Part shown: positions 1 through 64,000 of the stretch, piece by piece
Layout: every line of letters begins with the position of its first letter
Numbering within the stretch: position 1 is the stretch's first letter
Assembly: GCF_029960785.1 (NCBI RefSeq)
Contig: NZ_JASBQE010000006.1
Span: 1 to 64,000, forward strand
DNA: 64,000 nucleotides
DNA from: Polyangium sp. 15x6
GTDB taxonomy: Bacteria; Myxococcota_A; Polyangia; Polyangiales; Polyangiaceae
Direction: 5' to 3'
Notes under the pieces: model-generated
What the model was told of the DNA's origin: nothing
Seen by the model: the letters and a program-made list of their open reading frames with translations, nothing else
Databases searched by the model: none
Position numbers and translations under genes: made by a program

Positions 1-199
1 CGGACGCGGGCGCAGGCGCGACGGCGGACGCGGACGCGGGCGCGGGCGCGGCGGCGGTCGTGGTCGTCGACGCGGACGCGGAGCCGTCGGGGGCGGTGGC
101 GCCCGAGCAGGCCGCGAGGAGCGGCGCGGCCACGAGGGAGGCGAGCCGCAGAATGTTTTTCGAGACGAACGTTTGGCGCTTTCGATCGAGGGGGTTCAT
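1..199 (-). CDS. Putative lipoprotein, N-terminal part only
   Basis: The gene enters from the left edge, so only the first 66 codons are visible. It opens with a basic stretch (MNPLDRKRQ), a hydrophobic segment and a lipobox LLAAC with the lipidated Cys at residue 31. An Ala/Ser/Thr/Pro linker of near-repeated GCG/GCC/TCC codons follows, typical of the spacer that tethers a surface lipoprotein. Its ATG (199-197) overlaps the TGA of the upstream mltG gene as ATGA, so translational coupling is likely. The mature domain lies outside the window and no function can be given. Confidence 0.7.
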   Translation of the reverse strand, partial: MNPLDRKRQTFVSKNILRLASLVAAPLLAACSGATAPDGSASASTTTTAAAPAPASASAVAPAPAS

Positions 200-1461
200 T
201 CGGGTCTCTCGGCGCTCGTCGTGGTCGCGCGCAGCTTGCGGACGGCCTCGTTGTGCTGGTCGAGCGCCTCGCTGAAGGTGTGCCGGCCGCCTCCTTTGGC
301 GACGAAATAGAGGTATTTCGTCGCCGCGGGCGCGAGCACGGCCTCGATGGACGGAGCGCCGGGGTTCGCGATGGGACCAGGCGGCAATCCGTCGTTCACG
401 TACGTGCTGTATCGATTCTTCGAATCCCGGTTGATGGCCGGGGTGATCTTGCCCGTGAACCCGGCGCAGGCCGGGACGACGTCGGGCTCGGAAAAACAAG
501 CGTAAGCCGCGGTGGGATCCGATTGCAGGCGCTTCGGCTTGAACGTGGGATCGAGCAGCCGGTTCAAGAAGACGCTGGCAATGAGCGGGCGTTCGTCCGG
601 CTGGGCCGCCTCTTTCTCGACGATCGAGGCGAGGATCAAGATCTCGCGGCGGCCATACCCGAGCGTATTGCGGAGCGACGCGAACCCGGCGGCGTGCTGG
701 GTCGCGAGCGCAGCCCAGCGGCGATCGGCCTCCGTGACGAGGCGGCGGACGATCTCTCGGGGATCGGTGTCGAGCGGGAAATCGTACGTCGCCGGAAAGA
801 GGTACCCCTCGGCGCTCTCGATCCCGAGCGCGCCCTTGCGCTCGATGCCGAGCTCGTCGAGCAGGAGCGGATCGGCGCTCGCCCGGAGGAAGGCGTTCTT
901 GCCGGCGACGCGGAGTTTTTCGAGGCGCGTCGCGATGTCGAACCGGTGAAACCCCTCGGGGATGGTGACGCGCGTGGTGGGGCGCTTGGGCGAACGTTCG
1001 AGGAGGTGGCGAAGATCCCAGGGATCGAGGCCCTGCGCAAGGAGGTGCGGGCCGGGGACGAAGGCGCTCGTGCCGCCGGTCGTGCGCAGGAACATGGCCA
1101 TCGCGCCCTCGCTCCGGACGAGGCCATGCCGGGCGAGCAGCGCCGCGGCCTGGTCGCTGTCGAGGCCGGCCGGCCAGTCGATCTCGACCATGGAGCCCGC
1201 GTCGGGCGCGTGGAGGTGGCCGTAGCCGAGGACGAGGGCGAGCACGGAGAGGCCCACCGCGCCCATCGCGCCCGCGAGCGCGAAGAGGGCCGCGCGGCCG
1301 CGCCGCGAGAGGCGCGGGCGGGGCTTCCGCGGCGAAGGCGACGGCGAAGACGACGAGCTCCGCGCGCCGGCCTCGGAGGGCGCTTGGGGCGACGCGCGGC
1401 GGCGGCGACGCCCGGGGGAAGACGGGGCTCTCGTAGGCACGGCAGGAGTGGTGCAAAGCAT
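196..1461 (-). CDS. mltG: Endolytic murein transglycosylase MltG (YceG-like)
   Basis: MltG cuts nascent peptidoglycan strands and sets glycan length at the inner membrane. From the chosen ATG at 1461 the protein has 421 residues: a Ser/Pro/Arg-rich cytoplasmic tail (1-55), one membrane segment (about 57-79) and a periplasmic YceG domain. The family motif ASIVEKEA lies near residues 279-286, and its first Glu (about 282) is the expected catalytic acid. The C-terminal YVNDGLPPGPIANPG block is another YceG hallmark. An upstream ATG at 1554 is in frame but would run into the divergent gene at 1548, so 1461 is preferred. The stop overlaps the next lipoprotein start. The tail before the membrane segment is longer than usual for the family. 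Confidence 0.93.
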   Translation of the reverse strand: MLCTTPAVPTRAPSSPGRRRRRASPQAPSEAGARSSSSSPSPSPRKPRPRLSRRGRAALFALAGAMGAVGLSVLALVLGYGHLHAPDAGSMVEIDWPAGLDSDQAAALLARHGLVRSEGAMAMFLRTTGGTSAFVPGPHLLAQGLDPWDLRHLLERSPKRPTTRVTIPEGFHRFDIATRLEKLRVAGKNAFLRASADPLLLDELGIERKGALGIESAEGYLFPATYDFPLDTDPREIVRRLVTEADRRWAALATQHAAGFASLRNTLGYGRREILILASIVEKEAAQPDERPLIASVFLNRLLDPTFKPKRLQSDPTAAYACFSEPDVVPACAGFTGKITPAINRDSKNRYSTYVNDGLPPGPIANPGAPSIEAVLAPAATKYLYFVAKGGGRHTFSEALDQHNEAVRKLRATTTSAERPE

Positions 1462-1547
1462 CAAACGCCGAAGGGCGTCAAGCCGAACGTTGCCACGGGG
1501 CGGCTCCGAGGGTGATGATGTTGCAGTCGAGGAGGTCCTTTCCCCGC

Positions 1548-2315
1548 ATGGCATCCAAGGCCGTCACCGATCGGCAGAAGTCCGCGCGCGCCGTGACCGC
1601 GGCAGCTCACACGCACGCAAACGAGGTCGCGACGCACGTCGCCGAGCTGCTCTCGCCGCACCTCCGGCCAGACGAAGAGATGCCGGACGTGTCGCTGTTC
1701 CTGCGCCTCGTGGGACGCCTGATCGCAACGGAGAACGAGGCGCTCGTGCGCGCCGACGCGGCCCACGAGCGGGAGCTCGCAGACGACGCCGCGCCGCGCA
1801 AGGCGCGAGACGAGGCGGTGGAGAAGGTGCGGCGGATCCTGGTGGATCTGCGCGCAGCGGTGGAGACGACGTGCGGGATGGCGGGTTTGCCGCGGCTGCA
1901 CCTCCTCGAGGCGGTGCCGACGGATCCCTCGGTGCTCGCGACGATCGGGCGCTCGGTGCTCGACGCGCTGCGCGACGAGTCAGTGCGGCTGCCAGCGCCA
2001 CGGCGACGGGGGCTGTCGCTCGATCGGGAGGCCTTCGCCGAGGAGCTCGAGCTCGAGCTTCCACCGCTGGAGAAGGCGCTCGCAGCGGTGGCGCGCGAGG
2101 CGCGCGAGGCCGAGGCGACGCTCAGGCAGAAGCGGGCAGCGATGGAGGCGAACGATCGCGCGTTCAGCCGCGGGGCAGCCGTGCTGTCGTCGACGTTCGC
2201 GCTGGCGGGTCTGGAGGATCTCGCAGGAAGGCTCAAGCCCTCGGTGCGGCAGCCAGGCGAGACGAACGAGTTCGAGCTGGCAGCGACGAGGGCAGAGACC
2301 GGCGCGGACGGCTGA
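1548..2315 (+). CDS. Hypothetical protein, helical, coiled-coil C-terminus
   Basis: This 255-residue protein is not recognised. It is rich in Ala, Arg, Glu and Leu, with no signal peptide or membrane segment. Residues about 165-215 (LELPPLEKALAAVAREAREA and onward) have the heptad look of a coiled coil. A central LRAAVETTCG-MAGLPRLHLLE stretch contains the only Cys. The ATG at 1548 (MASKAV) is preferred over the ATG triplet at 1512-1518, which would overlap the mltG promoter region. It is divergent from mltG and followed by an inverted pair of hairpin repeats. Function unknown. Confidence 0.6.
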   Translation: MASKAVTDRQKSARAVTAAAHTHANEVATHVAELLSPHLRPDEEMPDVSLFLRLVGRLIATENEALVRADAAHERELADDAAPRKARDEAVEKVRRILVDLRAAVETTCGMAGLPRLHLLEAVPTDPSVLATIGRSVLDALRDESVRLPAPRRRGLSLDREAFAEELELELPPLEKALAAVAREAREAEATLRQKRAAMEANDRAFSRGAAVLSSTFALAGLEDLAGRLKPSVRQPGETNEFELAATRAETGADG

Positions 2316-2324
2316 GAGGGACGC

Positions 2325-2432
2325 GCGGGGCTTTGCCCCGCACCCCAGCAGGGGGCTGTCCGCCCCCTGCACCCCGGACCAGGCACGGCCTGGACCGAGG
2401 GCGGAAAAACCGCGCGATGCGCGGTTTTTCCG
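2325..2432. repeat. Composite four-hairpin repeat, copy 1
   Basis: Four successive palindromes stand in a fixed order: CGGGGCTTTGCCCCG (2326-2340), CAGGGGGC-tgtcc-GCCCCCTG (2349-2369), CCAGGC-acg-GCCTGG (2379-2393) and a perfect 14-bp stem around a GAT loop (2402-2432, arm CGGAAAAACCGCGC). The same modules occur inverted at 2528-2640 and directly at 54199-54309. The last hairpin could also stop transcription of the gene ending at 2315. Confidence 0.8.
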
Positions 2433-2527
2433 ACGGGCCTGTGGCAAGACCACGGACCACGTCGCCAGCCGAGACGGCAGCGCTGCCCCCCTCGACAGAC
2501 TCGTTAGCCCCGCGGTCACGGCCCGTT

Positions 2528-2640
2528 CGCAGAACTGCGCATCGCGCAGTTCTGCGACCCCGGGTCCAGCGCTTGCGCTGGTCCGGGTCCAGGGGTGGAC
2601 AACCCCTGGTCGGGTCCGGGGTGAAACCCCGGCGCTACGC
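2528..2640. repeat. Composite four-hairpin repeat, copy 2 (inverted)
   Basis: This is the reverse-orientation copy of the element at 2325-2432. In order it has a 13-bp stem around ATC (2528-2556), CCAGCGC-TT-GCGCTGG (2566-2581), CCAGGGGT-ggaca-ACCCCTGG (2589-2609), CCGGGG-TGAAA-CCCCGG (2616-2632) and the border GCGCTACGC. Stem sequences differ between copies while pairing is kept, which points to selection on structure. It lies just downstream of the minus-strand VWA gene. Nothing else is seen between 2316 and 2649. Confidence 0.8.
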
Positions 2641-2649
2641 TGAGGTTCG

Positions 2650-4203
2650 TCAGAAGCCCATGTTCGTCGCCGCTTCCTGGTTGGAGCGGACGGCCTTGCG
2701 GCCCTGACGGGTCTCCGTGGGAGCGATCGGCGCAGCCGCGGGTGGAGGCGTGGCGAACGGGCCTGCGGCGGGCTCCGCGGCAGCGGCGGCGACTGGGGCC
2801 GCGGCGAAGCCGGATTGCGCTTGCTGCACGACGGCGAGCTGCCGATCGAAATCTTGGGCGACGTCGGCGGCGCGGGTCGCGGGGGCGGAGGTCTTTGCCT
2901 TTGCGGCCGAGTCGCGCAGGGCTTGTTCGCGGCTCTCGATGCGGCGGCGGGCCTCGGCGACCTTGCCTTGCTCGAACAGGCGGTTTGCCTCTTCGAGCGC
3001 GGAGGCGGTCTCGCTGCGGTTCACGCGACCGGCGACGACTGCGTCGAGATCACTCGCGTTTGCGTCGACGACCTCGACGCCGAGCTTGCCGCTGCAGCGG
3101 CCGTCCTCGTTCTTGACGAGATCCTTGTAACGCATGTCGACGGTCGCGACGGACAGCTCGCCATTCGAACCCGCGGGCACGCGGAGCTTCACGAGCACGG
3201 TCTTCACGTCGCCGCCGCTGAACGTGCCGAGGGGGACGGTGATGCGGTTGCCGCTGCGGCGGAAGGAGCGGTCGAAGACGCGATCGAGCTCCACGCCGGG
3301 GGCGAGATCGATGTCCACCTCGGCGCCGCTCGCGACGGCCTGCGTGAGCGCCTCGGCCTCGCCCTCGAAAACGCGGGCGAGCGCGGCGTCGTTCTCCACG
3401 AAGTAATGCCGGCCGTTCGATTCGACGGCGATCGCGGAGAGGATTTTTTCGTTGTAATCGACGTCGACGCCCACGGTGGAGATCCCGATCGCGCGGTCGC
3501 GGGCGCGCTGCGCGAGGCTGCGGAAGCCGGGCACGTCCTTCAGGCCGTGGTTCGCGTCCCCGTCGCTGAGGACGATCATGCGGCTGATGCGGCCGTCGCT
3601 CGCGCGGCTCATCTCGGCCATGCCGGTCTCGATGCCGCACGAGATACACGTATCGCCGCCGAGCGTGATGCCGGAGATCGAAGAGACGACCGAGCTGCGG
3701 GTCGAGGGGCCGATGACGACGGCCGGGACGACGACCTCCGTGCGCGTGTCGAACGTGACGACCGAGACCATGTCGCCGTCGTGGAGACGCTCGACGGCGC
3801 CGATCGCCGCGTTGATCGCGTTGCGGAGGCGGGTGCCCTTCATCGAGCCGGAACGGTCGATGACGATGGAGAGGTTCACCTGGGCCGCGGCCTTGGCGCG
3901 CTCATCGGCGTTTGCGCGGGCTTCGAGCATGAGGAACGTCTCGCCGCGCGGGTTCTTGAGGATCTTCGGGTGACCCATGCGCCCGTCGATCATCACGGTC
4001 GAGCCCGCGGTGAAGTGGGCGAGCTCGACCTGGTTCGTCGCGTCCGTCGTCTTTTCGGTCGTGGAATCTTCCTCGATCGCCTCGGCGCCGATCGTCGGCT
4101 CCGGCGAGGACGGCAGGCCACCGGGAGGGGTGAACGAGTAAACGGAAAGGCTCGTGAGCAGCATGCCTGCGAAGGCGAGGACGGCGACGCGGGACGATTT
4201 CAT
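2650..4203 (-). CDS. VWA-domain protein, exported or membrane-anchored
   Basis: The 517-residue protein starts with a signal-like hydrophobic segment (residues 7-24) and carries a von Willebrand A domain (about 108-290). An intact MIDAS is visible: D116-x-S118-x-S120 in the IDRSGSM motif, Thr in LGGDTC and Asp in LSDGDAN. The order VWA, then a beta-rich region, then a Pro/Ala-rich tail is that of bacterial exported VWA proteins related to the inter-alpha-trypsin inhibitor/YfbK type, which bind metals and partner proteins. The start ATG at 4203 has GGAGAG about 7 bases upstream. It lies 58 bases downstream of the redox operon and may be its last gene. The substrate is unknown. Confidence 0.82.
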   Translation of the reverse strand: MKSSRVAVLAFAGMLLTSLSVYSFTPPGGLPSSPEPTIGAEAIEEDSTTEKTTDATNQVELAHFTAGSTVMIDGRMGHPKILKNPRGETFLMLEARANADERAKAAAQVNLSIVIDRSGSMKGTRLRNAINAAIGAVERLHDGDMVSVVTFDTRTEVVVPAVVIGPSTRSSVVSSISGITLGGDTCISCGIETGMAEMSRASDGRISRMIVLSDGDANHGLKDVPGFRSLAQRARDRAIGISTVGVDVDYNEKILSAIAVESNGRHYFVENDAALARVFEGEAEALTQAVASGAEVDIDLAPGVELDRVFDRSFRRSGNRITVPLGTFSGGDVKTVLVKLRVPAGSNGELSVATVDMRYKDLVKNEDGRCSGKLGVEVVDANASDLDAVVAGRVNRSETASALEEANRLFEQGKVAEARRRIESREQALRDSAAKAKTSAPATRAADVAQDFDRQLAVVQQAQSGFAAAPVAAAAAEPAAGPFATPPPAAAPIAPTETRQGRKAVRSNQEAATNMGF

Positions 4204-4261
4204 GGCTCTCTCCGGGTATCGAGCATCGGCGCCTGCAACAACGGAGCTCGCGAGCACGAGC

Positions 4262-6589
4262 TTACGGTGCGCCGGTGGGTCCTTGGACGAAGATCGAGGG
4301 AGAACGATCTGGTCCCATGTGCGCTTCTGCGGCCACCCGGACCCCGCAGGCCTCGAGCGTGTCCCAGGGGGGGATGGATCCGATGAGGACGAAGACGGCG
4401 TCGTAAGGGACGCGCTCGTCCCGGCCGCGGGTCCGGAGGGCGGCGATGTCCGGGTCGAGGGCTGCGATCTCGGTCTCGAAGCGAAGGCTCAGGCGGCCGG
4501 CGGCGTGCATGCGCTTGACCTCGTCGATGTTGCGCGACTTGCCACGCGTGAAGGTCGGGCCGCGGTGGACGACGATGACGGTGGTGCCGGGCTGCCGAGC
4601 GAGGGCGACGGCGATCTCCATGGCGACGTCGCCGAGCCCGACCACGATGACTCGTTTGCCCTCGAAGCTTCGGGCGTCGGCGAGGTGGTAATGCACGCGG
4701 GCCTCGACGTCGGGGGAGAGCTCGATGGAGAGACGGCGAGGCGTGCCGCGCTGGCCAATCGCGAGCAGCACGCGGCGGGCGAGGACGTCCCGCGGCGGCC
4801 CCCCTTCGCGCGGGGGGGTTTGAGGGGGAAGCTCCGCTCGCGGAGCGGCCCCCCCAAGCGTTGACTCGGTCGTGACGCGGAAGAGCTTGCCGTCGGCCTC
4901 GCGCGAGACGGCCACCATGCGCGTGTCTTGCCGGATGGGGAGCTCTTCCTTGCGGATGATGCGCATCCAGTGCGAGAGGAGCTCTTCTTTCGTGGATTCT
5001 TTCAGCCAGAGCTTGCCCGTGAGGGGCAGGTCGAGCGGTTGATCGAAGACGAGCTTGCCGCGAGGAAAGCTGCGGATGCTCTGGGCGACCGAGCCTTGCT
5101 CGATGACCTCGAACGAGAGGCCGAGCTCCTTCGCGCGGAGCGCCGCGCTGATGCCCGCGGGACCCGCGCCCACGATGACGAGGTCCTTCGGTCGCTCGGC
5201 CGGGCCCGCGAACGGCCCTTCCGCTTCGAGGCTCGCGGCGATCTTCTCGACGGCGTGCGCGCCCTGGAGGATCGCGTTCTTGATGAGCGGCAGGCCCGTC
5301 ACGTCGCCGGCGAGGAAGAGGCCCGGGGTGTCCTGGCTCTGGAGGGCGTCGTCGATGCGTGGCCTGTCGCCGATGGTGTCGCCGTCGGTGATGCGGAGCG
5401 AGCCGTTCGGGCAACGTTGCTCGCAGAGCGTGAGGCCGCAGCACGCCTCGGGGCGCACGACGACGGCGACGTACTTCTGGACTTCGAGCACGTCGTAAGG
5501 GCAAGCGTCGACGCAGGCGTAGCAGCCGAGGCAGGTCTGGGTGTCGATCTGCGGGAGGCGGACGCGGGTCTGGGGCTTGAGGAGCGCCTCGGTCGCCTGG
5601 GGTTTGTCCTGGACCTTGCGGCGGCGCGCGCGGAGGGCGCCCGTGCCGCGGACGAGGCCGAGCGTGAGCGCGAACGCGAGCGTGCCCGTACCGAGCCAGA
5701 GCCACGAGAGCGCGCTCGTCGCGGGGCGATCGAGCTTCGGGACGGTGAGGGCGACGTCGCGCGCGGCGTCCCAGGCGACGGGGCGATCGTCGCCATGCTG
5801 CGCGGCGCAGACGCGGCCGCGGTTCTGGGAGCCGGGGCGATCGGGCGTGTCCGGAGGCAATGCCGTTTGATGTTCGTCGAAGCAGAGGGACGGTTTGTCG
5901 GGACCGAGTTTTTCGGTGCCCGGGGCGAAGCAGCGGGAGATGGGATCACGCGGCGAGCGCGGGTCGTGGCATCCCTTGCAGCTCGCGGCCGTGACGATCG
6001 GGACCGTGGCTTCGAGGTGCGCGGGCGGGGCGTCGTCGAGGGCGCGCTCGACGCCGGGGGCGAAGCGGATCGGCGGCTCGCCGGGGATGAAGGCGACGCC
6101 CTGATCAGCCTGGTGGATGGGATGGCAGGTCGAGCAGCGGAGCGCGCCGGATTTGAAGAGGCGCTCGTGCGGGCGGCGGCGCGGCGCGTGCGCGCCGTGG
6201 CACGAGGCGCAGGCTTCGTCGGGGCGTTTTTCGGCTCCCGCGGTGCCGTGGCAGCTCGCGCAGGTGACGCTCGCCGCGCGCGCGTGCGGGCGCGAGAGGG
6301 GGCCCGGCGAGGCGTGGCCTCCGGGAGGCGGAACGAGGAAGGCGGAGAGACCCGCGGCGGCGGCGGCGACGACCGTGGCCGTGAGGACGCCGCGGAAGCG
6401 AGTGACGTCCGAGGTCTTTTCGGCGCGCTTGGCCGCGCGCCCGCGGGGCAGCTCGCGCGGAACGGCGGCACGATCGCGGGCGTCGCCGAGGGGCGACGCG
6501 TAAAGCGTGGGCAACGCGGCCGGAGGTTTGCCCGCGGATGGTTCGTCCCGACGATCGCGATCTGCCATGGAACGATCGACTCCCCTCAC
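4262..6589 (-). CDS. Membrane flavocytochrome: tetraheme c - ferredoxin - FAD/NAD(P) fusion
   Basis: The 775-residue protein joins three redox modules. A first membrane helix (about 65-87) precedes a segment with four CXXCH heme sites (110, 127, 152, 204). A second helix (about 292-314) precedes two 4Fe-4S motifs (CLGCYACVDACP at 353 and CCGLTLCEQRCP at 383). After these comes a pyridine-nucleotide-disulfide-type domain with a FAD fingerprint (VGAGPAGISAA, about 473) and an NAD(P) fingerprint (VVGLGDVAMEIA). Two helices place hemes in the periplasm and Fe-S plus flavin in the cytosol, so electrons could cross the membrane within one chain. The GTG start overlaps the upstream stop as GTGA. An ATG at 6568 is the alternative. 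I know no named family with this order. Confidence 0.85.
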   Translation of the reverse strand: MRGVDRSMADRDRRDEPSAGKPPAALPTLYASPLGDARDRAAVPRELPRGRAAKRAEKTSDVTRFRGVLTATVVAAAAAGLSAFLVPPPGGHASPGPLSRPHARAASVTCASCHGTAGAEKRPDEACASCHGAHAPRRRPHERLFKSGALRCSTCHPIHQADQGVAFIPGEPPIRFAPGVERALDDAPPAHLEATVPIVTAASCKGCHDPRSPRDPISRCFAPGTEKLGPDKPSLCFDEHQTALPPDTPDRPGSQNRGRVCAAQHGDDRPVAWDAARDVALTVPKLDRPATSALSWLWLGTGTLAFALTLGLVRGTGALRARRRKVQDKPQATEALLKPQTRVRLPQIDTQTCLGCYACVDACPYDVLEVQKYVAVVVRPEACCGLTLCEQRCPNGSLRITDGDTIGDRPRIDDALQSQDTPGLFLAGDVTGLPLIKNAILQGAHAVEKIAASLEAEGPFAGPAERPKDLVIVGAGPAGISAALRAKELGLSFEVIEQGSVAQSIRSFPRGKLVFDQPLDLPLTGKLWLKESTKEELLSHWMRIIRKEELPIRQDTRMVAVSREADGKLFRVTTESTLGGAAPRAELPPQTPPREGGPPRDVLARRVLLAIGQRGTPRRLSIELSPDVEARVHYHLADARSFEGKRVIVVGLGDVAMEIAVALARQPGTTVIVVHRGPTFTRGKSRNIDEVKRMHAAGRLSLRFETEIAALDPDIAALRTRGRDERVPYDAVFVLIGSIPPWDTLEACGVRVAAEAHMGPDRSPSIFVQGPTGAP

Positions 6590-8892
6590 CGCCTCATCAC
6601 CGCCGCCACGTGCACCACGAGCAGCGCCATCGCCATGCCGAACGTCAGGATGTGGAGCGGCAGGCCCACGCGGAGCAGCCGCAGAAGGAGCCTCTGCGCC
6701 GGCAGCGCGCGAAGCTCCACGACGATCCGCACGAGGCCGTCGAGCCCCGCCAAACGCTCCTTGCCGCGCCCTTCGAGGACCCGCTCGATCCGCGCTCGTA
6801 AAACCTCTTCCTCCTGCCGCAAGGTCCGGCCGCTCGCGAGCAAGGCGAGCGGGCCGAACGTCGACATCGCGAAGGGCACGAGGATCTTCTCGAAGATCTT
6901 CTTCACGAGATCACTCTTGCCGCTCACCTCGCGATAGAGCCTGTCGACGAGGTCTCTGCGCGCGGCGGCGAAGTCTTCGGGCAGCGCGGCCGAGCGCTCG
7001 ATGCGGGCCATGCGGCGTGGGATCCAGGCGTACGCGAGCGCCGAGAGGCCTCCCACGAGCGCGCTCACGAGGAAGACGAGCCGGAGCGCGCCGCCGGCCG
7101 TGGACGGGGCGATCGGGTGCATCGGCGCGTGCGCGAAGACGAGGCCCGTCGTGACGAGGCCGAGCGCGAGGTGAATCGCGAGCTGCGGACGAACGCGGGA
7201 TGCGACGGGCGTGCGTGGTTCGGCGTTCTCGTCGCCCGCGCGCTTCCGCATCCACAGGTGCACGAGGCGCTTCGGCACGGCGTACAACACGAGCAGGACG
7301 AACCCTGCGGCCGCGAGGATGCCCGCGGCGCCGCCGAGGCCCACGTCCGCGTGCCAGAGCCCGCGCGCGTGCATGATCGCGCCGACGATGCCGATCGCCG
7401 CCCCCGCGATCGCGCCGCCCGCGACGAGGCCGGTCGCGCTCGCGCCTTGTTTCTGCACCTCGGCGCGGGCCGTGGATCCGCCGAGGACGAGGTCGCGCAC
7501 GTCGGCGAGCTCCTCGCTCGGGTTCATGCGGAAGATCGATCCGGTGGGACAAACCTGCACGCAGGCGGGGCCCTCGTAGCCGCGGCAGAGGTCGCATTTG
7601 ACGGCGACGTCGGGGTAGGCGCCGCCCGCGGGGCGCGGAGAATCGGCGGGGCGGGTCGCCATCTGGATGTTGTCCCAGGGACAGGCCTTGGCGCACGCGC
7701 CGCAGCCCGTGCAGAGCGCCTCGCGGATGAAGACCTCGCCGTCCGGCTCGCGGCCAATCGCGCCCGTGGGGCAGTCGATCATGCAGCTCGGGTTCGCGCA
7801 GTGCTGGCACGAGTTCGGTAGAAGCAGGCTGCGTGGCGCGTCGGATCGCGCCTCGACCCGCGCGACCATCTTGTCGCCGCGCCGCACGATCCGCGCCTCG
7901 CCGTGGAGCTCCGCGCAGCCCCACGCGCAATGACCGCAACGCACGCAGGTTTCGAGGTCGATGACGAGCAGCGACCGCGCGACCTTGAGCCGGTACAGAT
8001 CCCGAAACGCGTGCTGCGTGGCATTCTCCGCGGCGCGGCCGATCACGGAGCGCTGCGACGCCTGCTGATCGAGCGCGATGCGGCGGAGCGCGCCGAACAG
8101 GTCCGGATGGCGCGCCGTGATGCCGCGGAGCGTGCGCGCGTCGATGGCGATGAGCAGCGACGGGCCGCTCGCGACGGCGCTCACGAGGCGCGGCGTTCCG
8201 GCCTCGATCTCCGCATCGCCGAAGAAATCGCCGCGGCCGAGGTAGGCGCGGACGCGCAGGCGCTCGCCGTCGTCGGTCTGGATCTGGATCATCCCGTCCG
8301 CGACGAGGAACAGGTCCGTCGAGGGATCGCCCTCGCGGTAGATGGGCTGCCCGCGCTCGAAGCGCTGGTAGCGGGCCGCGTCGAGCAGGACGTCGACGTC
8401 CTCGGGATCGAGGGCGCGAGCGAAGGCCATCGTGTGGAGCAGGTCGCGCGTGGCCGCGCGGCGAAGGATTCGCTCGAGCCGCTCGGCGACCTCGGCCTTG
8501 CCGCTGCGCGCCGCCGCGCGCTGAAAGACGTGCGCGGGCACCTCGCAAAGTCGCGACGCCGCGCGCGCGGTGGCCGTCGCGCTGCGCGCCCCGAACGCCG
8601 TCGCCTCCTCGCCGAACGACGCGCCTTTGCCCGCGACGCGCAGCTCGCTCTCCCGATCCTCGCCGCGACGCACGGCCGAGAGCGCGACGATCCCCTCGGC
8701 GACCACGTAAAACGCGCCCGCCGCCTCCCCCGCGCGGAACACGACCTCGCCCTCGTCCACCGAGTGCATGCGCCCCGCGTCCTCGATCTCGCGGCGCGCG
8801 CGCGCGTCGAGGCCACGAAACACCGGCGTCTCCCACACCGCCGGAGGCCACGCCGCGCGCTCTCCCGAAGCCGCGGGCGTACCCGACGTCAC
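6586..8892 (-). CDS. Double cyclic-nucleotide-binding, four-cluster Fe-S membrane protein
   Basis: The 768-residue protein begins with two cNMP-binding (CAP-ED) domains (about 20-140 and 160-275). The first has the phosphate-cassette pattern FGEEATAFGARSATATA, and the second is more degenerate. A ferredoxin block follows with four Cys quartets (316-326, 362-374, 394-404, 433-448), as in DmsB/NrfC/HybA-type electron-transfer subunits. The C-terminal half holds several hydrophobic helices (about 487-508, 520-540, 570-590, 600-625, 725-765), giving a membrane anchor. It should relay electrons between a quinone or heme partner and the flavocytochrome, perhaps gated by a cyclic nucleotide. The GTG start overlaps the previous stop (GTGA), and its own stop overlaps the next start. 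Confidence 0.85.
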   Translation of the reverse strand: MTSGTPAASGERAAWPPAVWETPVFRGLDARARREIEDAGRMHSVDEGEVVFRAGEAAGAFYVVAEGIVALSAVRRGEDRESELRVAGKGASFGEEATAFGARSATATARAASRLCEVPAHVFQRAAARSGKAEVAERLERILRRAATRDLLHTMAFARALDPEDVDVLLDAARYQRFERGQPIYREGDPSTDLFLVADGMIQIQTDDGERLRVRAYLGRGDFFGDAEIEAGTPRLVSAVASGPSLLIAIDARTLRGITARHPDLFGALRRIALDQQASQRSVIGRAAENATQHAFRDLYRLKVARSLLVIDLETCVRCGHCAWGCAELHGEARIVRRGDKMVARVEARSDAPRSLLLPNSCQHCANPSCMIDCPTGAIGREPDGEVFIREALCTGCGACAKACPWDNIQMATRPADSPRPAGGAYPDVAVKCDLCRGYEGPACVQVCPTGSIFRMNPSEELADVRDLVLGGSTARAEVQKQGASATGLVAGGAIAGAAIGIVGAIMHARGLWHADVGLGGAAGILAAAGFVLLVLYAVPKRLVHLWMRKRAGDENAEPRTPVASRVRPQLAIHLALGLVTTGLVFAHAPMHPIAPSTAGGALRLVFLVSALVGGLSALAYAWIPRRMARIERSAALPEDFAAARRDLVDRLYREVSGKSDLVKKIFEKILVPFAMSTFGPLALLASGRTLRQEEEVLRARIERVLEGRGKERLAGLDGLVRIVVELRALPAQRLLLRLLRVGLPLHILTFGMAMALLVVHVAAVMRR

Positions 8893-11800
8893 GGCACCTC
8901 CACGTCGGCGCGCGCGAGCTCGACGATCTCCAGGCGGCGCAGCATGTCCTCGGTCACGTTCGGCCCGCTCGGGCGCAGGCCGCGCCGCGCCTGCTCACGC
9001 TCGTACGCGGCGAAGGCCCGGATCAAGAACGGCGGGAAGGCGCGGAAGAGCAAGCGCGCCTCGACACGGAAAGGCCCACGGCGCGCGCCGGCGTCGAGGT
9101 CGTACGTGAAGCGGATCGGCACGTTCGGCGGGAGCGACCGCGTGTCGACGATCGCGTCGGGCCCGCGCACCTGGCCCCGCGACGCGTCGAGCGCGCCGAC
9201 GGGGAAATACGTCTCGAAGAGCGCGTGATCGAGCGAGAGGTTCGAGCGGCACTCGCCCGTGTCGATGTCGTAATCGCCGTCGTCGAAGCGATCGGCCCGG
9301 AAAAACCCTTGCCCGGGGCCGGGCTCGCAGCGCCCGTCGGGGCCGATCACGCCGATGCAGCGGACGCAGCGGAGAAAGCCGTTCTGGAAGTTGACGAGGC
9401 CCTTGCCGCGGAACGAGGTGCCGCCGCGCTCGGGCGGGGGCGACCAGCGCGGGACGTCGGGGCCATCGCTCACGTCGGCGCCGAAGAGGCCGATCGGGCG
9501 GCCGCGCTCGTCGAGCGACGAGGGGTTCGTGTTCACGCGGACGAAGGTTTTGTCGTGGAGATCCTCGTCGGGGCGGCCCACGCGTCCGACCTCGTAGACG
9601 ACTCTGCCGTCGCGATCCCGCACGACGAGGTGCACCCAAAACTCGCGCTCCTGGCTGAATCCGGCGGGGACGCGGTGCCCGGCGCCCACGTTCTCCACGA
9701 CGATCGGGATCTCGAGACCCGCGCCGCCGCGGCGGGCGCCGTCGATCTCGAAGCGGAAGGTGTGGCGCAGGAGCAGGTCGCGGCGGCGACGCGCGCCGAG
9801 CGGGATGCCGTGCACGTCGATCGTGGTCTCGTCGACGAGCGAATTGGGGAACTCGTCGGAGAGCGGGAGATCGACGCCGGAGAAGTAATGCGTGCTGACG
9901 TTCGTCGCCTTGGGCGAGTTGTCGGCGGAGCGCCCCGTCGGGAACACGCCGGGCGCGCGCGCGACGAAATGGGATCCAGGCGGGCATTCGGGCTCGACCT
10001 CGCCGCTCGCGGGTGGCCCCGGCTCGCAAACGCCGGGGTACGTGCTCATGTGGCAGTCCTGGCAAGTCGCGGGGGTTTTTCCGCGGCGCTCCTCGTCGCG
10101 AGCCCAGGCGGCCCACTCGGAGTAAGCGTTGCGCAGGCGCTTGAAATGTTCGCCCTTCTGCACGCCGAGGACGTCGCTGCCGAAGAGGCGCACGTCGTGG
10201 CAGCTCCCGCAGAACTCGCTCGTGCGGAGGTACGCGTTCGCGCTCTCGCTCGGACGGCGGTGAACGAGCGGTTCGACGCTGCCCTGCGCTGCCGTCGACG
10301 CGGAAGCAACGGTGCGCGGCGCGCGCGAGCTCTCGAAGAAGAGCTCCTCGTTTCGCAGATCGTAGCCGCTGTTGGCGATGCCGAAGAGGCCGCGGTTGTC
10401 CTCGGGTCTGGCCGGAAAAACGGCGCCCGTGACGAACGAGGTCCAGGTGGGGTTGCCCTCGTACACGCCGCGACCGCCGCCGCGACCGCCGACAGGTCCG
10501 TGCACGGTGTGACAAAAGACGCAGGAAATACCCTCGATGCCCTGCGCGCCGAGCAGGTCACGGACGGGCTTGCGGGTCGTCGGATCGCCGCCGGCGCGGC
10601 CATCCCAGGCCGGCAAAGGTCGCTCGATTTTCTCGGCAGGGCTGTGGCAATTGACGCACCAGTGCTCGCCGCCCGAGCCGGTCACGGGCAAACCACTCTG
10701 GCGATTGCGGCATGCAGTCGAGGCATTGACACGACGGAGGATGCCGGCGCCGTTCGGGCAATCCTCGTCGCGGCCGACCTGCTCCTCGATGAGGCTCTCC
10801 AGGCCGTTGAAGAGCGGGCTCTTCACCGAGTGCGCCATCACCGAGCGGCGCCACTCGGCCGCCTGGCGCGGATGGCACGAGGCGCAGGCCTCGCTCGTGG
10901 TGCCGACGACGGAGATCGGCGTGAGGGGCGAAATGTCCTGCTTGGGCGCTTCCGCCGGCGCAGGCGCGAGGCGCGAGAAGGCCAGCGCCGCGACGAGCAG
11001 ACCTGCGCCGATGGGCAAACCTGCGGAGATCCAGGCATTTTTTGCAGGGGCCGGTTTTCCCGCGACAGCACGTTGCGCCGACGCGGGCCGTTCGGCCGGG
11101 GCGTCCTTCGGCTCTTCCGCCTTCCGAGCGCGCGTCTCTGCAGGTCTCCGCTCACGCGCGGGCCGCGGAGCCGCGGCGGATGCGCTCTCGCCGCGCAGAA
11201 AACGCCCGAGCTCCTGCGTGATCGACACGGCGCGATCCGGCCGACGCGCCGGATCGGGATCGAGCAGCCGCAAGGAAAGGCTCTGCAAGCCCGTCGGCAA
11301 CGCGCGTGCCACCGCGTCCACGAACGGCGGCGCCTCGCGCTGCGCAGCCTCGTCGAGCGCATGACGCAGGCCCGCGCCCGCGAACGGGTGTTCCCCCGCG
11401 AGAAGTCGGTACAGCAAAAGTCCGAGCACATACCGATTCGCGGCGCTGTCCCACACCGCCCCCGCGGCCTGCTCGGGCGGCGTCCAGCGCGGCGAGATCT
11501 CCGCCGATCCGCCGCGGGATCCGCCCTCCGGCGCGCCCAGGATCGCGCCCACGAGCCGCGGCGCCGCGACCACCACGGCGCCCTCCTCGTCCACGTACAC
11601 AGCTTCGAGCGAGAGCGGCCCCGGAAAGAGGCTCGCCTTCTCGCACGCGGCGAGCCCCTCGGCGACCGCGAGCGTGATGCCGAGCGCCTCGCGCCACGAC
11701 CACGGCCCCTTCCGCTCGCGCACAAGCTCCGCGAGGAGCGTCCCGAGCTTCCGGCGCACGATCCACACGCCCTCGTCGTCCACGCCGCCGAGCGTGAACC

Positions 11801-11975
11801 CGCCGATCGAGGCCTCGCCGAACCCGAGCAGCCGCCGCGCCGCGGGCTCGTCCGACGCAGGGAGACGAAACAGCTCGCGCCCGCCCTCGCAGGCGAAACG
11901 CGTCGCGCGCCCGAGCGGCGGCAAAGGCGCGCCGGCCTCGATCCCGCTCGCCTCGGGGCGCGCGCGTTTCATCAT
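8889..11975 (-). CDS. Degenerate kinase domain fused to pentaheme cytochrome c
   Basis: Residues 1-265 keep the fold signature of a Hanks kinase C-lobe (SPRWTPPEQ like the APE region, then YVLGLLLYRLLAGEHPF and RRPD). The glycine loop, the ATP-anchoring Lys, HRD and DFG are not recognisable (AAPRLVG stands where DFG is expected), so it is probably a pseudokinase. A linker and a membrane helix (about 314-336) follow. Five CXXCH sites come next (364, 440, 485, 589, 638), then a beta-rich tail of 350 residues. Topology would place the pseudokinase inside and the hemes outside. ATG at 11975 overlaps the kinase stop (ATGATGA). The domain pairing is not one I recognise. Confidence 0.83.
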   Translation of the reverse strand: MMKRARPEASGIEAGAPLPPLGRATRFACEGGRELFRLPASDEPAARRLLGFGEASIGGFTLGGVDDEGVWIVRRKLGTLLAELVRERKGPWSWREALGITLAVAEGLAACEKASLFPGPLSLEAVYVDEEGAVVVAAPRLVGAILGAPEGGSRGGSAEISPRWTPPEQAAGAVWDSAANRYVLGLLLYRLLAGEHPFAGAGLRHALDEAAQREAPPFVDAVARALPTGLQSLSLRLLDPDPARRPDRAVSITQELGRFLRGESASAAAPRPARERRPAETRARKAEEPKDAPAERPASAQRAVAGKPAPAKNAWISAGLPIGAGLLVAALAFSRLAPAPAEAPKQDISPLTPISVVGTTSEACASCHPRQAAEWRRSVMAHSVKSPLFNGLESLIEEQVGRDEDCPNGAGILRRVNASTACRNRQSGLPVTGSGGEHWCVNCHSPAEKIERPLPAWDGRAGGDPTTRKPVRDLLGAQGIEGISCVFCHTVHGPVGGRGGGRGVYEGNPTWTSFVTGAVFPARPEDNRGLFGIANSGYDLRNEELFFESSRAPRTVASASTAAQGSVEPLVHRRPSESANAYLRTSEFCGSCHDVRLFGSDVLGVQKGEHFKRLRNAYSEWAAWARDEERRGKTPATCQDCHMSTYPGVCEPGPPASGEVEPECPPGSHFVARAPGVFPTGRSADNSPKATNVSTHYFSGVDLPLSDEFPNSLVDETTIDVHGIPLGARRRRDLLLRHTFRFEIDGARRGGAGLEIPIVVENVGAGHRVPAGFSQEREFWVHLVVRDRDGRVVYEVGRVGRPDEDLHDKTFVRVNTNPSSLDERGRPIGLFGADVSDGPDVPRWSPPPERGGTSFRGKGLVNFQNGFLRCVRCIGVIGPDGRCEPGPGQGFFRADRFDDGDYDIDTGECRSNLSLDHALFETYFPVGALDASRGQVRGPDAIVDTRSLPPNVPIRFTYDLDAGARRGPFRVEARLLFRAFPPFLIRAFAAYEREQARRGLRPSGPNVTEDMLRRLEIVELARADVEVP

Positions 11976-13219
11976 CGTCCCCGCACCTTCCCCGTCGCCG
12001 TGTTCTTCGCCGTCGCCGTCACCGTCGCCGTGGGCGCGCCCGTGGAGGACGTATCCTCCGCGGATTGCGTCGATCGCACGAGGTACGCGCCGAGCCCCGC
12101 GAGCAGCGACAGCCCCACGATGATCCCGACCGCTACCTTCGTCGGCACCTCGCGCCCTTGATCCACCTGATCGACGAGCGCGATCGTGTCCTTGCGCGCG
12201 CCCGCCCCGCCGCTCTCGCGCCGCGTGGCCTTCGCCTCGTCGCTCGATCGATCCGATCGCGGATCACTCGAGCGCGTCGCGGGTTTGCCCTCGTCGTTCG
12301 AATCGGGCGCCTCGGGGATCGTGCGGGGCGTGGGGGATTTCTGGTGCGGCGTGGTCGCGCCGTGGGAGCTCACGCGGCCGGGGCTCGTGCGCGCGGGCGC
12401 GGGCGCCGCGACCTGGAACGGCTCGAGCCGCTCGACCACGTCCTGCGCGAAGTACGGCCGATCCTCCGGCGCTTTTTCGAGGAGCTGGAAGACGAGCTGC
12501 TCGACGCCCTTCGGCAAGCCGGCCCGCACCTCCGCTTCGAGCGGCGGCGGCTCCGCCGTGCACTGGAGGTTCAAGAGCTGCCGCGGCGAGGCCGACGAGA
12601 ACGGCGGTTTTCCCGCGAGCAGCTCGTAGAACACGAGCCCGAGCGCGTAGAGATCGGCGCGGTGATCGATGGTCCGCGCGTCGATCTGCTCGGGGCTCAT
12701 GTACTGCAGCGTGCCGACGCTCTGCGTGTTCGTCTGGTTCATCGCCTGGAGCATCTTGGCGATGCCGAAGTCCATGACCTTCACCGTACCGTCGGTCAGG
12801 ATCATGATGTTCTCCGGCTTGAGATCGCGGTGGATGATCGGCGGCTCCTGCCCGTGCGCCGCCGAGAGCGCCGAGGCCACGGCCGCGACGATGCGGATTG
12901 CCTCGGTCCACGGCAGCCGCCCTTCCTCGCCGAGCACCGTGCGCAGCGTGCGGCCGTCGAGGTACTCGAGCACCATCGCGAGCTGGCCGTTCGCCTCGAT
13001 GCTGGCCAGGCTCCGCACCACGTTCGGGTGCTCGAGATGCGCGAGGATCTGCATCTCGTTCACGAACAGCTTGCGGCCCGTCTCACTCCTCGCGAGCTCG
13101 GGGTGCAGGACCTTGAGGGCCACGCGCCGCTTCGACAGGCGCTCCTCGCCCTCGTAGACCTTGCCCATCCCCCCCTCGCCGACCAGGCGCCGGACGAGGT
13201 AATCACCGAGCTGCTCCAT
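11972..13219 (-). CDS. Hanks-type Ser/Thr protein kinase, single-pass
   Basis: This 415-residue kinase has all catalytic elements: glycine loop GEGGMGKVY, VALKVL Lys, IIHRDLKPENI, DFGIAK and MSPEQ, spanning about residues 6-270. A Ser/Thr/Pro-rich juxtamembrane stretch (275-355) precedes one membrane helix (about 358-378) and a short Thr-rich outer tail. ATG at 13219 has GGAG 7 bases upstream; a GTG one codon earlier is possible. It is the first gene of a four-gene chain linked by 4-base overlaps, so it likely controls the redox proteins that follow, starting with the pseudokinase-cytochrome. The 118-base gap to the divergent lipoprotein gene should hold its promoter. Confidence 0.93.
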   Translation of the reverse strand: MEQLGDYLVRRLVGEGGMGKVYEGEERLSKRRVALKVLHPELARSETGRKLFVNEMQILAHLEHPNVVRSLASIEANGQLAMVLEYLDGRTLRTVLGEEGRLPWTEAIRIVAAVASALSAAHGQEPPIIHRDLKPENIMILTDGTVKVMDFGIAKMLQAMNQTNTQSVGTLQYMSPEQIDARTIDHRADLYALGLVFYELLAGKPPFSSASPRQLLNLQCTAEPPPLEAEVRAGLPKGVEQLVFQLLEKAPEDRPYFAQDVVERLEPFQVAAPAPARTSPGRVSSHGATTPHQKSPTPRTIPEAPDSNDEGKPATRSSDPRSDRSSDEAKATRRESGGAGARKDTIALVDQVDQGREVPTKVAVGIIVGLSLLAGLGAYLVRSTQSAEDTSSTGAPTATVTATAKNTATGKVRGR

Positions 13220-13337
13220 CACGCGTCTCCGATCCGCCGGACTTACCTACGGATGACCCCCCCGGAGGACTTACAGTACGTGCGCATCTCCCCGGGATGG
13301 TGTAGCCATGGGCCAGGCGCCCCCTTCGACGTCTATC

Positions 13338-13919
13338 ATGGTTTCCCGGTACGCTACCCTCCTCGTCCTCTCGCTCGCCGCGTGCTCCAAGAGCCCCGCG
13401 GAGCCCGACCCGCCCCCGTCCGCGGGTCCCCAAACGACCACCATCGCGCCCCTCACGTGGACCGCGCCCGCGGCGTGGACGGTGCAGGATCCGCCGAGGA
13501 ACGGGCCGAAGAAGGCCGCTTACAAGACGACGAAGGTCGGCGACGACAAGGAGGAGGCCGACATCGAGGTCTTCTTCTTCGGCACGGGCGCCGCGGGCGA
13601 TCCGGAGAAGCGGTTCAAGGAGTGGTTCGACCAGTTCGACGGGAACGTCGGGGCCGAGGCGAAGCGCGAGAGCTTCGACGTGGGCGCGCTCAAGGTCGAG
13701 ACGGTCGAGGTCGCGGGGACCTACAAGATCGCGCTCGGCCCGCCCGTGGGCCCGAAGAAGCGCGCGCCGATGCAGATGGTGAAGGAGAACTTCCGGCTCG
13801 TCGGCGCGGCCGTGAAGACGCCGGATCGAGGCACCTGGTTCTTCAAGATGTCCGGCCCGAGCGACACCGTGCAGGCCGCGCGCGACGCGTTCCGGACGAT
13901 GTTGCAATCGGCGAAATGA
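13338..13919 (+). CDS. Hypothetical lipoprotein
   Basis: The 193-residue protein has a short signal peptide and lipobox LSLAAC with Cys at residue 16. The body shows a single alpha/beta domain (LTWTAPAAWTVQDPP and FFGTGAAGDPEKRFKEWFDQF) that repeats the pattern of small myxobacterial lipoproteins of unknown role. An upstream in-frame ATG at 13308 would put a non-signal extension before the hydrophobic core, so 13338 is preferred. It is divergent from the kinase operon and convergent with the lipoprotein ending at 13921. Confidence 0.75.
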   Translation: MVSRYATLLVLSLAACSKSPAEPDPPPSAGPQTTTIAPLTWTAPAAWTVQDPPRNGPKKAAYKTTKVGDDKEEADIEVFFFGTGAAGDPEKRFKEWFDQFDGNVGAEAKRESFDVGALKVETVEVAGTYKIALGPPVGPKKRAPMQMVKENFRLVGAAVKTPDRGTWFFKMSGPSDTVQAARDAFRTMLQSAK

Positions 13920-13920
13920 C

Positions 13921-15123
13921 TCAGGGCGGCGGCGGGCCGCCCGGTTTGTCGTGGTCCCACGGGAACGGGAAGGTCACGCAGGAGGCCGAAAACAGCCGGA
14001 GATCGCCGTCGGTGCCGACCTCCTCTGCCGACGAGATCACGGCCTCGAAGCCCACGTTCGATTCGGCGAACCCGAGCAGCTCGCACATTTCCTGATCCCC
14101 GAAGCCCCAGCCCACGGTCTCGTCGCGGGGATTGTCGTACTCGCAGCCGAAGCGGTAGCCCTCGGCGCCCGTCATGTCGATCGGCTTCTCGTAGACACGG
14201 CCGTGCGCCTCGCCGTTGTAGCCCGCGAGTTCGATGATGCTCTCGCCGTCCCGCGGGCCGCCCATGATCTCCAGGAAAAACCGCTTCGCCATCGTGTGGG
14301 TGTGCGGCAGGATGTAATAGACCTTCTGGTCGAACGTATTGCCCGCGGCCGCGAACGGGCCCTCCATCGCGCATTCGCCGTAGAAGCGCGATTTCGCGTG
14401 CGGCGGGATGGCGAGGCCGTGGTAGTCGAGGTGGAACGGGGTGAGCTTGTGCGCCACCTCCTCCTTCGGGATGCCATACAGCGTGAGCGTGAGCGTGCCC
14501 GTGATGGGCGCGAGGGACGTGTTGAGCAGGTGGACGTCGCCGATGATGCGCGAATACGGCGGGATGCGGACCGCCACGCCGTCGGGGAATTTTTGCACCT
14601 CGCGCTCGGTCTGCGTCGATTGCGCGTAGATGACGCCGCCCGCGAGCGCGGCCGAGACCTGATCGTAATCGCGCTCCCAGCAATTCCAGACGCCGTCCGG
14701 GCCGTCGAATTTGTCCGACGGGACGAACGTCCAGTTGGAATGGTGCGAGGACTCGTTCTGCTGGAGCTCGACGGCGTTGACCCAGATCTCGGTCGCGTTG
14801 TTGAGGGTAAAGCTCTGGCAGAGCCCTTTGATCTCCTGGCCCGCCTCCACGGTGAACTCGGCGAAGGTATGCGCGCGCGGCGTCCCGGAGAGTTTTTCGC
14901 ACGTCCCCGACGACGCGGCATACTCGCCGCTCGGGCACCCCTCGCAACGCGCGCCGGCCCCGTCCTCGACGCAGATCTTTTGATTGGCCGCGCAACCGAG
15001 CGCGACACAAGCGGCGCTCGGCCCGGCGCTCGGGCTCTCCGGAGCGGCCTCCCCTCCCCCGCACGCGGCAAGGACGAGCGGCGCGAGGCCCAGCAAAAAT
15101 GATGTGAATGTTCGGCTTTTCAT
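13921..15123 (-). CDS. Lipoprotein related to copper type II monooxygenases
   Basis: The 400-residue protein starts with signal peptide and lipobox LVLAAC (Cys 21) and a short Cys-rich region (CVALGC, CVEDGAGARCEGC). The C-terminal half resembles the C-terminal copper domain of peptidylglycine/dopamine monooxygenases: a His-x-His pair in LPHTHTMAKRF, a Gly-Tyr-Asn block, and CEYDNP with GWGFGDQEMCEL, where the Met before Cys is the usual copper ligand. The N-terminal copper domain is less clear. Expected location is the outer membrane or periplasm. Substrate is unknown, and it may bind copper without hydroxylating. ATG at 15123 is the only start that keeps the signal peptide first. Confidence 0.65.
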   Translation of the reverse strand: MKSRTFTSFLLGLAPLVLAACGGGEAAPESPSAGPSAACVALGCAANQKICVEDGAGARCEGCPSGEYAASSGTCEKLSGTPRAHTFAEFTVEAGQEIKGLCQSFTLNNATEIWVNAVELQQNESSHHSNWTFVPSDKFDGPDGVWNCWERDYDQVSAALAGGVIYAQSTQTEREVQKFPDGVAVRIPPYSRIIGDVHLLNTSLAPITGTLTLTLYGIPKEEVAHKLTPFHLDYHGLAIPPHAKSRFYGECAMEGPFAAAGNTFDQKVYYILPHTHTMAKRFFLEIMGGPRDGESIIELAGYNGEAHGRVYEKPIDMTGAEGYRFGCEYDNPRDETVGWGFGDQEMCELLGFAESNVGFEAVISSAEEVGTDGDLRLFSASCVTFPFPWDHDKPGGPPPP

Positions 15124-15166
15124 CGGCCCACCTCCAAGCCGTGGAGTGTAGGCCAGGCCGAGCAGC

Positions 15167-15496
15167 TCAATTGGGCAAACCCGCGCCGAGGCGGAAGTAA
15201 ATCGACCGCCGCGCGCCACACGCCGGACAGAAGACACGCGCGATGCGGAGCCGCGATGTCCCGACCGTCTCGGCGAGGTGCTCATCGACGCGCACCTCGC
15301 CGCCGCAACGCGCGCAAGGCTTCCCACGCGCCGCGATTTCGACCTCGGAGGCGCTCGTGATCTCGATCGGCCGTTCGGGGGAGCCGCCAGGCTCGAGCGA
15401 GGCGAGGCGCTCGCGATCCCGCGCGAGCTTGACCGCGGCGCGCTCGGCTTCCCGGCGCGCCGCCCGCGGCGAAAGAGGCTTTTTCTTGCCGGTCAT
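15167..15496 (-). CDS. Small zinc-ribbon-like protein
   Basis: This 109-residue protein has a strongly basic helical N-terminus (GKKKPLSPRAARREAERAA) and two CxxC pairs, CARCGG near residue 61 and CPACG near 91, with the spacing of a zinc ribbon. That suggests nucleic-acid or protein binding, but no specific family is recognised. It lies 7 bases after the acyl-CoA dehydrogenase stop on the same strand and is probably cotranscribed with it. Confidence 0.65.
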   Translation of the reverse strand: MTGKKKPLSPRAARREAERAAVKLARDRERLASLEPGGSPERPIEITSASEVEIAARGKPCARCGGEVRVDEHLAETVGTSRLRIARVFCPACGARRSIYFRLGAGLPN

Positions 15497-15503
15497 ACCT
15501 GCC

Positions 15504-16697
15504 CTACACGAGGAGCTCGAGCCCGCGCGTGAAGAAATCGCGGGCGATCACGACCTCGTGCACCTCGTCCGGTCCGTCCGCGATCCGCGCGCTCCGCGCA
15601 TACCGGTACCAGGCCGAGAACGGCACGTCTTCGCTGTACCCGAGCCCGCCGTGCATCTGGATCGCGTCGTCGAGCACGTCGCAGAGCAGCCGCGCCACGT
15701 GGAGCTTCGCCATCGAGGAGTACGGGCGCGACTCCTTGTCGAGCCCCTTCTCCAGCATCGACGCGCAATGGTACGTCATCAGGTTGCCCGCGTGGATCCC
15801 GAGCGCGTGGTGCGCGATCTTCTGCTGGATGAGCTGGTGCTGGGCGAGCTTCTTGCCGAAGCTCTCGCGCGTCACGAGGTACTGCTTGCACATCGAGAGC
15901 GTGCGATCGGCGAGGCCGAGCCAGCGCATGCAATGGGTGAGGCGCGCCGGCACGAGCCGCTGCTGCGCGAGCCGGAAACCCTCGCCCACGCCTTTGAGCA
16001 CCGCGTCGTCGCTCACGCGCACGGCGTGGAACGCGATCTCGCCCTCGCGGTGATCGAGCAGCGGCTCGGACATCGTCGGGATGTCGCGCACGTACTCCAC
16101 GCCCGGGGCATTGCGATCGACGAGGAACATCGTGGCCCCGCCCTTCGGATCGTCGCTCGTCCGCGCCATCAGGATGAGAAACGACGCGTCCCGGCCGCCC
16201 GTCGAATACCACTTGCGCCCCGTGATCACCCAGCCGCTCCCGTCGCGCTCCGCGCGGGTGCGCAGATTCGAGGGATCCGCGCCGGCGCCGGGCGCGGGTT
16301 CCGTCATGCAAAACGCGCTCGTGATCACGCCGTCCGCGAGCGGGCGCAGGTAACGCTCCTTCATCGCCTCGGTGCCCACGCCGAGCAGGAGATCCATGTT
16401 CCCCTGGTTCGGCGCGTCGCAGTTGAACACCTTCGCGCCCACGGGCGAGCGGCCCATCTCGCGAAACAGCGCGCACATGCCCATGATGCCGAGCCCGCGG
16501 CCGCCGTACGCCGGCGGCAAATGCGGCACCCAGAGGCCCTCCGCCTTCGCCTCCGCTTGCAGCCGCGACAAGGTATCGCGCTGGCCCGCGCGATCTTCGG
16601 CCACGATCTTCGCCTCGTTCGGCACGACGCGCGCCTCGACGAACGCCCGCACCTTTTGCCGAAGCTCGGCGATTTCCGGCTCCAAATCGAAATTCAT
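15504..16697 (-). CDS. Acyl-CoA dehydrogenase family protein
   Basis: The 397-residue flavoprotein should oxidise an acyl-CoA to the 2-enoyl-CoA and pass electrons to ETF. The family signature is intact: CMTEPAPGAGADPSNLRT in the middle domain, KWYSTGG, and near the C-terminus QMHGGLGYSEDVPFSAWYRYAR followed by ARIADGPDEVHE. This arrangement is nearest the ACAD10/11-like branch rather than short-chain enzymes, so the substrate may be a branched or long acyl group. ATG at 16697 is preferred over the track of upstream codons. It is divergent, over 74 bases, from an enoyl-CoA hydratase, which makes the pair a likely beta-oxidation unit. Confidence 0.9.
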   Translation of the reverse strand: MNFDLEPEIAELRQKVRAFVEARVVPNEAKIVAEDRAGQRDTLSRLQAEAKAEGLWVPHLPPAYGGRGLGIMGMCALFREMGRSPVGAKVFNCDAPNQGNMDLLLGVGTEAMKERYLRPLADGVITSAFCMTEPAPGAGADPSNLRTRAERDGSGWVITGRKWYSTGGRDASFLILMARTSDDPKGGATMFLVDRNAPGVEYVRDIPTMSEPLLDHREGEIAFHAVRVSDDAVLKGVGEGFRLAQQRLVPARLTHCMRWLGLADRTLSMCKQYLVTRESFGKKLAQHQLIQQKIAHHALGIHAGNLMTYHCASMLEKGLDKESRPYSSMAKLHVARLLCDVLDDAIQMHGGLGYSEDVPFSAWYRYARSARIADGPDEVHEVVIARDFFTRGLELLV

Positions 16698-16771
16698 GCT
16701 CGCCTTCTCCGTTCGTCTCGGGTCTCGCCCGCGGCCTTGCGGCGCGCGTCGCACGCTTCATACCATGCTCC

Positions 16772-17536
16772 ATGAGCGTACGCGTCGAACGATCGGGCCC
16801 CGTGACCACCGTCATCCTCGACCGGCCGGAGAGCCGCAACGCCGTCGACCGCGCAACCGCCGAGGCGCTCGCCGACGCGTTTCGCGCCTTCGAGAATGAT
16901 CCGCACGCGTCCGTCGGCGTGCTGCACGGCGATCACGGCACGTTCTGCTCCGGCGCGGATCTCAAGGCGATCGCCGCGGGCGCGCCGAACCGCATCGACG
17001 CGGAGGGCGACGGGCCCATGGGCCCCACGCGAATGCTCCTGCAAAAACCGGTGATCGCCTCGGTCGCGGGATATGCCGTCGCAGGCGGGCTCGAGCTCGC
17101 GCTCTGGTGTGATTTGCGGATCGTCGAGCAGGACGTGGTGCTCGGCGTGTTCTGCCGTCGCTTCGGCGTCCCGCTCATCGACGGCGGCACCGTCCGCTTG
17201 CCACGCCTCATCGGGCTCGGCCGCGCGCTCGATCTCATCCTCACGGGCCGGCCGATCGACGCCGAGGAGGCTTTGCGCATCGGCCTCGCGAATCGCGTCG
17301 TCCCCAAGGGCCACTCGCGCGAGGCCGCAGAGAAACTCGCGCACGAGCTCGCCGCATTCCCGCAGCTCTGCATGCGCGGCGACCGCCTGAGCGCCTACGA
17401 GCAGTTCGCTCTCCCCCTCGACGAGGCATTACGCAACGAGCTCCGCCACGGCCTCACCGCATTGAGCGGAGAATCTCTCGCGGGCGCCACCCGCTTCACG
17501 CAGGGCGCGGGCCGTCACGGCGGCACGGTCGGCTAA
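16772..17536 (+). CDS. Enoyl-CoA hydratase/isomerase (crotonase) family
   Basis: The 254-residue protein has the crotonase oxyanion-hole motifs FCSGADLKAI (about 58-67) and AGYAVAGGLELALWCDLRI (about 99-117). The third block is GVPLIDGGTVRLPRLIG, which lacks the usual catalytic Glu positions of mitochondrial-type hydratases. It may therefore be an isomerase-like or specialised member. It probably acts on the product of the divergent acyl-CoA dehydrogenase. It is convergent with the first Hcp gene, whose stop lies 6 bases away. Confidence 0.88.
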   Translation: MSVRVERSGPVTTVILDRPESRNAVDRATAEALADAFRAFENDPHASVGVLHGDHGTFCSGADLKAIAAGAPNRIDAEGDGPMGPTRMLLQKPVIASVAGYAVAGGLELALWCDLRIVEQDVVLGVFCRRFGVPLIDGGTVRLPRLIGLGRALDLILTGRPIDAEEALRIGLANRVVPKGHSREAAEKLAHELAAFPQLCMRGDRLSAYEQFALPLDEALRNELRHGLTALSGESLAGATRFTQGAGRHGGTVG

Positions 17537-17542
17537 TCGCCT

Positions 17543-18028
17543 TTATCTCGGCGTCTCCCAATCATCGTCCGCGGAGATGCCGCCTTCATTCCACGTCCAG
17601 ATGATCTTCTGGTACGTGAACGCGACCTCTTCACGCTCGGGGAGCTGCGACGTGACCTTGCCGCGCGTGTTCGGCATCCGGAAGATGATCGAGCTGATGT
17701 TCGCGTTCTCGAGGCGCACCGTGTAGTGCTGCTTCTCGATGCCGGTTTTGTCCGGCATATAGAACTGGAGCTCGAAGCTCTTGATGTTCTCGTTGTGGGC
17801 GAGGACGCTGTAAAGCAGCGGCGAGGACCGATCGAGGATCTTCGTCACGACGAACGGCTTGTGCACGCGTTTGCCCGTCGGACGACCGCTCGCGGGGTCG
17901 CGTGGGCTCACGATCTCGTGCATGGCCGCGATGACCTGAATGGATCCTTCGCGTCCTTTTTGCGTGACCGAGCCCAGGATGGCGCCCTGTTTTTCCGCGA
18001 CGATTCTCAAGTGCGCGTTCAGGGCCAT
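17543..18028 (-). CDS. hcp: Hcp family type VI secretion tube protein, copy 1
   Basis: The 161-residue protein has the Hcp1 pattern: MALNAHLR start, KGREGSIQVIAAMHEIVSPRD, KPFVVTKILDRSSPLL, and the closing VAFTYQKIIWTW. Hcp forms hexameric rings that stack into the T6SS tube and carry effectors. ATG at 18028 matches the start of its neighbour. An upstream in-frame ATG at 18052 would add 8 residues. No other T6SS component is in the window. It is a diverged tandem paralogue of the next gene, with a terminator in between, so it probably has its own promoter. Confidence 0.92.
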   Translation of the reverse strand: MALNAHLRIVAEKQGAILGSVTQKGREGSIQVIAAMHEIVSPRDPASGRPTGKRVHKPFVVTKILDRSSPLLYSVLAHNENIKSFELQFYMPDKTGIEKQHYTVRLENANISSIIFRMPNTRGKVTSQLPEREEVAFTYQKIIWTWNEGGISADDDWETPR

Positions 18029-18091
18029 GGGGGTTCCATCGAGCCTTGGCACGAATTCCAGAAGAGCTTACTCTGCCCCCGTCCTACGGAC

Positions 18092-18125
18092 AAACGAAAA
18101 CCGGGCGGCACGTGGGCCGCCCGGC
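18092..18125 (-). terminator. Intrinsic terminator after hcp copy 2
   Basis: Read on the minus strand, CCGGGCGGC-loop-GCCGCCCGG (18125-18102) is followed directly by a T-rich run (TTTTCG). It lies 27 bases after the stop of the 18152-18655 gene. Confidence 0.85.
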
Positions 18126-18151
18126 TGATTTCGCTGGGCGTTAGCCCAACA

Positions 18152-18655
18152 TCACACGAGGGGGGTCTCCCAGTCGTCCTCGGCCGTGATGCCGCCCTCG
18201 GTCCACGTCCAGATGATCTTCTGGTACGTGAACGCGATCTCCTCGTACTCGGCGTACTTCATGAGATCGGGGTTCCGGTTGTTCGGCATACGGAAGTTGA
18301 TCGACGCGATGTTCGCGTTGATCAGACGCACCGTGTAGTGGTTCACCTCGGTGCCGACGCCCTGCTGCGCCTTCACCTGCGGGGTGTAGTGCTTGAGCTC
18401 CCACTCCGAGATGTTCTCGTTGTTGACGAGCGAGCTGTAGAGCAGCGGCGACGCCTTATCGAGCTCCTTCGTCACGATGAAGGGCTTGTGCATGCGCTTG
18501 CCGGTCGGCAGGCCGCTCGCCGGATCGCGGGGGCTCATGATCTCGTGCGAGACCGCGATGACCATGATGCTGTTCTCGCGACCCTTCTGGGTCACGGAGC
18601 CCTTGATCTCGCCCTGCTTCTGCCCCTTCAGACGGAGATACGCATTGAGAGCCAT
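18152..18655 (-). CDS. hcp: Hcp family type VI secretion tube protein, copy 2
   Basis: The 167-residue protein is about half identical to its neighbour at 17543-18028 and shares the same blocks (SVTQKGRENSIMVIAVSHEI, DPASGLPTGKR, KPFIVTKELDKASPLLY, FTYQKIIWTWTEGG). The main differences are in the loop after KHYTP and before the final strand, which are the surfaces that usually vary with cargo or ring partner. A dedicated terminator follows. Two Hcp genes without tssB/C, vgrG or tssM indicate an orphan Hcp pair served by an apparatus elsewhere. Confidence 0.92.
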   Translation of the reverse strand: MALNAYLRLKGQKQGEIKGSVTQKGRENSIMVIAVSHEIMSPRDPASGLPTGKRMHKPFIVTKELDKASPLLYSSLVNNENISEWELKHYTPQVKAQQGVGTEVNHYTVRLINANIASINFRMPNNRNPDLMKYAEYEEIAFTYQKIIWTWTEGGITAEDDWETPLV

Positions 18656-19091
18656 GTTGACCTGACCTGTTCCTTCGTCGGCAATCTACCTGGACTCAGT
18701 CTACGCCCCATTGCGCGCTGGCAGATATCTCACCCCTCGGGAACGATGGTTCACGGATTGAGCCGTTGCCGAATCCGCGACCTCACGGCGCCGAGAAGGT
18801 CACCGTGTGGTGGGTCCGTATGTTCGGGGTTTCTGCCCGGCCGTCAAGCATTTCTTCGCTCGCCCCATCTCCTCTTTTTGCCCGGCTCTCCCCCGTCCGG
18901 CGCACGTGCACGACGGGCATAATATTTCCAGGACGACAAAACGAAAGCCGGCCACGTCCCCGCGCCGATCTCCCCGAATTCACGAAGGATCCAGGGAAAA
19001 CGCAGGGACGGGGCCGGCTTTCGTTGCAAAAGAATTGACGAGCGCGGGCCGGTTGTGCATCGGGGCCGATCGCCCCGCCGAACCGCAGGAT
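18656..19091. other. Gene-free stretch with one long hairpin
   Basis: I see no convincing gene in these 436 bases. The stretch contains the hcp copy 2 upstream region and the large inverted repeat described at 18941-19024. No RNA gene is recognised. Confidence 0.5.
18941..19024. repeat. 24-bp inverted repeat with 36-base loop
   Basis: Arms 18941-18964 and 19001-19024 pair at 22 of 24 positions, the outer 13 (ACGAAAGCCGGCC) perfectly. The loop of 36 bases is AT-richer than its surroundings. It lies 68 bases beyond the asparaginase stop on that gene's downstream side, so a 3'-end stabiliser or terminator is possible, although no T-run follows. Confidence 0.75.
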
Positions 19092-20006
19092 CTAGAAGCC
19101 CGAGGCTTCCCCTTCGGCCCACGTCGCGGCCCACGACATCGACACCGTCGAGCGCGAAAGGCCGTAGTTGCCACGCGGATCGATCGCGATCGCGCCGCCC
19201 GTCGATCCAATCCGCGCCCGCAAATGCTCGATCGAGCGGCGGACCGCCTCCTCCGCGGCGAGACCCCCGCGCATGTGCTCGACGGCCGTGCGCGCGATGC
19301 AGAGGCGGATCATGCCCTCGCCGTGGCCCGTCGTGGAGACCGCGCCGGCCTCGTCGTCGGCGTACGTGCCCGCGCCGATGATCGGCGAGTCGCCGACGCG
19401 CCCCACGCGCTTGTTCACCACGCCGCCCGTGCTCGTCGCCGCCGCGAGCAAGCCATGGCCGTCGAGCGCCACCGCGCCGATCGTATTGCCCGCCCAGCCC
19501 ATCGGCGCCGCGCCCTCTCGCGCCGTCGCGAGCGCCTCGCGCGACGCCTCCGTGACGAGCGCCTCGTCCCCGACCGGGACGAACCCACGCGCGCGGGCGA
19601 ACCGCGCGGCGCCCTCGGACGCGTAAAGCACGTGGCGACCATCGTCGAGCGCGACGCGCGCGATCGAGATCGGGTTCGCGAAGCCGCGCAGATCGCACAC
19701 CGCGCCAGCCGCGAGGCCTCGCCCCTCCATGATCGAAGCGTCGTGCGCGACGCGGCCCTCCTCGTCGAGGCACGCGCCCGTGCCCGCGTTGAAGAGCGTG
19801 TCGTCCTCGAGCACGCGCGCGGCGCGCTCCACGGCGTCGAGCGCGCTGCCGCCCTGCCGCAGCACCTCCAGGCCCGCGCGCGCGGCGCGGAGGCAGCCTT
19901 CGGCGTGCTTGGCGCGACGCTCGGGTTTGACGTTGCCGGCGCCGCCGTGCACGACGACGCCGAACCGGCCCAGAAATCCGCCCTGCGATACGATCGGTTC
20001 GCTCAT
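19092..20006 (-). CDS. Isoaspartyl peptidase/L-asparaginase (plant-type, Ntn hydrolase)
   Basis: The 304-residue proenzyme belongs to the family that self-cleaves into alpha and beta subunits and hydrolyses beta-aspartyl peptides or asparagine. Visible landmarks are VVHGGAGNVKPERR (N-terminus), LFNAGTGACLDEEG, and the maturation site GNTIGAVALDGHG-LLAAATSTGG. The Thr that becomes the new N-terminal nucleophile belongs to GNTIGAVA. TSTGG and GEGMIR are substrate-binding elements. ATG at 20006 overlaps the upstream stop (ATGA). It ends a three-gene operon with a lipoprotein and a membrane protein, whose connection to peptide salvage is unclear. Confidence 0.92.
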   Translation of the reverse strand: MSEPIVSQGGFLGRFGVVVHGGAGNVKPERRAKHAEGCLRAARAGLEVLRQGGSALDAVERAARVLEDDTLFNAGTGACLDEEGRVAHDASIMEGRGLAAGAVCDLRGFANPISIARVALDDGRHVLYASEGAARFARARGFVPVGDEALVTEASREALATAREGAAPMGWAGNTIGAVALDGHGLLAAATSTGGVVNKRVGRVGDSPIIGAGTYADDEAGAVSTTGHGEGMIRLCIARTAVEHMRGGLAAEEAVRRSIEHLRARIGSTGGAIAIDPRGNYGLSRSTVSMSWAATWAEGEASGF

Positions 20007-20725
20007 CGGGGAGGGGCGCCACGGTAGCGCGAGACGAGCGCGAGCGCGAGCAGGACGAGCGGCGGGACGCACACGACGAACGCGCTCGCGCGGCCCGCAG
20101 CGACGAGCTGAAACGCGGCGATCATGGCGACGACGAGGAGCGCGGCGAATGCGGCGCGGCCGGACGAACCGCCGTCTCGCGTGGCGACGAGCGGCGCGGC
20201 GACCGCGAGGATCCCGAGCGCCATGCCGACGGCCGCGCGGCGCTCTCCGATCGGCGCCCCCGCGAAGGCCTCCGGAGATCGCAGAGCGACCTCGAGCACG
20301 CCGCCCGGCCCGAGCCTCGTGCCGCGGATCGGGTCGCGCATGCCTCCGTCCGGCTCGACGATCCACGCGCTCGGCGCCGCGGGCCTCGGGAAGAGCGGTT
20401 CGAGATCGGCGACCTGTGCGAGCACGAGCGCGGGCCCGATCGCCGCGACGATCGCCCCGCCGAGGACGGCCCCGCGCATCACGCGAACAGGATCCGCGCC
20501 GAGCGCTTCGAGCGCACGCGACTCCCCACGCGCGCGAGCGATCCTCGCCGCCGCGAGCGCGCCGAGCGCCCCCGCCGCCGGCGCGAGCGCCGCGCAGAGC
20601 GCCGCCCTCTTCGCGAAACCGCCGCCCTCGTCCGTCGCCGTGACGACGAGCAGCACGACGCACCCGACGAGCGCGGCGATCCCGAGCGCGCGGCGCGCGA
20701 GGCTCCTGTCGTAGGCCGAGAGCAT
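20003..20725 (-). CDS. Polytopic membrane protein, unknown function
   Basis: The 240-residue protein begins MLSAYDRSLARRALGIAALVG, a start shared with permease-type LptF/LptG and FtsX-like proteins. It has about six hydrophobic segments (13-30, 40-60, 85-110, 160-180, 185-205, 210-232), with a soluble loop between the third and fourth. It is too short for a full LptF. The start shares one base with the upstream lipoprotein stop (TGATG), and its own stop overlaps the asparaginase start, so all three are translated together. I cannot assign a transport role. Confidence 0.7.
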   Translation of the reverse strand: MLSAYDRSLARRALGIAALVGCVVLLVVTATDEGGGFAKRAALCAALAPAAGALGALAAARIARARGESRALEALGADPVRVMRGAVLGGAIVAAIGPALVLAQVADLEPLFPRPAAPSAWIVEPDGGMRDPIRGTRLGPGGVLEVALRSPEAFAGAPIGERRAAVGMALGILAVAAPLVATRDGGSSGRAAFAALLVVAMIAAFQLVAAGRASAFVVCVPPLVLLALALVSRYRGAPPR

Positions 20726-21270
20726 CAGGGCGGCGCGGCGGTTCGGTCGGCCGAGAGCACGTACGTCATCGTGCACGGCAGCGCCGCGAAGGTCGGCGCC
20801 GGGCCCGTCACGAGATCGCTGCAGTCCGAGCCTTGCGACGGCGTGAACGTATACGCGAGCTCGCCCGAAAAACCGCCCGCGTCCTCGTCGAGCAGCCCCT
20901 CGGCGCGATCGCCGCGCACGATCGTGCAGGGTGGCAAGTTGCTCGGCGTCCCGCCCGCGCGCATGTCGACGACGAGGCTCGTATCGAAGGAGAAACGTCG
21001 ATCGTCGGAGCCGAGCGTCCCGGCCGTGACCTCGGCGCCGCTGTCCCAGTAGAGAACGCCGTCGCCGCGCGAGAGGCGCACCTCGAACTCCCAGGTCGCG
21101 GTCGAGCCGAGCGCGCCTTCGCCGCACGTCGTGGTCTCGCGCGTGGCGGAGACCTCGTACGTGCCGAGCAGCTCGCCGGGGTGATGGGGATCGACCTTGC
21201 CATCGCCGCAGCCGGCGAGGAGCGCCCCCGCGAGGCCGACGAGGAGCGTGCTTCGAGTGGAGAGAGACAT
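20725..21270 (-). CDS. Hypothetical lipoprotein
   Basis: The 181-residue protein has a signal peptide and lipobox LLAGC (Cys 20), then a beta-rich domain with paired Cys (TTTCGEG, PPCTIV, SDCSD, LPCTM) that could form disulfides. It is not recognised as a named family. The start ATG at 21270 follows the predicted signal pattern; an upstream in-frame ATG (21357) lies in the terminator region. It is the first gene of the operon ending in asparaginase. A strong terminator 35 bases upstream suggests that expression depends on readthrough or on a promoter in the short gap. Confidence 0.72.
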   Translation of the reverse strand: MSLSTRSTLLVGLAGALLAGCGDGKVDPHHPGELLGTYEVSATRETTTCGEGALGSTATWEFEVRLSRGDGVLYWDSGAEVTAGTLGSDDRRFSFDTSLVVDMRAGGTPSNLPPCTIVRGDRAEGLLDEDAGGFSGELAYTFTPSQGSDCSDLVTGPAPTFAALPCTMTYVLSADRTAAPP

Positions 21271-21304
21271 CGCCGTGAGCGTGGCGCGCCGCGCGCGTGG
21301 CGAA

Positions 21305-21346
21305 CAAAAAAAGAGCGGGCCGGAGGCTTTGCCCTCCGACCCGCTC
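21305..21346 (-). terminator. Strong intrinsic terminator or attenuator
   Basis: On the minus strand GAGCGGGTCGGAGGG-caaag-CCTCCGGCCCGCTC is followed by seven T (21311-21305). One position is a G-U pair on this strand but a C/A mismatch on the other, which fits minus-strand use. It stands just before the lipoprotein start at 21270 and ends whatever is transcribed from 21.4-21.9 kb. Confidence 0.8.
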
Positions 21347-21967
21347 AGGCCCCACATCCCTGGCCTGGAAATCCGCGTCGACTCCCGTCGATGTCGAGAT
21401 CCAGGCGGAGGCCAACTCTGACCCGGCCCGCCGGTGAAGAGGCGCGACCTATGGCGCCTCCATGCCGGAGGACCTGATGCCCCGCGACGCGAACGCCGCT
21501 ACGAGCACCTCGTGATGGTCAGTAGCCCGAAGCCTCCGGGTTAGAGCCACGGGTATTCTGCATGGTGACCATCCCTCCTCCGGCTTGCCGGCACCCCGTT
21601 GCCGAGCCTGCGCTCGCGCGCTCGGCAGGCGTGGGTGTTCGTTCGAAGCATCGACGTGCTCGAGGCGCGACGATGTGGTTTCGTACCGACGCCAGGGTGC
21701 TCCCCAGCAGGACCAATCCCGGATGTGAATCCCTCCGGTACTGCTTCGACCCTACCATCTCGGCGTCCACGGCGCAAACCGCGAATCGCGAGAAAACCAG
21801 GCGTTCGAGCGCTGGTTTGATGCTCTCTACGCGTCGAGCTGTTCGGCGCTCTGCGAGATCGCGAAGCGAGCTCGCCTCGGGGGGTGAATCGGCCGGGCTT
21901 CGCCCGGACGAGAGGGGGACGCGAGGCGTCACCCTCGGGACGAGAGACGCGCTGGTTTGATGCTCTC
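21347..21967 (-). other. Gene-free stretch; possible leader or non-coding RNA
   Basis: About 620 bases hold no convincing long gene, yet a classic terminator closes them. Several GC-rich hairpins are visible. A 14-codon reading frame (MQNTRGSNPEASGY, 21563-21519) sits behind GGAGGAGGG and uses AAT, CGT, TCT and GCT codons that are rare in neighbouring genes. I checked for tmRNA, RNase P and SRP RNA landmarks and found none. A regulatory leader of the downstream operon or an unknown small RNA are both open. Confidence 0.35.
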
Positions 21968-21968
21968 T
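21809..21968. repeat. 20-bp perfect direct repeat, 140 bp apart
   Basis: GCGCTGGTTTGATGCTCTCT occurs at 21809-21828 and 21949-21968. The second copy touches the stop codon of the minus gene at 21968-22543, so the first may be a duplicated remnant of that gene's end. Confidence 0.7.
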
Positions 21969-22543
21969 TACGCGCCGGGCGACGGGTCGGTCGGCTCGAA
22001 GTTCGCGACGCCCGCGCCGCCCTGACCTTGCCGCACGCGCGACAGCACCGCGTCGAGGAACGACTTCGGATGCACGCCGCTGCGCACGATGCGACGACGC
22101 TGCGGGAGCGTGACCGACTCGACCGCGAGCGACGTCGCCGTGCCACGCCCGTACGAGGCGAGCGTGACGACCGCCGTCACCTTCGTGCCGTCGTGCGTGC
22201 GGCAGATCGTCACGGTGCGCCGCACTTGCACGTCGTCCTCGGACCAGCGCGCGAGCCAGTCGTCGGTCATCGCGTCGGGCTCGACGATCACGAGCCGCGC
22301 GGGCATCGCCACCGCCGGATCTTCCGCGGCCGAGAGCGCCTCGCGAAAGCCGAGCACGAGCCTGCAGGGCAGCGGCCCCTCGGCGTCGCCCGACAGCAGC
22401 ACGAAGCCCATCTCCCCTTCCTCGCGTTCGCCGCGCCCCGATCGCTCGACCCGCGACGGCGGACTCTGATCACCGCGCGTCGACGGCTTGCCGCTGCTCC
22501 CAGGCTCCACCGCGAAGAATGGCGAAATCACTTTCGTGACCAC
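21968..22543 (-). CDS. Hypothetical protein
   Basis: This 191-residue reading frame is unrecognised. It has a plausible soluble domain with alternating strands (MGFVLLSGDAEGPLPCRLVLGF, ARLVIVEPDAMTDDWLARW, VRRTVTICRTHDGTKVTAVVTL) and no signal peptide. The start is uncertain: GTG at 22543 or 22540 (VVTKVISPF) opens the conserved-looking part, whereas ATG at 22795 adds a low-complexity Arg/Gly stretch. Stop at 21968 lies within a 20-bp repeat. Confidence 0.5.
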   Translation of the reverse strand: MVTKVISPFFAVEPGSSGKPSTRGDQSPPSRVERSGRGEREEGEMGFVLLSGDAEGPLPCRLVLGFREALSAAEDPAVAMPARLVIVEPDAMTDDWLARWSEDDVQVRRTVTICRTHDGTKVTAVVTLASYGRGTATSLAVESVTLPQRRRIVRSGVHPKSFLDAVLSRVRQGQGGAGVANFEPTDPSPGA

Positions 22544-22896
22544 GGCCCGACGATACACGAGCCAGACGCCGGAGCGCGCTGGATTTCGTGCGTGTTCCGC
22601 GCCTCTTTCGTCTCCGCCCGAGGCGGGAAGACGAGCCCTTCCTGTATCTTCTCGGGAGCCTCCGCCGAGCGCTCCGGTCCTGTCCGCTCCTCCCCTCGGG
22701 CGTCTCCCGACGAGGCTGCGAAACGCCGTTTGCGGCGGGCGAACGTGGGGAACTGACGCGCCGCGTGAAGCGACGTGGCTCATCGCACTAGGCAATCGGC
22801 CAAGGTCCGCCTAAGGTGTCGCCGAACGTCCGGCCCGCTCTCGCCTTCTGCCGTCCGTGGCGGCGCGCGCGGCCCTCCTTTCGCACGAAGCGTCGA
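22544..22896. other. Divergent intergenic region
   Basis: These 353 bases separate the minus-strand hypothetical gene from the glycosyltransferase gene. They should hold both promoters, but I could not identify convincing -35/-10 pairs, hairpins or RNA genes. Confidence 0.4.
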
Positions 22897-24837
22897 ATGA
22901 AGCAGCTCAGCATCCCGCAGATATTTCTGCTCGTCCTCGTCAGTGCCCTCTACTTCTTCCTTCTGTGGTTCGTGGACCGGTCCATCGACGAGCGCGTGCG
23001 CGTCTGGTTCCGGTACCTCGCGGTGATCGGCACGACCGCGCTCGCCGCGTTCGGGATCACGAAGCTCACCGACGACCACGCCCGCACCGTCGACATCATG
23101 AAGGCGGCGCTCGCCATCACGGCGGCGGGCTGCGTCTTCTACGAGCAGCACCGCGCGGCGACGAAGCGCCCGGTCTCCGAGCGCTGGAAGAAGTACATCG
23201 GCGTGACGCTCGCCGTCGCCTCCATCGTGGCTTACTTCAACGGGTTCCGCTTCGGATACCCGCAGTATTACCACCGATGGGACCAATTCCACTATTACAT
23301 GGGGGCCAAGTACTTCAAGGAAATGGGGTACGACGGCCTTTACAAGTGCTCGCTCATCGCGCAGGACGAGCTCGGGGTCGTCAATTACAAGCACGTGGAC
23401 GGCCGGGTCGAGCGCATCGACATGACGAAGGAGGTGCGCCACCCGGACAAGAAGATCCGGAACCTCGGCGGCGACAACCTCCTCCTGCCCGCCGCGCAGT
23501 TCCTCGAGAACCCCGGCGAGACGTGCAAGAACCACTTCCCCCCGGAGCGCTGGGAGAAGTTCAAGGAAGACGTCAAGTTCTTCCGGGCCGTCTCGGGCAA
23601 GGGCTACTGGGAGGACATGCAGAAGGACCACGGGTACAACCCGCCGCCCGTGTGGACCATCATGGGTCGGTTCTTCGCGGAATTGCAGCCGGCCAGCGTG
23701 TGGTATTGCCAGCTCCTCTCGGCCCTCGACATCGTGTACACGCTGGCCATGTTCGTCGCCCTGTGGTGGGCGTTCGGATGGCGCGTCTTCGCGGTCGGGG
23801 CGATCTTCTGGGGCTGCCAGTCGTCCGCGCCGTTCTACTGGACCGGCGGCGCGTTCCTGCGGCAGGACTGGCTCTTCTTCCTCGTCCTCTCGGTCTGCCT
23901 CCTCCGGAAGAAATACCCGAAGCTCGCGGGCGCCTCGCTCGTGTACGCCGGCCTCTTGCGTATCTTCCCCGGCCTTTGCGTGGTCGGCCTGCTCGTGACG
24001 GTCGGCTGGAGTGTCGTGCGCAAACGCAAGATGACGCGCGAGCAGGTACAGATGCTCCTCGGCGGCACCGCCGCGGCGGCGGTGCTCATTCCGCTCAGCA
24101 TCGCGGTCTCGGGCCCGCGCTCGTACCACGATTTCTACAAGCACACGCTCGAGGTCCACGACCAGACGCCGCTCACGAACCACATGGGCCTGCGCGTCCT
24201 CGTCGCGCACGACATGAAGGCGCAGGCGATCTCGCAGATCGGCGAGGCGCTCACGCCCATTTCGGAACGGCTCAAGGCCCGGGGCATCATGAGCCCGGAC
24301 ACGGTCCAGAAGATCAGCGACGTGTTCCATTACAAGGAGGCCGCGAGCAAGGCCTCCGGGCGCATGAAGTTCACGAAGGACGTCAAGCTCATCGACCCCT
24401 TCGAGACCTGGAAGAACATGCGCAACGAGCGGTACAAGAAGTACAAGATCGTCGCGTACCTGATCATCGGCCTCACGCTCGCGCTGAGCATCTACGTGCA
24501 GCGCCGGCTCAAGAACCTCTGGGTCGCGCAATGCCTGGGGCAGGTCTGGATGATCCTCTTGTCCCAGCTCACCTGCTATTACTACTCGTTCATGATCCTC
24601 ACGGCGCCGCTCACGAAAGTGCGGAGGGATTTCGAGGCCCCGCTCTTCGGCCTCGCGGCGCTGAGCCAGTTCGTGTGGATCAGCTCCTACTGGAACGACG
24701 ACAAATACACGGCGCTCACGCTGATCTCGCTCGCCTTCTGCCTCGGCCTCTTCCTCGCGCTCATGCCGAAGACGCTGGAGCCGAAGATCGTCCCTCTCCA
24801 GGACGAGCCCGACGCGACGCCCCCTGCCAAGGCCTGA
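22897..24837 (+). CDS. Polytopic membrane glycosyltransferase-like protein (GT87/DUF2029-like)
   Basis: The 646-residue protein has at least ten hydrophobic segments with an early loop FRFGYPQYYHRWDQFHYYMGAKYF. The Asp/Tyr/His cluster after the third helix is typical of GT-C type polyprenyl-phosphate mannosyl- or arabinosyltransferases, in which an Asp near the first large loop is catalytic. A large periplasmic loop (about 150-270) and the stretch FLRQDWLFFLVLSVCLLRKKYPKLAG are consistent with DUF2029. ATG at 22897 (MKQLSIPQIF) opens directly into the first helix. The gene lies 13 bases before an aminotransferase and likely forms a transcription unit with it. The acceptor is unknown. Confidence 0.72.
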   Translation: MKQLSIPQIFLLVLVSALYFFLLWFVDRSIDERVRVWFRYLAVIGTTALAAFGITKLTDDHARTVDIMKAALAITAAGCVFYEQHRAATKRPVSERWKKYIGVTLAVASIVAYFNGFRFGYPQYYHRWDQFHYYMGAKYFKEMGYDGLYKCSLIAQDELGVVNYKHVDGRVERIDMTKEVRHPDKKIRNLGGDNLLLPAAQFLENPGETCKNHFPPERWEKFKEDVKFFRAVSGKGYWEDMQKDHGYNPPPVWTIMGRFFAELQPASVWYCQLLSALDIVYTLAMFVALWWAFGWRVFAVGAIFWGCQSSAPFYWTGGAFLRQDWLFFLVLSVCLLRKKYPKLAGASLVYAGLLRIFPGLCVVGLLVTVGWSVVRKRKMTREQVQMLLGGTAAAAVLIPLSIAVSGPRSYHDFYKHTLEVHDQTPLTNHMGLRVLVAHDMKAQAISQIGEALTPISERLKARGIMSPDTVQKISDVFHYKEAASKASGRMKFTKDVKLIDPFETWKNMRNERYKKYKIVAYLIIGLTLALSIYVQRRLKNLWVAQCLGQVWMILLSQLTCYYYSFMILTAPLTKVRRDFEAPLFGLAALSQFVWISSYWNDDKYTALTLISLAFCLGLFLALMPKTLEPKIVPLQDEPDATPPAKA

Positions 24838-24850
24838 CGGATTCATCGCC

Positions 24851-26198
<1,348 letters not shown>

Positions 26199-26215
<17 letters not shown>

Positions 26216-27442
26216 CGCGGAGCGCCCGTTCGAGCGTGGCGTCGTCGAGCTCCTCCTCGGCGGCACGCTCGAGCGCGGCGCGCAGCTCGTCGTCGGCGCT
26301 CGTCTCGGCGGCGATACGAATGCGCGGCGCCGCGTCGGGCGCGGCCACACGCAGGAGCATCGCGGCTCCGATCCTGCGGCCCCGATCCTCGGCGGGATCT
26401 TGGAGCACACGGACGCATTCCGATAATCGCCGCCCTGGAGCAGGTCGGTCAGGGCCGTTCGCCATTCGGCGAGGCTCCTGCCTTTGCGATCGAGCAGCTC
26501 CCGGACACGCGCGTGCGCGGCGCTGGCCCCTCCCGCCGCGCGCGCCTCCTCGATCCGGCTTGCCGCCGCGGTGACGAGCTCGGGCTCCCCTTTCACCTGG
26601 ACCACCGCGTCGTCCTGGTTTTTCGGGAACAACCACAATCGATCCCCGTCCATCTACACGTGATCGAGGGACGAATACGGCATGTACGTCTTCGAGAACG
26701 GACGTCGCACGAGCACGCCGTCCGTGCCCACGACGATCTCGGGGGGCTTCCACGCGCGCACGATGAGCAGGGTCAACGCCGCCGTGCCCATCGCGAGCCC
26801 AAAGCCGACCCATGACCCCTTGATGCTGGCGATCTTGAGCGCGACCATGAACATGGCCACCAGCAAAAAGCTAACGGCCAATCCCACGCATCCAGCCGTC
26901 ACCATTCGTTGAGGCGAGGCCAGCCGGATCGTCACGCGGTGCTCGTCCGCGGCGAACCCGAGCGCATCCACCGCGGCGCGCGCTTGCTCCTCGTCCGGCA
27001 GGTGGATGGTGAGGACATTGCCTCCCACGAGGTGCACCTCGATGCCGTCGCTCGGGTCGCATTGGACCAAGGCGTCCGTGATCTCGCTGCGCGCGATGCG
27101 CCGCTCGTATTCCTTGTTGCGGAATGAGATTCCGCTCGGACCGAGCTCCATCCGGGTGAGTTCGCGCCAGCCGAACCTCGTGGGCCGCGCGATCGTACCA
27201 CTGACGACGACCAGGGCGGGGCAGAGCAGGAAAAAGTAGATCCACCTGGAAGCGAGGACGCGCGCGACCTCCGGGAACCACACGATGGGAAGGACGTCGA
27301 ACAACGTCTGGAGCGTCAGGGCGACGATGGGCGGCGCGAACGCCGATACGAAAGCCGCCCAGCCGAACCATCGCGCGAGCTGCAACCTGCGCTCGTGCAC
27401 GGTGACGCGCTTGAAGACCACGGGCGGGCGCGGATCGTTCAT
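26199..27442 (-). pseudogene. Disrupted membrane/PH-like protein gene (nonsense plus frameshift)
   Basis: The first reading frame (27442-26654) gives 262 residues: two pairs of membrane helices around PH-like strands (TRMELGPSGISFRNKEYERR and TDGVLVRRPFSKTYMPY). It ends at a TAG. Directly after it, in the same frame, ATGGACGGGGATCG continues a sensible sequence (DGDRLWLFPKNQDDAVVQVK), so TAG looks like a mutated GAG. Near 26420 the sense moves to another frame, which continues SECVRVLQDPAEDRGRRIGAAMLLR to a stop at 26199. One nonsense codon and one frameshift therefore break a gene of about 410 codons. Alternatively the 5' part alone is still made. Its 3' end overlaps the aminotransferase end. 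Confidence 0.65.
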
Positions 27443-27456
27443 CGTCGATCGCCCTT

Positions 27457-28521
27457 CTACCGCCGCGTGAAGAACCCCAGACGCCCGAGCATGCGACCCA
27501 CGGCGCGGAAGGCGTCTGCCCGGCCAAACTGGAGCAAGTGGCCGCCGTGAAACGTCTCGAGCGGCGCGTTGAAATGCTCCGCGAGGCGGCGCGCGTGATC
27601 CACGGGGGTGATCTTGTCCTCGCTCGCGGCGAGCACGAGCACCCGATCCGCAGGGACCCGCGAGGGCCGCGCGAATGGGCTCACGACGCGGTGCACGGCC
27701 ACGAGCTCCTCGTACTGGCGGCGCTGCTCCTCGGGGCTTCCCACGAACCGGCCCGCGGCGCGCGCGACATCGGCAATCGAAGCGAGCGGGATGATCGGGA
27801 CCGCGAAGGCGACGCGATCGTCGACCGTCGAGAGCAAGCTCGTCGAGTATCCGCCGAGGCTCATGCCCATGACGCCCACGGCCTCGGAGCCACGATCGCG
27901 CAGGAACGAGACGAGCGCGCGCAGATCGAGCACGGTCTGGCGGAAGCCTTCGTTCGTGACGCGCGGATCACTGCCGGGAAAACGCGGCGCCGATTCGTGC
28001 GAGCGCACGGCGTGGAAAGGCAACACGAACAGCGCGACGTCGAGGCCGCGCTCGTAGAGCCATTGCACGGGCCAGATCCGCTCTTCGAGGCGATACTGGC
28101 CGCAACGGTATCCATGAATCAGAATCGCCGCCGGCCGCGCAGGCCCCGCATGCAAGAAGAGCCGCGCCGCCGCCGTGGCATTCGCTTCGTGCGAAAGGTA
28201 CCTCTCGCGGACGTCCGCAGCGAGCGGCTCGAACCGGCTCGGCCACGTCAGATCCAGCACCGTCCCCGGCTCGGGCCCGGCCATCGGCCGCACACGCGTG
28301 ATGGAAGGCGTGATCGGCGCGGGTGTCGGGAAAAACTCAAGCTCGTGATGCTCGGGCCGATCGTAGATGCGCCGGAGCTCTGCGAGCGCTTCCATGCGCG
28401 CTCCATGGCCGAGCGCCTCGGGATCCGGCTGCCCCTTGGGCCGACTGCGCCGGAGGAGCAAGGCCCCACCCACGGTGGTATCGAAGCGCGAGGCCGCCGT
28501 GCTGAGGAGGCTGCGTATCAC
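27457..28521 (-). CDS. Alpha/beta-hydrolase family protein
   Basis: The 354-residue protein has a Ser hydrolase triad visible as GMSLGGY (nucleophile Ser, about residue 221), Asp in ASEDKITPVDH and His in FHGGHLLQFG. An oxyanion segment ILIHGYRCGQ precedes them. No signal peptide is evident and a basic N-terminus is present. The substrate cannot be told: esterase, lipase and peptidase are possible. It starts 14 bases from the divergent beta'-like gene, which leaves almost no room for separate promoters, and ends 14 bases before the disrupted gene at 27442. Confidence 0.85.
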   Translation of the reverse strand: MIRSLLSTAASRFDTTVGGALLLRRSRPKGQPDPEALGHGARMEALAELRRIYDRPEHHELEFFPTPAPITPSITRVRPMAGPEPGTVLDLTWPSRFEPLAADVRERYLSHEANATAAARLFLHAGPARPAAILIHGYRCGQYRLEERIWPVQWLYERGLDVALFVLPFHAVRSHESAPRFPGSDPRVTNEGFRQTVLDLRALVSFLRDRGSEAVGVMGMSLGGYSTSLLSTVDDRVAFAVPIIPLASIADVARAAGRFVGSPEEQRRQYEELVAVHRVVSPFARPSRVPADRVLVLAASEDKITPVDHARRLAEHFNAPLETFHGGHLLQFGRADAFRAVGRMLGRLGFFTRR

Positions 28522-28535
28522 GAGCCGTTCTTACC

Positions 28536-29612
28536 ATGGAAAGCGCCCCCGACGGAAGCCTCGGGCCGACGTCCGCCATTGACGCACGACGACGCATCAC
28601 GCAAACAGGCCGCTTCATGCGCGACGAACCCGCCACCGTGACCGTGTCGATGGACCTGCCCTCCTCGCTGATCTTCCAGCGCCTCCGCGCGCTCGGCCGC
28701 GTCCTCGGGCTGCGCCTCACGCTCGGCGGCCGTACGCTCGATCTATCCCTCGAAACAGGGGCCTCCGAGCGCTCGCCCTCCTGGTCTGCCGGTGACGTCG
28801 AGCGTCCGGAGACATGGAACTTCCGCAAGAAAAAGCCCGAGGTAGGCGGGCTGCTGTGCCCGAAGCTCTTCGGAGATCCGCCCGATCTCCGCCGATACGC
28901 GCACGTCGCGATGGTCGACCCCGTGGTCCCCTGGCCCGCGCGGCAACTGCTCGCGCCGCTCCTCGCGATGACCGAGGAGGAGCTCTTCGAGCTTTGCTTC
29001 AAGGACCCCGCCACGCTGCTCGCGCGCGTCGGCGAGGCCGAGGCCGCGGGGCGGCGGGTGAATGGTTGGTCCCCGAACGAGCTCGTCTGGTGGTCGATCC
29101 CCGTGATCGCGGCCCCCTTGCGCGCGGCGAGCGTGGAGGAATCTCAGCGCCTCATGGACGCCGGCCGCACGCTCCACGACGCCTACCGGCGCATCGTGAA
29201 CCGGAGAAACCGTCTCCGTCGATTGAAGGATCTCGACGCGCCGGCCGTCATCGTCGAAAACGAGCGCCGGATGGCGATCGAGGCAGTCGACCAGCTCCTC
29301 GCGAACGCCGATCTCGAAAAACCCTACGCGTACGAGGGCGACGACGAGGACGAGGGCAAGCGAACACCGATGATGGACACGACCACGCTGTTCCTCGCGG
29401 CGCTCACGCCCGCGCTCGTGGAGGTCGCCCGGACAAACCCTGGCGGCGGCGAATGGATCACGAAGGCAGCGAGCCTCCGCGACGCGCGGAGCAGCAGGGG
29501 GCCACGCGTCTCCGCATGGTGGAGCCTCGCGGCCGGCCGCCCCCAGGAGCCGTTCGGGGAGGAGGGCATGAAGGTGCTCGTGTTCTCGGAGCTCGAGCCT
29601 CTCCTGAAATGA
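28536..29612 (+). CDS. Stand-alone homologue of the RNA polymerase beta' N-terminus (clamp helices)
   Basis: The 358-residue protein aligns with the N-terminal part of RpoC. SWSAGDVERPETWNFRKKKP and GGLLCPKLFG match the opening SWSxGEVxKPETxNYRTxKPExDGLFCxxIFG block. YRRIVNRRNRLRRLKDLDAP and VIVENERRMAIEAVDQLL match the coiled-coil clamp helices that bind sigma region 2. Between them the zinc-ribbon Cys and most of the clamp are missing, and the catalytic NADFDGD region is absent. An acidic linker (YEGDDEDEG) and an unrelated tail follow. It cannot be a polymerase subunit and may bind sigma or polymerase. An ATG at 28617 is an alternative start; no clear ribosome site is seen before either. 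It is convergent with the tRNA array. Confidence 0.8.
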   Translation: MESAPDGSLGPTSAIDARRRITQTGRFMRDEPATVTVSMDLPSSLIFQRLRALGRVLGLRLTLGGRTLDLSLETGASERSPSWSAGDVERPETWNFRKKKPEVGGLLCPKLFGDPPDLRRYAHVAMVDPVVPWPARQLLAPLLAMTEEELFELCFKDPATLLARVGEAEAAGRRVNGWSPNELVWWSIPVIAAPLRAASVEESQRLMDAGRTLHDAYRRIVNRRNRLRRLKDLDAPAVIVENERRMAIEAVDQLLANADLEKPYAYEGDDEDEGKRTPMMDTTTLFLAALTPALVEVARTNPGGGEWITKAASLRDARSSRGPRVSAWWSLAAGRPQEPFGEEGMKVLVFSELEPLLK

Positions 29613-29618
29613 CGTCGG

Positions 29619-29702
29619 CGGAAGCGGGGTGAGTCGAACACCATGCCAATGGCACGCACCGAGTAGCAAACGGGCTCGGCCCCACGGCCGATTCTCGCTT
29701 CC
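29619..29702 (-). tRNA. tRNA-Ser(GCT)
   Basis: Acceptor stem GGAAGCG/CGCTTCC with G73, as expected for serine. The anticodon loop TTGCTAC gives GCT. The long variable arm TGCC-att-GGCA is present. The D-arm is a 6-bp stem TCGGCC/GGCCGA with only a GTGG loop, unlike the normal 8-11-base D-loop. No CCA is encoded. Confidence 0.85.
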
Positions 29703-29714
29703 AGATACGATCGG

Positions 29715-29797
29715 CGGAAGACGGAGGACTCGAACCCCACACCCGTAGGTGCCCACTGTTTTCGAAACAGGTCTGATCCCTGATCAGTTCGTCTTCC
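29715..29797 (-). tRNA. tRNA-Ser(CGA)
   Basis: Acceptor GGAAGAC/GTCTTCC with G73, anticodon loop TTCGAAA (CGA) and long variable arm CACC-tac-GGTG. The D-arm is CTGATC-agg-GATCAG, a 6-bp palindromic stem with a 3-base loop. Its sequence is close to the Ser(GGA) gene at 29892, so they are recent duplicates. Confidence 0.85.
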
Positions 29798-29801
29798 AGA
29801 A

Positions 29802-29887
29802 TGGTAGAGAGCAGAGGAGTCGAACCCCGCAGCGAGGCTGCCCTCCGTGTTCAAAACGGCGCCGGGTCCACACCCGGAATGCTCTCC
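29802..29887 (-). tRNA. tRNA-Ser(TGA) with encoded CCA
   Basis: Acceptor GGAGAGC/GCTCTCT (G1-U72), anticodon loop TTTGAAC (TGA), variable arm GCAG-cctcg-CTGC and D-arm CCGGGT-gtgg-ACCCGG (6 bp, 4-base loop). The discriminator is A73, not the serine G73, and CCA is encoded at 29804-29802, unlike the other array members. Confidence 0.78.
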
Positions 29888-29891
29888 ACGG

Positions 29892-29977
29892 CGGAAGAAG
29901 GAGGACTCGAACCTCACACCCGTAAAAGGTGCGCACTGTTTTCCAAACAGGCCTGATCCCTGATCAGATCTTCTTCC
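29892..29977 (-). tRNA. tRNA-Ser(GGA)
   Basis: Acceptor GGAAGAA/TTCTTCC with G73, anticodon loop TTGGAAA (GGA) and a long variable arm (CACC...GGTG). The D-arm CTGATC-agg-GATCAG is identical to that of Ser(CGA). This completes a set of four Ser isoacceptors (GCT, CGA, TGA, GGA). Confidence 0.85.
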
Positions 29978-30036
29978 AAATCCCCCTCTCGGCGCCGCAG
30001 CGCCGCGCGGGGGTGCAGTTCGTTGGACGGTCATGC

Positions 30037-30273
30037 TCAGAACCGGCGCCCAGGGCGTCCTCGATCCGCGAGCAACTGCGCCGAGTCGGGCCCGTTGGAA
30101 GGCGACGCCACGCTCATCGAGCGCGCGCCTGCCGGCGATGAAGCCCCGTTCGTCTCGACGATCCGCGAGGCGATTGCGAGCAACAGGACACCAACGAGCA
30201 CGACTGCAGCGACGGCTGCAGACTCCATGGGCAAACGAATCCGAACGCCCTCCATTTGATTCGTATCGAACAT
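30037..30273 (-). CDS. Small single-pass membrane protein in the tRNA array
   Basis: The 78-residue protein starts at ATG 30273 with GAGGAG 9 bases upstream, a good ribosome site. Residues 16-36 (ESAAVAAVVLVGVLLLAIAS) form one membrane helix with a short acidic N-terminus and a Ser/Pro/Gly-rich tail. No family is recognised. It lies between the HNH gene and the Ser tRNA block on the same strand, so it may be transcribed with the array. Confidence 0.55.
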   Translation of the reverse strand: MFDTNQMEGVRIRLPMESAAVAAVVLVGVLLLAIASRIVETNGASSPAGARSMSVASPSNGPDSAQLLADRGRPGRRF

Positions 30274-30398
30274 CACAACTATCTCCTCAGTGAGAGATTG
30301 ATCAACAAAGGTCCCGCGGGCGCGCTCCCCCGTGGCAGCGCCCCGGGGGAGCGGCTCCAGATGAGACCCATATTCCGCCGCGAAGCGCGGGGGGGACA

Positions 30399-30914
30399 TC
30401 AGCTCGCAACGCAGTAATGCACCCAGATGTCGGGGATCCTGCGAGCGCCGAGCCGGACGACGGGGGCAGCGGGCAACCACCGGGGCTTCTCGGGCTTCTT
30501 CAGGAGCTTCATGCCCGCCTGCTCCGGAGTGCGACCGCGCTTCTTCGCATTGCAGCTCTGGCAAGACGCGACGATGTTCTCCCAGACCGTCCGGCCCCCC
30601 TGCACGCGCGGCAGGACGTGGTCGTACGTGAGTTCGCCCGCGTCCTTCTGGACGCCGCAGTACTGGCAGCGAAAGTCGTCACGCACGAACACGTTCGTGC
30701 GGGAGAACTTGACGCCGCGCTTGTGCGAATTCCCATGGCGCTTGAGCCGGACGACGGCCGGCGCGCGAATGGTCATCGTGGGCGAACGAATCTCGTCTTC
30801 GTACGTCTCGAGCACCTCCACCTTACCCAGAAAGCTCAGGGTCACGGCGGTCTGCCAGGAGATGACCTGATGTGGCACCATCCAAGGCGTGAGCAGCAAC
30901 GTTTGCGCGGTCAT
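30399..30914 (-). CDS. HNH endonuclease
   Basis: The 171-residue protein contains a compact HNH domain (about 75-135): CQYCG, LTYDHVLPRVQGG (first His of the motif after Asp), WENIVASCQSCNAKK with the structural Cys pair, and RTPEQAGM. Two CxxC pairs bind zinc. The family includes homing-type, phage-packaging and DNA-repair nucleases. ATG at 30914 has GGAGAGGTGG before it. It is embedded in a tRNA array, a place often used by mobile elements, and could have taken part in its assembly. Being on the array strand it is probably cotranscribed with the tRNAs. Confidence 0.9.
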   Translation of the reverse strand: MTAQTLLLTPWMVPHQVISWQTAVTLSFLGKVEVLETYEDEIRSPTMTIRAPAVVRLKRHGNSHKRGVKFSRTNVFVRDDFRCQYCGVQKDAGELTYDHVLPRVQGGRTVWENIVASCQSCNAKKRGRTPEQAGMKLLKKPEKPRWLPAAPVVRLGARRIPDIWVHYCVAS

Positions 30915-30973
30915 GATCCACCTCTCCGTCTACCTCTTCTTCTTCATGGCTTTCTCCAACTGCAGATGTCCGG

Positions 30974-31046
30974 TGCTCGGAGGGGGATTCGAACCCCCAA
31001 TCGACCAGGTTTGAGCTGGCCACGTTTGCCATTTCGTCACCCGAGC
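30974..31046 (-). tRNA. tRNA-Leu(CAA), short variable loop
   Basis: Acceptor GCTCGGG/TCCGAGC, A73, Leu-type D-arm (GACGAAATGGCAAACGT) and anticodon loop CTCAAAC (CAA). The region between anticodon and T stems is only about 5 bases (CGATT), whereas leucine tRNAs normally carry a long variable arm. Confidence 0.85.
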
Positions 31047-31059
31047 AGCGGGATGCTGG

Positions 31060-31143
31060 TGTCCACGGAGGGAATCGAACCCTCAACGCCCTCTCGGGCA
31101 CGGTATCTGAGACCGCTGCGTTTGCCAGTTTCGCCACGTGGAC
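31060..31143 (-). tRNA. tRNA-Leu(CAG)
   Basis: Acceptor GTCCACG/CGTGGAC, A73, anticodon loop CTCAGAT (CAG) and a long variable arm GCCC-gaga-GGGC, the usual leucine form. It reads codon CTG. Confidence 0.93.
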
Positions 31144-31273
31144 ATTTTTGTGGAGGGGGAGCCCTCGATGGGGCTCCCCCTACGTCCCTCACTCCACTTC
31201 GTTTCGTTCGGGACGACCCCAGATCATGGCTGCTGTCTCTCCTGAGAAGGACAGCGCAATGAACCAGGTATGG

Positions 31274-31347
31274 TCTGGGTGGAGGGATTCGAACCCCCAA
31301 TCCCCGGCTCCCGACGCCGGTGCTCTACCAGATTGAGCCACACCCAG
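31274..31347 (-). tRNA. tRNA-Pro(CGG)
   Basis: Acceptor CTGGGTG/CACCCAG, A73, anticodon loop GTCGGGA (CGG), U33 present. It shares its acceptor with Pro(GGG) at 31530. Canonical length of 74. Confidence 0.92.
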
Positions 31348-31365
31348 ATAAAACTGCCAATTCGG

Positions 31366-31447
31366 TGTCATCGGTGGGAGTCGAACCCACACGCCCTTTC
31401 GGGCACAGGATCTCAGCCTGCTACGTATGCCATTCCGCCACGATGAC
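31366..31447 (-). tRNA. tRNA-Leu(GAG)
   Basis: Acceptor GTCATCG/CGATGAC, A73, anticodon loop CTGAGAT (GAG) and long variable arm GCCC-gaaa-GGGC. A normal class II leucine tRNA. Confidence 0.93.
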
Positions 31448-31452
31448 ATGTG

Positions 31453-31525
31453 TATCCACGGAGGGATTCGAACCCCCCAAAAACGGTTTCTAAGACCGCC
31501 GCGTTTGCCGTTACGCCACGTGGAC
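31453..31525 (-). tRNA. tRNA-Leu(TAG), short variable loop
   Basis: Acceptor GTCCACG/CGTGGAT (G1-U72), A73, Leu-like D-arm and anticodon loop CTTAGAA (TAG). The variable region is just TTTTG. It shares the acceptor of Leu(CAG) but has lost the long arm, as Leu(CAA) has. Confidence 0.85.
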
Positions 31526-31529
31526 ATGG

Positions 31530-31603
31530 TCTGGGTGGGGGGATTCGAACCCCCGATCTCCGGCACCCCGAGCCGGCGCTCTACCAGGTTGAGCCACACC
31601 CAG
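31530..31603 (-). tRNA. tRNA-Pro(GGG) with C33
   Basis: Acceptor CTGGGTG/CACCCAG and A73, nearly the same body as Pro(CGG). The anticodon stem CCGGC/GCCGG encloses TCGGGGT, so the anticodon is GGG and position 33 is C instead of the universal U33. Confidence 0.85.
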
Positions 31604-31616
31604 ATGAATTCGGACA

Positions 31617-31691
31617 TACCCTCGCCAGGAGTCGAACCTGGAACGTCGAGCTTCGGAGGCTCGCGCCTGCAATCACCGGCAGGACGAGGGC
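31617..31691 (-). tRNA. tRNA-Arg(CCG)
   Basis: Acceptor GCCCTCG/CGAGGGT (G1-U72), A73, D-stem CCTGC/GCAGG and anticodon loop CTCCGAA (CCG). It reads CGG. Confidence 0.88.
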
Positions 31692-31695
31692 ATGG

Positions 31696-31764
31696 TCTCC
31701 CTGCGAGGAGTCGAACCTCGCCAGTCGGCTTCGTAGACCGACGCCTGGCCGCCAGGACAGGGAG
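31696..31764 (-). tRNA. tRNA-Arg(ACG), minimal D-loop
   Basis: Only 69 bases long. Acceptor CTCCCTG/CAGGGAG, A73, D-arm CCTGG-cgg-CCAGG with a 3-base loop, and anticodon loop CTACGAA (ACG, presumably edited to ICG). Confidence 0.83.
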
Positions 31765-31809
31765 AAGAAAGAGGAGGCGAGTCAGCAGCTCACCCCCTCA
31801 GCAACGTTG

Positions 31810-31883
31810 CGCACCCGGCGGGAATCGAACCCGCGTCACTGGATTGAGAGTCCAGCAGCCTGACCCACTAGCAATACGGGTGC
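31810..31883 (-). tRNA. tRNA-Glu(CTC)
   Basis: Acceptor GCACCCG/CGGGTGC, G73, anticodon stem CTGGA/TCCAG with loop CTCTCAA (CTC). Confidence 0.9.
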
Positions 31884-31888
31884 ATGAG

Positions 31889-31959
31889 CGCGGTGAGGGA
31901 GAGTCGAACTCCCATCCCGAGTATGGCACACTCGGATTCTGCCGTTGAACCACCACCGC
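31889..31959 (-). tRNA. tRNA-Gly(GCC)
   Basis: Acceptor GCGGTGG/TCACCGC, anticodon stem CGAGT/ACTCG with loop GTGCCAT (GCC). Position 73 reads G rather than the bacterial glycine U73. Length 71. Confidence 0.88.
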
Positions 31960-31965
31960 AATTCG

Positions 31966-32039
31966 TGGAATGACGGGGATTCGAACCCCGATCTCTGCCG
32001 TGCGAGGGCAGTGTTCTACCCAGGTTGAACCATCACCCC
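31966..32039 (-). tRNA. tRNA-Ala(CGC)
   Basis: Acceptor GGGGTGA/TCATTCC with the alanine G3-U70 pair, A73, anticodon stem CTGCC/GGCAG and loop CTCGCAC (CGC). Confidence 0.9.
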
Positions 32040-32048
32040 ATTCGAAGG

Positions 32049-32120
32049 CGCCCCCGAGGAGGATCGAACTCCCCTCGCCCGATCGACAATCGGGCTGCCT
32101 CACCAGATGCATACGAGGGC
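32049..32120 (-). tRNA. tRNA-Asp(GTC), copy 1
   Basis: Acceptor GCCCTCG/CGGGGGC, G73, anticodon stem CCCGA/TCGGG with loop TTGTCGA (GTC). A second Asp tRNA with the same anticodon loop lies at 32581. Confidence 0.9.
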
Positions 32121-32129
32121 AAACGAGAG

Positions 32130-32202
32130 TGGAGAAGGCCGGATTCGAACCGGCGACCCCCTGACTGCCAGCCAGGTGCTCTACCCACTGAGCTACGACC
32201 CC
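32130..32202 (-). tRNA. tRNA-Ala(GGC), damaged acceptor stem
   Basis: D-arm, anticodon loop CTGGCAG (GGC) and T-arm are canonical, and G3-U70 and A73 are kept. The acceptor halves GGGGTCG and CTTCTCC mispair at positions 5-68 (T/T) and 6-67 (C/T), so stability or function is doubtful. Confidence 0.8.
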
Positions 32203-32279
32203 AGAGGGGAGTCGCCCAGAAACACCGCCTGGCCTCCCGCTCATGGCCATGGTGCCTCCGAACGACTCCTGCGAACGAG

Positions 32280-32350
32280 TGGAATGACGGGGACTCGAAC
32301 CCCGATCCCTGCCGTGCAAGGGCAGTGTTCTTCCGTTGAACCATCACCCC
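32280..32350 (-). tRNA. tRNA-Ala(TGC)
   Basis: Acceptor GGGGTGA/TCATTCC with G3-U70, A73, anticodon loop CTTGCAC (TGC). It is almost the same body as Ala(CGC) at 31966. Confidence 0.92.
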
Positions 32351-32365
32351 GAACCGTGAAATCTG

Positions 32366-32490
32366 CGCCGCCGACGGGACTCGAACCCGTGTCCGCCTCA
32401 TAACGAATGATAACCTTCCCCTGCCGGCCCGACTCGGACGAGTTGTCGGAAAAGGTATTTTAGGTGCTCTACCCACTGAGCTACGACGGC
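32366..32490 (-). ncRNA. tRNA-like RNA with a structured insert in place of the anticodon arm
   Basis: A complete acceptor stem (GCCGTCG/CGGCGGC), a D-arm identical in its first bases to Ala(GGC), and a standard T-arm (ACGGG-TTCGAGT-CCCGT) enclose about 70 bases where an anticodon arm should be. The insert folds as CCTTTTCC/GGGGAAGG closing a hairpin ACTC-gtcc-GAGT; no 7-base loop with U33 is found. It is one tRNA away from the 3' end of the Ro/TROVE gene. Bacterial Y RNAs of the YrlA type mimic tRNA and are often encoded beside Ro genes, so a Y-RNA role is an inference. It is too short for a group I intron. Confidence 0.5.
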
Positions 32491-32580
32491 AAAAACGTGG
32501 GACAATTGCGATAACCATCATCGTTCGGCCCGGCCCCCGGGCGAGGGTTTGATGACGGATGTACACGACGATTGTCCCAG

Positions 32581-32654
32581 CGCCCCCGGGGGGATTCGAA
32601 CCCGCCCTCACCTGATCGACAATCAGGCTGCCTCACCAGAATGCATACGGGAGC
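32581..32654 (-). tRNA. tRNA-Asp(GTC), copy 2
   Basis: Acceptor GCTCCCG/CGGGGGC, G73, anticodon stem CCTGA/TCAGG, loop TTGTCGA (GTC). T-stem has one C/C mismatch. It lies 58 bases downstream of the Ro gene. Confidence 0.88.
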
Positions 32655-32712
32655 AAACCGGGCGAGGAGGCGCGTGTGGAGGCACGCGCGCCCTCGTCCT
32701 TCGACTGCAACT

Positions 32713-34371
32713 TCAGGCCCTCGAGAAATCGGCCATTACCTGCGGTGCGGCCGCGTCGAAGCCCACGACGTCCAGCATGCCGGGGTCCTGCGGATCGGCA
32801 ATCGTGAAGCCCGTGGAGGTCATGCCGACCACGACGAGCTTTGCGGGACGGCCCATCGCCTGACGGTAATCGCGAAGCGCCTGGAAAGGATGAATCTCAC
32901 CCGCCCAGGTCTCGCTGTCCGTGTAGACGACGAACGTGTCGACCTCGACCTTGTTCTTTTGAGCCCAGATCATCGGCAGCGCGCAGTCCGTGCCGCCGAA
33001 GGGCAAACCGCTGACCATGCCGACCACGTCGTCGAGGCGTTGCTTCGGCGACAGAGGCAAGGACATGACGCCCGAGCCGCGAGGGCCGAATGCGCCGCCC
33101 GCGGAGGCGAAGGCCAGCGTGCTGAACGACGGCTCGATGCGCGCCGTCGCCATCGCCATGGCCGCGCTCGCGACCCGGGGCGTGAGGCCCGGGATCCCCG
33201 CGATCGTGCCCGAATCCATCGAGCCCGATACGTCGAGGGCGAGCAGGTGCTTCTTTCCCGTCGGCTCGATCGACCGGAATGCGAGGTAAAACGCCTCGTC
33301 CAAGGCGTCCACGATCTCGCGCACCGGCTCCCAGGTGAGCGCGTTTTCGCGCTTCTGGGCACGCTCGCCCCGCCCTTGCGCATACACGCGCAGCGCGGAG
33401 AGAACGCTCACCGGGTGAATCCGGGCCCGCCGGAGCCGCTCGACGTCCGTGAGACGGCTGGCCACGAGCCTCGCGGCCGCGCTCATGGGCGCGAGCAATC
33501 CGACGCTGGTCATCTTGCCGAGGTTCCGGAGCATCGCCGTCTGCGGCATGTGGGGGAGCAGCGCTTCCCACACGGCAGGGTCGTTCTTCCACTCCGTGGG
33601 CACCATTTCGTGCGTGAGCCGTTGCTCGCGCACGAGCGTGACGAGCCGCTCGCGCGGCGCGTCCTTGGCCTCCTCGAAGGCCCGCACGAGGGCCGGCAGC
33701 TTCTCGGGGTCGAGAGCGCCGCCCTTGGCTGCCTCGTTCTTCAGGGCGTCCATACCGCCGACGATCCAGCGGTACATCGCGCCGTGCTCGGCCGTGACGG
33801 GCGTCGGGTGCGAGAGCCGCAAGAGGTCCTTGTGGCTCCAGCCGTCCCGCTGCCGATATTTCACGGCCTGGTAGGCCAATTCATCCGGGCTCTTGCCCTG
33901 GTACCACGCGCCGATCGCGCTCCGGAGGCCGCGGCCCCAGCGCCGGAAGCCCTCCACCGCTCGCGCGAAGTGGAAGAGATCCGTTCCAGTGCGACAAACC
34001 TCCGGCAAGGCCGCGAGCGCGGACTTGCGGACCTCGGGGCGGGCGTGCCCCGCGGCCATCGCCAGGGCGAAGATCGCGGGCTCGTTCTTGGGCGCGCGGC
34101 CCGAGCGGCTGATCTCGACGATCCGCCGAATCGTCCGCTCGCCGTCCGCGTCGAGGCAGCGGCCAAGGGCGCGCGCGTTGTCTTGCGTCAAGGCGCGCTC
34201 GGTCGCGTAGTAGGTGCCGCCCTCGCAGCCGAGGACGAGCCACCGGTCGAGGCGGCCCCAGTCGTCGAGTTCGAAGACGAAGCCGCCTGCGTAGTTTTCG
34301 ACCTGATCGGGCCGCGCCTTCTCCTTTTGCCGGGTGAACAGCGCGGCGAAGTGCTGGATGTAGTTGGCCAT
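32713..34371 (-). CDS. Ro60/TROVE-domain RNA-binding protein (Rsr-like)
   Basis: The 552-residue protein is a bacterial Ro orthologue. The TROVE domain (about 1-360) shows ENYAGGFVFELDDWGRLDRW, GCEGGTYYATERALT and SGRAPKNEPAIFALAMA, all close to vertebrate Ro60. The C-terminal VWA domain (about 370-545) has an intact MIDAS (DVSGSM, GGTDCALPM). Ro proteins ring-bind the 3' ends of misfolded RNAs and are gated by Y RNAs, and in bacteria they work with nucleases such as PNPase. ATG at 34371 has GGAGG 6 bases upstream. It is inside the tRNA array on the same strand, flanked by tRNA-His and tRNA-Asp, with an insert-bearing tRNA-like RNA downstream. Confidence 0.95.
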   Translation of the reverse strand: MANYIQHFAALFTRQKEKARPDQVENYAGGFVFELDDWGRLDRWLVLGCEGGTYYATERALTQDNARALGRCLDADGERTIRRIVEISRSGRAPKNEPAIFALAMAAGHARPEVRKSALAALPEVCRTGTDLFHFARAVEGFRRWGRGLRSAIGAWYQGKSPDELAYQAVKYRQRDGWSHKDLLRLSHPTPVTAEHGAMYRWIVGGMDALKNEAAKGGALDPEKLPALVRAFEEAKDAPRERLVTLVREQRLTHEMVPTEWKNDPAVWEALLPHMPQTAMLRNLGKMTSVGLLAPMSAAARLVASRLTDVERLRRARIHPVSVLSALRVYAQGRGERAQKRENALTWEPVREIVDALDEAFYLAFRSIEPTGKKHLLALDVSGSMDSGTIAGIPGLTPRVASAAMAMATARIEPSFSTLAFASAGGAFGPRGSGVMSLPLSPKQRLDDVVGMVSGLPFGGTDCALPMIWAQKNKVEVDTFVVYTDSETWAGEIHPFQALRDYRQAMGRPAKLVVVGMTSTGFTIADPQDPGMLDVVGFDAAAPQVMADFSRA

Positions 34372-34509
34372 GGGAACCTCCGGCCCGCGCTGCGGGCGAG
34401 CGAAAGAAAGTGAGAAGCAAGAGATGGAGCGACGGATGAGCGTTTGGATCTCGGAGCTATTGCACCAATTTAGAGTTGGATAACCGAGATCGTCCGACCC
34501 GTCCCTCGG

Positions 34510-34582
34510 TTGGGCGTACGGGAATCGAACCCGCCTGCGCAGGGTCACGACCTGCCCTCTTCAGCTAGATGAGTAACGCCCA
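34510..34582 (-). tRNA. tRNA-His(GTG), atypical
   Basis: Acceptor TGGGCGT/ACGCCCA, anticodon stem GCAGG/CCTGC with loop TCGTGAC, so anticodon GTG with C33 instead of U33. A G precedes position 1, but position 73 is A, not the C that should pair with G-1. The D-loop lacks G18G19. Several histidine identity features are therefore missing. Confidence 0.75.
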
Positions 34583-34590
34583 CACAATGG

Positions 34591-34663
34591 CGCCCCGTGG
34601 GGGAGTCGAACCCCCGGCAACCGGATTGAAAGGCCGGTATCCTGACCGCTAGACGAACGGGGC
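34591..34663 (-). tRNA. tRNA-Glu(TTC)
   Basis: Acceptor GCCCCGT/ACGGGGC, G73, D-arm TCGTCTAGCGGTCAGGA typical of tRNA-Glu, anticodon loop CTTTCAA (TTC). One C31/T39 mismatch in the anticodon stem. Confidence 0.92.
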
Positions 34664-34735
34664 ATGAGGGGGTTGGTGGCGGGGTCGCCGGGCCCGTTTC
34701 AAGGAGCACGGCGACCCCACCACCAAGAGAAGCGG

Positions 34736-34808
34736 AGCCCTCGCCCGGAATCGAACCGGGGAGACCCTGGATACGAAGCAGGGCGCTCGACCATCGAGCG
34801 ACGAGGGC
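34736..34808 (-). tRNA. tRNA-Thr(CGT), minimal D-loop
   Basis: Acceptor GCCCTCG/CGAGGGC keeps the threonine G1-C72 and C2-G71 pairs. D-arm GCTCGA-tgg-TCGAGC is 6 bp with a 3-base loop. The best anticodon arm is CCTGC-TTCGTAT-CCAGG (anticodon CGT, U33, one C/C mismatch). An Arg(TCG) reading needs an unpaired stem and was set aside. N73 is T. Confidence 0.72.
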
Positions 34809-34817
34809 AAACGGCGG

Positions 34818-34890
34818 CTCCAACGGAGGGCATCGAACCCCCATCTCCTCGCTTAACAGGCGAGTGCTCTACCAGTTGAGCTACGTTGAA
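34818..34890 (-). tRNA. tRNA-Asn(GTT)
   Basis: Acceptor TTCAACG/CGTTGGA, G73, anticodon stem CTCGC/GCGAG with loop CTGTTAA (GTT). Canonical form. Confidence 0.92.
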
Positions 34891-34985
34891 ACGCGCAGGG
34901 GCGAGGTGCCCCTGCGGCATCGCGTTGTGTATCGAAATCGATTGTCATAGAACGAGTCCCGCCTCCGAAGAGGTGGGATGCGTCG

Positions 34986-35056
34986 TGGATCCGGAGGGGA
35001 TCGAACCCTCGCCTGCCGCTTAAGAGGCGGCTGCTCTACCCTTGAGCTACGAATCC
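34986..35056 (-). tRNA. tRNA-Lys(CTT)
   Basis: Acceptor GGATTCG/CGGATCC, A73, anticodon stem GCCGC/GCGGC with loop CTCTTAA (CTT). It shares much of its body with the Lys(TTT) and both Gln genes nearby. Confidence 0.92.
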
Positions 35057-35114
35057 GAAGCAGACGGCGCCCCTCGGGCGCACGTCTCCTCACGCGCGTG
35101 GCTTCACGCGCCGG

Positions 35115-35193
35115 TGTGGACGGGAGGAGTCGAACCTCCAAGCAAACGCGGATGGTTTACAGCCACCTGGGCTCACCAATGCCCAGCGTCCAC
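35115..35193 (-). tRNA. tRNA-Tyr(GTA)
   Basis: Acceptor GTGGACG/CGTCCAC, A73, anticodon loop CTGTAAA (GTA), variable arm CGCGTTTGC of intermediate length as in bacterial tRNA-Tyr, and an extended 6-bp D-stem CTGGGC/GCCCAG with a normal loop. Confidence 0.92.
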
Positions 35194-35231
35194 AAGCTCT
35201 TTTTTCGTTCCCCCCGTGGCCCCAAAACCAA

Positions 35232-35265
35232 GAAGGCCGCCAGGGTTCTCCCGGGCGGCCTCCTT
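35232..35265 (-). terminator. Terminator of tRNA module 1
   Basis: Minus-strand hairpin GGAGGCCGCCC...GGCGGCCTTC followed by TTGGTTTTGG. An almost identical hairpin ends module 2 (35685-35719), and a related one lies at 36746-36780. A palindrome GTCAC-gtc-GTGAC (35271-35283) sits between it and the small gene and is conserved in both modules. Confidence 0.7.
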
Positions 35266-35288
35266 GGACGCGTCACGTCGTGACGATC

Positions 35289-35453
35289 CTAGGATCCACC
35301 CGTATCGAGAGGCTCGAGACCACGCACCAAGCCCGATTCCTTGGCCGCATGATATCGCGAAGGGCTCCGCAGGAGGTCGCTCGGGTCCGCGTCCGGCAGC
35401 TCGCCAGCGTTCCCCTTCGCGTCCTCGTCGTACAGATGCTTGCCCATCGCCAT
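35289..35453 (-). CDS. Small protein of the tRNA modules, copy 1
   Basis: The 54-residue protein starts at ATG 35453 behind GCGAGGGA. It aligns with the small protein at 35743-35919: both begin MAMGKHLY, contain KG-x-AGELP and end GLEPLDTGGS, with diverged middles but preserved frame. That pattern supports a real coding gene. It is soluble, acidic to neutral, and of no known family. It follows tRNA-Gln(CTG) directly on the same strand and ends before a terminator. Confidence 0.68.
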   Translation of the reverse strand: MAMGKHLYDEDAKGNAGELPDADPSDLLRSPSRYHAAKESGLVRGLEPLDTGGS

Positions 35454-35469
35454 TCCCTCGCCCCGTTTA

Positions 35470-35498
35470 CATTTACTTTGTTTCGACGTTCGGGTCAA
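35470..35498 (-). promoter_or_regulatory. Conserved promoter-like block, module 1
   Basis: TTGACC (35498-35493), 17 bases and TAAATG (35475-35470) stand before the small gene. The same block recurs in modules 2 (35961-35933) and, in altered form, 3 (about 36205-36265). The leader would be very short, so activity is uncertain. Confidence 0.4.
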
Positions 35499-35563
35499 CC
35501 ATTTTATTCGCCGTCCCGTCGATTTTATTTTCGTCGTCTGCCGTATTCGGATTCGGCAGATGG

Positions 35564-35636
35564 AGGATCCGGGAGGCCTCGAACCTCCACGCTTCCGCTT
35601 CAGAGGCGGACGCTCTGCCCATTGAGCTACGGATCC
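35564..35636 (-). tRNA. tRNA-Gln(CTG) on a Lys-like body
   Basis: Acceptor GGATCCG/CGGATCC, anticodon stem TCCGC/GCGGA with loop CTCTGAA (CTG). Apart from the anticodon loop and few bases it is the same molecule as the neighbouring Gln(TTG) and Lys(TTT) genes. N73 is T instead of glutamine G73. Confidence 0.88.
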
Positions 35637-35684
35637 AAAACCGCATCCCCGCGCCCCCGCCGCCGCGCTCGAGGCGCAAAACGA

Positions 35685-35719
35685 CGAAGGCCGCCAGGGT
35701 TTTCCCGGGCGGCCTCCTC
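35685..35719 (-). terminator. Terminator of tRNA module 2
   Basis: Hairpin of the same sequence family as 35232-35265 (GGCCGCC/GGCGGCC) followed on the minus strand by TTCGTCGTTTTG. It ends the unit made of tRNA-Gln(TTG) and the second small gene. Confidence 0.65.
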
Positions 35720-35742
35720 GGACACGTCACGTCGTGACGATC

Positions 35743-35919
35743 CTAGGATCCACCCGTATCGAGAGGCTCGAGACCACGATTCGCCGTCGAGCTCGATTCG
35801 CTCGCCGCCTGATCGCGCGAAAGGCTCTGCCGCCCCGAGATCCCGAAGAGGCACGCGCCCGGCAGCTCGCCGGCGTCGCCCTTCGTGCTCTCGAGATACA
35901 GATGCTTGCCCATCGCCAT
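35743..35919 (-). CDS. Small protein of the tRNA modules, copy 2
   Basis: The 58-residue paralogue of the protein at 35289-35453 has the same start (MAMGKHLY), the same central KGDAGELP block and the same last ten residues. The middle is different and four residues longer. The ribosome site GAGGGA is conserved. It lies between tRNA-Gln(TTG) and a terminator. Function unknown; a host-derived tRNA-linked toxin, antitoxin or regulator is speculation only. Confidence 0.68.
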   Translation of the reverse strand: MAMGKHLYLESTKGDAGELPGACLFGISGRQSLSRDQAASESSSTANRGLEPLDTGGS

Positions 35920-36030
35920 TCCCTCGCCCGTCTCTCTACATCCATTTCGACGTTCGGTCAACCATTTCATTCGTCGACCCGTCGATTTTATTTTCTTCAG
36001 TTCGTCGGCTGTACATTCACGCAGCCGCGG

Positions 36031-36103
36031 AGGATCCGGGAGGGCTCGAACCTCCACGCTTCCGCTTCAAAGGCGGACGCTCTGCCCATTGAGCTACGGA
36101 TCC
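36031..36103 (-). tRNA. tRNA-Gln(TTG) on a Lys-like body
   Basis: Acceptor GGATCCG/CGGATCC, anticodon loop CTTTGAA (TTG), N73 is T. It differs from Gln(CTG) at only two positions and from Lys(TTT) at about seven. Confidence 0.88.
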
Positions 36104-36326
36104 GTGCAGCAGGCTGTCGATGAACTTGCCTGCGAGTGAGACCATCCCGTGCACTCACGCACAGGCGCTCTCCCCTGCCCCTTCCCCGTCCCCTCGCGTT
36201 TCGTTGTACATCCATTTCGACGTTCGAGGCAAGAAAATGTTTTGGTCGACCGTCGATTTTATTTTCGTCTCTTTCACCCCGTTCGCTTCAAAATGAATCG
36301 CCTAGCTTTCTATCTATATAAGGAGG

Positions 36327-36400
36327 TGGATCCGGGAGGGCTCGAACCTCCACACTTCCGCTTAAAAGGCGGCTGCTCTACCCATTGAGACTACGGATCC
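36327..36400 (-). tRNA. tRNA-Lys(TTT)
   Basis: Acceptor GGATCCG/CGGATCC, A73, anticodon loop CTTTTAA (TTT). An extra T lies at the base of the D-stem (TAGTCTC). It is the 5'-most tRNA of the array. Confidence 0.9.
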
Positions 36401-37319
36401 GCGTGCTGCGAATACACCTCGGGCCTCATCGCATCCTCGTCGATGCAATCCCTCACCGAGGACACACCACACCCCCGACACGCGCGCACAATCGACGCAA
36501 ATGCAATCGATACACGCCTGCCCCGGAGCGCGTCACGCGCCCTCACGCTCGGTCTTCAACACGAAGCCCAAGAAGGCCCCACGCCCCGCTGCGCGAGACG
36601 CAAAGGACCAAGAAAGCCCCGCTCGATACACCTCTCCCCGCCAAGGGCCCCAATACGAGGCCCCCATTCGAGGACAAAACACTCCCCTTCCACCACCCCC
36701 ACGACGCCCCAAAGAGAAAAACGTCGTGGAGGAGGCCTAAAACGCCGAAGGCCGCCTGGGATCTCCCGAGGCGGCCTTCGCAGTCGTCAGAATGACGCTT
36801 GCTCTACCGCCTACGTGCCCTCCGCCGGGTTGCCGAGCTGCCGCGAATCACGAAGCGTATACCCGCGAAACGACTCGGTTTTGCCGGACCTGGGCGCCAG
36901 TTGTCCCGCACTCTGCAGCCAACCGAAGGCCACGCACACGACGCCCGCTGCCGTCAGCTCGGCGCGTTCGTGGTTTCGGTCGGTCATAGGGCGGATCAAC
37001 ATGTGGAAAGTCTCGGGCGAGGAATACTCTTCTCGGATCGACTTTGCAACAAAAAAGTTCCCGCTTATCTCATTTTCTTTCGGCCCCCCGCCCCGGACAC
37101 GCACCGAGCACGAGATGCGCACCGCTGACGAGGCCCATGACGCTCTGCATCGCGGATGCCACGGGCGGAGACCGCCCCGGGCGGCGCAGCAAAGTGCCGT
37201 CACCGGGAGGCTATGGATCGACGGTCCTCGCTGGTAGAGTCGCCGCCCTTCCAAGCCCCGAAAGGCCACGAAGCTCCGCGAGGCGCGAGATCGGCCCCGG
37301 GCAGACACCAGGAGACGTC
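36401..37319. other. Gene-free region upstream of the tRNA array
   Basis: These 919 bases contain no convincing gene. A low-complexity A/C-rich part (36.46-36.73 kb) gives only chance frames. One hairpin (36746-36780) is listed separately. The promoter of the array on the minus strand and that of the DUF2505 gene on the plus strand must lie here, but I cannot place either with confidence. Confidence 0.5.
36746..36780. terminator. Strong hairpin, related to the module terminators
   Basis: CGAAGGCCGCC/GGCGGCCTTCG pair perfectly over 11 bp around a 13-base loop. On the minus strand AAGGCCGCC is shared with the two module terminators. On that strand the run after it is GCGTTTTAGG, so it may stop leftward transcription entering the array. 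Confidence 0.55.
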
Positions 37320-37820
37320 ATGGGCAAGTTCACCATCACGAACGAGATCAACTGCAACGAGGAAACGTTCTGGAAGATCTTCTTCGACAAGGAATTCAAC
37401 GAGAAGCTCTACAGGGACCACCTGGGCTTCCCCGAGTTCATCATCACCGAGCAGCGCGACAGCGACACCGAAATCATCCGCAAGGTCGCCGGTCAGCCCA
37501 GGATGGAGATGCCCGGCCCGGTGGCCAAGCTGCTCGGCTCGGGCTTCCGCTACACGGAGGAAGGTCGGCTCGACAAGAAGACCAAGGTCTGGTCGTGGAA
37601 GATGACCCCCAGCACCCTGGCCGACAAGCTGCGCAACGAGGGCACGATGCGTATCGAGCCGATCGGCGACAACAAGGTCCGCCGCATCGCCGACCTCATC
37701 ATCGAGGCGAAGGTCTTCGGTGTCGGGGGCCTCATCGAGAGCTCGGCCGAAAAGCAGCTCCGCGAAGGCTGGAACGGCAGCGCCGTCTTCATGAACGAGT
37801 GGATCAAGACGCATTCCTGA
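37320..37820 (+). CDS. DUF2505 family protein
   Basis: The 166-residue protein matches the DUF2505 pattern: a START/SRPBCC-like cavity protein of about 165 residues beginning with FTITNEINCNEETFWKIFFD and containing RIEPIGDNKVRRIADLIIEAKVFGVGGLIE and the closing SAEKQLREGW. Such proteins usually bind a hydrophobic ligand. The ligand is unknown. ATG at 37320 has AGGAG 7 bases upstream. No operon partner is evident. NDH-2 follows 76 bases later on the same strand and may be cotranscribed. Confidence 0.75.
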   Translation: MGKFTITNEINCNEETFWKIFFDKEFNEKLYRDHLGFPEFIITEQRDSDTEIIRKVAGQPRMEMPGPVAKLLGSGFRYTEEGRLDKKTKVWSWKMTPSTLADKLRNEGTMRIEPIGDNKVRRIADLIIEAKVFGVGGLIESSAEKQLREGWNGSAVFMNEWIKTHS

Positions 37821-37896
37821 GGCCGGGCCCGGCCCCGGACGGCCGCCCGCGTCGCCCGACCACCTCGCCTGGATCGACGATTGCATCGCCCCGGGC

Positions 37897-39315
37897 ATGA
37901 AAGGTCCGAAACGGCGAGCGAAGGGGCCGAAGCAGACGCCGCGCAGCGCGCGAATCGCACAGCGCCGCGCCGACGAACGCGGCAGCCCCATCACGTTCGG
38001 AGAGCCGGGCCGTACCCCGAAATCACGCAAGGAGCCGCTGCACCTGCCCCATGTGGTCATCGTGGGCGGCGGCTTCGGCGGGCTCTACGCCGCCAAAGCG
38101 CTCCGCCACGCGCCCGTGCGCATCACCCTGCTCGACCGTAAAAATCACCACCTCTTCCAGCCGCTTCTTTACCAGGTCGCGACCGCAGGGCTGAATCCGG
38201 CCGAGATCGCCGCGCCCATCCGGCGTGTCCTGCGCGATCAACGAAACGTGCGCGTGCTCCTGGCCGAGGTCACGGGCATCGATCCGAAAGAACGAACGGT
38301 GAGCTCGTCGGCCGGGACGTTCGGATACGATTACTTGATCCTCGCGACCGGCGCGAGCCACTCGTATTTCGGGCACGAGGAATGGGCACCCCTGGCCCCG
38401 GGGCTGAAGAGCCTCGAGGACGCGCTGGAGATCCGGCGCCGCGTGCTGCTCGCATTCGAGAAGGCCGAGTGCTGCGCGCCGTCCCAGGAAGATCGCTCCG
38501 CCTGGCTGACATTCGTGATCGTGGGTGGAGGGCCGACGGGCGTGGAACTCGCGGGGACGCTGGCGGAGGTCGCTCACCATACCGTGGCAAACGATTTCCG
38601 GGTGATCGATCCGACGGCCGCGCGAATCGTGCTCATCGAGGGGATCGATCGCGTGTTGCCGACGTATTCGGCGCTGCTCTCGGCGCGCGCGGAGCGGCAG
38701 CTCCAGCGGCTCGGGGTGGAGGTGCGCACGAACGCGAGGGTGACGGGGATCGACGCGGAGGGGGTGCAGATCGGCGAGGAGCGTATCGCCGCGAAGACCG
38801 TGCTCTGGGCCGCGGGCGTGAGAGCCTCGCCGCTCGGCGAGGCCCTCGGCGCGCCGCTCGATCGCGCGGGGCGGGTGAAGGTGGCGCCGGATCTGTCGGT
38901 GCCCGGACACCCGGAGATCTTCGTGATCGGCGATCTCGCCGCGCTGGAGCAGGACGGATCCCCCGTGCCGGGCCTCGCGCCCGCAGCGATCCAGGAGGCG
39001 CGCCATACCGCGCGGAACATCGTGCGGTCGATCCAAGGCGAGCCGCGGCAGCCGTTCCGGTACCTCGACAAGGGCACGCTGGCCACGATCGGACGGAACG
39101 CGGCGGTCGCGGACTTGGGGCGCCTGGAGCTCTCGGGCTTCGTCGCGTGGCTCGCGTGGCTCCTGATTCACGTATTTTTCCTGATCGGGTTCCGGAATCG
39201 GCTCCTCGTGCTCTTCGATTGGGCCTTTTCCTACCTGACCTACGAGCGCGGCGCGCGGCTCATCACGGAATCCAGCCCGAAGGCGGCCCTGACCGAGCCA
39301 GCGTCGAAGCGCTGA
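37897..39315 (+). CDS. ndh: Type II NADH dehydrogenase (NDH-2)
   Basis: The 472-residue flavoprotein should pass electrons from NADH to quinone at the inner face of the cytoplasmic membrane without pumping protons. The FAD fingerprint VIVGGGFGGLYAA (about 53), LDRKNHHLFQPLLYQVATAGL (quinone-site region), the NADH fingerprint VIVGGGPTGVELAG (about 208) and the late FAD motif VIGDLAAL are all present. A C-terminal amphipathic hairpin (WLAWLLIHVFFLIGFRNR) is the usual membrane anchor. The first 48 residues are a strongly basic extension not usual for the family. Alternative internal starts are not obvious. Confidence 0.93.
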   Translation: MKGPKRRAKGPKQTPRSARIAQRRADERGSPITFGEPGRTPKSRKEPLHLPHVVIVGGGFGGLYAAKALRHAPVRITLLDRKNHHLFQPLLYQVATAGLNPAEIAAPIRRVLRDQRNVRVLLAEVTGIDPKERTVSSSAGTFGYDYLILATGASHSYFGHEEWAPLAPGLKSLEDALEIRRRVLLAFEKAECCAPSQEDRSAWLTFVIVGGGPTGVELAGTLAEVAHHTVANDFRVIDPTAARIVLIEGIDRVLPTYSALLSARAERQLQRLGVEVRTNARVTGIDAEGVQIGEERIAAKTVLWAAGVRASPLGEALGAPLDRAGRVKVAPDLSVPGHPEIFVIGDLAALEQDGSPVPGLAPAAIQEARHTARNIVRSIQGEPRQPFRYLDKGTLATIGRNAAVADLGRLELSGFVAWLAWLLIHVFFLIGFRNRLLVLFDWAFSYLTYERGARLITESSPKAALTEPASKR

Positions 39316-39479
39316 AGGGCACCCGATTCTCCGAGCGAACGCGGAAGGCCACGGCCGCCCTGGACGCGCGTCGAGCGTCGTGATAACCTTCACAAAAGGT
39401 CTCCGCCAGCATGCGAAGGCCGAACCTTTCTTTCGCGGCGCCGGCGCGCGGCGCCCCCAACCCATTCGCCGGAGCACCA

Positions 39480-40325
39480 ATGACCCACGAGCGCATGGCC
39501 AGAGGCTTGACCCTGCTTTTTTTGGCGGCCGCGACCCTGTTCGCCGCCTGCAGCGCGGACGAACCCGAGACCCCCGAGGAGAAGTATTGCAGTCAGCGCT
39601 GTGATTGCAACAAGTGTACGGAAGACGAGCGGGCGTCTTGTCTCGACGACAAGATCAACCAGAAGGACGAGGCCGGGGACGCCGATTGCAAGGATGAATA
39701 CTCGACGTACCTCACCTGCCTGACGGGCGACGCTGCCTGCTCCGACGGCGATTACGACGAGTCGGTGTGTTTCGCCGAGGAGAGCGATCTCGATTCATGC
39801 CTGAACCCCGCGCCGGCCTGCAACCTCGTGAACAACGGCGTTTGCAATGAGCCCGCCCCGAAGGGCGACGGCCTCTGCGCGGTGGGATCGGACACGAAGG
39901 ATTGCGCGATCCCGACCTGTCCCTCGGCCGGCGACGGGTACTGCGACGAACCCGAGGGCACCGGGCTCTGCGCGGAGGGCTCCGACCCGATCGATTGCGG
40001 AGTCCCGACCTGTCCCTCGGCCGGCGACGGGTACTGCGACGAACCCGAGGGCACCGGGCTCTGCGTGGAGGGCTCCGATCCGCTCGATTGTCCCGCCGAG
40101 ACGTGCCTCACCTGCTACGATTACGTGCTCGATCCGCTCGCGGGCTCGCTCTGCGATACGTCGACCACGACGTACATCGACTTCCTCGACTGCGCGTGCG
40201 TGTCGTGCGCGGACGTTTGCGCCACGGGCGCGGACCTCTGCGATGCGGACCCCGTCAGCTCGACATGCCTGAGCTGCGCGCAGGAGCTGTGCCTCTCCAC
40301 ATTCAACACCTGCATCTCCGATTGA
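39480..40325 (+). CDS. Cys-rich lipoprotein with tandem repeats
   Basis: The 281-residue protein has a signal peptide and lipobox LFAAC (Cys 24), then many Cys pairs. Residues about 145-205 are two near-identical 31-residue repeats (TCPSAGDGYCDEPEGTGLC), and a degenerate third lies before them. The repeat pattern of C-x(n)-GDG-C resembles calcium-binding Notch/LNR-like or EF-hand-like loops, so metal binding outside the cell is possible. No enzyme domain is seen. Copies at 39911-40003 and 40004-40096 are 93 bases each and almost identical in DNA, so the duplication is recent. Confidence 0.78.
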   Translation: MTHERMARGLTLLFLAAATLFAACSADEPETPEEKYCSQRCDCNKCTEDERASCLDDKINQKDEAGDADCKDEYSTYLTCLTGDAACSDGDYDESVCFAEESDLDSCLNPAPACNLVNNGVCNEPAPKGDGLCAVGSDTKDCAIPTCPSAGDGYCDEPEGTGLCAEGSDPIDCGVPTCPSAGDGYCDEPEGTGLCVEGSDPLDCPAETCLTCYDYVLDPLAGSLCDTSTTTYIDFLDCACVSCADVCATGADLCDADPVSSTCLSCAQELCLSTFNTCISD

Positions 40326-40601
40326 GCGAGGCGCGCCCGCCCTGCCAGGGCGCGGTGCGCCCGTCCTGCCCACGTGCGTCCACCGCGCACGGACGATCCT
40401 CGTGACATCCCAGCGATTCTCGCCTCCTCTCCCATTTCCTTCGTCATCGTCCGCTCTTCCCGATTGAACTCGGGAATGGCCTTCCCGCGCGCGGACGAGC
40501 CCGCCTGGCATCGGGTTTGCCCCAGGATGCTCGGGGACGCCCGTTCGGCCGCCTCTCGGCTCACCCGATCCGCGCCCCCGAACGGGAAAAGGAGGGAGGG
40601 C

Positions 40602-41078
40602 ATGAAGGTCGGTAAAGCGTTTTTCGCAGGGATCGTCGGCGGCGCCGCAATGACGCTGATCATGACGGCCGCGCGCGCGGCCGGCGCGTCGGCGGACATC
40701 GCGCAGATGCTCGGCACGCTGCCCGGCCATCCGCCGAGCAGCATGACGTGGCTCGTCGGATTCCTCGTGACCATCATGATGTCGGGCCTCATCGGCATTG
40801 CCTACGGCGCCGTGTTCGAGACCATCACGCGGAGCGCCGACGCCGCGACGGGTCTCAAGCTCTCGCTCGTGCATCTCGCGCTCGCGGGCATCTTCGTGGG
40901 CCTGCTCGGGCTGATGCACCCGCTCGTGCCGGAGATCGTGCCCGCGCCAGGCTTCTTCATGTCGAAGTACGGCGGGCTCGGGATCCTCGCATTCGTGGCC
41001 GCGCACCTCGTGTTCGGCGCCATCGTGGGGGGGCTCTACGGATCCGTGACGACCGAAGAGGCGACACCGCTCGAGTGA
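40602..41078 (+). CDS. Small polytopic membrane protein
   Basis: The 158-residue protein has four hydrophobic segments (about 6-25, 45-70, 85-105, 125-150), with the pattern GKAFFAGIVGGAAMTLIMTAAR and ILAFVAAHLVFGAIVGGLYG. This is typical of YagU-like or DUF6789-like small membrane proteins. ATG at 40602 follows GGAGGGAGG. It is convergent with the TPR gene across a bidirectional terminator. Function unknown. Confidence 0.72.
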   Translation: MKVGKAFFAGIVGGAAMTLIMTAARAAGASADIAQMLGTLPGHPPSSMTWLVGFLVTIMMSGLIGIAYGAVFETITRSADAATGLKLSLVHLALAGIFVGLLGLMHPLVPEIVPAPGFFMSKYGGLGILAFVAAHLVFGAIVGGLYGSVTTEEATPLE

Positions 41079-41098
41079 TTCGCGTCGAGCGGAGAACA

Positions 41099-41142
41099 AA
41101 AAGGAAAAGGCGCGGGCCCTTTTCACGGGCGCGCGCCTTTTT
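41099..41142. terminator. Bidirectional intrinsic terminator
   Basis: AAAAAGGAAAAGGCGCG...CGCGCCTTTTT forms a hairpin flanked by A- and T-runs, between the convergent genes ending at 41078 (plus) and 41160 (minus). Confidence 0.85.
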
Positions 41143-41159
41143 CTCGTTCGCGCCGAGAA

Positions 41160-42683
41160 TCAGGTCGCCGCGGGCGGCGTCTCCGGATTGGACATCACGC
41201 CGCCGAGGGTCAGGCCTTCGTCGATCGATTTCACCGCGCGCTTGGCGCGCTTGCGGATGTCGACGTGCAGTGAGTCGTCGAAATTGATGGCCGAGAACGC
41301 GCCGCGCGCCTCGATCTTCTTTTCGAGGCCGAGATAGGCCTCCGCCTCGTTCCAGCGGAGCTTCCAGTCGCGCTTGGCCAGGTTCTCGAGCTTGCCCGCG
41401 TCCTCGACGATCTCCTGATAGCGCTTTTCGTTGCCGAGGTGCGTCCAGAGCTCGGCGCGGAGGTCGTCGTCCTCCGGGCGAAGCGCGACGGCCTTCTTGA
41501 GGAGGTCGATGCCCTCGTCCTTCGCGCCCGTGGCGATCTTCGCCCGCGCGAGCGAGCGCCACGCGCCCACCGCGTTCGGGTGCGCCTCGGCGAACGCCGC
41601 GAGCGCCGGGATCGCGTTCGAGACGCCCTGGATGTTCGTGGCCGCGTCCGCGGGCCAGAAGCGATACTGAAGCGCGAGGAGATCGCCCGGATCCGCCTCG
41701 AGCGCCTTGTCGAGCGCCGCGCGCGCCTCGTCCGTATTGCCCGCGGCCGCGAGCGAGCGCCCGAGCTCGACGTACGCGCCCGCCGAGTGCGCCTTCTCGA
41801 CGTACGCCTTCGCCGCCGCGAGGGCCTCGTCCCGACGGCCGAGGTCACGCAGGGCCGCGATCTTCGCGAGCTCGCCGCGCTCGGCGGAGGCGGCGTCGCC
41901 GAGCTTGATGATGCGCTCGGCGATCGCGAGCACCACGATCGGGCGGGCCTCGCGCTCGTGATACGCGAGCTGCTCGAGGTAATAAGCGGCGTCGCGCGCC
42001 TCGGCGTCCCACACGGAGGCGAGGTACTCGTCGACCTTGTCGCTGCGCACGTAGGTGAGCGAGGTGGCGTCGCGCGGGTTCTCGTAGACGGGCACGAGGA
42101 CACCGAGCTTGGCGAGCGCGTCGAGCGCGGGCTGGCAGTCGGGCTGCGCCTCGAGCGCGAGGACGAACTCGTCGATCGCCGCGTCCTTGTTGCTCATGGT
42201 CGCGTGGACCTGGCCGAGGCCGACGTGATAATCCGCGTCGCCCTCGAACGTCTTGCGGATCGACTGATAGGTCTTCAGCGCGGCCGGGTAATCACGCAGA
42301 GCCGTCTGCGCCGCGGCGAGGTTCAGGCGCGCGGCGTGATCGTCGGGATCCATCGAGGCGATGCGCTTGAGCGCCGAGAGCGCCTTCTCGAAGTCGTTCT
42401 CGGCGAAGCCCTTCTGGGCGCGATCGAGGAGCGGCGCTTTGTCGAGGAAGACCTCCAGCGCCGAGACGAGCTGGCTGTTCTTCTTGCGCCAGTTGCCATC
42501 CTTGCCCGCGGGCGAGTCGTTGAGGAACGACTTGATCCACTTGCGGGCGTTTTCGATGGACAGGCCCTTGTCGGCCAGACCCTCGAACTCGCTCTTGGGA
42601 ATGGGGAGCTGCGGCGGCATCCCCTGGCGGCGAGACATCTTCGGGTCCAGGGCAATCATGACCCATTCTTCGTCTTTGCTCAT
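41160..42683 (-). CDS. TPR-repeat protein
   Basis: The 507-residue protein has no signal peptide and is made largely of tetratricopeptide repeats. Visible repeats include ALSALKRIASMDPDDHAARLNL, ALKTYQSIRKTFEGDADYHVGL, AIDEFVLALEAQPDCQPALDAL, EARAALDKALEADPGDLLALQY and LLKKAVALRPEDDDLRAELW. These are adaptor folds for protein binding. The N-terminal 80 residues are unrelated. It is the gene next to a kinase (42748-45054), 64 bases downstream of it, so it could be a scaffold or substrate of that kinase. Confidence 0.85.
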   Translation of the reverse strand: MSKDEEWVMIALDPKMSRRQGMPPQLPIPKSEFEGLADKGLSIENARKWIKSFLNDSPAGKDGNWRKKNSQLVSALEVFLDKAPLLDRAQKGFAENDFEKALSALKRIASMDPDDHAARLNLAAAQTALRDYPAALKTYQSIRKTFEGDADYHVGLGQVHATMSNKDAAIDEFVLALEAQPDCQPALDALAKLGVLVPVYENPRDATSLTYVRSDKVDEYLASVWDAEARDAAYYLEQLAYHEREARPIVVLAIAERIIKLGDAASAERGELAKIAALRDLGRRDEALAAAKAYVEKAHSAGAYVELGRSLAAAGNTDEARAALDKALEADPGDLLALQYRFWPADAATNIQGVSNAIPALAAFAEAHPNAVGAWRSLARAKIATGAKDEGIDLLKKAVALRPEDDDLRAELWTHLGNEKRYQEIVEDAGKLENLAKRDWKLRWNEAEAYLGLEKKIEARGAFSAINFDDSLHVDIRKRAKRAVKSIDEGLTLGGVMSNPETPPAAT

Positions 42684-42747
42684 CGCGGATCACGGTAGCG
42701 AAAGGCCGCTTCCGAGATCAAGCGCCGAAGGCTCGCGCCACGGCGCG

Positions 42748-45054
42748 TCAGGAGAAGCTGATCACGATCACGACGAGCACGAGGACGACCACGCCGACGC
42801 CGATGGCGACGAGCACCGGGGTCTGCAGCCCGAGCACACGCGGCCGGAGGCGCGTGGTGAACGCATCGGGGTCGAGCTCGGGCGCGGGCAAAGCATGCCG
42901 ATCCGGCAGGCGCGTCGCGCCCGGCGGCACCGAACGACCCGGCACGGGCGGCGCGGGCGGAATGGGCGGCGGCGCCGGAATGGAAGGGCCCGCGATCGGC
43001 GGCGCCGAGGGGGACGGAATCGCCGCGGCGAGCGCCGGGATCTGCGCCGCAGGCGGGATCGGAGGCGGGGCCATGGCCGCGAGCACCGGAGGCGGCACGC
43101 TCACGGTCTGCGCCGCGGCGCCCTCGGTCGCGCGGGCCGATCGCTCCATCGCGAGCGCGACTTCGAGCCGGCGCAGGCCGTCCGTGATGCCCTGCGTTTT
43201 TCCGATCCGCAGCGCTTCCGCGGCGATCGCGGCCGCGTCGCTCGTGGCCTTCGCGAGCGCGGCCTTCCGCTCGGCGCGCGCGTACGCGGCTTTCGCCTCC
43301 TCGGCGAGGCGCATGGCCTCGAGCGAGAGACGCTCGGCCTCGCCGCGCAGCCGATCCTCGCCGCTCGGCTCGCCGGTGGGCGGGGGCGGAGGCGCCGAGC
43401 CTGCGCTGCGGGCCGTGACGGGCGGCAAGGGCACGGAGGGATCGGCGGGGACGATCTGACCGGGCGGCGCCGGAGGCATGGCGCGCGCGGCCGTCGCGGC
43501 GCGCACCTTGCGCAGCATGTCGCCGATGGGCGCGGTGGGATCGTCGAGATCCTCGCTGTCGGCGGGATCATCGCGGCGGCTCGGCGCGGCGGGGAGTTTG
43601 CCCTCGATGACGGTCGCGAAGCTCGGCAGCGCGATGCGTTTGTCCTCGGGGGCCTCGGGCGGGGGCGCCGGGCGCGCAGCGGCGACGTCGGGGGCGACGA
43701 GCTTCGGATCGAAGGGTTTGCCCCCCTTGAACTGCTGCCGCAGCATCGCGAGCTGCTCGGGCGTGCCTTTGACGAGGGTCGGGACCTCCTCGCCCCAGTC
43801 GACCTCGCCCTCGCCCGTGCCGCGTCCATCGGCGATGCGCGGGGCGTTGCGCAGCGTGCCGATCCGCCGCGGCGTGACCTTGGCCTCGGCGGTCGTGTCG
43901 TCGGCGAGCTCGTTCGCGTCCGGGATCGGCGGGCCATTGGCTCCGGTCGATCGTTTCGTGCCCGGGCGCTCGGTGGGCGGGGGTGAATCGCTCCGCTTCG
44001 GCGGGTCTCTCGGGAGCGGGGCCACGACCGAGCCGCCGGTGAACGTGGGCGGGCGGGGTTTTTCCTTTTTGACCTCGGGCGTCTGGCTCGCGATCACGCG
44101 CTCGAACCAGGCCATCTGGCGCATCGCGTTCCGGCGGACGAAGCGGCCGAGGGCCTCCTCGTTGTCCTCCATGTACCCGTGCGCGCTGAGCCACTCGTCG
44201 AGCCGCGCGAGGATCTCGACGACGGACTGGAAGCGCGCCTTCGGATCCTTTTCGAGGCACTTGCTCACGATGCTGACGAGCTCGCGATCGATCTTCGGCC
44301 GGAGCTTGAAGAGATCGGCCGGCGGCGCGGTCATGATCAGGCGCGCGAGCTCCATGTCGTTCGGCGCGACCCAGGGCCTGCGCGCCGCGAAGAGCTCGAA
44401 GAGCATGACGCCGAGCGAGAAGATGTCGGCGCGCGCGTCGATGTTGTTGCCCGTGGCCTGCTCGGGGGAGATGTACTCGAGCTGGCCCTTCACCATGCCC
44501 GTCAGCGTGCGCGTGAGCCTCTGCTTGGCCTTGGCGAGGCCGAAGTCGGTGATCTTCACGTCACCCTGGAACGAGCAGAGCACGTTGCCGGGCGTGAGAT
44601 CGCGGTGGACCAGGTTCATGTGCTCGCCGCTCGGCGCGCGCAGGGCGTGCGCGGTGCCGAGGCCGCGGCAGATCTGCCGCGCGAGGAAGACGACCATCCG
44701 CTCGGTGAAGGCCTCGCCCGTGTCGAAGATCGTCTTCATGAGCCGCGCGAGCGAGACACCCTGCACGAGCTCGACGGCGAGGTAGAGGCCCTGATCGTCG
44801 CTGCCCCAGCCCACGACCTCGACCACGTTCGGATGCCGGAGCGCGCCTGTCATCCACATCTCGTCGCGGAACTGGGCGACGAACGCGGGATCGCTGGCGA
44901 GGTGCGGGTGGAGGCGCTTGACGGCGACGAGGCGACCCTCGGCGGGGCCGTGGGTCACGCGGCAGAGATCGACCTTCGCCGACTCCCCGGCCGCGATCTC
45001 CGCGAGCATCATGAAGGAGAGCGCGGACGGGTCTTGCCCAGGAGGCGGCGGCAT
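42748..45054 (-). CDS. Hanks-type Ser/Thr kinase, tail-anchored
   Basis: The 768-residue protein carries a kinase domain at residues 14-290. VAVKRLHPHL (Lys), VHRDLTPGNVL (HRD) and DFGLAKAK (DFG) are intact, and YISPEQ is the APE equivalent. A long Pro/Ala-rich region with a heptad segment (about 570-640, EAMRLAEEAKAAYARAERKA) follows. The last 25 residues (LVAIGVGVVVLVLVVIVISFS) form one membrane helix right at the C-terminus. The kinase is thus cytosolic and tail-anchored. It is 15 bases from the next gene, which likely shares its promoter region. Confidence 0.93.
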   Translation of the reverse strand: MPPPPGQDPSALSFMMLAEIAAGESAKVDLCRVTHGPAEGRLVAVKRLHPHLASDPAFVAQFRDEMWMTGALRHPNVVEVVGWGSDDQGLYLAVELVQGVSLARLMKTIFDTGEAFTERMVVFLARQICRGLGTAHALRAPSGEHMNLVHRDLTPGNVLCSFQGDVKITDFGLAKAKQRLTRTLTGMVKGQLEYISPEQATGNNIDARADIFSLGVMLFELFAARRPWVAPNDMELARLIMTAPPADLFKLRPKIDRELVSIVSKCLEKDPKARFQSVVEILARLDEWLSAHGYMEDNEEALGRFVRRNAMRQMAWFERVIASQTPEVKKEKPRPPTFTGGSVVAPLPRDPPKRSDSPPPTERPGTKRSTGANGPPIPDANELADDTTAEAKVTPRRIGTLRNAPRIADGRGTGEGEVDWGEEVPTLVKGTPEQLAMLRQQFKGGKPFDPKLVAPDVAAARPAPPPEAPEDKRIALPSFATVIEGKLPAAPSRRDDPADSEDLDDPTAPIGDMLRKVRAATAARAMPPAPPGQIVPADPSVPLPPVTARSAGSAPPPPPTGEPSGEDRLRGEAERLSLEAMRLAEEAKAAYARAERKAALAKATSDAAAIAAEALRIGKTQGITDGLRRLEVALAMERSARATEGAAAQTVSVPPPVLAAMAPPPIPPAAQIPALAAAIPSPSAPPIAGPSIPAPPPIPPAPPVPGRSVPPGATRLPDRHALPAPELDPDAFTTRLRPRVLGLQTPVLVAIGVGVVVLVLVVIVISFS

Positions 45055-45069
45055 TCGCGGGTCAGTGTA

Positions 45070-45729
45070 TCAAACCGTTTGCCGCGCCGCAGCGATCGCT
45101 TGCGGGAGTCCGCCGAGGTTTGCCTTGAGGTGCACGTCGAGGTGATCGTCCTTGGTACGGATCGCACGGACCGAGGCGACGGGCAGGGCGATCGAGAGAT
45201 AACGACGAACCTTGGGGTTTTCCGCGAGCTTGGGCACCTTCATGAGATCGAGCGTGAGGCGATCGTCCTTGGCCTCGACCAGCATGGGCGGACGCTTCGG
45301 CATGAAGGCGACGAGGTTGCCGGGCTTCGACAGATCGAGCGCGCCGGACTTCAAGAGGCCGGCGAGGGGCGAGCTCGAGTCGCCGAGCACGGTGAGGGTG
45401 AGGCCCTCGATGCGGACCCCGATGCGCATCTCCGTCAGGGAGATGTCGATCTCCTCGATGTGAAGAATGAGCGAGGCGCGCAGCGGCGTGCCCATGGCGT
45501 CGACGGTCGCGGCGACGCGGACGCCGGGCGGCGCGGCCTCGATGACGATGTCCTTCGGGGCTTTCTTGTTGTCCGGAACGAACTCGCGCGCGAGGTAACG
45601 CAGGGCATCCATGGGGATGGAAGCGCGCAGGCCGAGGGCGCTGCGCAAGGCGCGGACGATCTCCTCGGGGTGCTCTTTCAGATAGTTTCCAGCGGTGCGG
45701 GCGAGGACGCGGGGATCAGGCTTGGGCAT
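45070..45729 (-). CDS. Conserved hypothetical protein
   Basis: The 219-residue protein starts at ATG 45729 (MPKPDPRVLA). An upstream in-frame ATG at 45822 would include a Cys/Arg-rich, non-conserved looking stretch. It has no membrane segment. Residues 60-200 have an alternating strand pattern (APPGVRVAATVDAMGTPLRASL, ISLTEMRIGVRIEGLTLTVL, KKAPKDIVIE) that resembles a small beta-barrel or lipid-binding shell. Not recognised. It lies just upstream of, and probably in an operon with, the kinase at 42748-45054. Confidence 0.62.
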   Translation of the reverse strand: MPKPDPRVLARTAGNYLKEHPEEIVRALRSALGLRASIPMDALRYLAREFVPDNKKAPKDIVIEAAPPGVRVAATVDAMGTPLRASLILHIEEIDISLTEMRIGVRIEGLTLTVLGDSSSPLAGLLKSGALDLSKPGNLVAFMPKRPPMLVEAKDDRLTLDLMKVPKLAENPKVRRYLSIALPVASVRAIRTKDDHLDVHLKANLGGLPQAIAAARQTV

Positions 45730-45859
45730 ACGGGGGGTTAGAACCTTCGCAGAGGTGCGCTCGTCCGCGCAAGGGGCGCGAACGCCAGGGTCGCGGCGAT
45801 GAAGGACGCAGCGCGTCGACACGCTTCTTCTGCGGATCGATCGGGGTCACAATGGAGGC

Positions 45860-46981
45860 ATGCGTGGAACGTTCGCTTTCTTCTTGGCGGGGATCGTGGG
45901 CATGGCCGCATGTGGAAGCGGCGGCGGCGTCGATGTCGTGACGAACGGCGCCACGACGGGCGCGGGCGCCTCCGGGGGCTCGGGCGGCGCGGGCGGCGCA
46001 GGCGGCGATGCGACGGGCGGCGGTGGATCGGGCAGCGTGCCGGGGGCGTGGTGCACGCCGATCCCGGCCTGCGATGCCCCTCCCCCGCCGCCGGGAGAGG
46101 CCATCGACTGGAACGCGATCATCCCGCCGATCGGAGACCCGAACCATCGCGGGCGTGATCTCTTCCTGAACCCCGGCGATCCGCAGTGGATCCTGGCGAA
46201 GTTCTCGTACGGCACCTTCGACGACGACATCAAGGGCGAGTACGTCGACGTGTACGTGCAGCGCGACTGCGCAGGCACGTGGGAGCACCTCGGGACCGCG
46301 ACGACGACCGAGGATGAAGAGCACCAGGCGGTCGAGGGCGTGGAGGACACGGGAGGGCGCGTCTACTTCCAGATCCCGGAGGAGAAGGCCCTCGGGCTCG
46401 GCAGACACAGGGTTCATCTCGTTGTCAAGGGTGACCTCTCGACGACGGACCTCTTCATCGAGGTCGTGCCGAAAGGGACGCCGGTCTTCGTGAGCGACAT
46501 CGACGGGACGCTGACGACCTACGAGACGGAGGAGTTCGTCGCGCTCGCGCAAGGCGAGCTGCCCGAGGTGCGAAAGGACGCGGCGAAGCTCTTCGACGTG
46601 CTCGTTTCGAAGGGCTATCACCCGTTTTACATGACCGCCCGGCCCGAATGGCTCGGGGCGCGGACGCGGGCGTTCCTCGACCAAAACGGTTTTCCGCACG
46701 GGATCGTGCACACGACGCTGACGAAGTCGGGCGCGCTCGGGAGCGAGGCTTCGAGCTACAAGACCGGCGAGCTCTCGATGCTCGCCCAAAAAGGGATGGT
46801 CCCCACCTACGCCTTCGGCAATACGGACACCGACGCCGCGGCCTATTTCAACGCGATGGTGCAGCCCGACGAGCGGCGCGTGTTCATCGAGTTCGACGAT
46901 ACGGTGCACGGCGGGCGCAGGATCGAGAGTTACACGGAGCTCCTCGCCGAGGCCGAAGCGCTGCCGAGCCTCTGCCCATGA
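45860..46981 (+). CDS. Lipoprotein with lipin/LNS2-like HAD phosphatase domain
   Basis: The 373-residue protein has a lipobox MAAC (Cys 18) and a Gly/Ser/Ala linker (25-60). A catalytic HAD-type core (about 208-350) has nucleophile D213 and D215 in SDIDGTLT, then FYMTARPEWLGARTRAFL and FGNTDTDAAAYF. That order, with KTGELS, matches the LNS2 domain of Mg-dependent phosphatidate phosphatases (lipin, Pah1). An N-terminal beta domain (GEYVDVYVQRDCAGTWEHLG) resembles a lipid-binding or Ig-like fold. Being lipid-anchored outside, it may dephosphorylate lipid or carbohydrate phosphates. It is divergent from the hypothetical gene at 45729. Confidence 0.8.
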   Translation: MRGTFAFFLAGIVGMAACGSGGGVDVVTNGATTGAGASGGSGGAGGAGGDATGGGGSGSVPGAWCTPIPACDAPPPPPGEAIDWNAIIPPIGDPNHRGRDLFLNPGDPQWILAKFSYGTFDDDIKGEYVDVYVQRDCAGTWEHLGTATTTEDEEHQAVEGVEDTGGRVYFQIPEEKALGLGRHRVHLVVKGDLSTTDLFIEVVPKGTPVFVSDIDGTLTTYETEEFVALAQGELPEVRKDAAKLFDVLVSKGYHPFYMTARPEWLGARTRAFLDQNGFPHGIVHTTLTKSGALGSEASSYKTGELSMLAQKGMVPTYAFGNTDTDAAAYFNAMVQPDERRVFIEFDDTVHGGRRIESYTELLAEAEALPSLCP

Positions 46982-47091
46982 TCGCCGCGGGCGGATCGTG
47001 ATTCTCCGCGGACTTCCGCCCGTCCTCGAAAGCATGAAACTGCGGGGCGCGCCGGCCGTGAAACCCGGCGGTAATTCGTTATGCTACGGCC

Positions 47092-50000
47092 GTGGCCCCG
47101 AGCGCGCCGGCCGATCGTGATTCCCTTCCGAAAGCCGCGCCGCCGCGGCGGCCGGGGCGGGTGCGCCGCGCGCTCGCCACGGGCGCCGCCACGCTCGGGC
47201 TTTTCGTGGTGTTCACCGGATCCGCCGTAGCCGCCGTGGGGCTCCACCTCGACGTTGGCCCGTTCCGCCGCCTCGCGCGCGATGTGGCGAACCAGGCGCT
47301 CGGTTCTCTCTTCGAAGGGAAGATCGTGATCGCGGAGATCGATCACCTCGCGCTCGACGAGGTGTCGGTCCGATCGGCGGTCACGCTCGATCCGCGCGGC
47401 ACGGAAATCATCCGGGCGAACAACATTCACGGCAGCTTCGACCTCCTCGGGTTTGCCCGCGCGTCGCTCTTCGGCACGGGTGAACGCAAGCTCGTGTTCC
47501 CCCACATCCGCATCGAGGAGGCCGAGGTGATGCTCGAGCGCGGGCCCGATCAGCGGCTCGGGATCGAGACGGCGTTCATCCCGCGGCCGACGCCGAAGAA
47601 ACCCAAGAAACCCAAGAAGCCCGGTGAAGTCGATCGAGCGGCCGAGCAGCCGACGACGGTGGCGCTCGAGCGGATCGAGATCGGCCACGCGCACGTGCGT
47701 GGTCAGGTGGCGCCTCCGCGCGCGCTCGACGCGGACGTGACGCGCCTGCTCGCGTCGGTGCACGTGACGCCGCGCGGGCTCGCCGTGGATGTGGAGCAGA
47801 CGGGCATTCGCGAGCGCACGCTCGCGCACGTGCCGCTCGCGGGCACGGTCGATTACCACCTGCACGTCGACACGCCGCCCGAGGCGACGACGACGAACGC
47901 GGCGCCCGATCCGCAGAGCACGGCAGCGTCGATGCGGATGTGGAGCAGCTTCGCCGGGCACGCGGGGCCGGTCGAGGTGCTGGCGCGCGCTTCGCTCGAA
48001 GGCGCGCACGTCTCCGCGGCGGTCGAGCTGCCGCGCGCCGAGCCCGCGGATCTGCGGCTGCTCGCGCCGGGTTTGCCCCTGCGCGAGCGGGTCTCCGCGA
48101 AGATCACGCTCGAAGGAGACGCGCCCTCATTCGAGGTCGAGGGGCGGCTCGATGTTTCGCCGGCGGAGCGATCGCCGGGGTCGGTCGCGCTGCGGGGCAA
48201 GCTCGACGTATCGCGCGGGGCGCGGCTCGCGCTCGACGTGACCGCGGACGACGTCGATCCGCGCATGTTCGTCGACGGTTTGCCCGAGGCGAACGTGGAC
48301 ATGAACGCGCGGCTCGTCCTCGATACGGACCCCGGGCTGCGGCTCGTGGCCGAGGCGAGGACCGAGCCGATGGTGGTGCAAGAGCAGCCGGTGCCGGCGG
48401 CCGACGTGCACCTCGTCTACGATCACGGCGAGCTCGAAGGCCGCGTGACGTTGCACGAGCAGGGCGCGCCGACGTCCGGCTCGTTCGTCGTGACCCCGGG
48501 CGGCGCCGTGCGATTCGAGGCGGAGACGTTCGTCGCGTCGCTCGAATCGGCGCCGCGGCTCGCAGGTCCCGCGACGGGCAGCGCGCGCGTGCACGTGAAG
48601 GGCGCGATCCAGGAGGGGAAGATCGACGCGCGTGCCACGGGCTCGGTGTACGAGCTCCACGCGAAGGGCGGCGTGTCGCTCGAACGAGGTCGCGTGGAAG
48701 GACGCATTCGCGGGCCCTTCGAAAAACTCGACGTCGAGGCCACGCTCGAAGGCGAAGGATTTTTCGCGGGCGGGCGCGGCGCGGACAAGGTGACGGCGCA
48801 CGTGCGTGGTCCTGTCACGGCGCCGAAGGTGGAAGCACGGCTCGAAGGCGGCGACGTGGGCGAGCTCGAAGCGTCGGCGCGGATCGAGACGAAGGAGAAG
48901 AGCGCGCGCGAGGTGGCGCTGCGGCTGTCGCGCGAAGGCGAACGGATCGAGGGCAAAGCGAAGCGCGTCGCGCTCGAGGGCGGAGCGCTCGCGATCGAGG
49001 GGCTCACGGCCGAGGGGCCGGGCGTGGGCTCGCTCGGAGGGACGCTCGCGGTGGACGGGCGCGAGCTCACGGGCAAGCTCAAGGGCGAGGGCGTGGACCT
49101 CGGTCGGCTCGGTCGGCTGCTGGATCTCGATCGAAACCTGCGAGGCCTCGCGGACGTGGACGTCGCGCTCACGCGCACGAAGGACGGGCGCAAAGGGCAC
49201 GTGCACCTGCAGGTCGAGGACGGGACGTTCTCGGCCGGGGGATTGCCGATCACGGGGGCGAGCGGCTCGCTCGTGGCGACGTTCGACGACGCGCGCGCCA
49301 CGATGGACGGCACGTTCCGCCTCGTCGATCGCGACAAGTCCGGCACGGAGGACGCGTGCAACGGTTCGATCGCGGAGGTGCGAATCTCCGGCGCCGAAGG
49401 AAATCTGCGCGGGCCGCTCTTGGATCCGGCGACGTGGGCAAGGCTCACGGGCTCGGCGCGCGTGGACGCGCCGGACTGGGATCTGCGGTGCATCGCGCAG
49501 CGCCTGCCGGTCGCGCTCGTCCTCAGCGAGGTCTCGGGCCGCCTCGGCACGAGCTTCGCGATCGAGCGGCCCGCCGGGCAGCGGTTCGTGTCGGTGCGTG
49601 ATCTCGACGTGCGCACGCGCGGCCTCGTGGTCGCGGGGCCGGTGGGGTTCGGCGAGGACAAACCCGCATGGGAGTCGCGCTCGATGGACGTCGCGGTCTC
49701 GGGCTCGCTGAACGGCGCGACGGGCGCGACGGACGTGACGCTGTCGCTCCTCGACACGTCGACGATGGTCGAGCTCGCGACCCACGTGGATCTCGATCTG
49801 CCGACGCTCGTCGACGATCCGAAGAAGCGGCGCGCTTCGCTACTCGCGTCGCGCGGGACGGCCGAGCTCACGATCCCGCGGCGAACGGTGCGCTCGTTCC
49901 ATACGTTGCCCTCGGTCCTACGGGACGCGATCCCGCCGATCCGGGGCGCGATCGCGCTCTCGGCCTCGGCGAGCGGGACGCTCGAAAAGCCGGCGATCCG

Positions 50001-51987
50001 CGTGAATGCGCGCGGGTTCGGGCTCGCGCACGACGCGCGGACGCTCGGCCCGAGCCCTTGGGCGTTCCCCGTGGACGTGGACGCGACCGCGACGTACGAC
50101 GCGAGCAAGGCGACGTTGCGCGCGGCCGTGCGCAAGGACGCGCGCGAGCTCGCCCTGGTCGACGCGAACGTCGACGTCGACCTCGCCGCGCTGCGCGCAG
50201 GCCGCGCCATCCAGCCCCGCGGCGGCGCGCGCGCCACGCTGCGTGATCTGCCGCTGGAGCTGATCCCGTTCTTCGCGGATCGCGACGTCGCGGGCCGCGT
50301 GAGCGGCGTCCTCCGCTTCGATCAGCGCGGTGACAATCCCGAAGCCGCGGCGCGCCTCGAGGTGTCGGGCCTGGAGCTCGGCAGCCAGTCGTCCTTCGAT
50401 CGCGCCACGCTCGAGCTCTCGATCGGCAACCCCGGCGGCACGGGCAAGCCGGCGCGCGGCGTGGCGCAGCTCGAGCTCGTCGGTCGCGGCGGCGGGCGCA
50501 TCGACGCGACGGGATACGCGGGCATCGACTGGCAAGGCATCGTCCCGCAGATCGACGCGACGCGGCCCGCGGACCTGCTCCTCAAGGCGAACCGCTTCCG
50601 CCTCGCGAGCCTCACGCCGCTCGTCTCCGGGACGCTCTCGCGGCTCGACGGCACGCTCGACGGCGATCTGCGCGTGGGCCTGCATCGCTTCGGCGAGGAC
50701 GACGGGCGCATCGAGGCGAACATGGAGGTGCGCAACGGCGTCTTCCACGTCCCGCAGATCGGACAGGAGTTCAAGAACACGCGCGTCTCGATCCGCACGA
50801 CGTACAAGGGCGAGCTGCGCTTCGACGATCTCCGCGCCGAAGGCATCAGCGGCGCCGTCGAGGGTTCCGCGATCGTGCAGATGAAGGGCCTCGCCTTCCA
50901 GGAGGCGCACGGCGAGCTGCGCATCGATCGAGACGAGGAGCTGCCCGTGACGTTCGAGGGCGTGCCGCTCGGGCACGCGCACGGGAGGATCGTGCTCGCG
51001 GCGGAGAGGCAGGGGCGCGAGGTGTCGCTCACGGTGAGCGTGCCCGGGCTTCATCTCGCATTGCCCGCGTCGAGCACGCGCGGCGTGCAGTCGCTCGATC
51101 CGAACCCCGACGTCGTGGTCTCGCATCCGCTCGGCCCGCCGAAGGAGGAGCGCCCGAAGGACGCGCTCGCGTACCTGATCACGTTCGAGCTCGGCGACAT
51201 CAGGATCGAAGGCATGGGCGCGGATCTCGAGCTCACGGGCGGCAGCGCGCCGCCGCGCGTCGCGCTCACGGACGAGACGCGGCTCTCGGGCGACGTGGAG
51301 ATCAGCCGCGGTTCGTTCGAGATCGTCGGCAAGAAGTTCGAGATCGAGCGGGGCCTCGTGCGTCTGCGGCCGGAAGAAGCGGGCAACCCCTACGTCAACG
51401 TGACGGCGCGCTGGGACGCGCCCGACGGCACGCGCGTGTTCGTGGACTACGTCGGCGATCTGAAGCCGATCACCGAGCAGAAGCTCAAGTTCCGATCGAG
51501 CCCGCCGATGTCGCAGCAAGCGATCCTGTCGATGATCCTGATCGGTGAATCACCCGAGTCCAAGTCCGACACGCAGTCACAAGCGACGGCGCAGGCGTCA
51601 CCGCGCGCGACGGACGTGGCGGCGGGCGTGGTGGGCGGCGAGATCGCCTCGGCGCAGATCAACGCGATCCTGTCGCAGATCGCGCCGCTCCGAGGTCTGT
51701 CCACGCGCGTCGGGACGACGGAGGCCGGCCGGCTCCGCACGACCGTGATCTACGAGCTCGGCGATACCGTGACCGCGCAGGCGAGCTACGAGGGTTCGCC
51801 CGCGTCGAGCCGCCTCGAAGGCATCCAGAGCCCCACGGGTACGACGCAGGGCACGGAGAACCGCACGGAGCTGAACCTCGACTGGCGCTTCAAGCGCAAC
51901 TGGGCGCTGCGCGGATCGTTCGGCTTCGGAGGAATCAACCAGCAGCCGAGCTCGGGTCTCGATCTGTTCTGGCAGTACCGCTACTAG
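47092..51987 (+). CDS. tamB: TamB-like translocation/assembly protein (DUF490)
   Basis: The 1,631-residue protein has one N-terminal membrane anchor (about 28-50) and a very long beta-rich repeat region. At the C-terminus is a TamB/DUF490 domain (about 1290-1631), which ends with aromatic residues (LFWQYRY), as in outer-membrane-contacting TamB. Members bridge inner and outer membranes and assist insertion of surface proteins or lipid transport. The start is GTG at 47092: the nearby ATG at 47081 is in another frame and no in-frame ATG follows early. The C-terminus is convergent with the next minus gene by 4 bases. Its partner TamA is not in the window. Confidence 0.88.
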   Translation: MAPSAPADRDSLPKAAPPRRPGRVRRALATGAATLGLFVVFTGSAVAAVGLHLDVGPFRRLARDVANQALGSLFEGKIVIAEIDHLALDEVSVRSAVTLDPRGTEIIRANNIHGSFDLLGFARASLFGTGERKLVFPHIRIEEAEVMLERGPDQRLGIETAFIPRPTPKKPKKPKKPGEVDRAAEQPTTVALERIEIGHAHVRGQVAPPRALDADVTRLLASVHVTPRGLAVDVEQTGIRERTLAHVPLAGTVDYHLHVDTPPEATTTNAAPDPQSTAASMRMWSSFAGHAGPVEVLARASLEGAHVSAAVELPRAEPADLRLLAPGLPLRERVSAKITLEGDAPSFEVEGRLDVSPAERSPGSVALRGKLDVSRGARLALDVTADDVDPRMFVDGLPEANVDMNARLVLDTDPGLRLVAEARTEPMVVQEQPVPAADVHLVYDHGELEGRVTLHEQGAPTSGSFVVTPGGAVRFEAETFVASLESAPRLAGPATGSARVHVKGAIQEGKIDARATGSVYELHAKGGVSLERGRVEGRIRGPFEKLDVEATLEGEGFFAGGRGADKVTAHVRGPVTAPKVEARLEGGDVGELEASARIETKEKSAREVALRLSREGERIEGKAKRVALEGGALAIEGLTAEGPGVGSLGGTLAVDGRELTGKLKGEGVDLGRLGRLLDLDRNLRGLADVDVALTRTKDGRKGHVHLQVEDGTFSAGGLPITGASGSLVATFDDARATMDGTFRLVDRDKSGTEDACNGSIAEVRISGAEGNLRGPLLDPATWARLTGSARVDAPDWDLRCIAQRLPVALVLSEVSGRLGTSFAIERPAGQRFVSVRDLDVRTRGLVVAGPVGFGEDKPAWESRSMDVAVSGSLNGATGATDVTLSLLDTSTMVELATHVDLDLPTLVDDPKKRRASLLASRGTAELTIPRRTVRSFHTLPSVLRDAIPPIRGAIALSASASGTLEKPAIRVNARGFGLAHDARTLGPSPWAFPVDVDATATYDASKATLRAAVRKDARELALVDANVDVDLAALRAGRAIQPRGGARATLRDLPLELIPFFADRDVAGRVSGVLRFDQRGDNPEAAARLEVSGLELGSQSSFDRATLELSIGNPGGTGKPARGVAQLELVGRGGGRIDATGYAGIDWQGIVPQIDATRPADLLLKANRFRLASLTPLVSGTLSRLDGTLDGDLRVGLHRFGEDDGRIEANMEVRNGVFHVPQIGQEFKNTRVSIRTTYKGELRFDDLRAEGISGAVEGSAIVQMKGLAFQEAHGELRIDRDEELPVTFEGVPLGHAHGRIVLAAERQGREVSLTVSVPGLHLALPASSTRGVQSLDPNPDVVVSHPLGPPKEERPKDALAYLITFELGDIRIEGMGADLELTGGSAPPRVALTDETRLSGDVEISRGSFEIVGKKFEIERGLVRLRPEEAGNPYVNVTARWDAPDGTRVFVDYVGDLKPITEQKLKFRSSPPMSQQAILSMILIGESPESKSDTQSQATAQASPRATDVAAGVVGGEIASAQINAILSQIAPLRGLSTRVGTTEAGRLRTTVIYELGDTVTAQASYEGSPASSRLEGIQSPTGTTQGTENRTELNLDWRFKRNWALRGSFGFGGINQQPSSGLDLFWQYRY

Positions 51988-52481
51988 TCGGCGCGCGTCG
52001 CGAGCTCCGCCGACACGTCACCCACGCGCACGATCGGGGGCTCCGCCGACACGAGCAGCGGCGCGAGGCCGGCCTGCGCGTGCCGCGAAAAACGCGCGTC
52101 CTCCGCGCCCGCCTTCACCCGCGCGATCACCACGCCGTCGCTCGATACCGAGAGCACGCGCGGATCGAGCAGCTCCTCCGTGCCGTCCGAGAGCACGAGG
52201 AGCGCCCTCTGCCCCTCGTCCTCGACGCGGACGGCGCGCACGACGAACGGCGTCTCCTCGGCGCGGAAGTAACACCAGTCGTAGCCGTTCGTGAGGATGA
52301 GCCGCCCATCGTCCGGGTGCCGCGCGATCCAGCGATGGAGCGCCTCCTCGAGGGCGGGGTGGTCCACGCGCGCGCCGTCGTGCCAGAAGCGGCCCTCGCG
52401 ATCGAGCACGATCGTGCTCTCACGCGACGTGCCCGGCGGGGGCGCGAGTTTGTAGAAGTCAGGGTGATCGCCGGGCTTCAT
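51984..52481 (-). CDS. DUF1285-like protein
   Basis: The 165-residue protein has no signal peptide. The motif TIVLDREGRFWHDGARVDHPALEEALHRWIARHPDDGRL, then YDWCYFRAEETPFVVRAV, matches the DUF1285 pattern of a beta-rich domain with a W-HDG block and a V/EE-PFVV block. I see this from memory of the family and not from a search, so the call is moderate. ATG at 52481 is preferred over 52550, which adds an unrelated Pro/Ala stretch. It overlaps the TamB-like gene's end by 4 bases. Confidence 0.5.
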   Translation of the reverse strand: MKPGDHPDFYKLAPPPGTSRESTIVLDREGRFWHDGARVDHPALEEALHRWIARHPDDGRLILTNGYDWCYFRAEETPFVVRAVRVEDEGQRALLVLSDGTEELLDPRVLSVSSDGVVIARVKAGAEDARFSRHAQAGLAPLLVSAEPPIVRVGDVSAELATRAD

Positions 52482-52608
52482 GGTCCTCTCCTGTCCGGCC
52501 GCCCGTTCGGGCAGCAAGGGATCCATAGGGCCGGCGGCGACCGGCGTCACGCCCCCACACGCGCAGCGGGGCTGCGATCGCGTCCGCCTTGGGCTACAAC
52601 CGGCCCCG

Positions 52609-53370
52609 ATGAACGAAGCGCCGCGAGAATCGCTCCCGCACGACGACCACCTCCAGGCGACGCGCGCGTACTACGACGAGTTCGCCGCGCGCTACGAGGA
52701 CCGCCGCGACGGTCGGGATTCCTCGGGCTACCACGATCTCGTCGACGATCTCGAGATCGACTTCCTCCGCCGCTTCGGCGAAGGCCGCGACGTGCTCGAG
52801 GTGGGCTGCGGAACGGGCCTCCTGCTCCGGCGCATCGCGGACTTCGCGCGGACGGCCCGCGGCGTCGATCTTTCGCCCGGCATGCTGGAAAAAGCCCGCG
52901 CGCGGGGTCTCGACGTCACCGTCGGCAGCGCGACCGATCTCCCCTTCCCCGACGCGAGCTTCGACGTCGCCTGCGCCTTCAAGGTGCTCCCGCACGTCCG
53001 CGAGCTCGAGCGCGCGATCGCCGAGATGGCGCGCGTGGTTCGTCCGGGCGGAACGATCCTCGCCGAGCTCTACAACCCCGTGAGCCTGCGTGGCTTCGTG
53101 AAGCGCTTCCTGCCAGCCGGCGCCATCAGCGCACGCACGAAGGAGGACGCCGTCTACACCCGCTTCGTGAGCCCGTGGGGCGCCGCCCGCCTTTTTCCGC
53201 CTGGCGTGCGTGTCCGCGCGTCGCGCGGCGTGCGTATCGTCACGCCCGCAGCCGCCGTCATGCGCGTGCCGCTCCTCCGCGGCGCCTTGGTTCGCGCCGA
53301 GCACGCGCTCTGCGACTCCCCGCTCCGGCACCTGGGCGGTTTCTGGATCGTCGCGCTCGAGAAGCTTTGA
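52609..53370 (+). CDS. Class I SAM-dependent methyltransferase
   Basis: The 253-residue protein has the methyltransferase motif I VLEVGCGTGLLLRRIADFA (about 61-79) and motif post I (ARGVDLSPGMLEKAR). Motif II (DVACAFKVLPH) and motif III (VRPGGTILAELYNPVSLRGF) are also present, and the C-terminal part resembles COQ5/UbiE-type or small-molecule O-/C-methyltransferases. Substrate is unknown. ATG at 52609 is immediately before the conserved YYDEFAARYEDRRDG region. Confidence 0.88.
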   Translation: MNEAPRESLPHDDHLQATRAYYDEFAARYEDRRDGRDSSGYHDLVDDLEIDFLRRFGEGRDVLEVGCGTGLLLRRIADFARTARGVDLSPGMLEKARARGLDVTVGSATDLPFPDASFDVACAFKVLPHVRELERAIAEMARVVRPGGTILAELYNPVSLRGFVKRFLPAGAISARTKEDAVYTRFVSPWGAARLFPPGVRVRASRGVRIVTPAAAVMRVPLLRGALVRAEHALCDSPLRHLGGFWIVALEKL

Positions 53371-53564
53371 GGGGCCTGTCCTCGTCCCTGTTGTTCCGGT
53401 CGGAAATCACTGATATTTTTGCTTCTCGTGGCCTTCGAGGTTCCGCTCGCCCCGACAGCGGATGCCCGCCCCCCGGCGGCGATGTTGGCCCCGCCGCGAA
53501 GCAGAGCGATACTGCACGTTGCAGGGCCCCCTCCGAGCGCCCGTCGTCGCTGAAAGGACCCGCG

Positions 53565-54197
53565 ATGCCTCCTACGTCCACGAGCTCGATCCCGACTCTC
53601 CTCACCGGCGCGGACAACGATCGCGGCGCGCTCATCGGGGCGCTCGCATTCGTCGAGGGTGTCGGCATCGGAGCGATGGGCGCGCGAGAGCTCAAGACGT
53701 GGATCGAGGAGTACCTCGTGCGCGCCGGGCGCATGCAGCGCCCCGTTCAAGTCGCCGAGCCCATGGCAGGCACGCTGCTGCTCGACACGCTGAACACCGT
53801 GGGCGCGCCGCCCTCGGCAACGAAGGCGCTGCTCGATCGGATCCTCGGCCGCGCGCGGTCACGCGTGGTCTTCACGCTGCGCGGGCTCATCACGGATCCA
53901 CCGGAAGACAACTTCCTCGAGATCGCAACGAAGTCGAGCCGCGTGCAGCCGCTCGGCATCGGCTCGAAGGTGTCATGGATCGCGCGGCCGCAGAAGGAAG
54001 ACTCGCTGAGCGATATCGTGCTCAGCCTGTTCGCCGCAGACATCCTCTCGAACCGCAACCTGTACGATCAAAACCTCTGCGTCTGCGACACGTGCGGCCG
54101 CGTCTCGTTCCGCGCAAAGATGATGTCGCGCACCGGCTGCCGCGAGCACAACGACGGCCCCCCAGGCGTCAAGCCCACGAGCAGCCGCAGCACCTGA
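53565..54197 (+). CDS. Hypothetical protein with C-terminal zinc-knuckle-like motif
   Basis: The 210-residue protein is unrecognised. A mixed helical/strand body ends with CVCDTCGRVSFRAKMMSRTGCREHN, a CxxC...C-x2-H arrangement that may bind zinc. No signal peptide and no membrane segment. The start is ATG 53565 (MPPTSTSSIP). It is followed directly by the composite hairpin repeat (54199-54309). The adjacent methyltransferase is on the same strand, 195 bases upstream. Confidence 0.6.
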   Translation: MPPTSTSSIPTLLTGADNDRGALIGALAFVEGVGIGAMGARELKTWIEEYLVRAGRMQRPVQVAEPMAGTLLLDTLNTVGAPPSATKALLDRILGRARSRVVFTLRGLITDPPEDNFLEIATKSSRVQPLGIGSKVSWIARPQKEDSLSDIVLSLFAADILSNRNLYDQNLCVCDTCGRVSFRAKMMSRTGCREHNDGPPGVKPTSSRST

Positions 54198-54198
54198 G

Positions 54199-54309
54199 AG
54201 CGTAGCGCCGGGGTTTCACCCCGGGCCCCACCAGGGGCTGTCCGCCCCTGGACCCGGACCAGGGCAAGCCCTGGACCTCTGGTGCATCGACCGCGATGCG
54301 GTCGATGCA
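54199..54309. repeat. Composite four-hairpin repeat, copy 3
   Basis: Same module order as at 2.3-2.65 kb: border GCGTAGCG, CCGGGG-TTTCA-CCCCGG (54208-54224), CCAGGGGC-tgtcc-GCCCCTGG (54231-54251), CCAGGGC-AA-GCCCTGG (54259-54274) and an 11-bp stem around GAT (54284-54308, arm GCATCGACCGC). It starts 2 bases after the previous gene's stop. Confidence 0.8.
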
Positions 54310-54349
54310 AAAGAGCATCGGCTGTGGAGATCCTTCGGCGTCGAAGCGA

Positions 54350-55396
54350 TCAGAAAGCGCCGACGACGCCCACGCCAAACCCGTCCGGCGTCACCGCGAC
54401 CGTCGGCACCACGCGCAGCGCGGGGCGCGGCGGCACGGGTCGCTTCTCGATCGTGACCTTCTGCGGCACGTACGCGATCTGCGCCTGCACGATGCCCGCC
54501 ACGGTGAGCCCAGCCCAAAGGCCGAACGCGACCTGGTTGATGATCAGCGTGATCTGCTGGCGACGCACGAGCTCCTCGCGCTCAGCTTTAATCGCGAGCG
54601 TCTGATCGAAGCTCGCGTAGTAGTTGAAGACCTGCGAGGCGACGATCGTCGTCGCACCCGTGAACGCCTGCGTGATGGCGAAGGTCCAGCCGAGCTTCCG
54701 GCTGCCGTTCTGGAACTGGCCGATGCCAAACGGCATCGCCGCGACGATGCGCGAGTTCTGCACGATGATCTGCCGCTCGGACGCCGCCTTCACGAGCGAC
54801 TCGATCCAGCGTTTTTCCTCTTCCTTCGCCTTCTGCTGCGCGATGCGCCGATCGCGCTCCTCCGCAGCGCGCTTCTGCTCCGCCGCGTCGAGCTCCTCGC
54901 GCAGGCGTCCACGCACGACGGTGAAACGATCGACGACCTCCTGCGGAAACACCGCAGGGTCGGGCGAATAACTCGGGTTTTGACGCAGGATCGTGGCGAT
55001 CTCCGCCTCGGCCTCGTCGTAACGCTTGAGCGCGATGAGCGAGGCCGCGCGGAGCGTGCGCGCGCGCTGGATGAGGTCCGGATCCGTGAGTCGACACGGC
55101 GCCGTGCCGCTCGTCGGGACAGACTCACAGGGCTTCTGCGCGGGATCGAGCATCGCCGTGAAGCGCGAGGCCGCCTCGTCGTACTCGGCCGCGTCGAAGC
55201 GCGTCTTGCCGAGCTCGAACTGCTGCAAATCGTCCGCGCGCGCGGCGCGGGTCGCGAGGGCGAGCGCGAGGCCCGTCACCGCCGCGAGCGCCGTGGGCCC
55301 GAACGAAGCGCGCCGCTTGGCCCTGGGGCCTCGGCGGTCCCGCCCGAACCGAAGCCCGCCGGGCAGAGCCCGCTGCAGACGAGGTCGCGCCGTCAT
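54350..55396 (-). CDS. Exported TPR-like protein with C-terminal membrane segments
   Basis: The 348-residue protein has an N-terminal basic then hydrophobic segment (about 30-54, LAAVTGLALALATRAARA) that looks like a signal peptide. A repeat-like helical region with a long KxxEEEKRW charged stretch (about 170-205) follows. Two or three hydrophobic helices (about 240-260, 285-310) come next, and the strand-like C-terminus ends FGVGVVGAF. Terminal Phe suggests an outer-membrane or beta-rich end. Not recognised as a named family. Confidence 0.62.
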   Translation of the reverse strand: MTARPRLQRALPGGLRFGRDRRGPRAKRRASFGPTALAAVTGLALALATRAARADDLQQFELGKTRFDAAEYDEAASRFTAMLDPAQKPCESVPTSGTAPCRLTDPDLIQRARTLRAASLIALKRYDEAEAEIATILRQNPSYSPDPAVFPQEVVDRFTVVRGRLREELDAAEQKRAAEERDRRIAQQKAKEEEKRWIESLVKAASERQIIVQNSRIVAAMPFGIGQFQNGSRKLGWTFAITQAFTGATTIVASQVFNYYASFDQTLAIKAEREELVRRQQITLIINQVAFGLWAGLTVAGIVQAQIAYVPQKVTIEKRPVPPRPALRVVPTVAVTPDGFGVGVVGAF

Positions 55397-55481
55397 TCCC
55401 CGTAACCGAGTAACCGAGGGACCCTTCTACCGGAATTTGGGCGTCGTGGGGACCGCTATCCGCGAACCGAGGCCCTCCGCC

Positions 55482-57434
55482 TCACCGCGCAGGCCAGGGC
55501 ACCACGTTGTGCTCTCCGGCGCGCAAACTCACGTTGTTCCGGAAGGGCTCTTCCCCAGGCGCCGTGAACTGGCACTTGTTGTCGTAGGTGATCTCCTCGA
55601 GCTGTACCTTCTGGGTGGCACCTGGAAAAAGCGTCAGTTTGATGTCCGAGCACACCACCTGCGCATTCGCAGGCGCCGGGCCGAGCGAGACCGTGGCCGG
55701 GAGCGGCGTGAGCCGGACGCGGTAGCGCTGCACATCGTCGAGATCGTTCTCGGGCGGTGGTTCGACGACGAGGGTTCCATCGAAGGTGCCGCAGCACTTC
55801 GAATCCTTCACGCGGGCCGAGACGGCATGAGCGCCGGGCTTGAGCTTGAAGACGCGCGAAAAATGCTTTTCTTCCTTGCCGTCGAGGACGAGGGTCGCGC
55901 CTTGCGGGCTGACGAGGAAGACGACCCTGCGCTCATTCGGGGACGCGGGCGGAGCCGTGGAGGCGGAGGTCGTCGGGGCGCTGAGCGGGAGCTTGATGCG
56001 GATGCTGCGCGGCGTTTCGGCCAGGTTGATCGATGACGAGACCGTGCTCGGAGCCCGAGGATCCACGGATGCGTCGGGCGCGGAAGGGTTCTTGGGGTGC
56101 TCCGTGGAGGCCGTCGTGGCGTCGGTCTTCGGTCCTGCGTCGGCCTCGATCGCGGCCACGGGTTTGCGCAGGCGCGCGACGACGAAGGCCCCGACGCCGA
56201 GCACGAGCGCGCCCGCGACGAGGCCCGCCATTCTGCGCACGAGCTTCTGTCGCTCGGCGCTCGCGGAGAGGCTCGTCACGCGCTTCAGGATCGCGAGGTC
56301 GTTCGGCGCGAGCGCGTGGGCGCGGTTGAAGTCGGCCGCGGCGCCGGTGCGATCGCCCGTCTTGCGCGCGGCCTCGCCGCGGGCGACGAGGCACGACACG
56401 AGCCGCGTCGTGAGGGCGTCCGCGTAGCCGGCCGGGTCCTCGAAGTAAGCCTCGATCTCGCGCCGCGGGTCGGTGATGCCGAGGACCTCGAGCTCGGCGC
56501 GGATGAGCTCGCCGAGCTTGCCGGGGCCCGCGATGCGATCGGCCGCGGCGTGCGCGAGGGCGCCGTCGATGATGCGCGCGAAGCGACCGCCGACCGTGGG
56601 CCGCTCGTGATCCGCCCGCGGATAGTCGTTTTCGAGCACGCGACGCAGGACCTGCGCCGGGTTTTTCCCTTCGAACGGCAGGTGCCCCACGAGGCACTCG
56701 TACATGAGCACGCCGAGCGCGAAGACGTCGGTGCGCCCGTCGACCTCGCCCGCCTCGATCTGCTCGGGCGCCATGTGCGCAGGCGATCCGAGCACCTGCC
56801 CGGTCGACGTCACGCCCTGCGCGTCGAGGATCTTCGCGATGCCGAAGTCCGTGAGCTTGATGAGCACGCCGAGATCACCGGCGCGGCTCGGCACGGGCCG
56901 TGGTGTCGATCGCGGCGCGTCGGGAACGGGCGTCTCGTCGACCTTGTCGACGCGCGCGCGCGACTCGCTCGTGCGATCCGCGGGCAGCTCGACGAGCACG
57001 TTCTCCGGCTTCACGTCGCGGTGCACGATGCCGCACGCGTGCGCGTGCTCGAGCGCCTCGCAGAGCACGAGGACGATCGACGCGCCGATCTCGGCGGGCA
57101 TGTCGCGGTGGCGCTGGAGGATCTTCCGCAGCGTGGTGCCGCGGCAGAGCTCGACGACGAGATAACGCTCGCCGTCCTCCTCGCTGGAGACGTCGTACAC
57201 CTCGACGATCCCCGGGTGCCGGAGCTTCGCGGCCGCGCGCGCCTCGGCGACGAACCGCGCGGCGACCTCGGTGTTCTCGCGCAGGTGCTTGTGGATGAGC
57301 TTGATGGCGACTTCACGCCCGAGACGAACGTCACGGGCGCGATACACCGTCGCCATCCCACCGTGCCCGATCTCCTCGATGAGCTCGTACTTCGCGAGCC
57401 TGGGGAGCCCCGGCAGGGCGGAGGGTTCCGTCAT
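55482..57434 (-). CDS. Hanks-type Ser/Thr kinase with PEGA-like C-terminal domain
   Basis: The 650-residue protein has a kinase domain in residues 15-320 with GHGGMATVY, VAIKLI, IVHRDVKPENV, LTDFGIAK and MAPEQ intact. A 35-residue Ser/Pro-rich insert lies between the HRD and DFG motifs. After it come a TPR-like helical segment (350-400), one membrane helix (about 412-430) and an outer beta-rich, PEGA-like repeat domain (VSPQGATLVLDGKEEKHFSRVFKLKPGAHAVSA). The start ATG 57434 overlaps the pyruvate kinase stop (ATGA), so the two proteins are translated together. Confidence 0.92.
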   Translation of the reverse strand: MTEPSALPGLPRLAKYELIEEIGHGGMATVYRARDVRLGREVAIKLIHKHLRENTEVAARFVAEARAAAKLRHPGIVEVYDVSSEEDGERYLVVELCRGTTLRKILQRHRDMPAEIGASIVLVLCEALEHAHACGIVHRDVKPENVLVELPADRTSESRARVDKVDETPVPDAPRSTPRPVPSRAGDLGVLIKLTDFGIAKILDAQGVTSTGQVLGSPAHMAPEQIEAGEVDGRTDVFALGVLMYECLVGHLPFEGKNPAQVLRRVLENDYPRADHERPTVGGRFARIIDGALAHAAADRIAGPGKLGELIRAELEVLGITDPRREIEAYFEDPAGYADALTTRLVSCLVARGEAARKTGDRTGAAADFNRAHALAPNDLAILKRVTSLSASAERQKLVRRMAGLVAGALVLGVGAFVVARLRKPVAAIEADAGPKTDATTASTEHPKNPSAPDASVDPRAPSTVSSSINLAETPRSIRIKLPLSAPTTSASTAPPASPNERRVVFLVSPQGATLVLDGKEEKHFSRVFKLKPGAHAVSARVKDSKCCGTFDGTLVVEPPPENDLDDVQRYRVRLTPLPATVSLGPAPANAQVVCSDIKLTLFPGATQKVQLEEITYDNKCQFTAPGEEPFRNNVSLRAGEHNVVPWPAR

Positions 57435-58852
57435 TCCACGACCTTCACGCGGATCGAGTTCGTCGATCCACGCACGCCGATCGGCGCGCCGAAGATCGCG
57501 ACGAACTTGTCCCCCGGCGAGACGAAGCCGTTCGCGAGCAAGATCATGCTCGCGCGATCGACCATCTCGTCCGCGCTCGTGACCTTGTCGAGCGGCCAGG
57601 GCACGACGCCCCAGAGCAGCGCGAGCCTGCGGCGCGTCGCCGCGTTCGGCGAGAACGCGACGATCGGCACGACGGGCCTGTGCTTCGAGGCGTAGAGCGC
57701 CGTGGAGCCGCTCTCCGTGAAGGCCACGATGACCCGCGCGCCGATGTCGCGCGCGATGTCACAGCCGTTGCGCGCCACGGCCTCGGGCACGTTCGCGCGC
57801 GCGCCGGGCATCTCGCTCGAGAGAGGCCGGAAGAACTTGCTCTGCTCGGCCTCCATGACGATGCGGCTCATCACGCGCGCGACGAGCGGCGGGTGCGCGC
57901 CCGTCGCCGTCTCCTGCGAGAGCATCACCGCGTCCGTCCCCTCGAAGACCGCCGTCGCCACGTCGCTCGCCTCGGCGCGCGTCGGGCGCGAGTTCGTGAC
58001 CATCGACTGGAGCATCTCGGTCGCGACGATGACCGGCTTCTGATGCACACGCGCAAGTCCGAGGATCTCGCGCTGGATCACGGGCACGCGCTCGGGGTTG
58101 AACTCCACGCCGAGGTCACCACGCGCGACCATGACGGCATCGGTCGCCTGGATGATCGCCTCGAGGTTCTCGACGGCCGCGGGCGTCTCGATCTTCGCGA
58201 CGATGGGCGTCGGCCGGCCCCACGCTTCGCAGATGTCGCGCACGAGCCGGATGTCGTCCGCCGTGCGCACGAAGGAGAGCGCGACGTAGTCGATGCCGAG
58301 CGAGAGGCCGAACGAGAGGTCGGCCTTGTCCTTCTCGGTGAGCGCCGCGAGCCGCACGCGCCGCGCCGGCAGGCTGACGCCCACGCGATCGCGGAGCTGT
58401 CCGCCCTGCGTGGCCACGGCGTGCACGCGCCGGCCATCGACCTTGGTCACCGTGAGGACCATGCGTCCGTCGTCGACGAGCACGATGTCGCCCGGCTGCA
58501 GATCCTCGGCGAGGCCCTCGTACAGGATCGGCATCTCGCCGGGCCCGCCGTGCTGTTGGTCCTTCGTGGCCTCGATGAGCACGACCTGACCGTCCGTGGG
58601 CACATCCATCGTGCCGCCCTCGAACTTGCCCGCGCGGATCTTGGGACCACAAAGGTCCTGCAGGATCGCCACGGGTTTGTCGCAGGCCTCGGCGGCCGCG
58701 CGAACGGCCTGGAACCTTCGCGCGTGCTCTTCGTGTGTGCCGTGGGAAAAATTCAGCCGCGCCACATCCATGCCGGCGCGGATGAGTGGCTCGAGCTGGG
58801 GCTCGGATGCAGGGCCTATCGTGCAGACGATCTTCGCGCGACGTACGACCAC
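57431..58852 (-). CDS. pyk: Pyruvate kinase
   Basis: The 473-residue enzyme converts PEP and ADP to pyruvate and ATP in glycolysis. Signature blocks are RRAKIVCTIGPAS, MDVARLNFSHG, DLCGPKIRAG, IVAKIETPAAVENL, AVMVARGDLGVE and KPVIVATEMLQSM. The catalytic Lys lies in VAKIE, and the Lys after LCGP contacts substrate. A C-terminal domain with ARVIVAFTESGSTA follows. No ATG is in place: the reading frame upstream runs far into lysA as a shadow, so the start is GTG at 58852 (VVVRRAKIV). It shares 4 bases with the downstream kinase, so that kinase may regulate it or respond to it. Confidence 0.94.
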   Translation of the reverse strand: MVVRRAKIVCTIGPASEPQLEPLIRAGMDVARLNFSHGTHEEHARRFQAVRAAAEACDKPVAILQDLCGPKIRAGKFEGGTMDVPTDGQVVLIEATKDQQHGGPGEMPILYEGLAEDLQPGDIVLVDDGRMVLTVTKVDGRRVHAVATQGGQLRDRVGVSLPARRVRLAALTEKDKADLSFGLSLGIDYVALSFVRTADDIRLVRDICEAWGRPTPIVAKIETPAAVENLEAIIQATDAVMVARGDLGVEFNPERVPVIQREILGLARVHQKPVIVATEMLQSMVTNSRPTRAEASDVATAVFEGTDAVMLSQETATGAHPPLVARVMSRIVMEAEQSKFFRPLSSEMPGARANVPEAVARNGCDIARDIGARVIVAFTESGSTALYASKHRPVVPIVAFSPNAATRRRLALLWGVVPWPLDKVTSADEMVDRASMILLANGFVSPGDKFVAIFGAPIGVRGSTNSIRVKVVE

Positions 58853-59023
58853 GGGCGGAGCATGGCACGACGTCCGCGCCGCTAACAGGGCCTTACGCTG
58901 GGAAGCTCCGTGAGCCGTCCGACGTGGAGCGGGGGGTCCTCCCGGGTCGCGGGGACGAGTCCGCTCGACGCCACGCGCCATGCCGGCTTTACCCGCTGCC
59001 CGCGCCGCGCTACCCGAGGGCCC

Positions 59024-60328
59024 ATGCTGAAACGCGACGCGCGCGGGGCCGCCACGATGGGCGGCATCCGCCTCGAGGACCTCCTCGACCTCGGGACGGA
59101 GCCCAAAGAAGGCACGGATCGACCGCGCACCCCCGCCTACGTGTACGACGTGGACGCGATCGTGCAGGCGGCGCGGGATCTTTCCGCTGGGTTCGAAGGC
59201 GCGCCGCACCAGATCGCCTACGCGATCAAAGCGAACACGGCGGGCCCCATCGTGCGCGCGCTCGGCGCCGCCGGCTGCGGGGCCGAGGTGGTCTCCGGTG
59301 GCGAGCTCGCCGTGGCGCTCGGCGCGGGCATCCCCGCGGATTCGATCCTGTTCAGCGGCGTGGCCAAGACGGCGCGCGAGATCGATCAGGCGATCGGCGC
59401 TGGCGATCGCGGGATCCTCGCGCTGCAGATGGAGAGCGTCGAGGAGATCGGGCGCGCCGCGGCCCGCGCCCGCGCGCTCGGGCGCAAGGCGCGCGTGGCG
59501 TTCCGCGTGAACCCGAGCATCGAGGCCGACACGCACGCGCACGTGGCGACGGGCCACGACGAGGCGAAGTTCGGCATCGCGCTCGCCGATCTTACGGCCG
59601 CGTACGAAGCGGTCGACGCGGCAGAGGGCGCGCTCGAGCTCGTGGGCATCGGCTGTCACATCGGCTCGCAGCTCACGCGCACGGACGAGTACCTCGCGGG
59701 CGCGCGCGTGGTGCTCGATCTCGCGGCCGAACGCCGCGCCGCGGGCAGGCCCCTCGCGTACCTCGATCTCGGCGGCGGCTACGGCATCGACTACGGCGCG
59801 GGTTGCCCCGTGTCGCCCGCGGATTTCGCGCGGGCGGCGACGCGCCTCGTCGCAGAGCGAGGCTTCGCCGGGACGCGCATCGTCGTCGAGCCGGGGCGCG
59901 CGCTCGTGGCGCCGTACGGCGTGCTCTGCGCGAGCGTGGTGATGGCGAAGCGCTCGCGCGGCGAGCCTGCGCGGCGATGGCTCCTGATCGACGCGGGCAT
60001 GAACGATCTCATCCGCCCCGCGCTGTACGCGGCCAAGCACCGCATCGAGCCGATCGACGCGCCGCCGCCGGCCGCAGGCGCGGCGCCCGGCTACCGCGTC
60101 GTGGGGCCCGTCTGCGAGAGCTCCGACGACTTCGGCGAGCATCCCTTCGCGGATCCGCTGCCGCGCGCCGTGATCCTCCGTGACGCCGGCGCGTACGGCT
60201 TCGTGATGGCGAGCGAGTACAACGGGCGCGGGCTGCCGACGGAGATCTTCCTCGCGGGCGGCCGCGTTGCGACGATTCATCGCTCGCGTGACGCAGCGGC
60301 CTGGGCCGCGTCCCGTCTCTTCGGCTGA
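59024..60328 (+). CDS. lysA: Diaminopimelate decarboxylase
   Basis: The 434-residue PLP enzyme of fold type III makes lysine from meso-diaminopimelate. The PLP Lys is K69 in AYAIKANT. Other sites are GIGCHIGSQL, GGGYGIDYG, VVEPGRALVA (phosphate and substrate) and CESSDDFG (the Cys from the partner subunit). ATG at 59024 (MLKRDARGAA) is near the conserved start of the family; a further ATG at residue 12 is possible. It is divergent from pyk and followed by a hairpin (60335-60375). Confidence 0.92.
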   Translation: MLKRDARGAATMGGIRLEDLLDLGTEPKEGTDRPRTPAYVYDVDAIVQAARDLSAGFEGAPHQIAYAIKANTAGPIVRALGAAGCGAEVVSGGELAVALGAGIPADSILFSGVAKTAREIDQAIGAGDRGILALQMESVEEIGRAAARARALGRKARVAFRVNPSIEADTHAHVATGHDEAKFGIALADLTAAYEAVDAAEGALELVGIGCHIGSQLTRTDEYLAGARVVLDLAAERRAAGRPLAYLDLGGGYGIDYGAGCPVSPADFARAATRLVAERGFAGTRIVVEPGRALVAPYGVLCASVVMAKRSRGEPARRWLLIDAGMNDLIRPALYAAKHRIEPIDAPPPAAGAAPGYRVVGPVCESSDDFGEHPFADPLPRAVILRDAGAYGFVMASEYNGRGLPTEIFLAGGRVATIHRSRDAAAWAASRLFG

Positions 60329-60335
60329 CAAAAAA

Positions 60336-60376
60336 CGAAGAGGGCGAGCCCCTTGAGGCCCGCCCCCGTTGTTTTG
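60336..60376 (+). terminator. Terminator of lysA
   Basis: GGGCGaGCCcctTGAGGCcCGCCC, a GC-rich hairpin, is followed by CGTTGTTTTG on the plus strand and preceded by an A-run for the opposite strand. It lies right after the lysA stop. Confidence 0.75.
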
Positions 60377-60381
60377 CGGAT

Positions 60382-60420
60382 GTCGACATGATCAACGTCG
60401 ACGACGTTGATCATGTCGAC
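60382..60420. repeat. Perfect 18-bp palindrome
   Basis: Arms GTCGACATGATCAACGTC (60382-60399) and its exact complement (60403-60420) enclose GAC. It lies between the lysA terminator and the pnp stop (60430). It is a candidate site for a dimeric DNA-binding protein or a very stable RNA hairpin at the 3' end of pnp. Confidence 0.85.
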
Positions 60421-60429
60421 CCACGTGGC

Positions 60430-62709
60430 TCAGCGACGATCGCGCGGCGGACGGTCGCCGCGATCGCGCGGCGGACGATCACCGCGGTCGCCGCGCGGCG
60501 GACGATCGCCGCGGGGGCCGTCACGACCCGGATCGCTCCGACGCGGCGGCGGACCACCCGCGTCGCGCTCGCGGGCCTGATCGAGCCGCGCCTTCGCCTC
60601 CACGCCGGCCTGCCCCTCGGGCAGCGGCAGCACCTCGCGGCGGCTCAGGCGGATCTTGCCCTCGCGGTCGACGCTCACGACCTTCACCTCGACCGTGTCG
60701 CCTTCCTTCACCACATCCTCGACACGCTCGACGCGCGTGTGCGCGAGCTCCGAGATGTGCACGAGGCCGTCGGTACCCGGGAGGATCTCGACGAACGCGC
60801 CGAAGTCCGTGATGCGCTTGACCGTGCCCTTGTAGACCGCGCCGACCTCGGGCTCGGCGGTGAGGCCCTTGATGATGTCGAGCGCCCTCTTCACGGCCTC
60901 GGAGTCCGCCGATGCCACGTTCACCGTGCCGTCGTCCTCCACGTCGATCGCCACGCCCGTCTGATCGACGATGCCCTTGATGGTCTTGCCGCCGGGGCCG
61001 ATGATCAGGCGGATCTGGTCGGGCTTGACCTTGATCGTCGTGATGCGCGGCGCGTACTGGCTGAGCTCCGGCCGCGGCGCGGGCAGCGCCTCCAGCATCT
61101 TGCCGAGGATGTGCAGCCGACCCTCGCGCGCCTGATCGAGCGCCTGCGCCAGGATCGCCCGCGACAGGCCCGCGATCTTGATGTCCATCTGGATCGCCGT
61201 CACGCCGCGCGCCGTGCCGCAGACCTTGAAGTCCATGTCGCCGAGATGATCCTCGTCGCCGAGGATGTCGCTCAGGATCGCGTACTTGCTGCCCTCGGCG
61301 ATGAGGCCCATCGCGATGCCGGCGACGGGCGACTTGATCGGCACGCCCGCGTCCATGAGCGAGAGGCAACCGCCGCAGACGGCCGCCATCGACGACGAGC
61401 CGTTCGACTCGAGCGTCTCGCTCACGATGCGGATCGTGTAGGGGAACTGCTCCTGCGCGGGGATCATGCGGGAGAGAGCGCGCTCGGCGAGGGCGCCGTG
61501 CCCGATCTCGCGACGGCCAGGGCCGCGCATCGGCTTCGTCTCGCCCGTCGAGAAGGGCGGGAAGTTGTAGTGGAGGTAGAAGCGCTTCCAGCTCTCCCCC
61601 ATCAGGCCGTCGATCTTCTGCTCGTCCGTCGAGGTGCCGAGCGTCGTCGTCACGATCGCCTGCGTCTCGCCGCGCTGGAAGAGGGAGCTACCGTGCACGC
61701 GCGGGAGCAGCCCCGCCTCGCACATGATCGGCCGGATCGTGCGCGTGTCGCGACCGTCGATGCGCTTGCCCTCGTCGAGGACGTAGGTGCGGACGACGTG
61801 CGCCTTGCGCTCCTCGAACTCCGCCTTGATGAGCTTCTCGTTCGCGAGGTACTTCTCCGGACCGAGCTCTGCGAGCAGCGCCTCGCCGAGCTTCTTCTTC
61901 AGCGCCGAGTAGCCCTCGTAACGCGCCTTCTTGTCGGTCACGCGGGTCGCCGACTTGAGATCGTTGTCCACGATCTCGGCGACGCGCGCCTTGATCGCGT
62001 CGTCGAGCTGCGGCGCCTGGAACGCCTTCTTCGGCTTGCCCACCGCCTGACGGACGCGCTCGATGAGGTCGATCACGGGCTGCGCCGTCTCGTGCGCGAA
62101 CATGAGCGCGTCGATGATGTCGCTCTCGGTCGCCTCGGCGGCGCCACCCTCGACCATCACGATCGCGTCGCGCGAGCAGGCGACGACGAGGTCGATGTCG
62201 CACTCCTCGATCTCGCTCGCCGTCGGGTACGCCACGAACTCGCCGGCCTTGCGGCCGACGCGCACGCCGACGACGGGCCCGTTCCACGGGATGTCCGAGA
62301 TGTGCAGCGCCGCGCTCGCGCCCGTGAGCGCGAGGACGTCGGCCTTGTTCTGCTTGTCGCTCGAGAGGACGGTCGCGATGATCTGCGTGTCCTTCTTGAA
62401 GCCCTCGGGGAAGAGCGGACGGAGCGGGCGATCCATGATGCGGCAGGCGAGGATCTCCTCGTCGCGCTGGCGCGCCTCGCGCTTGAAGAAGCCGCCGGGG
62501 ATCTTGCCGGCGGCGTACGTCTTCTCGACGAACTCGCAGGTGAGGGGGAAGAAATCGAGCCCGGGCCGCTCGTCTTGCGACACAGCGGTCACGAGGACCA
62601 TCGTCTCGCCGTACGTGACGAGGACGGATCCATGGGCTTGCTTGGCCAGACGGCCGGTCTCGAGCGTGAGGGCTCGACCGCCGACCATGACGGATTCACG
62701 AACGTACAT
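60430..62709 (-). CDS. pnp: Polyribonucleotide nucleotidyltransferase (PNPase)
   Basis: The 759-residue exoribonuclease degrades RNA 3' to 5' using phosphate. Both RNase PH-like cores are present, the second with [15 protein letters not shown] (active-site) and [15 protein letters not shown] (about 555-615, [15 protein letters not shown]) and S1 (about 620-690, [15 protein letters not shown]) domains follow. The end is an Arg/Gly/Pro-rich tail (RGDRPP repeats) longer than in E. coli. ATG at 62709 gives the expected [12 protein letters not shown]-terminus. It is in the classical rpsO-pnp order, with rpsO upstream. In other bacteria PNPase is a partner of Ro proteins, and a Ro gene is present in this window. 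Confidence 0.97.
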
Positions 62710-63079
62710 GTGTCTTGCGCTCTCTCTCACGGCGCGCGATCGCGCTCCCGAAGACCCTGACATCCGAGCGCAAGGCGGATCTTCTTCCTCGATTCCTGCC
62801 CAGGAGCAGCAGCGCTGCTGGGCACGAAGCGAAGACGAAGACGCTCCGTAGCGCTCACGGCCTCGGGGAACGCCCCCGCGCCCCGTTCTATTGTCCAAAC
62901 CGACGTATTTCGGCTCTCTGTGTAGAGCCTTCGGCGGAGCCCCGCCACTTTTTTCGGCGGACCAGCGACCCGTTCTTCCGGAAGCACTTCCATAAGTTAC
63001 ACAGACAAAACGCACAAAAGCGAAGAGGGCTCGCTCCCCGTCCGGGGAACGAACCCTCTCGTCGCGCTCGCCTGTGCGC
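62710..63079 (-). other. rpsO-pnp intergenic leader
   Basis: The 370 bases between the rpsO stop and the pnp start hold the rpsO hairpin (63020-63060) and no gene. In enteric bacteria this leader is cut by RNase III and mediates pnp autocontrol. The hairpins here fit such a function, but this is an inference. Confidence 0.5.
63010..63062 (-). terminator. Terminator/attenuator between rpsO and pnp
   Basis: On the minus strand GAGGGTTCGttCCCCGgacGGGGAGCGAGCCCTC makes a long hairpin and is followed by TTCGCTTTTG. It lies 18 bases after the rpsO stop and could partially end transcription before pnp. Confidence 0.75.
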
Positions 63080-63346
63080 TTACTTGCGGATGTTGAGGCG
63101 GCTGATGAGCGACCGGTAGCGCTCGATGTCGATCCGCTTCAGGTAGTCGAGCTGGCGGCGGCGCTGGCTGACGAGCTTGAGGAGACCACGGCGCGAGTGG
63201 TGGTCCTTCTTGTGCGTCTTGAAGTGCTCCGTGAGCTGCGTGATCCGCTCGCTGAGGAGCGCGATCTGCACCTCGGGCGAACCGGTGTCGCCCTCGTGCG
63301 TACGGAACTTGTCGATGATCGTCGTCTTGTGAATCGGATGAAGCAT
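63080..63346 (-). CDS. rpsO: 30S ribosomal protein S15
   Basis: The 88-residue protein is bS15/uS15 with the expected length: [54 protein letters not shown] and [21 protein letters not shown]. It binds 16S rRNA helices 20-22 early in 30S assembly. ATG at 63346 ([10 protein letters not shown]) is the conserved start. Gene order rpsO-pnp is widely conserved. Confidence 0.97.
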
Positions 63347-63589
63347 CTGTCCTGCACTCCTCGGCGTACCCTGGCGCTGCCGAGCGCGGGGTCGTCCAGG
63401 CGTCGCCCGACGGCGAGCGCGCGCCCGGAGCGGCGCGTGCCCACGTGATCGGGCCGAACGAAAAACGGACGCGGAGTATACGCATCTCGTCCGTTCGGTC
63501 AACGGACGGTTCGGCCCGGAAGTAGGCAGACGGGGTGGGCCGCGGGATTGTCACCCTCGGGAAGCCGACTTCCGCTAGTCTGCGTCGCG

Positions 63590-64000
63590 ATGGCCGGTAA
63601 CGTTCGGCCCCCCGATTCGGGGGCTTCTCCGCACATGGCAGCGTCCTCGGCGCAGCCGTCGATCGTCGTGGGCCCCGCGACGACGAACCTCACCGGGATC
63701 GGCTCCGCGGCCACCGGATACGGATCGGCCGATTCCTTCGTCGCGGGCGTCGCCGCCGCCCAGCGCGTCTGCCCGACGTGCAACAGCCGCTTTCCGGGCG
63801 AGTACAAGGTCTGCCCGAAGGACGGCGCGGAGCTCCAAGAGGAGAACCAGGACGAGCTCGTCGGCCAGACCCTGCGCGAGTCGTACACCATCGTCCGCGT
63901 GATCGGCGAAGGCGGCATGGGCCGCGTCTACGAGGCGCGCCACACGCGCATCGGCTCGAAGCGCTTCGCCATCAAGATGCTGCACCCGGAGTACGCGCGT
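63590..64000 (+). CDS. Ser/Thr kinase with N-terminal zinc ribbon, 3' end missing
   Basis: The visible 137 codons start at ATG 63590. Residues 61-79 (CPTCNSRFPGEYKVCPKDG) are a zinc ribbon, followed by the glycine loop GEGGMGRVYEA, the ATP-binding Lys (RFAIKMLHPEYAR) and the right edge. This ribbon-plus-kinase layout is common in myxobacteria. A second in-frame ATG at 63635 is possible. It is divergent from rpsO. The rest of the kinase is outside the window. Confidence 0.9.
   Translation, partial: MAGNVRPPDSGASPHMAASSAQPSIVVGPATTNLTGIGSAATGYGSADSFVAGVAAAQRVCPTCNSRFPGEYKVCPKDGAELQEENQDELVGQTLRESYTIVRVIGEGGMGRVYEARHTRIGSKRFAIKMLHPEYAR

Follow-up and report, generated by a model that had tools for sequence, protein, structure and literature searches.

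The window analysed here is a stretch of 64,000 nucleotides on contig C242 of the genome of the soil bacterium Polyangium sp. 15x6 (13.4 Mb, 275 contigs). Between a hydrolase-like frame and a tRNA array, it carries a gene for a separate protein homologous to the N-terminal clamp of the RNA polymerase beta' subunit, which is referred to below, together with its Polyangium orthologues, as group A. The features of the locus are as follows.

27457-28521, minus strand: divergent neighbour, alpha/beta hydrolase-like (identified by eye, start uncertain), an open reading frame that adjoins the gene in all five related loci
28617-29612, plus strand: group A free clamp gene with its probable start, 331 aa plus stop, from the open frame, conservation of the ATG and the PF04997 match
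28767-28889, plus strand: beta' opening block, residues ~51-91, from PDB and E. coli-numbered alignments, with the zinc ribbon missing after the block
28890-29051, plus strand: clamp body (the part of beta' that follows the zinc ribbon), residues ~92-145, from the alignment, in a confident part of the model
29160-29309, plus strand: clamp helices, residues ~182-231, from the alignment, with nine of nine reported sigma-docking residues
29310-29609, plus strand: variable C-terminal tail, residues 232-331, from dN/dS and low pLDDT, with no significant beta' match
29713-36400, minus strand: convergent tRNA array, 26 genes in the window by ARAGORN, adjoining the gene or its remnant in five of five related genomes

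An uninterrupted reading frame of 358 aa runs from 28536 to 29612 on the plus strand. The first-pass annotation had given the span of this whole frame, with the start as tentative; the frame is indeed open, but its first ATG is not the better conserved one. ATG 28617 is common to all five full-length Polyangium copies, whereas ATG 28536 is found in only two (the remaining copies read ACG, ACG, and ACA), and the start was therefore placed at 28617. The gene thus probably encodes a protein of 331 aa (coding part 28617-29609, stop ending at 29612), with ATG 28536 as a less likely upstream start. No sigma70-type promoter was found at 28400-29760 by a promoter scan of a kind that is uninformative in Myxococcota. 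The host's own rpoC is an intact frame of 1445 codons on another contig (C226), where it adjoins rpoB; the group A gene is therefore not a misassembled rpoC, and its interpretation as a broken copy of the host gene was likewise rejected. The group A gene has no linkage to rpoB, as PF00562 is matched just once in the host, on C226 next to the complete rpoC, and no additional beta or alpha pieces were found in the host beyond this match and one to PF03118.

The opening block of beta' is present in the window protein as SWSAGDVERPETWNFRKKKP, then GGLLCPKLFG, and its coiled coil reads YRRIVNRRNRLRRLKDLDAPAVIVENERRMAIEAVDQLL. Both elements had been proposed in the first-pass annotation, as the start of RpoC and the coiled coil that binds sigma, and both are real, with sequence, Pfam, and PDB matches in agreement. 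PF04997 (RNA polymerase Rpb1, domain 1) matched the 358-aa form in two stretches (E 4e-13, 49.8 bits) and the 331-aa form at E 3.1e-13; the scores of 49.8-50.2 bits lie above the curated cut-off of 39.7 bits. The NCBIfam rpoC models also matched in two stretches, with E values down to 3e-25 and scores below one tenth of their full-length cut-offs. Solved beta' chains in the PDB were matched with E values down to 4e-21, the best chain (6wvj_D) being covered at its residues 16-58 and 217-307. The zinc-ribbon cysteine pattern was not found in the alignment of the five group A copies, and NADFDGD, which both the host and E. coli RpoC contain, is absent from the window protein, in line with the earlier claim that the zinc finger and the active site are lacking. 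The window protein is thus a degenerate beta' paralogue that has retained the opening block, clamp body, and clamp helices and has lost the zinc ribbon and the catalytic parts. A Pfam scan yielded PF04997 and a sub-threshold match to CCDC85 only, with no anti-sigma domain.

An AlphaFold2 model, built on an 11-row alignment, had a mean pLDDT of 60.5 and a pTM of 0.60. By ten-residue blocks, pLDDT was 75-94 at residues 101-150 and 84-95 at residues 191-230, and it was poor over the N-terminal 50 and the C-terminal 100 residues. Helices are predicted at residues 184-205 and 210-228, forming a confident clamp-helix hairpin. All 50 PDB rows listed by Foldseek were RNA polymerase entries (best E 2.9e-8), and the best VIA-align comparison gave Z 13.4, rmsd 3.8, and 211 aligned residues; with the poor parts excluded (residues 48-242), the values were Z 12.8, rmsd 3.8, and 187 aligned. 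Such Z values are modest on their own for a partly helical model, and agree with the sequence homology when the two are combined. The comparison with the beta' clamp that the first-pass annotation had suggested recovered both the hairpin and a fold match to beta'. The VIA-align ranges reached the beta' C-terminus, but in the low-pLDDT part of the model; as 113-292 of 300 shuffles aligned to RpoC equally well in ten comparisons, a reading of the tail as a beta' C-terminal clamp segment is not supported. Taken together, sequence, profile, predicted structure, and orthologues confirm the identity of the protein as a free clamp.

Six Polyangium genomes were compared (G000, the window's host, and G085-G089). 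The full-length group A gene was present in five of them, with the other four copies 72-85% identical to that of the window, and G088 retained only residues 102-171 of the protein, at the same place. Among the related genomes that carry this gene are those of Polyangium sp. y55x31 and P. fumosum DSM 14668. No other close copy appeared among the matches listed for 108 family genomes and 377 phylum genomes, lists that are dominated or shortened by RpoC rows and from which weak relatives may be absent. These whole-genome searches covered Myxococcota, and the all-species scan used patterns suited to close relatives only.

Pairwise dN/dS among the Polyangium group A copies (Nei-Gojobori count) was 0.29-0.46 over the whole gene (mean 0.38), with lower values in the opening block (0.08-0.26) and clamp helices (0.12-0.38) and higher ones in the C-terminal tail (0.49-0.98). 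Invariant columns were densest in the clamp helices (37 of 50). The means of three neighbours were 0.13 (the hydrolase-like frame at 27457-28521), 0.08, and 0.06. The group A gene is therefore under purifying selection that is weaker than theirs, and at least one species can do without it.

In all six Polyangium genomes, the gene or its remnant sits between the hydrolase-like frame and a tRNA-Ser (cga) gene of the array. The convergence with the array stands as first described, the tRNA genes lying on the minus strand from 29713. The search for free clamps beside tRNA arrays elsewhere, also proposed there, succeeded within the genus and failed beyond it: no tRNA gene was found at 31 other free-clamp loci (stretches of 2.8-15 kb), so the tRNA neighbourhood does not characterise the wider set described below. 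Several details of the array were recorded. ARAGORN calls tRNA-Ser genes at 29713-29797 and 29890-29977 (minus strand) and finds both in all five related loci; both are below the Rfam tRNA gathering score. Two tRNA-like stretches, recognised by eye at about 29627-29703 and 29809-29887 (minus strand), lie between the group A gene and the tRNA-Ser genes; they were missed by ARAGORN and at the Rfam gathering score, and similar sequence occurs in G088. At 32366-32490 (minus strand), a 125-base Rfam tRNA match (48.6 bits) without an ARAGORN call may be a tRNA that carries an insert. The array also contains a 171-aa frame (30399-30914, minus strand) that resembles, by eye, an HNH-type endonuclease and ranks with the best-conserved genes at the locus (mean dN/dS 0.06 in five Polyangium genomes).

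Neighbours read by eye included no recognised sigma, anti-sigma, or phage gene beside the group A gene, which occupies the same chromosomal place in all six genomes. Searches of mobile elements by tblastn matched the window protein in five phage records (two annotated as rpoC, three unannotated) and two plasmid records (one annotated as beta', one without a listed feature), over 11-28% of the query, and a phage or plasmid origin was rejected. No relative was found in viral contigs with the window protein as query, and a mixed alignment (A3) yielded one match, a viral beta' with NADFDGD and not a free clamp. This viral contig (L107:3968-7234, plus strand) encodes a divergent beta' with NADFDGD, that is, a viral multisubunit polymerase.

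A distant match in genome G082, when used as query, led to a second paralogue in the window's own genome (G000 contig C269, 576 aa) and its orthologues, referred to as group B. Group B is found in five of the six Polyangium genomes, with no match in G089; its genes are intact, with a mean dN/dS of 0.31 in five genomes. It retains the zinc-ribbon cysteines and carries 1-3 of the nine sigma residues in the five Polyangium copies, with seven in G106 and two in G067. The clamp part of its predicted model aligned with beta' residues ~23-332 (Z 17.5, rmsd 5.3, 232 aligned). The C-terminus is strand-rich in the model and had no Pfam propeller match; because of this, and because matches to the clamp took up the fold lists, it is called propeller-like here.

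With group B as query, non-RpoC members were found in at least 14 of 377 Myxococcota genomes, and the window protein is no singleton and belongs to a wider Myxococcota free-clamp set. Its architectures comprise short clamps, clamps followed by a propeller-like part, clamps with TIGR02996, and beta-beta'(-alpha-CTD) chimeras without the active site. Short clamps occur in G312 (336 codons), G145 (295 codons), G252, and G324; that of G145 has no zinc ribbon, matches PF04997 at 8.7e-20, and holds six of the nine sigma contacts. TIGR02996 was matched at 7.2e-14 in G416 (above the cut-off) and at 4.7e-6 in G440 (below it). In the chimeras, a C-terminal beta piece (PF00562) precedes the beta' clamp (PF04997), followed in G302 and G410 by the alpha C-terminal domain (PF03118); the G430 chimera consists of beta and beta' only. 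In similar proteins of G324 and G406, the match to the alpha C-terminal domain is significant, that to PF04997 stays below the threshold, and the beta part was recognised by eye. NADFDGD was missing from all 33 free-clamp or chimera proteins checked. Several genomes held more than one such gene in a survey of 27 genomes, which gives no prevalence figure since these were selected for actual or possible matches.

Among the individual loci, chimeras without NADFDGD were seen at L088, L091, L083, L111, and L113, all but L083 with the alpha C-terminal domain. An IS66-like transposase frame (by eye; L033:8105-9799, minus strand) lies directly upstream of the G082 free-clamp relative. Gene calls read by eye around 16 other free-clamp loci (L033, L051, L056-L059, L080-L083, L086-L091) revealed no shared neighbour. 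Two very long proteins (L121:1864-6534 and L122:2108-7486, both plus strand; frames of 1557 and 1793 codons) showed a weak zinc-ribbon and clamp-like match at 7.6e-10 and 3.9e-11, respectively; as L121 lacks a Pfam match, the two are given no weight here.

In a maximum-likelihood tree of the clamp region, all sampled members except the G410 chimera fell on one branch apart from RpoC (100/100), so that the phylogeny with rpoC proposed in the first-pass annotation groups the window protein with the free clamps. Group A stood beside the short G312 protein in this tree (88/88, unstarred), whose bootstrap was not fully settled. A second tree with other rows gave 98/99 for the free-clamp branch and left the short G145 protein unplaced. 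The G410 chimera fell inside RpoC in both trees (99/80 and 95/81), and a tree joining all members including this chimera was not rejected (p-AU 0.19). The inner branching order is unsure because of long branches. A single old origin is likely for most of the set on this phylogeny, and a second origin is possible for one chimera.

The beta' clamp-helix contacts with sigma listed in a passage of PMC10216364 are R275, R278, R281, L282, L285, I291, E295, and M298, and a passage of PMC8321222 calls R275, E295, and A302 necessary. All nine reported residues are identical in the five group A proteins in the E. coli-numbered alignment; 32 of 33 RpoC rows have all nine and one has eight. Across the five copies and E. 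coli, 26 of 48 clamp-helix positions are identical, including all nine contacts (P 0.002), and 23 of the 37 positions invariant in RpoC rows are kept in group A, including eight of eight contacts (P 0.013), both P values assuming independent positions. The more degraded members B_G106, C_G012, P_G124, R_G440, and R_G416 kept seven or eight of the nine contacts (P 0.002-0.009). No significant excess was seen in S_G312, X_G302, and X_G410, as these are RpoC-like throughout. The enrichment in degraded members means either that sigma binding would be retained in much of the set or that these positions may also be needed for the folding of the hairpin.

With its sigma face kept and the rest of beta' gone, the free clamp should be unable to replace the subunit in core polymerase and should compete with it for sigma. 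Like core polymerase, it would dock by its clamp helices onto region 2 of at least one sigma factor, and it would keep what it binds off the core, as an anti-sigma or sigma-buffering protein. Such sigma sequestration or buffering through region 2 is the function that we tentatively favour for the group A protein, at somewhat less than an even chance, on the strength of the kept sigma face, the activity of the laboratory fragment beta' 1-314, and 82 matches to sigma region 2 in the host (matches, not a curated count). With this number, strong sigma competition for the core would be expected, which would leave room for a buffer. In core polymerase, the clamp helices are where sigma region 2 docks, as a passage of PMC12000874 states, and an extended -10 promoter is melted by beta' 1-314 together with a sigma fragment (Young 2004, described in PMC4057154). 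The sigma sponge or decoy suggested in the first-pass annotation named a candidate role to which the nine docking residues in all five orthologues and, by analogy, the action of beta' N-terminal fragments with sigma lend indirect support. Several observations weigh against sigma sequestration: the contact enrichment is not peculiar to group A and may partly reflect hairpin folding, group B of the same genus has only 1-3 of the nine residues, the gene has decayed in one of six Polyangium genomes and changes more rapidly than the genes around it, and a reading of the neighbourhood by eye revealed neither a sigma nor an anti-sigma gene. The same clamp helices, moreover, bind NusG-type factors. 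The free clamp might hold NusG/RfaH-family elongation factors by the clamp-helix tip and tune elongation, given that RfaH binds this tip and competes there with sigma (part of PMC2871177) and that the tip residue I291 is present in all five copies. However, I290, also required by RfaH, is V in all five (a mild change), and the retained residues cover every reported sigma contact, so we consider this role unlikely. There is a slim chance that the free clamp and sigma act together on promoter DNA, with sigma region 2 switched to its -10-binding state and promoters blocked or marked without the core; besides promoter melting by beta' 1-314 with a sigma fragment, a passage of PMC12000874 reports that a clamp fragment alone raises -10 single-stranded DNA binding by sigma 2, but the zinc ribbon, tied in beta' 1-314 to initial promoter binding according to part of PMC4057154, is missing here.

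Patchy presence, fast evolution, and repeated Myxococcota paralogues would also fit a conflict gene, namely a sacrificial clamp that soaks up a clamp-attacking phage protein, toxin, or antibiotic. This decoy or immunity role is rather unlikely, as PADLOC models gave no match in the four free-clamp family proteins scanned, and the gene keeps one chromosomal place in all six genomes, where no phage gene was recognised next to it. A decaying relic, open by chance and without present function, could account for the reduced copy in G088, the mean dN/dS of 0.38 against 0.06-0.13 in the three neighbours, and the fast-evolving tail; yet the frame, start, and clamp helices are intact in the other five copies, and dN/dS is low on the clamp helices and the opening block, which makes decay improbable. 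The intact group B, under constraint with few sigma residues, suggests that the clamp fold may act simply as a scaffold or as an interaction module with no connection to sigma or NusG. Such a use is probable for the fused relatives; for group A, which retains all nine sigma residues, its chance is very slim.

As a rule, each subunit of core polymerase is an intact, essential protein present in a single copy. The window protein has in common with RpoC residues 1 to ~310 the opening block, clamp body, clamp helices, and nine sigma residues, and differs from the beta' subunit in being a separate protein of 331 aa without the zinc ribbon, NADFDGD, or rpoB linkage and with its own N- and C-terminal parts. 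Anti-sigma factors have other folds, by which they imitate or mask surfaces of sigma; they resemble the window protein in its proposed outcome, sigma kept from the core, whereas the window protein mimics the core itself. The polymerase of Helicobacter has a beta-beta' fusion. Such fusions (NCBIfam models PRK09603 and PRK14844) join beta and beta', as do the Myxococcota chimeras, but these whole-polymerase fusions keep the active site, while the chimeras are without NADFDGD. The CarD/CdnL family includes myxobacterial proteins that act on the transcription machinery, as the window protein may; they bind polymerase (CarD binds beta), whereas the window protein is a polymerase piece, and no CarD-family match to it appeared in the Pfam scan. 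The laboratory fragment beta' 1-314, as described in part of PMC4057154, covers nearly the same stretch of beta' and is also isolated from the core; the window protein differs in being natural, conserved in the genus, and devoid of the zinc ribbon, and any such activity of it is putative. Neither a free clamp protein nor an inactive beta-beta'-alpha chimera was found described in the open-licence literature searched. The earlier view that no such protein had been described thus holds for that literature, although the protein is one of a wider Myxococcota set. The domain itself is known; its natural free-standing form with the sigma face kept, and the wider set, are undescribed to our knowledge.

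The free clamp is the natural equivalent of the laboratory fragment beta' 1-314 from promoter-melting studies, and as an evolved module it could serve to test sigma-clamp allostery. If the favoured sigma sequestration is true, a natural sigma-gripping copy of the clamp would be a new form of sigma-traffic control, one that works by mimicking the core. The inactive beta-beta'-alpha chimeras suggest that polymerase pieces have been recombined in Myxococcota, perhaps repeatedly, which bears on how regulators arise from basal machinery. It is possible, although on balance doubtful, that Myxococcota possess a regulatory layer of dismantled RNA polymerase, in which catalytically dead clamps and beta-beta'-alpha-CTD chimeras would capture sigma or other clamp-binding proteins, propeller-like and TIGR02996-containing fusions would carry the clamp to new partners, and the window protein would be the compact Polyangium member with its sigma face intact. 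Loose polymerase pieces in many distant relatives hint at such an unrecognised layer of gene control.
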